Shown here piece by piece: positions 1-34,813 of a DNA stretch of 34,813 nucleotides. Where the stretch lies: positions 1-34,813 of the forward strand of contig JAKAFI010000004.1 of assembly GCA_021818005.1 (NCBI GenBank), given 5' to 3'. This DNA is from Acidobacteriota bacterium (GTDB lineage: Bacteria; Acidobacteriota; Thermoanaerobaculia; Thermoanaerobaculales; Thermoanaerobaculaceae). A program made the translations under genes and the position numbers. The notes beneath the pieces were generated by a model, which was not told the DNA's origin, made no database searches, and saw only the letters and a list, made by a program, of their open reading frames with translations. The first letter of the stretch is position 1. Each line of letters begins with the position of its first letter.

Positions 1-8
1 TCCGATCT
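1..8. other. Probable residual Illumina adapter sequence (TCCGATCT)
   Basis: These 8 nt break the match with the other terminal copy (window-end context is ...GCAGTTG|CAACGCCC) and equal the last 8 nt of ...GCTCTTCCGATCT. Confidence 0.85.
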
Positions 9-404
9 CAACGCCCGCGGCCCGGCGGTGTGGACCCACTCGCCGCGCTCGGCGAGGCGCTCAGCCTCATGGAACCCGGCCGCTCGCAGCGACGTGCCCG
101 GCTCCTCGGCGAGCGTGTAGGTGATGACGCGCCGGTAGCCCATCGCGAACGCCGCGCGGCATGCGGCGCCATAGAGCATCGAGCAGGCGTTTCGCTCGCC
201 CGTCGTCGTTACCCGGAGCAACTCGACCGTCACTCCATCATCGGCATTGCGCGCCACAGGGTGACCGGCGATGACGACGCCGACGAGGCGATCGCCGTCC
301 CTGAGGCCAATGCTGAACCGATGGCCGATGGGGGGTTCGTTGTGGCGGTGATGCTCGGCCACGAACCGACGAGCCTCAGCGAGCGTGAGCGGCACGATGG
401 TCAT
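1..404 (-). CDS. XF1762-like / GNAT-fold phage protein; truncated by the linear break, continues at 34616..34687 on the circle (155 aa total)
   Basis: Translation MTIVPLTLAEARRFVAEHHRHNEPPIGHRFSIGLRDGDRLVGVVIAGHPVARNADDGVTVELLRVTTTGERNACSMLYGAACRAAFAMGYRRVITYTLAEEPGTSLRAAGF...; the frame stays open across the joined ends and stops at 34616. Confidence 0.8.
   Translation of the reverse strand, partial: MTIVPLTLAEARRFVAEHHRHNEPPIGHRFSIGLRDGDRLVGVVIAGHPVARNADDGVTVELLRVTTTGERNACSMLYGAACRAAFAMGYRRVITYTLAEEPGTSLRAAGFHEAERLAERGEWVHTAGPRALRS
9..134. repeat. Terminal direct repeat, copy 1 (identical to 34688..34813); assembly overlap of a circular or circularly permuted genome
   Basis: Sequence from 'caacgcccgcggcccggcggtg...' to '...gtgatgacgcgccg' recurs at the window end. 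Confidence 0.95.
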
Positions 405-676
405 GCGATCGCCCCGAGCGCCGTCGCAGCGCCGAAGACGCCCATCCCCGCCGCCAGCAGCGCAAGACGCTGTGAGCGCAGCCGCGCGAGGATCGCGAGC
501 ATCGCCCCGGTCGCCGCGAGCTTCGCCAGCGCCACCGCACCGAAGCCGCCCGCGACGTAGACCGGCCCGAGCGGGCCGCTCTCCCCGCCGATGCCGACAC
601 GCGACGCGGCGAGGCCGAAGAGGCAGAGGTCGGCGAGCTGGGCGGTCAGCACGAGCAAGAGCAGGCGGGGGGTCAT
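401..676 (-). CDS. Small multi-TM membrane protein
   Basis: 91 aa hydrophobic ORF, ATGA overlap with neighbour. Confidence 0.7.
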   Translation of the reverse strand: MTPRLLLLVLTAQLADLCLFGLAASRVGIGGESGPLGPVYVAGGFGAVALAKLAATGAMLAILARLRSQRLALLAAGMGVFGAATALGAIA

Positions 677-1029
677 GCGGCTGCCTCGATGGCCTTCATC
701 AGCGCGTAGGTCCGCACCGCCGATCCGTTCGCCCCTTCATAGACGCCCGGCACCTCCTCCTCGAGCAGCGCGGCGATCTCCTGCCATCGGCTGACGAGCG
801 CGGCCCACACGGGCGACTCGGCCGCCATCTCGGAGAGGCGGCTGCGGAACTCCGGCACGGCGCGGAGCAGCAACTCGCAGCGGCGAAAGTCGGACGGATC
901 GAGCGGGTGGTTGCTGTTCCAGCGCGGCGACGTCCCGCCGAACGACAATCGGTCGAAGATCGCCTCGCTGCTGATCCCGTGCTCGCCGTGGAGATGCCAC
1001 TCGATCGCGGCTGGACTCATCGCGCTCAT
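673..1029 (-). CDS. Hypothetical phage protein
   Basis: MSAMSPAAIEWHLHGEHGISSEAIFDRL...; overlapping start/stop chain. Confidence 0.7.
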   Translation of the reverse strand: MSAMSPAAIEWHLHGEHGISSEAIFDRLSFGGTSPRWNSNHPLDPSDFRRCELLLRAVPEFRSRLSEMAAESPVWAALVSRWQEIAALLEEEVPGVYEGANGSAVRTYALMKAIEAAA

Positions 1030-1232
1030 GCCACCCTCCGCGGGTACAGCTCGTCGCGCCTGCGCTCGATGACCTGGCGGCGACGTTCGAGTTCGGGATC
1101 GGCGGGCTGGATGCCGTCCTCCGGCTCCCAGTAGCGCGCCGTGGCGCGGTCCGGCTCGCGGTGACGGAGCGCCGCGACGACGAGGATGGCGGCGAGCCCT
1201 GTCGCTACTCGCAAGAGTTGAGAGTGCTTCAT
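1026..1232 (-). CDS. Hypothetical protein with N-terminal TM segment
   Basis: MKHSQLLRVATGLAAILVVAALRH...; 68 aa. Confidence 0.65.
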   Translation of the reverse strand: MKHSQLLRVATGLAAILVVAALRHREPDRATARYWEPEDGIQPADPELERRRQVIERRRDELYPRRVA

Positions 1233-1507
1233 GGCTCATCTCGCAGCGCGGCGAGGATGGCAGCAATGCACTCGTCGATCGTTCCGGCGTAGCACGTCGT
1301 CACGTCGTCGATGCCCGCCTCGAAGGCATCTCCCATCTCGGTGAACGGGCCAGCGAGACGCGGGCGCGCCCGCTCCACCGTGAGCGCCTGCGCGACGGCC
1401 TCGCGCTCGATGGCGCGGACGCCCCGATCCCAGTCGGCGATGCTCACGTTCGGGTCGGCGTTGTAGCAGCGGTGATGGCGGACGTACTCGGCCATCGCTT
1501 CACGCAT
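1229..1507 (-). CDS. Hypothetical protein
   Basis: MREAMAEYVRHHRCYNADPNVSIADWDRG...; starts within the end of the 1500..1823 gene. Confidence 0.6.
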   Translation of the reverse strand: MREAMAEYVRHHRCYNADPNVSIADWDRGVRAIEREAVAQALTVERARPRLAGPFTEMGDAFEAGIDDVTTCYAGTIDECIAAILAALRDEP

Positions 1508-1823
1508 CGCGTGGCTCCTCCGTGCCGGCGAGGGCGGCGAGGCGCCGCAGCAGACGCTGGGCCAGTTCGAGATAGGCGCCCGCGAGCGTGTCGGACTTGG
1601 GCACCATGTGCCCGTGCGGCGTCTCGACGTTCTCCTCCCACATCGCATGAGCGAGAGCAGCGGGCAGCCGCGCCTCGCGCTCCTCGGCGGCGCGGAGGGC
1701 GTCGAGGAGGTGGCGGCGGTCGAGAATGGCCCATGCGGCGGTCGGGCCGTATTGCTTGCGGATGTGGTTACCGGTGCCAACGGCGGCGTCCCGTGCCGCG
1801 ATGGCCTCCAGTTCCGGTGTCAT
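1500..1823 (-). CDS. Hypothetical protein
   Basis: MTPELEAIAARDAAVGTGNHIRKQYGPTAAW...; 107 aa. Confidence 0.65.
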   Translation of the reverse strand: MTPELEAIAARDAAVGTGNHIRKQYGPTAAWAILDRRHLLDALRAAEEREARLPAALAHAMWEENVETPHGHMVPKSDTLAGAYLELAQRLLRRLAALAGTEEPRDA

Positions 1824-2065
1824 CCCTCACCTCCCATTGCCAGCGCGAGCGCCTCGCGCAACTCGCGATCCGTGACGTCCTCTGCCCACCAGTTCGCGAC
1901 GACCATCTCGGCCCAGGCGAGGTCGAGCGCCCGCGAGCAGGTGTTGCCGCAGCGGTGCGCCCGCTCGTGGACGCCGCGCCAGTAGCGGGCACCGGCCAGC
2001 GCCTCCTCGAAGGCGAGTGCGACGGCGATGCCGGGGATGTCGCAGGCGGCGAGGTCAGGCGACAC
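1820..2065 (-). CDS. Hypothetical protein
   Basis: MSPDLAACDIPGIAVALAFEEALAGARYW...; 81 aa. Confidence 0.65.
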   Translation of the reverse strand: MSPDLAACDIPGIAVALAFEEALAGARYWRGVHERAHRCGNTCSRALDLAWAEMVVANWWAEDVTDRELREALALAMGGEG

Positions 2066-2519
2066 GTTCAGCCTCCCGCTCCTGCCACGCCACGGCCAGC
2101 GCGAGCGCCGACCAGACGTCCCGGTGGATCCCGTGCAACGGACCCGGCGCCTTCTTCGTCCCGACCGCCTTCGAGCCGCCGAAGCGATCGAGGAGCGCCT
2201 GGCGGATCGTCGCGTCGTTCGCCTTCGGGCTGTGGCAGAGGGCGAGCTTCACCGCGAGACGCGGCAGGTACTCGACGCGGATCGGGGAGGCCGCCTGCTC
2301 GAAGCGGCCCGACCAGCGGACCGTCTCGAACACCTCGCGGCCGACGGGCATCCCGTAGGACGTGACCTGCTCGATGACGACGAGGTCCCACGACGGCGGG
2401 CCCAGCCGGAAGCACAGCAGCTCGTCGTTCGGCCAGATGCCGAATGAGCGCGGCTGCCCGTCCGCGAAGACGAGCCATGCCGACTGCTCGGGGCCGGGGT
2501 CGATGGCGAGGAGGGTCAT
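2055..2519 (-). CDS. RuvC-like Holliday junction resolvase / endonuclease
   Basis: MTLLAIDPGPEQSAWLVF...VVIEQVTSYGMPVG...DVWSALALAVAWQ; RNase H-fold acidic pattern. Confidence 0.75.
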   Translation of the reverse strand: MTLLAIDPGPEQSAWLVFADGQPRSFGIWPNDELLCFRLGPPSWDLVVIEQVTSYGMPVGREVFETVRWSGRFEQAASPIRVEYLPRLAVKLALCHSPKANDATIRQALLDRFGGSKAVGTKKAPGPLHGIHRDVWSALALAVAWQEREAERVA

Positions 2520-3310
2520 GCCGCCTTCGCCCCCTTCCGCCATCCCGACAGGTACAGGCAGGCGCGGAACGCGACCCAGTCGTCCTCCGTGACCTCGGCC
2601 GGGTAGAGCTTCGTGCCCCCGTCGGTGACGTGGAGGATCCCGAACCGCTCGATCTCGGGCAGCGGGTAGCGTTCGGGGTCGCCGACGCGCGCGATGAACT
2701 CCGCGCGGCTGTACGCCGCGAGCTGGAGGCGCATGTCGTCGTACACGCGCCCATCCGGCCACGCGACCGACTTCGACGTCTTCCAGTCGAGCAGCCAGGT
2801 CGCCGTCTCGCCGTCGGTCGTGATGCGCGCCACGAGGTCGCACGTCCCGCCGAACCCGAGCGTCTCGTTGATGAGGTACGCCTCGACCTCGAGGGGCTCG
2901 ACGGCATGCTCGTTCAGCCACGTCCGCGCCCCGGCGATGGCGGGGGCGTCCTCGGCCGCGATGTCCGTCGGCTCGCGGCGCAGGATCGACTCGAGCGTGG
3001 CGTGGATGCGCGACCCGCGCTCGCGCCCGTTGGTGCCCTCGTTGCGGGCGGCGAGCAGGAACGCCACGGCCGCCTCGTCGTTGCCAGCCTCACGATCCGC
3101 GAGCAGGCGCTCGGCGTGCGCCAGTGCCGCCAGCGCGATCTGCTCCTTGTGCCAGCGCAGGAGCGCCGGCTTGTCGAGGACGTCGGTGACGGTCGTCACG
3201 CCTGGCCAGGGGCCCGCGCCATTGAAGTAGTAGAGATGCCGCGGCGTGCGGTGGACGCCGGCCGTCGGCAGGTCGGTCGTGCGGCGCGGGCGGGCGGCGG
3301 TGATCGTCAT
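2516..3310 (-). CDS. PD-(D/E)XK (RecB/Cas4-like) nuclease
   Basis: GFGGTCDLVARI...WLLDWKTSKS...MRLQLAAYSRAEF motif series. Confidence 0.75.
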   Translation of the reverse strand: MTITAARPRRTTDLPTAGVHRTPRHLYYFNGAGPWPGVTTVTDVLDKPALLRWHKEQIALAALAHAERLLADREAGNDEAAVAFLLAARNEGTNGRERGSRIHATLESILRREPTDIAAEDAPAIAGARTWLNEHAVEPLEVEAYLINETLGFGGTCDLVARITTDGETATWLLDWKTSKSVAWPDGRVYDDMRLQLAAYSRAEFIARVGDPERYPLPEIERFGILHVTDGGTKLYPAEVTEDDWVAFRACLYLSGWRKGAKAA

Positions 3311-5343
3311 GCGGGTTCTCCCTCCGGGTAGCAGGCGAGACAGGTCCACCCGTCCGGCGTCTGTCGGTGGTAGCTCTGGTGGTGGTCGTAGTCGCGGCAG
3401 GGGTTCAGCCACTCGGCCTCACCCGCGCGTGTGTGTCCCCGATCACTCGAATCACTCTCGGCCTCGCGCGTGTATCCCGAATCACTCTGTTCACTCTGTG
3501 AGTGAGTCGAGTGAAGGGGGGTATTAGGGAGATCGAGAGTGATTCGGGAGTGACTCGGAGTGACCAGGCCGACTCGCGCGACGACGTAGCCGTGCCCGGT
3601 GCGGGCCACGGCGCCCGTTCGCACGAGCTCCTCGACCATGTGCTGAACGTTCGTCCTCTCCTTGCCGATCCGATCCGCGATGGCCTTCGGATAGATCGGA
3701 CCCTCGTCCTCGATGACCTGGTAGACCTCGCCGCGGTCGAACGAGGCGCCCGAGAGCGAGTCGGGGGCGACGTGCCAGATCAGGTCGTCGAACGTCACCG
3801 CGACCTGCGCGTCGGCGATGTCGCGCCCCGTGGCGTGGATCGTCCCGAGCCGCTCGAGCGGGCTGCGCTTGATGACCACGATCGTGTCGGCGGATCCCGT
3901 GATCCCGTAGGTACCCGACACCGAGGCGAGGAAGTCGTCCGCGCTCTCCTTGCGCGCGTGGTGGACGATCACCAGCGCCACGGTCCGGTTGCGGAACAGG
4001 TCCTGGAGCCGGGCAAGGTGCTGCACGTCGACCTCGTAGGCCCCCTGACGACCCGACGTGGTCGGGCGCACCTTGCCCAGCGTGTCGATCGCCACCATCA
4101 CGGCGTCGGGGTGCTCGTCGAGCCAGGCCGCGATGTCCTCTTCCAGCCCTTCCCCGATCTTGTGGGCGTCCCAGCGCACCTCGAGCCGGCCGCGCGGCAT
4201 CGTGCGTCCGGCGAGGGCCGCGCGCAGGCGATCCTGCCCGCGCCGCTGGCCGTCCTCGAGGGCGAGATAGAGCACGCTGCCCGGCGTCACGCGGCGCCCC
4301 AGCAGGTCGCCCCCGATGGATGCCTCGACGGCGATCTGGTAGACGAGGCAGGACTTCCCGACCTTCGGGCGCGAGGCGAGAATCGTCGTGCCCTCGGGGA
4401 CGAGGTCCGGCACGAGCCAGCGCAGCGGCGGGAGCTCCAGCTCCAGCAGATCGGCGGCATCCATCCCGGGCCCGACCGGGCGTGGCACGGGGCGCGTCGC
4501 GAGCGGCGGCCCAAGCCGCTCGGCGGTGCCCTTCCACGCCCGGTCGAAGCGGGAGCGGATGTCGGGCTCGGAGAGCGGGTCGGCGAAGCGCGGGGCGAGC
4601 ACGGTCAACACGCCGGCCAGCACCTCGTCACGCCCCATGCCGCGCATGTAGCGGCTCGCGATGTAGTCGCGGATCGCGTCGTACCGGCTGCCGCGGTAGC
4701 CCGGTTCGGGCAGCTCGTAGCCGCCCGTGATCTCGATCAGCGCGGCGCGCTCCGGGGCGGGCGGGGTGATGACGTCCTGCGCCCATGCCTCCGGCAGTTC
4801 GGCGATGTCGAAGACGTCCTCGGGCTCGTACTCGACCCCCGAGGCGTGGACGGAGCGGGGCCCGATGACGTACCCCGCGCCCTGCCCGGAACCCCAGCGC
4901 GTGACGTAGCCCCACAGCTGCCCGAGGGGGCGCGGCAGCGCGTCGGGCCAGCGCAGGAAGACGTGCTCCCCGTGCGCGGTGCGCGTGCGGAGCGTCGGCG
5001 GCAGCGCGCCCAGGCGGCGCTCGAGCTCGCCGAGCCGGGCAACCCCGTCGCCGTCCACGTCGAGCGTGAAGACGCCGTCGGGGCAGACGAGCCCGTAGTT
5101 CGGCAGCGAGCCGGCCGAGAGGAACGTGCGGATGCGCTCGGGGTCGCGGGTGGCGTCGTGGAACCCGCGCTGCGTGATGGGGTGCTTGCCCGCGTCGTCG
5201 CAGGCGGCGCCCTTCGGGCAATGGCAGACGCCGTCGAGGTCCGCGCTCCAGACCGGGAAGATCCCGAAGCCGCGCTCGGCGAACCACAGCGCCGCGCGGA
5301 TCCTGTCCTCGGAGGACGGACGGGGGCGGACCTCGACGGGCAT
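3307..5343 (-). CDS. Bifunctional DNA primase/polymerase fused to RepA-like helicase ATPase
   Basis: N-term MPVEVRPRPSSEDRIRAALWFAERGFGIFPVW...GKHPITQRGFHDATRD; Walker A ASRPKVGKSCL, Walker B-like AVMVAIDTLGKV. Confidence 0.85.
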   Translation of the reverse strand: MPVEVRPRPSSEDRIRAALWFAERGFGIFPVWSADLDGVCHCPKGAACDDAGKHPITQRGFHDATRDPERIRTFLSAGSLPNYGLVCPDGVFTLDVDGDGVARLGELERRLGALPPTLRTRTAHGEHVFLRWPDALPRPLGQLWGYVTRWGSGQGAGYVIGPRSVHASGVEYEPEDVFDIAELPEAWAQDVITPPAPERAALIEITGGYELPEPGYRGSRYDAIRDYIASRYMRGMGRDEVLAGVLTVLAPRFADPLSEPDIRSRFDRAWKGTAERLGPPLATRPVPRPVGPGMDAADLLELELPPLRWLVPDLVPEGTTILASRPKVGKSCLVYQIAVEASIGGDLLGRRVTPGSVLYLALEDGQRRGQDRLRAALAGRTMPRGRLEVRWDAHKIGEGLEEDIAAWLDEHPDAVMVAIDTLGKVRPTTSGRQGAYEVDVQHLARLQDLFRNRTVALVIVHHARKESADDFLASVSGTYGITGSADTIVVIKRSPLERLGTIHATGRDIADAQVAVTFDDLIWHVAPDSLSGASFDRGEVYQVIEDEGPIYPKAIADRIGKERTNVQHMVEELVRTGAVARTGHGYVVARVGLVTPSHSRITLDLPNTPLHSTHSQSEQSDSGYTREAESDSSDRGHTRAGEAEWLNPCRDYDHHQSYHRQTPDGWTCLACYPEGEPA

Positions 5344-5353
5344 CACGGGCGGG

Positions 5354-5860
5354 TCAGAACGGGAGGTTCGACCCGGACGCCGGCTGCGTCGCGGGCTGGC
5401 GCACGGCCTGCGCCTGGCGCCGGGCAACCGGCGTGGGCTCGGGGACCGCGGCCGGCTGGCGCGGTTGCACCATCTGCGCCGGCAGGGCGCCGAGGTTGGA
5501 GATGCGCGGCCACCCGCTGTCGCTGATGGTCACGGTCGCGAGGGCCGAGCGCCCGACGAGGTCGGCCGCCTCGAACTGCTGCCCGACGCCCGGCGGGCGT
5601 CCGTTGAACAGCGCGGTGAGGAAGGCGTACAGCTTGGAGCGCGGACCCGAGCTCGTCGAGGTCGTCGCCTGCAGCTCGGTGTCCTGGTAGGGGCCCTCCT
5701 CGACGGCGAAGGTCCAGTCGAAGATGTCGACCTCCTTGCCGGCGTTCGGGCCGGACTGCGGGACGATCGTCTTCGGGCCCTCGACGCTGGTGAGGATCAC
5801 CTGGTAGACGCCGGGCTCGATGTCTGGACCGCCCTGCGAGACGGTGATGAGCGGTGACAT
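5354..5860 (-). CDS. SSB-like DNA-binding phage protein
   Basis: MSPLITVSQGGPDIEPGVYQVILTSVEGPK...; C-terminus ...SGSNLPF; adjacent to primase/helicase. Confidence 0.55.
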   Translation of the reverse strand: MSPLITVSQGGPDIEPGVYQVILTSVEGPKTIVPQSGPNAGKEVDIFDWTFAVEEGPYQDTELQATTSTSSGPRSKLYAFLTALFNGRPPGVGQQFEAADLVGRSALATVTISDSGWPRISNLGALPAQMVQPRQPAAVPEPTPVARRQAQAVRQPATQPASGSNLPF

Positions 5861-5920
5861 GGGTCTGTGTCTGTCCTTTCGTGCGTGCGCGTGGTGGGTC
5901 GTGCGTCCGGTCGATGAGGG

Positions 5921-6148
5921 TCAGGTGATAGGCGACCTCCTCCGGCGCACCGGCCCGTTGCAGCGGCGTTCGCGGCGCATCTGCCCGCGGAACGCCGGCG
6001 TGCAGTCAGCACACGGAGAGGGCGCCGCGTGCGGGTGAGCCCGCCGGTTGAGGTCCTGCCAGGCGTGCCATTCGTCACGCGCCATGCAGCGCGGACGTGG
6101 TCCACGGGATGAATCTGAAATCGACGGGGCACAAAGAAGGGCCGTCAC
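5921..6148 (-). CDS. Small Cys-containing (zinc-ribbon-like) phage protein
   Basis: CMARDEWHAWQDLNRRAHPHAAPSPCADCTPAFRGQMRRERRC; GTGA overlap with upstream gene (alternative start 6085). Confidence 0.55.
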   Translation of the reverse strand: MTALLCAPSISDSSRGPRPRCMARDEWHAWQDLNRRAHPHAAPSPCADCTPAFRGQMRRERRCNGPVRRRRSPIT

Positions 6149-6279
6149 GTCGCCGGGACCTGCGGGACCAGCACGTAGAGCAGCGACAGGACGGTGAACA
6201 CGACGGCCAGCACGAGCGCCACCTCGAGCGAGATCGCGGCGAGCGGGTGGTCGTGCTCGAAGCGCTCCTCGCGGTTCAT
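6145..6279 (-). CDS. 44-aa single-TM protein
   Basis: MNREERFEHDHPLAAISLEVALVLAVVFTVLSLLYVLVPQVPAT; ATGA coupling both sides. Confidence 0.6.
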   Translation of the reverse strand: MNREERFEHDHPLAAISLEVALVLAVVFTVLSLLYVLVPQVPAT

Positions 6280-6509
6280 GCCGCCACCCCGGGGAACTCC
6301 TGGCGCACGCGATCGCGCAGCGCCATGACGGCGCCGTGCATCGTCGGGCGGCTCGGGCTGGTGATCCGTGCCCCGCGGTGCTCCGCGGTCGCGCACCACT
6401 CGCCGAGCCGTCCGACGCGGCGCAGTGACTCCAGCGACCAGCCCGGCGGGAGCACGCGCTCGAGCTCGATGATTGCGGCCTCGAGGCCGGCCCAGGCGAG
6501 CTCCCTCAT
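6276..6509 (-). CDS. Hypothetical protein
   Basis: MRELAWAGLEAAIIELERVLPPGWSLESL... Confidence 0.65.
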   Translation of the reverse strand: MRELAWAGLEAAIIELERVLPPGWSLESLRRVGRLGEWCATAEHRGARITSPSRPTMHGAVMALRDRVRQEFPGVAA

Positions 6510-6760
6510 CCCGCCACCATCCGCCCGCGTCCGGCCGCCGCCATGTCCGCGCGGTAGCCGCCGCTCGTCTCAGGCCCCAGCGTCCGCGTGCGCGCGCGCC
6601 GCACGAGGTCGGCCCATGTGTGCAGGGCCTCCTGTCCCTCCGGGGTGCCGGCGTAGGCCGGCACGTCGGCGGCGAGCCGCGCCCGCAGCATCACCGCCGC
6701 GGCGTGGTCGCCGATCTTCTCGGCCTGCGCCAGTTGCGCCTCGAGCCTCTCCCGTGTCAT
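6506..6760 (-). CDS. Hypothetical protein
   Basis: MTRERLEAQLAQAEKIGDHAAAVMLRARL... Confidence 0.65.
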   Translation of the reverse strand: MTRERLEAQLAQAEKIGDHAAAVMLRARLAADVPAYAGTPEGQEALHTWADLVRRARTRTLGPETSGGYRADMAAAGRGRMVAG

Positions 6761-6827
6761 CCTTCTCCCTCGCAATCAGCCCCGGCTCCCGGTGTTCCCA
6801 CGCCGAGGGGGTCGGGGCGCTTCCTTG

Positions 6828-7082
6828 TCAGGCCGCGCGGCCGTGATTGAGTCCCACGATCCCGTCGGCGCAGACTCGCTCCTCCAGCCGTCCCGTCAGG
6901 GCCTTCGCCTTGCGCTCGGCAAGCCGCAGCAGGTGGTCGACGTCGTGGGCGAGGCCCATCGCCTCGAAGTCATGCGTGGCCATGGCCACGGTCCACACGG
7001 GCGCGCCGTGGCGCACGCGCGCCTCGCGGATCGCCACGCTGAGATCCATGGCGCGTTCCGGGGCCGGCGTCGGGCGAGGCAT
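6828..7082 (-). CDS. Hypothetical protein
   Basis: MPRPTPAPERAMDLSVAIREARVRHGAPVW... Confidence 0.6.
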   Translation of the reverse strand: MPRPTPAPERAMDLSVAIREARVRHGAPVWTVAMATHDFEAMGLAHDVDHLLRLAERKAKALTGRLEERVCADGIVGLNHGRAA

Positions 7083-7084
7083 TG

Positions 7085-7312
7085 TCAGGCCACCCGGCGC
7101 GAGCTCGTCGGCCGCGCCTCGATGTCGAACCGGCGCAGCCACTCGGACACGGCCCCCGCCGTGATGCCGAGTCGGTCGCCGACCTCGCGAACGGTCAGGT
7201 GGTCGCGGATGTACAGCTCCCAGAGGATCCGGTCCATCGGCTTGCCGTGGACCGCCTCCAGGCGCTGCATCTCACGTGTTCGGTAGACAACTCGTTGTTC
7301 CACAGGCCACAC
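7085..7312 (-). CDS. HTH DNA-binding early regulator (Cro-like position); start may instead be 7270
   Basis: HLTVREVGDRLGITAGAVSEWLRRFDIEARP helix-turn-helix; divergent from repressor. Confidence 0.65.
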   Translation of the reverse strand: MWPVEQRVVYRTREMQRLEAVHGKPMDRILWELYIRDHLTVREVGDRLGITAGAVSEWLRRFDIEARPTSSRRVA

Positions 7313-7394
7313 AGTAGTGCAGACTAGGGCGTGTTGTCAACACCTAAACTGTGTCAGTAGGAACAGGTTGTTGCTTCGCCTACTGTCGTCCCCG
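7271..7394. promoter_or_regulatory. Divergent early/lysogeny control region with several GTTG/CAAC dyads
   Basis: ACAACTCGTTGT (7287..7298), GTGTTGTCAACAC (7331..7343), CAGTAGG-N17-CCTACTG (7355..7385) enclosing AACAGGTTGTT (7362..7372); minus-strand TTGACA at 7335..7340. Confidence 0.65.
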
Positions 7395-7769
7395 ATGGAC
7401 GACGCGACGTATTACCGGCGACAGGGGTTCTGGCTCCGCATGGCTCGTGAGCGTGCGGGGAAGAACCAGGCGGGCGCCGCCGAGCAGCTCGGGCTGGCCA
7501 AGACCTCGAAGGGGACCGTCTCGGACTACGAGAACGGCGTGCAGATCGCGCCCCAGCAGGCGCTCCGCACGCTGGCCCGCTGGTACGGCGTGCCGATCGA
7601 CCTGTTCCTGAGTCCGCCGATCACGTCAGACGAGGTGATCGAGCGCCTGCTCGATGAAGCATCTCGCGCCGGAGAAGCCGCAGAGCGGCGGGATTGGGAA
7701 ACGGGGGAGGATCGATCCCCAGCAGCCGACGACGGGCCAGACGACGCGCCCGGTAGGTTGTCAGCGTAA
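7395..7769 (+). CDS. XRE-family HTH repressor (CI-like)
   Basis: MDDATYYRRQGFWLRMARERAGKNQAGAAEQLGLAKTSKGTVSDYENGVQIAPQQALRTLARWYGVPIDLFL. Confidence 0.85.
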   Translation: MDDATYYRRQGFWLRMARERAGKNQAGAAEQLGLAKTSKGTVSDYENGVQIAPQQALRTLARWYGVPIDLFLSPPITSDEVIERLLDEASRAGEAAERRDWETGEDRSPAADDGPDDAPGRLSA

Positions 7770-7827
7770 GTTCGGCCTGGATGGCCTCGATGATCGCGGG
7801 ATCGGTGACAGGCTCCCTGAACGCCAT
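7621..7827 (-). CDS. Possible small protein antisense to the repressor 3' end
   Basis: MAFREPVTDPAIIEAIQAELTLTTYRARRLARRRLLGIDPPPFPNP...; overlaps the + gene by 149 bp. Confidence 0.35.
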   Translation of the reverse strand: MAFREPVTDPAIIEAIQAELTLTTYRARRLARRRLLGIDPPPFPNPAALRLLRREMLHRAGARSPRLT

Positions 7828-8209
7828 GTGGACAGAACCTCTCCGTGCCGGCTCACGGACCTGCCGGCCCCGGCTGCATCGGTTTTCGAGGCCACGATGC
7901 CCGGCCCGTGCTTGCTCGCGCTGCTGCACCGTCTCGCACGAGGACGCCTTGTAGCCCCCCGGTGTGCCCTCACGCTAGAGCCTGCGAGGCGCCCCCCCCC
8001 GCGTCCCCTGTCCTTCGGCCCGTGGCGCCCTACCCGCCCGGGTCATGACTGTTGCGACAACGGGGCTATGGCGCTGTGGACACGGTGGACAAGTGGGACG
8101 CCATAGCACCTCGACCTTCACTCGCACTTATCGCAGGTGGGCGTGTCAGGTTGCGTGGCGCGGGCGTATCGTGGGCGGGCGTCCCACGAGAGAGGGAGGG
8201 TCGCATTCC

Positions 8210-8644
8210 ATGCAGGCACAGCCGTCGGTCATCGTCCTGAAGTCGGGACCGAACATCCTCGTGCGGTTCGTGTGGTGGTTGCTCATCGGCTGGTGGGCGT
8301 CGGGCTTCGTCATCGCCCTGGCGTGGGTCTGCCTCGCCCTGGTGGTCACGATCCCGGCCGGGATCTGGCTCATCAACCATCTGCCGTCCGTGCTGACGCT
8401 GCGTCCGCGCACGCAGACCTGGACACTCGGGCAGGATGCCGAAGGCCGCATCGTGACGGCGCGGCACGGGCGCCCGCAGGTGTTCTGGCTCTGGCGCGGG
8501 CTGTGGTTCGTCGTCGTGGGTTGGTGGGCCTCGGCCCTATGGATGGCCGCCGCCTGGCTCGTGCAGTTCACCGTGGTCGGCCTGCCGATCGCGATGCTGA
8601 TGTTCAACCGCACGCCCTTCGTGGCGAACCTGTACCGCTACTAG
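8210..8644 (+). CDS. YccF-like (DUF307) membrane protein; candidate lysogenic-conversion gene
   Basis: MQAQPSVIVLKSGPNILVRFVWWLLIGWWASGF...TVVGLPIAMLMFNRTPFVANLYRY; SD-like GAGGGAGGG upstream. Confidence 0.75.
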   Translation: MQAQPSVIVLKSGPNILVRFVWWLLIGWWASGFVIALAWVCLALVVTIPAGIWLINHLPSVLTLRPRTQTWTLGQDAEGRIVTARHGRPQVFWLWRGLWFVVVGWWASALWMAAAWLVQFTVVGLPIAMLMFNRTPFVANLYRY

Positions 8645-9129
8645 CTGAGCAGTCGGATGACCGCTCGATCGAAGCGCGCCAGGTCGCGCGTCGCGTCGGC
8701 GATCAGGTTGACCGCCGTGGTCAGCGTGCGGACCTGCGCGACCACGTCCGCGTTGGTGGGGCTCGCCGGGAGGTCGGGGACCGACCCGGAGGCGATGATC
8801 GCGTCGAGCCGGCCGATGGCGGCCCGCACGACGGCGGGGTCAATGACGGTTCCGGTGTCCCCGGAGCGGACCGCCTCCTTGAGGTCGGCCAGCGTCCGCG
8901 CGGAGATGGCGACGGGATCCTCGCCGGGGTCGGGCAACGCCGTGATGTCGTCAGGGGTCACCGGCCCCGGCAGGACGTCGACGCCCGCCCACGTCTCGCG
9001 CACGACGACATAGCCCGCTTCGGGCAGCGTGAACGTGTAGCGCGCGGGGACGCCGCGCACGTAGGCATTGACCGGCAAACCGAGCGCATCGGGATCGACG
9101 CGCGCCGGGTCGTAGATGAGCGCGATCAC
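8641..9129 (-). CDS. Tail-associated hypothetical protein
   Basis: MIALIYDPARVDPDALGLPVNAYVRGVPARYTF...; last gene of late operon. Confidence 0.65.
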   Translation of the reverse strand: MIALIYDPARVDPDALGLPVNAYVRGVPARYTFTLPEAGYVVVRETWAGVDVLPGPVTPDDITALPDPGEDPVAISARTLADLKEAVRSGDTGTVIDPAVVRAAIGRLDAIIASGSVPDLPASPTNADVVAQVRTLTTAVNLIADATRDLARFDRAVIRLLS

Positions 9130-10277
9130 AGTTGGATCACCACAACCCTTCCGGCAGGGCCGTTGGGTCCGACCGCGCCATCGGTGGCTGCAGTCGCGGT
9201 GCCCCGGCTCGTGCCCTTCGTCCCTCCGGTGCCCCCGGTGCCCCCGGTGACATCGGTCGTGCCGATGAAGTCGTTGGCCGCGGTGACGATCGTCACGACG
9301 CCCCCCGCGCCACCGAACCCGCCGCCGCCGCCACCACCGCCGCCGACGTTCGTGCCGGACGTGGGACTGCCGCCGTTGCCGCCCTTCCCGCCATTGCCGC
9401 CCTTCGCTTGCAGCAACCCGCCACCCGTGAGGCGACTCACGACGAGGATGATCTCGCCGCCCGTCGAGCCACCCGCACCCCCGCCGCCGCCGCCGCCAGA
9501 GTACGCCGTGCCGTCCGATGCCCCCGCACCGCCACCCCCACCACCCCCGCCGCCGTTCGCGTGGTATGGAGCCGTGGGGTTGGTGCCGGTTCCCGCGTAT
9601 CGCTGCATCGCGAGCGGGAAGTGCCGCAGGATGCCCGACGTGTCGTCGGTCAACGCGCTGCCGATGCGCGTCGGCGTCGCCCCTGTTCCCCCCGCGTTGC
9701 CGCCGACCGCGCCGCCCGTACCACCCGCGGCACCCGTCGCCGGGTACATCGCGGCCTGTCCGAACTGGCCCGCGATGAACGTGATAGCAGACGCCGACGC
9801 GCCAGCCCCTGCGGTGTTGCGACCCGCCGCGCCCTGTCCGCCCATCGACCCGGCCATCGACTGCAGGACCGTGGCCGAGGTGAGCGCCGTGCCGGGCATA
9901 CCCTGCGTGCCGACGTTGCCGTCCGCGGTCCCATTGCTGCCGTCACCGCCGACCCCGCCGTTGCGCACGATCGAACCCGCGACGGTGAGCGTGCCTTTCA
10001 CGAACACGCGGTAGCCCGCGGGATCGAGCGTCGCCCCGACCGGGATCGTGAGCGAGTTGTAGAACATGTCGCGCGTCAGCGTCGTCGTGCCCGCGCCGAG
10101 CGTGACGTCGCCATCCAAGCCGTCCCCGAACGGCTTGCTGCCCGAGATCGCCTTGCCGTCCTCGGCAGCGCCCGTGTGCCCGTGCCCGGTCACGATGTCG
10201 AGCACGTCGTCGCGAAGCGCGTTCCAGTTCGCAGCGGTCACGACGTCGCCAACTACGACATCGGTCGAGGTCGCCAT
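9126..10277 (-). CDS. Glycine-rich tail fibre / adhesin-like protein
   Basis: 383 aa with GGGGGGGGGGAG, GGNGGKGGNGG and GGTGGTGGT runs; downstream end of tail module. Confidence 0.75.
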   Translation of the reverse strand: MATSTDVVVGDVVTAANWNALRDDVLDIVTGHGHTGAAEDGKAISGSKPFGDGLDGDVTLGAGTTTLTRDMFYNSLTIPVGATLDPAGYRVFVKGTLTVAGSIVRNGGVGGDGSNGTADGNVGTQGMPGTALTSATVLQSMAGSMGGQGAAGRNTAGAGASASAITFIAGQFGQAAMYPATGAAGGTGGAVGGNAGGTGATPTRIGSALTDDTSGILRHFPLAMQRYAGTGTNPTAPYHANGGGGGGGGGAGASDGTAYSGGGGGGGAGGSTGGEIILVVSRLTGGGLLQAKGGNGGKGGNGGSPTSGTNVGGGGGGGGGFGGAGGVVTIVTAANDFIGTTDVTGGTGGTGGTKGTSRGTATAATDGAVGPNGPAGRVVVIQL

Positions 10278-10280
10278 CGG

Positions 10281-11210
10281 TTAGCCTCCGAGTGCGGTGA
10301 CGGTCCACTCGACGGTGAGCGAGAGCGTCGAGAGCTTGGCGATCGACAGGGGCACGATCGCGGCGAGGGTGGCCCCGCCGTTGCCGAACAGCCCGAGCAC
10401 GTAGTATGTCCCGACCGCCTGCGTGGTCGGCCAGAACGCGCGCCCGCGCACCTGCCCCGAGCCCAGGTCTTCGAGGCTGATGAGCGCGCGGCGACTTCGT
10501 TCGTTGGGAAGCACGGTCGCCGTGGCGATCGCCCCGACGCTGGCCGGGAAGACGCGCACGTCGTCCCAGTTGAGGGTCGCCGTGCCGGATGCCGTGGCTG
10601 CCACGACGACGCCGTACCCCGTCACGTGCGCCCACGCGGGCGCCCCGGCACCGGCCTCGAACGCCTCGGCGGGAAGGCGCACGAGGGTCCATGTCGCGTC
10701 CGCGAACGCCGCCCCGCGATATGCCTCGATCGCGGCCAGCGTCATGCGGTAGTAGTCGGTCGCGCTCGTGTAGATGCGCAGTTCGGATACCGCCGTGTCG
10801 AGCGCGACGTGCGCGAGCGAACGCAGTTGCAGCTCGATCGACGTACCGACCGCCGACGCGTCGATCGCGACGCCGAGCAGGTCGGGGTGCGCATACGTCT
10901 CGACCGTCGACGCAGCCGCGACGCCTTTGAGCGACGCCGTGCCCTCGCGGAACGTCGTCGCGTCGACGACAGGGGCCGACCCCCACCCTGTTGCCGATTC
11001 GCACGTGTCGATCTGCGCGCCCGCAGCGCCGAGCGCGATATGCGTGAGCGACAGGTCTTCGCCGTTCGTCCCGGCGAGCACCTTCGCCCACTTCGCGGCG
11101 TATGCGTTGGTGAACGCGTTGTCCGCCTCCACGACGTCGACGAGCCGCCCGGTAGCGTCGCGCAGGAGGCAACGCACATGACCGCGGACGCGGGGCCGTG
11201 ACTCGATCAT
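10281..11210 (-). CDS. Tail/baseplate-associated structural protein
   Basis: MIESRPRVRGHVRCLLRDATGRLVDVVEADNAFTNAYAAKW...; 309 aa. Confidence 0.65.
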   Translation of the reverse strand: MIESRPRVRGHVRCLLRDATGRLVDVVEADNAFTNAYAAKWAKVLAGTNGEDLSLTHIALGAAGAQIDTCESATGWGSAPVVDATTFREGTASLKGVAAASTVETYAHPDLLGVAIDASAVGTSIELQLRSLAHVALDTAVSELRIYTSATDYYRMTLAAIEAYRGAAFADATWTLVRLPAEAFEAGAGAPAWAHVTGYGVVVAATASGTATLNWDDVRVFPASVGAIATATVLPNERSRRALISLEDLGSGQVRGRAFWPTTQAVGTYYVLGLFGNGGATLAAIVPLSIAKLSTLSLTVEWTVTALGG

Positions 11211-13639
11211 CAGGCGAACTCCGAGGTGTCGAAGTGGGCATCGTTGACGGAACCGGGGCCGAACCGCCACGGCCCCGCGACCAGGGCGGTCGTGACGCTC
11301 GATGAGGCGGCGGGCGACAGGGTCGTCGCCCCGAGGTACTGGGGTCGCAGGGCGGGCGTCGTCCGCAGCTTCTGCGCGTAGCCCTCGTCGGGCGAGATCG
11401 TCCACTCGTTGCCGAGCACCTGCACGTCGTAGGTCTCGGGCTCGAAGCCGGCGCCCACCATCGTCTCGTCGACGATGCGAAGCACGTCGAGCGGGCGCAG
11501 GAACGGCAGGCCGTCCTGCAGCGGGATGTCGATCCGGTTGAGTGGTCCCGCACGCTGTGCGAGGCGCTCCTGGGCGAGCTCGGTCGCCAGGTCCGTGGTG
11601 GGGAGGTACGGGTTCGACGACCGGGCCGGGATCCGCCCATACCGCTCGATCGCATCGGCGTCGTCGACAGTTACGCCCCACGCCGCGTTCGGGCGCTGCG
11701 GGGTCCCAGTCATCGTCAGCGTGCGGATATACCCGGGGGCGTTCCAGGCATTCCAGACCGTGAGGACGGCCACGCCGGTGCCGAACTCCACGACGTAGTA
11801 GATCGTAGGCGTGGCCGCGCCGCTCGACGCGGGCGGACTCCCGTTCGTGCATGTCAGCACGGTGCCCGATCCATCGACGGCGTCGTTCGCGGCGATGGCT
11901 GCGATGGCCTCAATGGCGACCGGGAACTTGCGCTCCCAGCGGGTGTAGTCCTGCGCATAGCAGCGCACGCGCACCGGTGCGGAGGGGAACCAGAGGACTC
12001 CCTCCTGGTAGCCCGCACTGATCACGATGGGCTGGCCCTGCTCGTATACCGTCTCGGTGCCGACACCCTGCCGGTCCTCGTACTCCAGCGTGATCTCGGT
12101 CGCCATGCCCTGCGGGGTGCTCGAGCGCGCGAGGTCGTACAGGTGCTCGCGCGTCGAGAGCGTCGTGATGGGCTGCGCCATGACGCGTCGCGTGTGCGAG
12201 CGGTTCCAGAAACGCAGCACGCCGTTCGGGTCCAGGAACAGGCGCCCGCCCTCGGCCTGCGTCACGAGCTGGATCTCGTCGACGAGGGGCGCGTCGGTGG
12301 CGAGGGCATACGGGAGGGTGACATCGCCCATGTCGAGCACGAAGTCTGCCGGCTCGGCCAGCCCGACCGACCCCAGCATGGCGCGGATCACCGTGTCGGA
12401 GCGCACGTTTGCCGCCGGCCCGTAGGTGACCTTTGCGTCCCGCCAGTCCGCCGTGCGCGCCAGGAGCGTGAGCGCGGCGGTGCGGTCGGCGTTCTTCGGC
12501 ACGAGCGAATCGACGACACCCCGGATGACGGTGTCGACGTGCCCGTCGTATCCCGCCTCGAGATACACCGCCTGCCGCAGTCGCCCGAGAACCGGGTACA
12601 GCGGGCTCGCCACGTTCGACGGCGAGTACCGCAGGTCGCCGTTGTCGAGTGTGACGGTCGCCTCGGACGTGTTGAGCCTGCGGCTCTCGACGTCGACGTC
12701 GTCAACGCCCGACGCCTCAAGCAGATAGGCGGTCTCGTCGGACCAGTTGACGCCGTCCCATTGCACCCACAGGCGGCAGGTGAACGTATGCAGCGGGGCG
12801 AGCGCGGCCTCGATGAGCGCCGGCTCGATCGAGCGATCGGGCGGGCTCGCGATCACGCGCCGGAACGATGCGCGAGCGTGCGCGAGCACCGGGATCGAGC
12901 GATACAGGCGCACGAACCGCCGAAGGTGGAGGCCGATCTCCCGTCGCAGCATGGCATCGGCGACGAGGTGCGCAACCTCGACGGTGAAGACCAGGACGCC
13001 CACGCTGACGTTGTCGACGTAGTCCGTTGCCCCCGAGGGGTCGCCCTGCGCCTGGATGTCGACGCGGTACGAGTGTCCGACCGTCAGAGGGGACGGGAAC
13101 GACAGGCCCCATGTCCCACCGGAACCCGTGACCGCTCCGAGCGTCACCGGCGTCAGCCCGGCCGTGGCGTCGAGCAGGATGATCGGCCCCGGCAATCCCG
13201 TCATTGCCAGCGGCACGGCACCGAACGCCACCGTGCCCGAGAGGCCGAGTGGTGCGCCGACCGCATCGGCTACCACGGCCACCGTGATCGGGTTCGGCAC
13301 GCCTGCGGGGACGTCAAGCGAGACATCGACCGTGCCGCCCGTGAAGCCCGTCACCCAATGGCCCGATCCGCCGCCGCTCGCGATGGCGAGATACGTGTGC
13401 TTGCCGGGCGGCGCCAGGTACGTGACGGACGCGATGACGCTGATGGAGGACGTCACGGCGCTGTTCTTCGCCGTGCGCTGCGCGACGAGGACGCCGTCCA
13501 TATAGAGCGAGATCGTCGCGGTCGCGGTCAGCAGCTCTTCGGGAAACCCGACGTGCGGAAAATCCGCCGTGACCGATGCCGCCGCGTCGGCGCGGACGGT
13601 GCCGCCATAGCCGGTCTTCGTGAGGTCCGCGACTGCCAT
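11210..13639 (-). CDS. Minor tail / baseplate hub-like protein
   Basis: 809 aa; VDDVDVESRRLNTSEATVTLDNGDLRYSPSN...RPLDVLRIVDETMVGAGFEPETYDVQVLGNEWTISPDEG. Confidence 0.7.
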   Translation of the reverse strand: MAVADLTKTGYGGTVRADAAASVTADFPHVGFPEELLTATATISLYMDGVLVAQRTAKNSAVTSSISVIASVTYLAPPGKHTYLAIASGGGSGHWVTGFTGGTVDVSLDVPAGVPNPITVAVVADAVGAPLGLSGTVAFGAVPLAMTGLPGPIILLDATAGLTPVTLGAVTGSGGTWGLSFPSPLTVGHSYRVDIQAQGDPSGATDYVDNVSVGVLVFTVEVAHLVADAMLRREIGLHLRRFVRLYRSIPVLAHARASFRRVIASPPDRSIEPALIEAALAPLHTFTCRLWVQWDGVNWSDETAYLLEASGVDDVDVESRRLNTSEATVTLDNGDLRYSPSNVASPLYPVLGRLRQAVYLEAGYDGHVDTVIRGVVDSLVPKNADRTAALTLLARTADWRDAKVTYGPAANVRSDTVIRAMLGSVGLAEPADFVLDMGDVTLPYALATDAPLVDEIQLVTQAEGGRLFLDPNGVLRFWNRSHTRRVMAQPITTLSTREHLYDLARSSTPQGMATEITLEYEDRQGVGTETVYEQGQPIVISAGYQEGVLWFPSAPVRVRCYAQDYTRWERKFPVAIEAIAAIAANDAVDGSGTVLTCTNGSPPASSGAATPTIYYVVEFGTGVAVLTVWNAWNAPGYIRTLTMTGTPQRPNAAWGVTVDDADAIERYGRIPARSSNPYLPTTDLATELAQERLAQRAGPLNRIDIPLQDGLPFLRPLDVLRIVDETMVGAGFEPETYDVQVLGNEWTISPDEGYAQKLRTTPALRPQYLGATTLSPAASSSVTTALVAGPWRFGPGSVNDAHFDTSEFA

Positions 13640-13642
13640 CGG

Positions 13643-14167
13643 TCAGCTCGTGGTCGCGGTCGCGCTGATGTCGCATGCGTCGGCGGCCGTGCCCGGCGTG
13701 CCCGCCGCCAGCACGCAGCGCACCCACACGAGCACGCACATGTTCGGCGGCAGGTTGCCGACAACCAGCGGCCCGGAACTGAACGTGACACCGGCTGGGG
13801 CCGCGAATGCCGACCCGATCGAGGTCCCCTGCGCCGCCACCGAGGTCAAGGACACGATCCCCACCGGGTCGAGTCCGATCGAGTACACCCCGCCTCCCGC
13901 CGCATCCACGATCGCCACCGCGACACCCTGCGCCGTGTCTGCCCCCGACAGATTGGCGATTGCGACGCACGCATAGTCGGTCTGCCCCGCCTCGGCCCCC
14001 GCAGCATCGACCGGCGCAAAGAGGTTGTTGGACGACCCAGAGGCGACTGGCGTCTTCGAGGCGAAGCCGCCCCACGATGCGTTCGGGTTGTCCTGCGCAG
14101 CCACGTACCCGGACGCCGCGTCGGGTTTCGTCAGCAGCACTACGAACTGGCTCGACTGCAGCGTCAT
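13643..14167 (-). CDS. Tail-module hypothetical protein
   Basis: MTLQSSQFVVLLTKPDAASGYVAAQDNPNASW... Confidence 0.65.
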   Translation of the reverse strand: MTLQSSQFVVLLTKPDAASGYVAAQDNPNASWGGFASKTPVASGSSNNLFAPVDAAGAEAGQTDYACVAIANLSGADTAQGVAVAIVDAAGGGVYSIGLDPVGIVSLTSVAAQGTSIGSAFAAPAGVTFSSGPLVVGNLPPNMCVLVWVRCVLAAGTPGTAADACDISATATTS

Positions 14168-14538
14168 CGGGGATTGACCTCCGTGAGGGTGACCTCGAAG
14201 GCGACGAGGCCCGGTGCCGCGTATTGCATCTCCGAGAGGTCAACCGCGACGGTGACAGCAGCCGCCGTCGAATACTGGTCCCACGAGAAGGTGGGGAACG
14301 TTCCGGCGGCAACAGCGGCCCGCCAGAGATCGGCGATGGCGTCATAGTCCGCCTGGGTCGCATATCGCCAACCGAGGACGTAGACCCAGGCGTAGGAGAG
14401 GACGGTCCGCCGGAGCACGCCTCCGATCGTGCGGCGGGAGATGCTCCGCTCGTCCCGCGTGCGCGTGTTCTTGGCGTCCGCCTCCGGCGACGGCAGCGTG
14501 AGCGTCCGCCCGGGCAGGCTCAGAGTCGGCGCGCCCAT
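14164..14538 (-). CDS. Tail-module hypothetical protein (distal-tail position)
   Basis: MGAPTLSLPGRTLTLPSPEADAKNTRTRDERSISRR... Confidence 0.65.
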   Translation of the reverse strand: MGAPTLSLPGRTLTLPSPEADAKNTRTRDERSISRRTIGGVLRRTVLSYAWVYVLGWRYATQADYDAIADLWRAAVAAGTFPTFSWDQYSTAAAVTVAVDLSEMQYAAPGLVAFEVTLTEVNPR

Positions 14539-16442
14539 CAGGAACCCCCTCGCACCGGCTGCAACGTCCGCCCGCGGCGGAACGCCTCCTCCTCGAGATA
14601 GCCCCACAACTGGCGCGCGAACGAGCGCGCCTCGGCCTCGGAGGCGTTCATCGTCTGGACGTGGAAGTGGACCTCGCCGACGCTGATCGCACCGCCACCG
14701 CCGACGGGCGTGACCGTCTCCCCGCCGTGGACGACCGCGAGCGCGGGCGCCCCGACCGGGCCCGGCACGACGCCGCCGGTTGCGAAGCCGCCCACGAAGT
14801 TCGTGATGCCGCCGATGGCGTTGCCGATGGCCCCGCCCACGTTGCCCGCGATGTCGCCACCGAGCTTCATGCCGGGGATCTTCGAGACGGTGTCGATGGC
14901 CTCCTTGGCCTTCGTGATGACGGTCCCGATCGCGTCGACGACGAGCTGGATGGCGGCCCGCGCCACGTCGAAGCCGGCCCCGATGATCTTCCCGAGCCCG
15001 CCGATGAAGTTCATGGCGCTCTTGTTCGCGCTGATCTCGTCGCCCATCTTGCCCAGCCAGTCGACGACCGCGCTGATCGCGTCGCCGGCCAGGCCGAAGG
15101 CCGTGCCGATGAGGTCGGCTGCCGAGCGCAGGACGTCCATGAGCGGCTTGTTCGAGGTAATCCAGGTGGCGAGGCCGGTGAGGAACCCGATGGTCGCCGA
15201 GATGACCTTGCCGGCCGCGGCGACGGCCTTGTTGAGCCCGCCCTCCCAGACGCGGATGGCGAAGTCCTGGATCACGGGGGCGACCTTCGTGACCATGACC
15301 GTCGCGAGGGCGCCCAGCTTCGTGGCAATGTCCACCACGGTGGGCGCCACGTCCTTGGCGACCTGCGCGCCGAACGCGGCGGCCTTCACCGCGAGGTCGA
15401 GGAACGAGGGCACGAGCGCCTTCATCTGGTCGAGCAGCGGCCCGACCGCGGTGCGCTGGAAGACGAGCAGCTGGTCGATCAGCGGCGAGAGCGCCTGCGC
15501 GACCGGGTTGCCCTGCGCCGCGAGCTCGCGGAAGTCGTCGGCGAGCACGCCGAGGTCGCCGCCCTGCGAGGCGACGTCGGCGAAGAGGCCGCCGATCAGG
15601 CTGGCGACCGGCTCGAGGGCCGGGAAGATCTGCTGGCTGAGGACGTTCGAGAGGTTGAGGAGGACCGGCAGCACGGCCTCGGCGAGCGACTTCTGCACCT
15701 CGCCCCAGGCGAGGCCGAGCTTCGCCACCGCGCCCGCCGCGCTGTTGCCGTAGGCGACCGTCGAGCCGCCGAACTCGCGGTTGAGTTCGCCCAGGATGAT
15801 CTTCTGTGCGTCGAGCGTCTTGCCGTGCTCGACGAGCGTCTTGATCTGGTCCTTCTGCTGCTGGGTGAACGTGACGCCGACGCGTTGCAGGGCTGTCACG
15901 CCCTTGATCGGGTCGTTCAGGGCCTTGCCGAGCTGCATGGCCGAACTCGCGCCGTCCTGCCCGAGCGCGATCGACATGTCGAGGGCCGTCTTCGTGGCCC
16001 GGGTGAAGACATCGTTGCCCTTGCCCGCCTCGTTCCGCACGTTCGTGAACGTCAGGAGCATGTTGGCCGTGCTGCGCGTGACCTGGTCGTCGATGCCCGA
16101 CTTCAGGCGCAGCGAGGCGGCGAGGCCCTCGATGTCCTTCTGCGTGACCTTCGCGACGCCGCCGGTCGACTTGATGACGGCCGCCGTCTGGGCCATCTTC
16201 TGCTGCTCGTCGACGAGCGACTTGGCGCCGAAGGCGATCTGCGAGCCGAGCGCGGCGATCCCGGCCAGGGCCGCCCCCGCGGCCACCTTGCCGAGATCGA
16301 CGATCGCCCCACCGGCGGCCTTCAGCCCGCCGCCGACCTTGCCCGCGGCGCTGTGCAGCCCGCCGAGCGACTTCGTGGCCTTGCCGATCTCGGCCGACGC
16401 CTCGTCACGCGCCCGGACGATCAGGGACAGGATGTCATCCAT
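14538..16442 (-). CDS. Tail tape measure protein
   Basis: 634 aa, MDDILSLIVRARDEASAEIGKATKSLGGL..., alternating helical/hydrophobic segments, downstream of chaperone frameshift gene. Confidence 0.9.
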   Translation of the reverse strand: MDDILSLIVRARDEASAEIGKATKSLGGLHSAAGKVGGGLKAAGGAIVDLGKVAAGAALAGIAALGSQIAFGAKSLVDEQQKMAQTAAVIKSTGGVAKVTQKDIEGLAASLRLKSGIDDQVTRSTANMLLTFTNVRNEAGKGNDVFTRATKTALDMSIALGQDGASSAMQLGKALNDPIKGVTALQRVGVTFTQQQKDQIKTLVEHGKTLDAQKIILGELNREFGGSTVAYGNSAAGAVAKLGLAWGEVQKSLAEAVLPVLLNLSNVLSQQIFPALEPVASLIGGLFADVASQGGDLGVLADDFRELAAQGNPVAQALSPLIDQLLVFQRTAVGPLLDQMKALVPSFLDLAVKAAAFGAQVAKDVAPTVVDIATKLGALATVMVTKVAPVIQDFAIRVWEGGLNKAVAAAGKVISATIGFLTGLATWITSNKPLMDVLRSAADLIGTAFGLAGDAISAVVDWLGKMGDEISANKSAMNFIGGLGKIIGAGFDVARAAIQLVVDAIGTVITKAKEAIDTVSKIPGMKLGGDIAGNVGGAIGNAIGGITNFVGGFATGGVVPGPVGAPALAVVHGGETVTPVGGGGAISVGEVHFHVQTMNASEAEARSFARQLWGYLEEEAFRRGRTLQPVRGGS

Positions 16443-17066
16443 CGCGCCCCTCCAGCGCCTCCTGGCGGCTCTTCGCGAGCGCCGCGAGGTGCACGAGGTA
16501 CTCGGCCACGGGCGCCGGGGTCTCGAGCTGTTCCATCACCTGCCGGTAGCTCGCCTTCTGCTGCCACATGAGCCAGGCCACGTACAGGTCGGTGGGCCAG
16601 CTGGGATCCGGCTCACCGGTGGCCAGGGCACCGATCAGGGTGCCCGTGAAGCGTTTGGGTCGGCCCGTTCCCCGGCGAGGGCCGCCTCCTGTGCCTCGAA
16701 GAGCGCCGCGAGGTCGTCGGCGTCCATGTCCTTCACCCCGGCCGGGAACTCGATCGCATCGCCGTCCGGGTTCGTCACGCCGTCCCAGCCCCACGCGCAG
16801 GCCGACACGACGTTGATGCGGTACTGCGTCACGGCGTCGAGCGCGGCGGCCGGGTCGCCGAGGGCGTTGACGAGCGCGAGCGGGTCCGACTCGGGCGTGA
16901 GTGCCGCCAGCTGGTCGGCCGGCAGCACGCGCGTGAGCCCGAGCATGGCCGCCACGCGCAGGCGGTTCTGTTCGACGGAGAGGCGGCGGCGCACCCACGC
17001 CGTGCCGCCGTGCGGCAGCTCGACCGCCTCGAGGTTCGGGTGGACGGTCGCGTCGGAGGGGCGCAT
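16435..17066 (-). CDS. Tail assembly chaperone, -1 frameshift fusion (GT-like), predicted 210 aa, shift at 16653
   Basis: -1 frame extension RFTGTLIGALATGEPDPSWPTDLYVAWLMWQQKASYRQVMEQLETPAPVAEYLVHLAALAKSRQEALEGRDG reached from C CCA AAC. Confidence 0.8.
16626..16659 (-). promoter_or_regulatory. Programmed -1 ribosomal frameshift signal: slippery CCCAAAC + 7-nt spacer + hairpin
   Basis: Minus strand CCCAAAC-GCTTCAC-GGGCACC-CTGATC-GGTGCCC; stem perfect 7 bp; 0-frame TGA lies in the loop. Confidence 0.85.
16635..17066 (-). CDS. Tail assembly chaperone, 0-frame product (G-like)
   Basis: MRPSDATVHPNLEAVELPHGGTAWVRRRL...ERADPNASRAP; between major tail protein and tape measure. Confidence 0.8.
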   Translation of the reverse strand: MRPSDATVHPNLEAVELPHGGTAWVRRRLSVEQNRLRVAAMLGLTRVLPADQLAALTPESDPLALVNALGDPAAALDAVTQYRINVVSACAWGWDGVTNPDGDAIEFPAGVKDMDADDLAALFEAQEAALAGERADPNASRAP

Positions 17067-18061
17067 CAGGCGAGCGCCGCCAGACCGTTGACGTGGACGG
17101 CCTGCCAGTCGGCCGCCAGCCCGGTGTCGTACAGGGCCGACAGTTCGAGCTCGGCCGTGATGAGCCCGTTGTCGTCGCCCATGGCGAACGTGCGCCAGGC
17201 TCCGGCGATGTCGAGCTGCGCCCGGTAGTTCGAGCCGCCCAGCACGGCCCCCGTGCGCACGAGGCGCAGCTTCTTGATGTTCGCCGCGCGGAAGTCGTCG
17301 TACTCGGTCGTGGCGCTGAACTCGGCCACCACCTTCGCCGAGACCTTGCGCGCCTCGACGAGGGCCGTCTTCGCCGGGGCGTACAGGTCGCCGCCCGTGG
17401 CGTTGCCGTCGAGCGTGTTGCGATCGACGACGCCGTCCTCGATCGTGACGTCGGCCGACACGACACGCCCGACGATCTCGGTCGTGCCGAACGTCGTCGT
17501 GTCGACGTAGACCTTCGTACCGCTGCCCTCGACGTGCGTCACGCTCCGCGCCGAGAGCGCCGCCGTCTTCGCCTGCTTCTTCACGACGAGCCCGAGGAGG
17601 TCGACGTCGGCCCGCCAGACGTCGTTCTGGCGGATCTGGAGGGCGAGCTTCTTGCCGGTGCAGCCGGACACCTGGAACTCGGTCGGCCAGGTGTCCTTGC
17701 CGCCCAGCTCGATCGTGGCGCGCTTCTTGTCGTCGGCCGCGTCGTTGGGCTTCTGCGTCCAGGTCTTGTCGGCGCCCGCGCCCACGCCCGCCGTGACCGG
17801 CGTGGCGAAGAGGTTGAGCCACCAGGGCGCGTCGTCGTAGGACCAGGGCAGCTTCTTGAAGCTGACCGCGGCGTGGCGGGCGCCCGGGTATGCCTTGTGG
17901 CCGGTCGCGTAGGACCCGGCGACGTGGACGATGATCGCCTCGGCGCCCTCGTCGAGGGAGACCGAGCCCGGCTCCATGTCGATGACACGGGTGGCCGGGA
18001 CCGCCGTGCCCGCGATCGATTCGTAGCCGGCCTGCGCGATGGCCAGGGTGAGGACGGGCAT
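17066..18061 (-). CDS. Major tail (tube) protein
   Basis: MPVLTLAIAQAGYESIAGTAVPATRVIDMEPGSVSLDEG...; gene position directly upstream of chaperone/TMP. Confidence 0.75.
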   Translation of the reverse strand: MPVLTLAIAQAGYESIAGTAVPATRVIDMEPGSVSLDEGAEAIIVHVAGSYATGHKAYPGARHAAVSFKKLPWSYDDAPWWLNLFATPVTAGVGAGADKTWTQKPNDAADDKKRATIELGGKDTWPTEFQVSGCTGKKLALQIRQNDVWRADVDLLGLVVKKQAKTAALSARSVTHVEGSGTKVYVDTTTFGTTEIVGRVVSADVTIEDGVVDRNTLDGNATGGDLYAPAKTALVEARKVSAKVVAEFSATTEYDDFRAANIKKLRLVRTGAVLGGSNYRAQLDIAGAWRTFAMGDDNGLITAELELSALYDTGLAADWQAVHVNGLAALA

Positions 18062-18065
18062 CGGA

Positions 18066-18281
18066 TCAGACCTCCGTCGGCTCTGCCGGCGCGGCCGGCG
18101 TCTGTGCCGGCTCGGCCGGCGGCTCCGTGGTGAAGGCGGGCGGCTGGTACGCCAGCAGGCGGGCGGCCGTCTCCGCGTCGCAGTCGGTGACGACGGCGGG
18201 CACGCCCGGGATGTACGTGCCGTCGGCGGCGGGGTAGAGCCGCACGGTGGCCGGATCCGCCGTGGGCGTGCGCTTCGTCAT
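18066..18281 (-). CDS. Hypothetical protein
   Basis: MTKRTPTADPATVRLYPAADGTYIPGVPAVVTDCDAETAARLLAYQPP... Confidence 0.65.
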   Translation of the reverse strand: MTKRTPTADPATVRLYPAADGTYIPGVPAVVTDCDAETAARLLAYQPPAFTTEPPAEPAQTPAAPAEPTEV

Positions 18282-18289
18282 CGCTCCTC

Positions 18290-18742
18290 CTATGGCGTGA
18301 AGTCCGCGGCCACACGCCGGCGGACGCCGATGCGGATGCTCATCACGAGGTAGGGCAGCGGACGCTCGCTCGTGCCCCAGTCCTCCATGTCGACCTTGCC
18401 GTGGCCCGCGTACCACGAGTCGAGGCACGTCCCGCCGAGGTCGCGGTCGGTGCGCCAGGCGGCCTCGAAGCGGTCGGGGAAGGCGAGCAGCGTGGCGTAC
18501 CCGCCGGGCAGCGACGCCTTGGGCACGTAGACGCGGAACTCGAGCTCGTCGACGAACACGGTCGTCGAGAAGCCCTGCGTGCCCGTGCCCGGGTTGAGGT
18601 AGCCGACCGCGTAGGGTGAGCCAGGCAGCTCGAGCGGCATGGCCGGCACGGCAGGATCAGCGCCGGCGCCCGATGCGCCGACGATGCCCTCGATGGCGGC
18701 GACCTTCCGCGCGGCGGCGTCGAGGATCTCGACCAGGCTCAT
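18290..18742 (-). CDS. Tail terminator/completion-like protein
   Basis: MSLVEILDAAARKVAAIEGIVGASGAG...; position between gp10-like and tail protein. Confidence 0.55.
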   Translation of the reverse strand: MSLVEILDAAARKVAAIEGIVGASGAGADPAVPAMPLELPGSPYAVGYLNPGTGTQGFSTTVFVDELEFRVYVPKASLPGGYATLLAFPDRFEAAWRTDRDLGGTCLDSWYAGHGKVDMEDWGTSERPLPYLVMSIRIGVRRRVAADFTP

Positions 18743-19248
18743 TCGGCCTCCTCGACTTCCTTCACGATCGCCTTGCGCATCGCCTCGAGGCCGGCTCCCC
18801 GGCTTCCGGCGACGGCGGCGCCGACCCACGGGTGCGGCTGGTTGCCGGGGTGGTGGACGACCCGCGCGAAGCGATTGCCGCCGATGGCGAGCCCGCCGCG
18901 CAGCGAGAGCGCGGCGATACGGTGCGGCTTCGTGGCGTTGATCGCGAGATGGCGGTAACGCGAGGTCGGCCCCGCGACCGCGGCCGGCGGCGAGCCGCGC
19001 AGCGTCTTCGACTTGATGCTCTTGTAGAGGCCGCCGCGCTTGGCCGACGAGTTCCGGCCGAAGCCGGGATCGACGCCCGCCTTCACGCGCGCCGGGGCGC
19101 CGCGCTGGATGGCCTTGCGGTAGACGCGGGCCCCCGACTGCACGCCCTTCTTCAGCTTGCGGTCGAGGGCGGGCTGCTCGAACGCCTGGAGCTTCTTCAG
19201 CGCCTCGTCGTAGCCCTGCATGACGACGTTCCAGTCGGTGGCGCTCAT
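18739..19248 (-). CDS. HK97 gp10-like head-tail protein
   Basis: MSATDWNVVMQGYDEALKKLQAFEQPALDRKLKKGVQSGARVYRKAIQRGAP...KPHRI... Confidence 0.65.
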   Translation of the reverse strand: MSATDWNVVMQGYDEALKKLQAFEQPALDRKLKKGVQSGARVYRKAIQRGAPARVKAGVDPGFGRNSSAKRGGLYKSIKSKTLRGSPPAAVAGPTSRYRHLAINATKPHRIAALSLRGGLAIGGNRFARVVHHPGNQPHPWVGAAVAGSRGAGLEAMRKAIVKEVEEAE

Positions 19249-20141
19249 ACGTGGCACCAGAACCGGCGCCGATAGCGCTCGATCGCCTTGTACACGTCGT
19301 AGGGGCGCACGTTCGGGGAGATCGCCCCGCCGCCGAACTCGTCGGGACCGGGCGAGCCGCCGAGCACGAACGAGTCGGCGCGGTAGATCTGGCGCGCCAG
19401 CGCGACCGTCGCGCGGCGGATGATCGAGGGCACCGCGGCGTAGCCGAAGGCCCCCGTCAGCTCGACGTTCCGCATGCCGCGTGGGAAGACGTAGAACAGC
19501 GACGGCCAGTCCGACAGCGCGAGGTGATCGTAGGGCTCGCCCGGCTCGCGCACGGACGGCTCGAGGTAGTAGTCGGACGCGAGGAGCGTCTGCCAGTTGC
19601 CGGCGACCGCGTCGGCCGTGCTCCACGCCACGCGCACGCTCGTGACCGAGACGAGGCCCTCGTGGAGGTGCAGGCGGCGGGCGCCGGTGCCGTCGTACAG
19701 GCGCGTCTCGTCGCCGCTGATCGCGGGATGCCGGAGGAAGTCCCAGCCGACCTCGGCGTCGATCGCGCGGCTGGCCTGCTCGAGCGCATCGTAGATGCGG
19801 GCATAGCGGGCGGCGCCCGGGACGCCCGATTCGAACCCCGCGAGGAACTCCTCGAGCGTCGCGTAGGCCGTGACCGTGCCGCCCTGGAAGGGCGCGCTGT
19901 ACGCGCTGAACACGGCGCCCGCGGCATCGCTCGTGCGCGTCCGGTACCAGGTCGTCGCGGTCCCGGCCGCATCCCACACGTCGTAGAGCGTCTGCGTCGA
20001 CACGAGCGGCAGCGTGCCGCCCTCGACGTAGGTGCCGTCCGCCGCGTCGGCCGATTCCCAGCGCAGCAGCGCGCCGGCCCCGTAGGCCGCCGGGTCGAGC
20101 AGCTCGGCCGCGTTCAGCACGCTGACCTGCAGGTGGATCAT
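19245..20141 (-). CDS. Head-tail connector protein
   Basis: MIHLQVSVLNAAELLDPAAYGAG...LHEGLVSVTSVRV...VPSIIRRATVALARQIYRADSF. Confidence 0.65.
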   Translation of the reverse strand: MIHLQVSVLNAAELLDPAAYGAGALLRWESADAADGTYVEGGTLPLVSTQTLYDVWDAAGTATTWYRTRTSDAAGAVFSAYSAPFQGGTVTAYATLEEFLAGFESGVPGAARYARIYDALEQASRAIDAEVGWDFLRHPAISGDETRLYDGTGARRLHLHEGLVSVTSVRVAWSTADAVAGNWQTLLASDYYLEPSVREPGEPYDHLALSDWPSLFYVFPRGMRNVELTGAFGYAAVPSIIRRATVALARQIYRADSFVLGGSPGPDEFGGGAISPNVRPYDVYKAIERYRRRFWCHV

Positions 20142-21469
20142 TCGGCCACTCCTCGGGAGCTGACGATGACGGGGGCGCCACCCGAGCCGTGGGACATGCC
20201 GCGCGGCATGGGCACGGCGTGGATGACCATGTGCGCGGCGAAGCCTTGGGCCGAGCGCGCCGGACCGGTGGTGCCCTCGCCCGCGAGGCTCGCGGCGAGC
20301 GCCGCGCTGCCCCAGCCGTGCGCGGTCTTCGCGCCGACGCCGGCGAGCGTCACGTGCACGACGCCGAAGCCGGACCCGATGCGCAGGCCAGCCGTCAGGG
20401 CGGTCCCGGCGCCGGTGAGCGTGATCGTGGCGACCACGGACCCCGCACCCGCGGCGGTCTTGCGTCCGCTCCCCGCGAGCGCGTCGCTGCTCACGAGCAC
20501 GCCAGCTCCGAGCGCCGTCTTCCGGCCCGCACCGCCCACGGCGAGCGTCGCCGCAGCGAGGCCGAGACCGGCGGCGAGCTTCCGGCCTGCGCCCGTCTCC
20601 GACCAGGTCGCGGCGGCCGTCCCGGTCCCCCGCGCGCTCTTCGATCCGGTGGCGGCGATCGACGCGACGACGGCCGTGGAGCCCGCGCCGCGCCCGAGCT
20701 TCTGACCGGCGCCCGCGAGCGACAGGCTGGCCGCGACGGTGCCCGCGCCGGAGTGCGTCTCGACGACCTTGCCGCCGGCGCCAGCGAGGCTGAACGTGGC
20801 GGCGACGCTGCCCGCGCCGATGCCGAGCTTGCGGCCCGTGCCGGCCGGCACGCCGCTCGCGGCCGCGGATCCTGCGCCGCGCGCGAGCTTCGCGCCCGCG
20901 CCCGCCTCCGCGCTCGCGACGCTCGCTGAACCTCCGGCGAGGCCGATCTTCTGGCCGCCGCCCGCGACGGACGACGCGCCCGAGACCGAACCCGAGCCGG
21001 TCACGGCGCCGGCGGTGTAGTCGACGATGATGTAGACGTAGTCGAGGTACGCGGTGTACGAGGTGTTGCCCGAACGCGTCGAGCCCACGCGCGCCTTGAC
21101 GGTCCCGGCCACCCGCAGGTCGGCGAGGGCGGCTCCGGGCACGTCCGCGCTGATGACGTTCGCGCTCGAGGTGCTCGTGGACGTGGTCTCGGTGCCGACG
21201 AGCGTGCCGCTGATCGCGCCGCGGATGCGCTCCGTGAGGGCGGTGTTCGCGCCCCACGCCTGGGCGTAGACGGTGACGCTGTTGATCGTCGAGCCGTCGG
21301 GGATGTCGCTGGTCGCGAAGGCCGGGAACCCGAAGTCGCTGTTCACGGTGGCGTTCTTCGCCGGGGCGCACGTCGCGTTCGACGAATCGTCGGCGTAGGC
21401 GTTCGTCGGCGCGGTCCACCCCGTCGTGACGACGGCGTTCGAGTTGGCGGCCTTCGTGACGGTCGGCAT
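20138..21469 (-). CDS. Repeat-rich putative virion protein, ~12 tandem ~20-aa repeats
   Basis: 443 aa; units like GSVAATFSLAGAGGK, GTVAASLSLAGAGQKLGRGA, GTAAATWSETGAGRKLAAGL. Confidence 0.75.
   Translation of the reverse strand: MPTVTKAANSNAVVTTGWTAPTNAYADDSSNATCAPAKNATVNSDFGFPAFATSDIPDGSTINSVTVYAQAWGANTALTERIRGAISGTLVGTETTSTSTSSANVISADVPGAALADLRVAGTVKARVGSTRSGNTSYTAYLDYVYIIVDYTAGAVTGSGSVSGASSVAGGGQKIGLAGGSASVASAEAGAGAKLARGAGSAAASGVPAGTGRKLGIGAGSVAATFSLAGAGGKVVETHSGAGTVAASLSLAGAGQKLGRGAGSTAVVASIAATGSKSARGTGTAAATWSETGAGRKLAAGLGLAAATLAVGGAGRKTALGAGVLVSSDALAGSGRKTAAGAGSVVATITLTGAGTALTAGLRIGSGFGVVHVTLAGVGAKTAHGWGSAALAASLAGEGTTGPARSAQGFAAHMVIHAVPMPRGMSHGSGGAPVIVSSRGVAE
20267..20998 (-). repeat. 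Degenerate ~60-bp coding repeats within 20138..21469
   Basis: Translation aligns as roughly 12 units of 20-24 aa, consensus G-[ST]-x-A-A-x-x-[SL]-x-A-G-x-G-x-K-x-x-x-G-A. Confidence 0.75.
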
Positions 21470-21472
21470 GGT

Positions 21473-21823
21473 CTAGCTCGGGTCGATGTGGCTGGAGGCG
21501 GCCAGGAACTTGTACTGGCCCTGCGCGGCGAAGACCTCGGTCGTCACCTGGATGGCGCCGAAGAAGGCCGCGCCGTTCCACAGCCCGACGTAGGCGACGG
21601 TCGTCGCCGGCACGTCGAACGTGACGTCGCCGGACAGGTACATCTGGCCGTTGGAGGCGGCCGACCAGGCGCACGTCTTGCGCGCGTAGGCGGGCGTGCC
21701 GCCGGACACCTCGTTGATGCCGGTCGCGCCCGGGTCGGCGGTGTGGAGGGACAGGGTGGTGATCTCGGTCCCGATGTGGTCGAGCGCCGAGTTCTTGGCC
21801 GCGGTCGCGAGTGCTGATGCCAT
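21473..21823 (-). CDS. Virion-module hypothetical protein (phage tail-fibre/decoration-like)
   Basis: MASALATAAKNSALDHIGTEITTLSLHTADPGATGINEVSGGTPAYARK... Confidence 0.65.
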   Translation of the reverse strand: MASALATAAKNSALDHIGTEITTLSLHTADPGATGINEVSGGTPAYARKTCAWSAASNGQMYLSGDVTFDVPATTVAYVGLWNGAAFFGAIQVTTEVFAAQGQYKFLAASSHIDPS

Positions 21824-21826
21824 CGC

Positions 21827-21910
21827 CTACCTCCGGCGGTGCTTGTCCGCGGGGCGGCGGACCAGGTGGATGGCCGGGGACCGCGAGGCCCCCGGCCGGC
21901 TCGCGATCAT
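21827..21910 (-). CDS. Possible 27-aa basic mini-ORF
   Basis: MIASRPGASRSPAIHLVRRPADKHRRR; ATGA overlap with the upstream gene stop and fills the gap. Confidence 0.3.
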   Translation of the reverse strand: MIASRPGASRSPAIHLVRRPADKHRRR

Positions 21911-22122
21911 GCGCGCGACCCCTTGCGGAGCCGAGGCACGGTCGTCCGCTCGCGAAGCTCGTTGGTGGCGGTCTCGATGGGAGCGTCGGGCACGGGTGCG
22001 GCGTAGCCGGCCGCGATGAGCTCGACGGCCTCCCGGTCAGGCAGGTCGAGCTCGCCGCCAACCGGCGGCCAGTCCGCCCCGTCCCGGGTTCCGCTGATCC
22101 GCACCCGCATCACGACGCGCAT
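21907..22122 (-). CDS. Hypothetical head-module protein
   Basis: MRVVMRVRISGTRDGADWPPVGGELDLPDREAVELIAAGYA... Confidence 0.65.
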   Translation of the reverse strand: MRVVMRVRISGTRDGADWPPVGGELDLPDREAVELIAAGYAAPVPDAPIETATNELRERTTVPRLRKGSRA

Positions 22123-22126
22123 CGGA

Positions 22127-23341
22127 CTAGACCGCGTTGCCGATGAAGTGCTTGACCGCGCCCGTCTGGTCGACGAGGTTGCCGTCGGCGCGGAGCATGC
22201 AGCGGAACGTGACCAGGTGGCTCGTGAACGCGAAGTCGTCGCTGCGCTCGAAGCGGATCCCGCCGACCGTGCGGATGTAGTACCGCGAGAGGTCGCCGAA
22301 GATGACCGACTTCGCGCTCAGCGCCGTCGCGACCACGTCCGGGTTCGGGTAGATCGGCTTGCCGAGCAGCGTGTCCGGGGCACCGGCCGCGAGAGCCGGC
22401 GCGAAGATGTACTGCCCCGCCGTGTCCTTGAGCTTGCGGACGGCAGCGATCGAGGCGTCACGCAGCATCCAGCCCGCGCCCGGCTGGTTCCGGTAGGGGG
22501 CGACGACGCTGTAGTACAGGTCGATCAGGTCGTCCGCGGTGAAGGCGCCCGTGACGCCCGCGCCGCCGGTCTTGCCGAGGCTCGACTGCGCCACGATGCC
22601 CCACGGCAGCGTGGTTCCGGCCCCGACCGTGAAGTCGGTGCCGGTCTTGACGGCGATGGCGGTGGCCGCGCCCTGGGCGAGGATGTCGAGCAGCGGGATG
22701 GCCGAGTCGTTCAGCAGCTCCTCGCTGACCTGCGAGTAGAAGCTGTAGCGGAAGGCGCCGAGGGCGACGAACGCCGCCATCGTCATCTCGCTGTTGTCGG
22801 AGGCCGACTTCTCGGCCTTGATCGTGGCCGTCTGCCACGACGAGGTCGAGGGGAAGTCGAGCGTCTCGCCGCGATCCGTGTTGATGACGGTGGAGGTCCG
22901 CCACATCGGCCCGGTCTCGACGAGATGGGTCATGATCCGGTCGTACAGCGAGGCCACGATCGGGGCGCCGGTGTCACCTGTGCCCGTCATCGTGCGACGC
23001 TCGGACGGGTCGGCCGCGTGGCGCATCGCCGCGCTCGGCCGGAACTCGTACCCGCGCAGCTCGCCAGAGGCGATCTTCCGCAGGATGTCGGCGTCGCCCT
23101 CGGACGCCGGGGTGGGGGTCTCGCGCTGGGCCGCGACGAGGCTGGCCTCCTGCTCCGCGAGCCCCTCGATGCGCTGGGCGCGCTTCAGCAGGTCGTCCGC
23201 GTCGGCCATCGCGCGGTCGTACTGCTCGTCCTCCTCGGCCGTCGTGTTGCGGTTCTCGGCCTCGGCCCGCTCGACGATCGCGCGGGCGTCGGCGATGGCC
23301 TTCGCCCGGCGCTGCCGGAGGTCGATGTTCTCGGTCGCCAT
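22127..23341 (-). CDS. HK97-family major capsid protein
   Basis: N-terminal coiled-coil delta region, then GAPIVASLYDRIMTHLVETGPMWRTSTVINT...LPWGIVAQ...YFIRTVGG-type pattern (YYIRTVGGIRFERSDD). Confidence 0.9.
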   Translation of the reverse strand: MATENIDLRQRRAKAIADARAIVERAEAENRNTTAEEDEQYDRAMADADDLLKRAQRIEGLAEQEASLVAAQRETPTPASEGDADILRKIASGELRGYEFRPSAAMRHAADPSERRTMTGTGDTGAPIVASLYDRIMTHLVETGPMWRTSTVINTDRGETLDFPSTSSWQTATIKAEKSASDNSEMTMAAFVALGAFRYSFYSQVSEELLNDSAIPLLDILAQGAATAIAVKTGTDFTVGAGTTLPWGIVAQSSLGKTGGAGVTGAFTADDLIDLYYSVVAPYRNQPGAGWMLRDASIAAVRKLKDTAGQYIFAPALAAGAPDTLLGKPIYPNPDVVATALSAKSVIFGDLSRYYIRTVGGIRFERSDDFAFTSHLVTFRCMLRADGNLVDQTGAVKHFIGNAV

Positions 23342-23361
23342 CGGATGAAACTCCTATCTAG

Positions 23362-24135
23362 CTACGCGGCTTGGGCTTCGGCGAGTGCCAGGAGGCGGCG
23401 CAGGTGGGCGGGTGAGCGCCCGGCGTACACCGACGGCTCTTCGACCGGGTGGTGGCCCTCATCGGGCTCCGGCGCGGCCGGCACGAACGCGCGAAGGATG
23501 TCCACGGATGCGATGACGAGGTCGCGGTCCTCGTCTGATGGGGGCAGTCCGCGACTCGCGCGGACGAGGAAGTCGGAGAGGGCGTCGAAGTCGATCCCGA
23601 CGCCGGCGAGCGCGGTGCGCACCTGCGCAGTCGCGGACGGGTAGGCCGGGAACGTGACCACGGACACGTCGAACAGGCGCGCCTCCATGACCGTCCGCTT
23701 GTACGGCTGGCCCTCCTTCTCGGGGTCCTGCCACTCGTCGCGCACGGCGCGAAAGGCGAACGAGGTCTGGTCGATGTCGCCGCGCCGCATGGACGTCAGC
23801 AGGTCGCTGGCCCATTGCGTCTCGGGCGGGGTGGCCTCGAAGCGGAGGCCCTGTTTCTGGTCGAGCAGCCCGAGGGTGCCCGACTTCGTGCGGCCGATGA
23901 CGAAGTTCGCGTCGTGGTTGAACAGGGCGCGCACGTCGGGCGTCTCCGAGAGTGTCTTGGAGAACGCGCCGGGCGCGAAGCGCTCGATGAAGCCGCCGAG
24001 GTCGTCGGACCAGACGTTGTAGCGCGGGGCCAGCCCGACGATGCGCGGTGGCTGTCCGTCGTCGGCGCGGATCTCGAGGTCGGACAGCGCGAAGATGCGC
24101 TCCTCGCGAGTCGGGACGGTCGGCTTCATGGTCAC
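23362..24135 (-). CDS. HK97-family prohead protease (S78)
   Basis: IVGLAPRYNVWSDDLGGFIERFAPGAF...VRALFNHD...MRRGDIDQTSFAF...LFDVSVVTFPAYPSA. Confidence 0.9.
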   Translation of the reverse strand: MTMKPTVPTREERIFALSDLEIRADDGQPPRIVGLAPRYNVWSDDLGGFIERFAPGAFSKTLSETPDVRALFNHDANFVIGRTKSGTLGLLDQKQGLRFEATPPETQWASDLLTSMRRGDIDQTSFAFRAVRDEWQDPEKEGQPYKRTVMEARLFDVSVVTFPAYPSATAQVRTALAGVGIDFDALSDFLVRASRGLPPSDEDRDLVIASVDILRAFVPAAPEPDEGHHPVEEPSVYAGRSPAHLRRLLALAEAQAA

Positions 24136-25367
24136 GCTCCTGTCGCGTCCGGGGCGGGCTGCCCTAGCTTGTCGGCGGTCGTCATGTTCAGAGGGACGAG
24201 GTACGTCTTGCCCTGCCCGTTCGGCTGCGGGTTCTCGTCCTCCTTCGCGAGCACGTCATCGGCGCTGTAGATGCCCCACTGGCGCCCGATCGCGTACCCC
24301 TCCATGCGGCTCTTGAAGTCGCCGCGCTGGAGGCCATTGACGTTGTGCTTCGGGTAGAGCGGCCCCTGCTCCGCAGGGCCGAGCAGGTCGCGACGGATCG
24401 TCTGCTCCCACAGGTTCAGCCAGGGCAGGAGCGTGAAGGTGACGAACCCGATCGACTGCTGCTCGATGCCCGTCCCCCACGAGGTCGAGCCCGTCACGTC
24501 GCCCATCATGTGAGGCGGGATGCGGAAGGCCATCGCCATCTGCCGGCTCGTCATCTGCGCGGTCTGCAGGAACTGCGCATCCTCCGGCGGCACGCCCACC
24601 GTCTCGAGCGTCATACCCTCTTCGAGCACGGCCGGGCGCCAGGCGTTCTGCGACCCCTGGTGGTTGGCCTCCCAGTCGTCCTTGAGCCGGTTGCGCGCGA
24701 TGTCAGAGAGCGTCTTCGGGTGCTTCAGGACGACGCCCGGACGCGCGTCGTTGGCGAAGAACCGCGCGCCGAACCGCTCGATCGCGATCCCCCGGCCGAT
24801 CGCCTCGCGAAGCAGCGAGATGACGGAGCGCCCAGTGATGCCGTCGGACGATGGCCCCATGAGATGGAACAGGCGGTAGAACGGGATGACCTCCTGCTGG
24901 CCCCGTTCATCAACGTAGGTGCCGACCGGCATCCCGTCCGAGCCGAGCGAGACCGTCATCCGGTCGGGGCGCCGCGGCCAGAGGGCGGCCACAGTGCCGT
25001 CAGGCCGCCAGTCGATGACGGCATACCCGTTGCCCCACGTCAGGACGTTCGTCATCAGCAGCTGGCGGAAGCTGTAGGCCGTCATGCGCGGGTTGGGTTG
25101 GTCGTGGAGGATCGAGTAGAGCGGGTGCCAGTACGCTTCGCGGGCGCCTCCCCCCGACTGGCGCGCGAGCAGGTGCAGGGGCAGCGCCGCGACGTTATCG
25201 GCGATGAGCGACACGGCGGCATAGAACGGCACCCAGCCGAGGGCTGTGTCCTCCGTCACGTGAACTCCGCTGGCGCTCGTGGCACCGTGCCAGTTGAGCC
25301 CGGAGAGGAACGCCTGCTGGTAGCTCATCAGGCGGCGTTCGAGCAGTCGCTCCACGAGCCCTGCCAT
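24132..25367 (-). CDS. HK97-family portal protein
   Basis: FYAAVSLIADNVAALPLHLL...HPLYSILHDQPNP...MAMAFRIPPHMMGDVTGSTSWGTGIEQQSIGFVTFTLLPWLNLWEQTI. Confidence 0.92.
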   Translation of the reverse strand: MAGLVERLLERRLMSYQQAFLSGLNWHGATSASGVHVTEDTALGWVPFYAAVSLIADNVAALPLHLLARQSGGGAREAYWHPLYSILHDQPNPRMTAYSFRQLLMTNVLTWGNGYAVIDWRPDGTVAALWPRRPDRMTVSLGSDGMPVGTYVDERGQQEVIPFYRLFHLMGPSSDGITGRSVISLLREAIGRGIAIERFGARFFANDARPGVVLKHPKTLSDIARNRLKDDWEANHQGSQNAWRPAVLEEGMTLETVGVPPEDAQFLQTAQMTSRQMAMAFRIPPHMMGDVTGSTSWGTGIEQQSIGFVTFTLLPWLNLWEQTIRRDLLGPAEQGPLYPKHNVNGLQRGDFKSRMEGYAIGRQWGIYSADDVLAKEDENPQPNGQGKTYLVPLNMTTADKLGQPAPDATGA

Positions 25368-25534
25368 CAGCGATCTCCCTTCGGCACGCTCGCGACGTAC
25401 CAGACGCCGCTTGTCGTCAGAAGCGCCCCGAGCACCACGAGCGCGACCCACGGCGCGAGCATCCACAGGCCCGCCGTCAGGAGCACAACGCCGAAGAGCA
25501 CGACGGTGGTCGCGGGCGTGAGCAGGCCCTTCAT
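25367..25534 (-). CDS. 55-aa two-TM membrane protein
   Basis: MKGLLTPATTVVLFGVVLLTAGLWMLAPWVALVVLGALLTTSGVWYVASVPKGDR; coupled starts/stops. Confidence 0.65.
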   Translation of the reverse strand: MKGLLTPATTVVLFGVVLLTAGLWMLAPWVALVVLGALLTTSGVWYVASVPKGDR

Positions 25535-27183
25535 GCCCCGCCTCCCGCGAACACGAGGCCGCGCGTCTCGTAGACGCTGGTGAACGGCGCCTGGCTGCCG
25601 ACCCCGGCCGCGAGCGCGTCGTTGCGGGCCTCCCAGGACAGGGCCGCGGCGACGACCGCATCGATCTTTCGCAGCGGGTGCGGCTTCTCGACCGTCCACA
25701 GGTAGCCCGCCTCGTCGCGGTAGCCGGTGTCGCGCCGGATCGCGTTCCCGACATGCTCGGTGAACAGGCCGCACAGCGGATCGGACGCGGGACAATGCGA
25801 GACCTCGCCGGTCGCCATGGCCGTGGCCCACGCACGCAGCGCCGAGGCCATAGCCTTGGGGCGGGCGGTCCACCACTCGACGACGCGCTCCGCGCCCCAG
25901 CGACCCGCCCATTGCGCGATCCACGTCTCCCAGTAGGGCGGATCGGCGTACAGGCGCCAGACGTCGAAGCGTTCGAACGTCTGCGTGAGTGCGGCGTCCA
26001 CGAGATCGACGCGCACCTCCCCCTGCTCGGGATACCAGATCCCGACCGGCCACTGGTAGCCCGTCGCGATCTCGGTCGCGATGAGGGCCGTCGAGTCGTG
26101 CAGTCGCGAGCCGTCGAAACCGAGCGTGATCGCGGACCCGTCGGGGACCGGGTGCGCCATCGGCGAGGCGAGGGCGGCCCAGCGCAGCGGGTCGAACGCC
26201 GTACCCGCCGCCTGCACGATGCGGTTGCCGAAGAACCGCTCGGCCTGCGCCGGGTCCTTCGTGTAGAGGTCGGCGGCCTCGGCCTCGATCGAGTCGAGAT
26301 CGACGTGCCCGCCCTTCCGCCGCAGCGTGTCGGGCGGGTACACCGCGAGGTGAATCTTGTGCCGCTCGCGCTTGTCGCCGTAGGACAGGTTCGCCGGCGG
26401 CTGGTCGAACTGGCGATACACGTCGGTCGCGTCCGACTCGTACTCGCGCTGCGCGACCGAGTGCTGGCCGGGGTCCCAGGCGTTCGTCGTGAGCGAGGCG
26501 CGACCGCCCATCTTCGCGAGGTTGCGGTACTGCGTGTCGGCGAGCCGGACCATGCCGGTGGACGGCGTGTAGAGCCCGACCTCGTCCTGCGGCGCGAACG
26601 TGAGGCGCTGGCCGAGGCGCGAGCGATCCGACGAGGTGACGGTGTCGATGCGCCCGCCGCCCGGCAGGCGGATGAACTGCTCGCCCGTCTTCGGGATGAT
26701 GTCGCCGAGCTCGCCGAGTTCGATCATCGGGCGCAGCGCGTCGTAGGTGTTGTCGGTGCTGTCCTGGCTGAACGCCGTGATCTGGATGAGTGGCGTGTTC
26801 CACGCCGTGCCCTTCGGCTCGCCCGGGTCGTAGGGGTACTCGAAGCCGCAGCGGCAGCCGTGCTCCGCGCAGACGTAGCCCTCGTCGGGACCGGCCCAGC
26901 CGTCGAACACGGCAGGCCCCACGCCCTCGAGGCAGACCTGCGTGGCGATCGTCGGGTTCTTGCCGAGGCCCTGCGGCCCCGCGAGCAGGGCGCGGCGGTA
27001 GACGAACGCCGGCGCGAGCTGGCCGACCTGCGCGCCGGGGCGCACCAGGTAGAAGTTCCGCAGGTAGCGCCCCTGGAACTCGTACAGCCGGAAGTGCTCG
27101 CCGCGCCGCGGGCCATCGGGCACGCGGCAATGGCGCTCGATCCACGCGAGCGCGACCCACAGCGGCTGCGCTTCAGCGGCCAC
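25531..27183 (-). CDS. terL: Terminase large subunit (GTG start)
   Basis: 550 aa; LLAGPQGLGKNPTIATQ Walker-A-like, GFDGSRLHDSTALI nuclease motif. Confidence 0.88.
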   Translation of the reverse strand: MAAEAQPLWVALAWIERHCRVPDGPRRGEHFRLYEFQGRYLRNFYLVRPGAQVGQLAPAFVYRRALLAGPQGLGKNPTIATQVCLEGVGPAVFDGWAGPDEGYVCAEHGCRCGFEYPYDPGEPKGTAWNTPLIQITAFSQDSTDNTYDALRPMIELGELGDIIPKTGEQFIRLPGGGRIDTVTSSDRSRLGQRLTFAPQDEVGLYTPSTGMVRLADTQYRNLAKMGGRASLTTNAWDPGQHSVAQREYESDATDVYRQFDQPPANLSYGDKRERHKIHLAVYPPDTLRRKGGHVDLDSIEAEAADLYTKDPAQAERFFGNRIVQAAGTAFDPLRWAALASPMAHPVPDGSAITLGFDGSRLHDSTALIATEIATGYQWPVGIWYPEQGEVRVDLVDAALTQTFERFDVWRLYADPPYWETWIAQWAGRWGAERVVEWWTARPKAMASALRAWATAMATGEVSHCPASDPLCGLFTEHVGNAIRRDTGYRDEAGYLWTVEKPHPLRKIDAVVAAALSWEARNDALAAGVGSQAPFTSVYETRGLVFAGGGA

Positions 27184-27613
27184 CCTGCACCACCCGGAAG
27201 CGATCCTTGACCGACGGCCCCTCGGTGCCCGTGGCCGCTCGCTCGACGCTCGGCGAGGCGACGATGCGCCAGCGCAGGCGCAGCAGTGCGTCCTCCGTCA
27301 GCCCGAGCGCCTTCGCACGCTCGTCGCGCAGCTTGCGGAGGGGCGTCGGCGCGTCGCGCCGCTCGGCCTCGACGTCGGCGCGGACGTAGTGCGCGACTTC
27401 CTCGACGAGCCCGTCGCGCTCCCAGATGACGGCCTGCGGGCGCTGCCAGAGCGCGTTCCACAGGGCGATCTCGCGACGGATGGGGCGCGGGAGCGGCCAT
27501 GCCGGGGCCTCGCCCTGCCGTCCGGCGGCAGGCAGATCGGTCCAGCTCGCCTGGTCGCTCGGGCGGTTGCGGCGCAGGGCGTCCGGCTCCGGCGCGGGGC
27601 CGCGGCTACCCAT
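27173..27613 (-). CDS. terS: Terminase small subunit-like protein
   Basis: MGSRGPAPEPDALRRNRPSDQASWTDLPAAGRQGEAPAWPLP...; directly upstream of TerL. Confidence 0.7.
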   Translation of the reverse strand: MGSRGPAPEPDALRRNRPSDQASWTDLPAAGRQGEAPAWPLPRPIRREIALWNALWQRPQAVIWERDGLVEEVAHYVRADVEAERRDAPTPLRKLRDERAKALGLTEDALLRLRWRIVASPSVERAATGTEGPSVKDRFRVVQGGR

Positions 27614-28031
27614 TTCGCACCGTCCCGACATGCGAAACCTGACCCGCGTTTTTCTTGGTTGGGCCGCGGTACAGGGGATGACGGGGTCCCAGGGATCCGA
27701 CCCGCCCCTCCCCGGCAGCCAGCCTCGCACCCTGCGCCGAGTTGCACGCCTTGCACAGCACGCGCAACAGACCGTGGGGGTCGCCACCCTGCGAGAGCGG
27801 CACGACGTGGTCGGCCGTCAGGTTGAACGACGAACCGCACTCGCTGCACCAGGGCTGCGCGGCGATCGCCTCGGCGCGCGCCCGTCGGTACTCAGCGTCA
27901 TACCCACGCCGAGCGGCCGGCACGCCGCCGTGGTTGCGCGTGCTCGTCCGCTCATGGACGGCGCAGCGACTGCGCGACGTGAGGGTCGGGCAGCCGGGCT
28001 CGAGACACGGACGGAGCGGACGGCTGGGCAT
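27606..28031 (-). CDS. HNH endonuclease
   Basis: WCSECGSSFNLTADHVVPLSQGGDPHGLLRVLCKACNSAQGAR. Confidence 0.9.
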   Translation of the reverse strand: MPSRPLRPCLEPGCPTLTSRSRCAVHERTSTRNHGGVPAARRGYDAEYRRARAEAIAAQPWCSECGSSFNLTADHVVPLSQGGDPHGLLRVLCKACNSAQGARLAAGEGRVGSLGPRHPLYRGPTKKNAGQVSHVGTVRNG

Positions 28032-28246
28032 CAGACGCTCGGCCCCAGTGGAGTCGCGGCTCGATTGGCAGCGGACGCCGCGGAGCGCTGGGCAGGGACC
28101 GGGCGTGACCAGGGACGAGACGCGGACGCCCTGGCGGCTCCGGCAGTGAGCGAGGCTCGCCCTGCCAGTGGTTGAGGACGCGCCAGTGCCCGCAGTTCGA
28201 GCGGGCACGAGGCGCAGGACGGGGCGAAGCAGGCGGCGCAGCTCAT
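28031..28246 (-). CDS. Small Cys-rich hypothetical protein
   Basis: MSCAACFAPSCASCPLELRALARPQ...; ATGA coupling. Confidence 0.5.
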   Translation of the reverse strand: MSCAACFAPSCASCPLELRALARPQPLAGRASLTAGAARASASRPWSRPVPAQRSAASAANRAATPLGPSV

Positions 28247-28434
28247 GAGCCGCCCCAGAACAGATGCCCGGCAAGCAGCGCAGCGACGCCCACGATCATC
28301 CAGCCGATCCACGGGTTCGCCCGGTACGCCTCGCGCACCCGCGTCGTGATGACCGGCTGGCCCGTGAACGCGTACCAGAACTCGAGGCCCAGCCAGGCGG
28401 CGCAGGTGGCGAGGAAGAGCCAGAAGACCTCCAT
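28243..28434 (-). CDS. 63-aa membrane protein
   Basis: MEVFWLFLATCAAWLGLEFWYAFTGQPVITTRVREAYRANPWIGWMIVGVAALLAGHLFWGGS. Confidence 0.65.
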   Translation of the reverse strand: MEVFWLFLATCAAWLGLEFWYAFTGQPVITTRVREAYRANPWIGWMIVGVAALLAGHLFWGGS

Positions 28435-30074
28435 CAGCGCCCCTCGATCACGATGCCGTCGGCGGTGAACGAGACGCGCGGATCGAAGCGCGGGAACGAG
28501 GGGTTGCCCTGGGCGATCTGCTGCATCGTCGCCTCGAGCGTGCCGCCGCCGATGACCATGTACGGGTTCAGCGGGAGCGGGAACGGGAACGATGCCGGCG
28601 GCGGCGGGAGGATCTGCTTGCCGATGGCGACCGCGATCGCGTACTGGTCGGGGTTCAGGACGAGCGAGCCGGGCATCGCGCCGGGCGCCACGAGGCGCAG
28701 GTCGAACGGCGCGGCGCAGTATGCCTGCCACCACTGCCATGCCGTCTGGCGGCTGAAGGTGAGGAGGTTGCCGCCCTGGCCTTCGATCATGTACGGCGTG
28801 TCGGCACCGAGCGCCGCGGCCTGCGGCGTACCCGGGCCGAACTTCCCGGCCGCGCCGGACGGGTCGAACGCGCCGAGCGAGACGGGCGACGTGATGACGG
28901 GCGCACTGGCGAACAGGTCAGGGCGCGTCGTCTTGTCGATCACGGTCGAGGGTTCGGCGACGGGCGCCTCGGGAGCGGTCGCCGTGGGCTCGATCACCGC
29001 CATGTTCGCCATCTGGATCAGGACGGGGGCCAGGGCGTCCGTCAGGAAGAACGTGCCGTTGGGCGCATGCTCCTGGCTGTTCGCGAGGACGACCTTCGCC
29101 TTCAGGGCGAGGACGTGCTCGCCCTCGATCGGGTCGAGCTCGGGGTAGGGGTCCTCGCCGTCCCAGCGGCGCGTGGTGCCCTCGACCCGTCCCTTCGTCC
29201 CGGCCGGGAGGGGCGTCGTGGTGACGATCTTGGACACGGCGATGACGGCGGGCGCGGGAGGCGTGACGGGAGGCGTGACGGGCACGTCCGGCGTGTTCGG
29301 GGTGGCCGTGCCGTCACCGTTGGGTGTGACGTTGGCCGGCGCCCAGACGAACTGCCGCAGGATCAGGCCGAGGATCGGGAACGCCGCACCGATCAGGATG
29401 GCGAGCTGCGGCGTGATGCTCGTGGCCTGTTCCGTCGTCAGCAGGCCTCCCGAGACGAGCAGCCCCGTGAGGATGGTCGCGTACATCACCGGCTGCGCCG
29501 ATGGTGCAAGCGGGCTGGTGGATGTGGGCACGGTGTGCTCCTTCCCTCCGCGCTGTGCGCGGACGAACGCGGCGAGCGCCTGTGCGTCGCCGTTGAAGTA
29601 GTCGAGGTCGAGGGGCGAGCCGCGGTACTGGTGGAACGTCCAGCCGGGTCCCGGGTCGATGCCGTCCCATGCCGCCACCCAGCGCCAGTCGGCGCCGAGC
29701 GCATCCGCGGGGTAGCCGGACTTCGAGTGGTACAGCCCGCACTTGACGCCCTGCCGATGCATCTCGGCGATGAAGTCGCGCGCCTGTGCCGCGGTCATCT
29801 CCGGCTTGCCCGCCTCTGGCTCGAGGTCCAGGGCATAGAAGTCGGCGTCGGGCACGACGCGCAGTAGGGCCTGGGCCTGAGCGGCACCCGAGCCATAGAC
29901 CCCGAAGCCGTAGGCACCGACGGGGAGGCCGCGCTCGTGAGCGGCGAGAATGTGACTGTTCTCCCGCGTATCGAAGCCCGTCCCGTAGGTGCCGCGGACG
30001 ATCACGAAGTCCAGTCCGCTGAGGTCCGGCGTCGGCCATTGCCACTGCGAGATGTCGATGCCCCGAAGCGTCAT
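28434..30074 (-). CDS. GH25 lysozyme-domain endolysin with internal TM hairpin and large uncharacterised C-terminus
   Basis: MTLRGIDISQWQWPTPDLSGLDFVIVRGTYGTGFD...FYALDLEPEAG...; TM segments MYATILTGLLVSGGLLTT and LAILIGAAFPILGLILRQFVW. Confidence 0.85.
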   Translation of the reverse strand: MTLRGIDISQWQWPTPDLSGLDFVIVRGTYGTGFDTRENSHILAAHERGLPVGAYGFGVYGSGAAQAQALLRVVPDADFYALDLEPEAGKPEMTAAQARDFIAEMHRQGVKCGLYHSKSGYPADALGADWRWVAAWDGIDPGPGWTFHQYRGSPLDLDYFNGDAQALAAFVRAQRGGKEHTVPTSTSPLAPSAQPVMYATILTGLLVSGGLLTTEQATSITPQLAILIGAAFPILGLILRQFVWAPANVTPNGDGTATPNTPDVPVTPPVTPPAPAVIAVSKIVTTTPLPAGTKGRVEGTTRRWDGEDPYPELDPIEGEHVLALKAKVVLANSQEHAPNGTFFLTDALAPVLIQMANMAVIEPTATAPEAPVAEPSTVIDKTTRPDLFASAPVITSPVSLGAFDPSGAAGKFGPGTPQAAALGADTPYMIEGQGGNLLTFSRQTAWQWWQAYCAAPFDLRLVAPGAMPGSLVLNPDQYAIAVAIGKQILPPPPASFPFPLPLNPYMVIGGGTLEATMQQIAQGNPSFPRFDPRVSFTADGIVIEGR

Positions 30075-30175
30075 GCGTGCCATCCGAGCACCAGAAGCAG
30101 CATCTCGATGTCCAGCGCGGCGACCGCGACACATAACAGGGCGACCGCGATTGACAGAGCATCGGGCCGGTTCAT
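30071..30175 (-). CDS. 34-aa single-TM protein (holin/spanin-like position)
   Basis: MNRPDALSIAVALLCVAVAALDIEMLLLVLGWHA; ATGA overlaps on both sides; below ORF-track size cut-off. Confidence 0.55.
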   Translation of the reverse strand: MNRPDALSIAVALLCVAVAALDIEMLLLVLGWHA

Positions 30176-30450
30176 GCGTCCTCCGCAGCCGCGCGGGCCT
30201 CGCGCTCATAGAGGTTGTCCGTGTACCAGGAGCCGCCACGACGGACGGCGCGGATGGACGCCCACAGGTAGCAGGCCGGGAACAGCAGCCCGAGGTCGCG
30301 CCACTGCTCCGAGTGCGCCAGCTCGTGGGCCATCTCGCGGATCGTCAGCGGGCGCCAGCTGATCGTCGTGTCGCCGAAGGTGATGGCGAGCCAGTTGCGG
30401 ATGAGCGGCAGACCCTGCGTCCACGGCCAGACGAGCCAACGGTGCGTCAT
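30172..30450 (-). CDS. Small HExxH zinc-metallopeptidase-like protein
   Basis: REMAHELAHSEQWRDLGLLFPACYLWASI...NLYEREARAAAE. Confidence 0.7.
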   Translation of the reverse strand: MTHRWLVWPWTQGLPLIRNWLAITFGDTTISWRPLTIREMAHELAHSEQWRDLGLLFPACYLWASIRAVRRGGSWYTDNLYEREARAAAEDA

Positions 30451-31103
30451 GCCGTCAGCCCCAGCACTTCCTGCGAGCAGCGGCGGGCGGCGATCTCGCA
30501 GTACCGCTCCTCGATCTCGATGCCGATGGCATGACGACCGAGGGACTTCGCCGCGACGAGAGTCGAGCCGGAACCCATGAACGGATCGAGCACGGTGCCG
30601 GGCGGAGACTTCTGGATCAGGTCCCGAAGCACCCCCACCGGCTTCTCGTTCGGGTGACTACGGCCTCTTGTGGCCCATGTCACGACGTTGTATCCGTGCC
30701 CTCGCAGCACGCCCGAGTCGCGCCGTCCCGCGAAGCCGGACCCGAGGACGTAGATTTCCTCCCAGTTCGGCTTCCACGGCATAGACAGATCGCCCATGCC
30801 CGAGGCTGGACCCTTGTCCCAGACAAGGACCGCCTTCGTGCCCTCTGGCGTTCGAACCTTCCAGTGACCGAAGACGAGCGCGGGTCGGCCCGCCCACCAC
30901 GCGAGGATCGCGTCCCGAGAGGACGTATCCTCGTCGCCCGCGATCACCTCGTCGCGCCACGCGGAGTCGGCCCGATTGGAGGCGTGCGAGTAGCCATAGG
31001 GCGGATCGGTCACGAGCACGTCGGCCCCGAGCGCCGCGAGGTCGAACGTGCGGCAATCGCCGTGGTAGATCGTCACGAACTCGTCGGAGTAGTACGGCGT
31101 CAT
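30447..31103 (-). CDS. Site-specific DNA methyltransferase (amino-MTase, DPPY)
   Basis: IYHGDCRTF...VLVTDPPYGYSH...HPNEKPVGVLRDLIQKSPPGTVLDPFMGSGSTLVAAKSLGRHAIGIEIEERYCEIA. Confidence 0.92.
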   Translation of the reverse strand: MTPYYSDEFVTIYHGDCRTFDLAALGADVLVTDPPYGYSHASNRADSAWRDEVIAGDEDTSSRDAILAWWAGRPALVFGHWKVRTPEGTKAVLVWDKGPASGMGDLSMPWKPNWEEIYVLGSGFAGRRDSGVLRGHGYNVVTWATRGRSHPNEKPVGVLRDLIQKSPPGTVLDPFMGSGSTLVAAKSLGRHAIGIEIEERYCEIAARRCSQEVLGLTA

Positions 31104-31750
31104 CGCCCGAACAGGACCGTGACGTAGGTCCTGCTCCCATCGCTCACGACACCGGAGCCGATGCGCGTCCAGCGCCCGAGGATCATCTCGTTGTGAACCG
31201 GGGACGCCATGAAGGCGCCGATGGCCCACTCGGGCGCGTTCGGGATGCCGCTCTCCCACGCGATGATCTCGCCCACCTGCCGGTAGCGGTAGCCGCGCAG
31301 CTGGCCGAGGTCGTAGGCGATGTCATGCCCGAAGACACCCGTCCGCAGCATCGTCGCCGAGCGCTCCCATGCGATGCGGTCGAGCAGCGGGTCGCGCGAC
31401 AGGCGGGTGAGCCCTGCCGCCTGCCGTTGCAGCCCGACCAGGTACGTGAAGTGGCGCGAGGGGTAGTCGGAGGGTCCGATGGCCGTGCTCGTGGGCGGCA
31501 GCGTGGGCGTGACGGTGGGCGCCGGCGTGGGGGGAGGCGTCGGCGCCACCGTCGGGCTGGGGCTGGGCGCCTGATACACCGGGGTGGGAGTCGGCTCGGG
31601 CGTGCCCGTGATCGGCGTGCCGATGGCGCCCGGGGCGGGCGTGGATGCGGGCTGCGGCGGCTGGCAGGTGCCGGCGAGCAGCACGGCGACGGCCACGACG
31701 ACGATCGCCACGAGCAGCAGGCGGACGGCGGCGAAGCGGCGGTGCTTCAT
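31100..31750 (-). CDS. Secreted/anchored CAP (SCP/YkwD-like) domain protein with Pro/Thr-rich linker
   Basis: N-terminal TM/signal, PTPTP linker, then VGLQRQAAGLTRLSRDPLLDRIAWERSATMLRTGVFGHD...GEIIAWESG...FMASPVHNEMILGRWTRIGSGV. Confidence 0.8.
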   Translation of the reverse strand: MKHRRFAAVRLLLVAIVVVAVAVLLAGTCQPPQPASTPAPGAIGTPITGTPEPTPTPVYQAPSPSPTVAPTPPPTPAPTVTPTLPPTSTAIGPSDYPSRHFTYLVGLQRQAAGLTRLSRDPLLDRIAWERSATMLRTGVFGHDIAYDLGQLRGYRYRQVGEIIAWESGIPNAPEWAIGAFMASPVHNEMILGRWTRIGSGVVSDGSRTYVTVLFGR

Positions 31751-31953
31751 CGCGTCACCGTCTCGACGAGCGCCATGTGCGTCGGGCTCGACTCGGCGTG
31801 GATGGGCGGCAGGATCCACGGCAGACGCCAGTGCGAGAGGGCGTGGATCTCACAGACCGGGTGCCCGTCGCGCTCGGCGGTCGCCGGGAGCTCGCAGCGG
31901 CGCGCGTCCGGCGTGCCGGCGAGAATGACGACCTGGCAGCGGTGCTCGCTCAT
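31747..31953 (-). CDS. Small zinc-binding-like protein
   Basis: MSEHRCQVVILAGTPDARRCELPATAERDGHPVCEIHALSHW; Cys/His spacing. Confidence 0.6.
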   Translation of the reverse strand: MSEHRCQVVILAGTPDARRCELPATAERDGHPVCEIHALSHWRLPWILPPIHAESSPTHMALVETVTR

Positions 31954-32166
31954 CTACTTCCGCCCGACGAACGGGCCGGCCTCGAGACCGACGAGCGCCA
32001 GCGCAGCGCCGACGAGGACGCCCAGGGCGATCGCATCCACGTCGATCCCCGGGATCGCGTCCAGGAGGGCGAGCGCGACGGCCGCGCCGCCGAACAGGAC
32101 CGCCAGCCTGACGCGGGTCTTGCCGTAGAACCCGCCGCCGTCGGGGCGCCCATTACCGCCGCCCAC
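31954..32166 (-). CDS. Membrane protein, holin candidate (GTG start)
   Basis: TRVRLAVLFGGAAVALALLDAIPGIDVDAIALGVLVGAALALVGLEAGPFVGRK. Confidence 0.55.
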   Translation of the reverse strand: MGGGNGRPDGGGFYGKTRVRLAVLFGGAAVALALLDAIPGIDVDAIALGVLVGAALALVGLEAGPFVGRK

Positions 32167-32311
32167 GACGCCACTCGCGCCAGACGTCCGAGAGGGTCGA
32201 GAAGACGTGGTCGGCCCACGGCACGAGGTAGGGGTGGAGGTAGAGCATGAGCAGGGCGCCGAGCGCGATGCCGACGACGAAGTCGCCCGGGAAGTGCCCG
32301 AGGTCCTCCAC
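32153..32311 (-). CDS. 52-aa membrane protein (GTG start)
   Basis: MEDLGHFPGDFVVGIALGALLMLYLHPYLVPWADHVFSTLSDVWREWRRGRR; overlaps next gene start. Confidence 0.55.
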   Translation of the reverse strand: MEDLGHFPGDFVVGIALGALLMLYLHPYLVPWADHVFSTLSDVWREWRRGRR

Positions 32312-32410
32312 GTCAGCGGAAGGCGTGGCGCCCGCCCTGGCGGGGAGCGGGCGCCGGGAGGGAGGGAGGAACCTGTCGGTCTTCCACTGGCACGCCTAGA
32401 AGGGTGCGCG

Positions 32411-32438
32411 GCTACCCGATCGGGTAGCAATCTGTCAA
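32411..32438 (-). promoter_or_regulatory. Putative late promoter/operator: TTGACA followed by perfect 18-bp palindrome
   Basis: Minus strand TTGACA-GATT-GCTACCCGATCGGGTAGC; palindrome 32411..32428. Confidence 0.55.
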
Positions 32439-32451
32439 AAGCGGAAGGGGA

Positions 32452-32661
32452 TCACGCGGCGAGCAGGCGACGCCGGATCGCGATCGCGACCGCCTGAGTC
32501 GGTGTTTGCGCCCCGAGTCGCTCGCAGGCACGACGGGTGTGCAGCCGGACGGTGCGCTCGGTGACGCCGAGCTGCCAGGCGATCTCCTTCCGGGTCATCC
32601 CCTCGGCCAGTGCCGCCAGCACCTGGCGCTCGCGCAGCGTCAGGGTGGCGGTGGCGAACAT
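32452..32661 (-). CDS. LuxR/GerE-type HTH regulator (alternative start 32682)
   Basis: MFATATLTLRERQVLAALAEGMTRKEIAWQLGVTERTVRLHTRRACERLGAQTPTQAVAIAIRRRLLAA. Confidence 0.8.
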   Translation of the reverse strand: MFATATLTLRERQVLAALAEGMTRKEIAWQLGVTERTVRLHTRRACERLGAQTPTQAVAIAIRRRLLAA

Positions 32662-32709
32662 CAGGAGCACGCCAGCGCCCATCGACGGGCGTCGATGCAG
32701 CCCCGGTCC

Positions 32710-32733
32710 GTGTAGCCGATCGTGTAGCCGATC
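32710..32733. repeat. Tandem 12-bp repeat GTGTAGCCGATC x2 (left attP arm)
   Basis: Two perfect adjacent copies at 32710..32721 and 32722..32733. Confidence 0.85.
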
Positions 32734-32788
32734 GTGTCCCGACAGGGCACATCCGGGCACGGCCAGTCACCCTGTCTGATCGGGGAAA

Positions 32789-32838
32789 TGGGGTGGCCTA
32801 GGGGACTTGAACCCCTAACCATCGGATCCACAATCCGA
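32789..32838 (-). other. attP: attP core: 3' half of tRNA-His(GTG) (anticodon arm, variable loop, T-arm, acceptor, CCA)
   Basis: Minus strand TCGGATTGTGGATCCGA-TGGTT-AGGGGTTCAAGTCCCCT-AGGCCAC-C-CCA, next to a tyrosine integrase. Confidence 0.88.
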
Positions 32839-32865
32839 TCGTTTCGTGCGTGATTCGGGCGAATC

Positions 32866-32888
32866 GGTAGCCGATCGTGTAGCCGATC
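32866..32888. repeat. Tandem repeat (G)GTAGCCGATC + GTGTAGCCGATC (right attP arm)
   Basis: Same motif and orientation as 32710..32733, flanking the tRNA fragment on the other side. Confidence 0.85.
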
Positions 32889-32927
32889 GCACCTCGAAGT
32901 GGTCGGGGGAGGGGTGGGCGGCATCGG

Positions 32928-33101
32928 TCAGGAACGCTTTCGGGGCCGTCGATACGGGAGCGCGGGCGATGACCCGCCCAGCTTCCCGTTCAGCCAGTAG
33001 ACGAAGCGCGTGAAGCCGAGCTCGAGGTCGAGGTACGCGAGGAGGATGCACCAAGCGCGCCAGGCACGGCGGTACTGACCCACGATCGTCTTGCCGCTCA
33101 C
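32928..33101 (-). CDS. Small hypothetical protein (GTG start)
   Basis: MSGKTIVGQYRRAWRAWCILLAYLDLELGFTRFVYWLNGKLGG...; GTGA overlap with integrase stop. Confidence 0.5.
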   Translation of the reverse strand: MSGKTIVGQYRRAWRAWCILLAYLDLELGFTRFVYWLNGKLGGSSPALPYRRPRKRS

Positions 33102-34186
33102 CCTGCGTCCTCCTTCACCACCGGCAGGTCCAGCGTCGCGACCGCGTCGCGCTGGAGCTCCGGCACGACGTGCTCGTAGATCCGTGTCGACGACTTCGAG
33201 CGGTGCCCGAGCTGCGCGCCGATCACGCGCTCGTGGACGCCGGCGGCGAGCATGAGCGTCGCCGCGCCGTGGCGCAGCAGGTGCGGGTGCAGCCTCGGCT
33301 GGTTCTTCCGCTCCAGGAGCTCCGGCAGGGCATGCGAGACGCTCGATGTCTGGAGCCGCGCGAAGTGCCCGGCGCGTGTCCGTCGCGGGCCGAAGAACAC
33401 CGGCTCGTCGTCGCCCCGGCGCGGGGCGCGGGCGAGCGCGAGGCGCAGCGCGGCGACCGCGTCGGCCGACAGCGGGACCGAGCGGGCGACCGTCTTCGAC
33501 ACGCGGACGCGGACGAACGCGTGCACCAGGTCGAGGTCGCGCTGGTCGAGCCCGCATGCCTCGCCCAGCCGCATCCCGGTCCCGAGCAGCAGGCGCACGA
33601 TCGGCTCGACCCACTCGCCCTTCACCGCGGCGAGGATCGCATCCCGGTCGGCGCGCGACATGGGCACGATGGGATCGCGCTCGACGCGCGGCAGCATCAC
33701 GCCGTCGGCCGGGTTATCAACGATCGAGCGCCGTCGCTTCGCCTGCTCGAGCGCGTTGTGCAACGTCGAGATGATGCGGTGGACCGTGGCGGGGGAGCAG
33801 CCGGCCTGGAGGCGCTCGGCCACGAGGCGCTCGACGTCGCGCGGGCGGAGGCGGGCCACGACGATGCCGCCGAGGAGCGGCGAGATGTGCAGCCGGACGT
33901 GGATCTCGTAGGCCTGGCGCGTGCGCGGACGCAGCGACGGGCCGTAGGACGCGAGCCATGTCCGCAGGTAGGCGTCGAGCGTCATCGTGGCCGGGTCGCC
34001 TCCGGCCCCGAAGATGCGCCGCAGCGTGTCGAGTTCGTCGTTCGCGGCGTCTTCGGAATCGGCGACGCGATGCACGCGCCGGCGCTTGCCGTTCACCACG
34101 CCGAGCGGGAAGAACACCTCCCAGCGCCGCGTCGCCTTCGAGTACGAGATCGATCCCTCGCCACGATGCAACCGACGCCGAGCCAT
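33098..34186 (-). CDS. int: Tyrosine-type integrase
   Basis: MARRRLHRGEGSISYSKATRRWEVFFPLG...; catalytic-box pattern GTGMRLGEACGL, HPHLLRHGAATLML, LGHRSKSSTRIYEHV. Confidence 0.93.
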   Translation of the reverse strand: MARRRLHRGEGSISYSKATRRWEVFFPLGVVNGKRRRVHRVADSEDAANDELDTLRRIFGAGGDPATMTLDAYLRTWLASYGPSLRPRTRQAYEIHVRLHISPLLGGIVVARLRPRDVERLVAERLQAGCSPATVHRIISTLHNALEQAKRRRSIVDNPADGVMLPRVERDPIVPMSRADRDAILAAVKGEWVEPIVRLLLGTGMRLGEACGLDQRDLDLVHAFVRVRVSKTVARSVPLSADAVAALRLALARAPRRGDDEPVFFGPRRTRAGHFARLQTSSVSHALPELLERKNQPRLHPHLLRHGAATLMLAAGVHERVIGAQLGHRSKSSTRIYEHVVPELQRDAVATLDLPVVKEDAG

Positions 34187-34209
34187 CGCCCACCTCCCAC
34201 GCAGGGCCA

Positions 34210-34413
34210 TCATGCCACCCGGCGACCTTCGAGATGGGCGATGTACGCCGCGAGTTCGGACGCCTTGATGCGGACGGCGGGGTTACGGCTGCCCGGCTGC
34301 CCGACGTGCAGGACGCGGATCTGGCCGCTCGCGATGAGCCGGTTCAGCGTGCGAAGCGAGATGTGCAGCCGTTCCGCCGCCTCGGGCTTCTTGAGCAGCT
34401 CGACGACGGTCAT
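34210..34413 (-). CDS. Excisionase-like HTH protein
   Basis: MTVVELLKKPEAAERLHISLRTLNRLIASGQIRVLHVGQPGSRNPAVRIKASELAAYI. Confidence 0.8.
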   Translation of the reverse strand: MTVVELLKKPEAAERLHISLRTLNRLIASGQIRVLHVGQPGSRNPAVRIKASELAAYIAHLEGRRVA

Positions 34414-34619
34414 CGCTCGGCGCTCTCCGGCCGCTCGATGTCCCAGCGCGAGTCGTCGTAGAGCACGATCGTCCAGTCGTCCTCGCAGATCGCCGTGCGC
34501 CCCGTCATGCCGAGCGTCGGGTGCCGGTAGGGGCGCAGTTCGCGCACGAGGTGCCAGCGCCCGCCGAAGGGGATGAGGTCGCCCACCCGCACGTCGCGGC
34601 CGCGCACGGTGGCGGTCAT
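34410..34619 (-). CDS. Hypothetical phage protein
   Basis: MTATVRGRDVRVGDLIPFGGRWHLVRELRPYRHPTLGMTGRTAICEDDWTIVLYDDSRW. Confidence 0.65.
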   Translation of the reverse strand: MTATVRGRDVRVGDLIPFGGRWHLVRELRPYRHPTLGMTGRTAICEDDWTIVLYDDSRWDIERPESAER

Positions 34620-34813
34620 GCGGCACGCTCCCATCGCACCTTCGGGCCGGTCGGCATCTTCGGCGGGTCGAACAGGCGCGGCAGTTGCAACGCCCGCGGC
34701 CCGGCGGTGTGGACCCACTCGCCGCGCTCGGCGAGGCGCTCAGCCTCATGGAACCCGGCCGCTCGCAGCGACGTGCCCGGCTCCTCGGCGAGCGTGTAGG
34801 TGATGACGCGCCG
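34616..34813 (-). CDS. C-terminal part of the XF1762-like gene, which starts at 404 across the circular junction
   Basis: Ends ...ALQLPRLFDPPKMPTGPKVRWERAA*; in frame with 404..9 after joining. Confidence 0.8.
   Translation of the reverse strand, partial: RRVITYTLAEEPGTSLRAAGFHEAERLAERGEWVHTAGPRALQLPRLFDPPKMPTGPKVRWERAA
34688..34813. repeat. Terminal direct repeat, copy 2
   Basis: Identical to 9..134. Confidence 0.95.

Follow-up and report, generated by a model that had tools for sequence, protein, structure and literature searches.

Long-tailed phages widely retain low-level -1 frameshifting between G and T, even where their sequences show little similarity (reviewed in PMC5009743). In the gpG/gpGT system of phage lambda the chaperone gene lies directly before the tape measure gene, has an XXXYYYZ heptamer near the end of G and is followed by a short -1 extension; all of these features are shared by the locus described here, as is, by prediction, a minor fusion product (PMC5009743). 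The PRFect study reports 2,397 tail assembly chaperone genes of the joined kind in 3,679 SEA-PHAGES genomes and gives a consensus heptamer with any X, with A or U as Y and with A, U or C as Z (PMC10885494). In two further described phages, Gordonia phage Francois and Microbacterium phage IndyLu, the tail assembly chaperone CDS is annotated as two joined parts and precedes the gene of a tape measure protein related to ours, but their chaperone sequences differ from those of our locus; the Francois heptamer is GGGAAAA, and IndyLu has no canonical heptamer in the pairs scanned. The lambda G/GT heptamer is GGGAAAG, whereas that of our locus is CCCAAAC, which fits the PRFect consensus. Our locus further differs from lambda in its strong hairpin, the loop of which holds the 0-frame stop, and in encoding G and T proteins that lack detectable similarity to any chaperone family searched. 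A literature search found no paper on frameshifting at CCCAAAC, the matches to this string being unrelated by title.

The window, i.e. the whole stretch of 34,813 nucleotides that was analysed, is a single contig (C74) of a draft assembly of an Acidobacteriota bacterium comprising 390 contigs and 3.2 Mb. It has a GC content of 71% and represents all or a large portion of the genome of a temperate tailed phage, with genes for a terminase, portal, maturation protease, HK97-type capsid, head-tail adaptor, HK97-gp10-like protein, tape measure, endolysin, primase-helicase and integrase. The tyrosine integrase (33098-34171, minus strand) lies near one contig end, and the element is therefore a temperate phage or prophage. 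The primase-helicase (3307-5346, minus strand) is a bifunctional protein in which a Prim-Pol domain is fused to an AAA (RecA/DnaB-like) domain. Two ORFs of 124 and 144 amino acids at 7395-8644 lie on the plus strand of this otherwise minus-strand genome, and the 144-residue product has a weak YccF-like match that falls under the cutoff. The setting of the cassette is a temperate siphophage structural operon. Downstream of it, at 14538..16442 on the minus strand, lies the gene for a tape measure protein of 634 amino acids (phrog_27166, tail length tape measure protein, 1.2e-26). Directly upstream, at 17066..18061 on the same strand, is a gene for a 331-residue protein, which has no PHROG match but is 25% identical over its length to a gene of a prophage from the host's phylum (G207). 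That gene, too, is followed by a -1 chaperone pair and by a long ORF where the tape measure would be expected, and from its position the 331-residue protein is probably the major tail protein.

The cassette as a whole occupies 16435..17066 of the minus strand. Its first part is a 0-frame ORF for a G-like tail assembly chaperone of 143 amino acids (16635..17066), the ATG of which overlaps the TGA of the upstream gene. The 3' end of this ORF reads GCC GAC CCA AAC GCT TCA CGG GCA CCC TGA, with the heptamer C CCA AAC (16653..16659) in phase with the G frame and 18 nt ahead of the 0-frame stop. A 7-nt spacer, GCTTCAC (16646..16652), separates it from a hairpin (16626..16645) with a perfect 7-bp stem, formed by GGGCACC (16645..16639) and GGTGCCC (16632..16626) around the loop CTGATC (16638..16633), within which the 0-frame TGA (16637..16635) is located. 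The T-like extension in the -1 frame (16435..16653) comprises 72 sense codons and a stop, TGA at 16437..16435, which overlaps the tape measure gene starting with ATG at 16442. The initial annotation had described the in-phase heptamer, the spacer, the stem and the stop in the loop, all of which we recover to the base, and its -1 frame of 72 codons ending at 16435 over the tape measure start is also confirmed. The interval it had assigned, 16626-17066, takes in the G ORF and the signal and leaves the T reading frame outside. A G-rich stretch, GGGGAACGGG (16664-16675, minus strand), precedes the heptamer by a few bases; by analogy with dnaX it could be an internal Shine-Dalgarno-like stimulator, or it may be a chance occurrence at 71% GC.

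Tests of frame and codon usage indicate that the second ORF, in the -1 frame and overlapping the 3' end of G, is coding. Up to the heptamer, the G frame has a third-position GC content of 0.96 (codon-usage log-likelihood ratio of the G ORF, 45); beyond it, the -1 frame has 0.92, while the G frame 3' of the heptamer and the -1 frame 5' of it both score as non-coding, the T frame having a positive codon score only 3' of this site. When the likelihood of one -1 switch was scanned along the sequence, the best change point was the AAC codon of the heptamer (16655-16653); the neighbouring codon was just 0.6 log units below it and all remaining codons at least 3.6 below, and because the codon table was built from only three genes of the same phage, the resolution of the change point is one or two codons. 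This bears directly on the proposal that T is translated from its own start, or that the frame changes elsewhere, with CCCAAAC uninvolved. A GTG at 16581 is indeed available in the T frame, a mechanical gene call places a 48-residue ORF there, and some -1 pairs in the relatives lack a canonical heptamer. However, the heptamer, where the T-frame coding signal begins, lies about 24 codons ahead of this GTG, and a start at 16581 would hence leave a coded stretch unexplained, making such an origin of T very improbable in our assessment.

The signal itself is also improbable by chance. In a chance model using the codon usage of the phage itself, an in-phase heptamer with A or T as Y is expected in about 0.3% of 12-codon stretches, and such a heptamer followed 4-10 nt downstream by a perfect stem of at least 7 bp in about 0.005% (about 4.5e-5 per 12-codon stretch). 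The predicted fold of the 101-nt region has an energy of -46.6 kcal/mol (z = -2.7) and that of the 35-nt core -15.4 kcal/mol (z = -2.3), with the hairpin contained in the minimum-energy structure of both; a search against Rfam gave no family match. In the G207 prophage the sequence 3' of the heptamer also folds, but there is no perfect stem adjoining the site, and conservation of the hairpin of the window is accordingly not supported. The placement of the 0-frame stop in the loop is a curiosity with no demonstrated role. Conceivably, ribosomes terminating at this TGA could hold the hairpin open, such that the dwell time at the stop codon would tune slippage of the following ribosomes and set the G:GT ratio, but we regard this as a highly unlikely arrangement. 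The initial description of the signal as complete, and as a good minimal reporter with the stop in its loop, thus goes beyond the evidence.

To find relatives of G, we searched viral contigs, genome contigs, phage records and 197 related genomes, and recovered none. Neither G nor T matched a known chaperone family, G having no PHROG or Pfam family above threshold, and a single-sequence AlphaFold model of G (pLDDT 54) was too poor for a fold search. Weak matches to G in genomes (L006-L008) were rejected as relatives, as they lie in non-tail contexts, e.g. that of an ABC transporter. Queries with the portal, capsid, minor tail and upstream-gene products returned no close viral contigs. Since the G protein has no recognisable relative, conservation was tested via the neighbouring genes, with relatives being defined by the tape measure or a neighbouring tail gene rather than by the chaperone.

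On this basis we examined viral contigs with tape-measure relatives, three phage records and the prophages G010 and G207 for a pair of ORFs in -1 relation before the tape measure, one pair per locus being picked by eye. A heptamer was counted if it had A or T as Y and lay in the final stretch of the overlap, 100 nt at most. An in-phase XXXYYYZ heptamer was present in 14 of the 22 loci, all of which had been selected for the -1 overlap and which include near-duplicates (L018/L019 and L032/L043). With the window included, 15/23 pairs have one in phase as against 3/23 in each other phase, the off-phase instances being mostly A-runs. The in-phase heptamers found before the tape measure in the relatives are CCCAAAA, CCCTTTC, CCCTTTA, GGGAAAC and AAAAAAG. 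No such heptamer was found within this final stretch in L015, L017, L018, L019, L021, L033, L035 and L042; of these, L018 and L019 are the best-covered tape-measure relatives in the viral contigs and have the -1 pair with the canonical heptamer absent. In L015, L018 and L019 the T parts of the -1 chaperone pair resemble one another (CDVVYA) and G ends in ACG GGC TGA, and these loci may use another slippery motif. G207 and G010, both prophages in the host's phylum, resemble the window in having a -1 chaperone pair that ends at the tape measure or a long downstream ORF, with an in-phase CCCAAAA and a 194-nt extension in the former and an in-phase CCCTTTC and a 293-nt extension in the latter. They differ in that the heptamer lies 51-54 nt before the 0-frame stop, as opposed to 18 in the window, and their chaperone proteins are not recognisably similar to ours.

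The recurrence of this layout also speaks to whether one continuous chaperone gene has been split by a decay mutation or by an indel introduced in sequencing or assembly, with the heptamer being incidental. The window is a single contig of a 390-contig draft assembly, and no homologue of G was found that would show the frame independently, both of which leave room for such an error. Against this, the frame changes precisely at a canonical heptamer that has a correctly spaced hairpin, the relatives have a -1 break at the corresponding place with different heptamers, and the other structural genes examined are open. Hence, we attach very little weight to a disrupted gene as the source of the two frames. 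The position of the gene just before the tape measure, the -1 geometry, the frame switch at the heptamer and the like layout in relatives together support the reading, already offered in the initial annotation, of tail chaperones made by -1 slippage, and the cassette is very probably a classical lambda-type G/GT programmed frameshift.

The anatomy, the coding-frame switch, the gene context and the recurrence of the layout are the observed elements of this explanation, from which we infer slippage itself, a role for the hairpin and the functions of the proteins. Most ribosomes would end at the TGA at 16637-16635 and yield the 143-residue G-like protein. A minority would slip back by one base at C CCA AAC, with the two tRNAs shifting from CCA and AAC to pair anew with CCC and AAA, to give a G-T fusion of about 210 amino acids; its junction is predicted to be ADPN-RFTG, or ADPK-RFTG if the shift precedes filling of the A site. 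The ribosome is probably made to pause by the hairpin 7 nt further on. In E. coli, slippage is less efficient at sites with a terminal AAAC than at those with AAAG or AAAA, and a low efficiency at our AAAC site would not be surprising. By analogy with lambda, the G part would bind the tape measure protein and the T part recruit the tail tube protein, with G and G-T both serving tail assembly around the tape measure.

The phenomenon is a textbook one and ordinary for tailed phages, and our understanding of phage tail assembly is unchanged by it. What the locus adds is a clean and compact example of -1 frameshifting in a high-GC temperate phage, with a chaperone for which no sequence relatives were detected, showing that such genes are recognisable from layout, slippery site and codon-usage switch alone.
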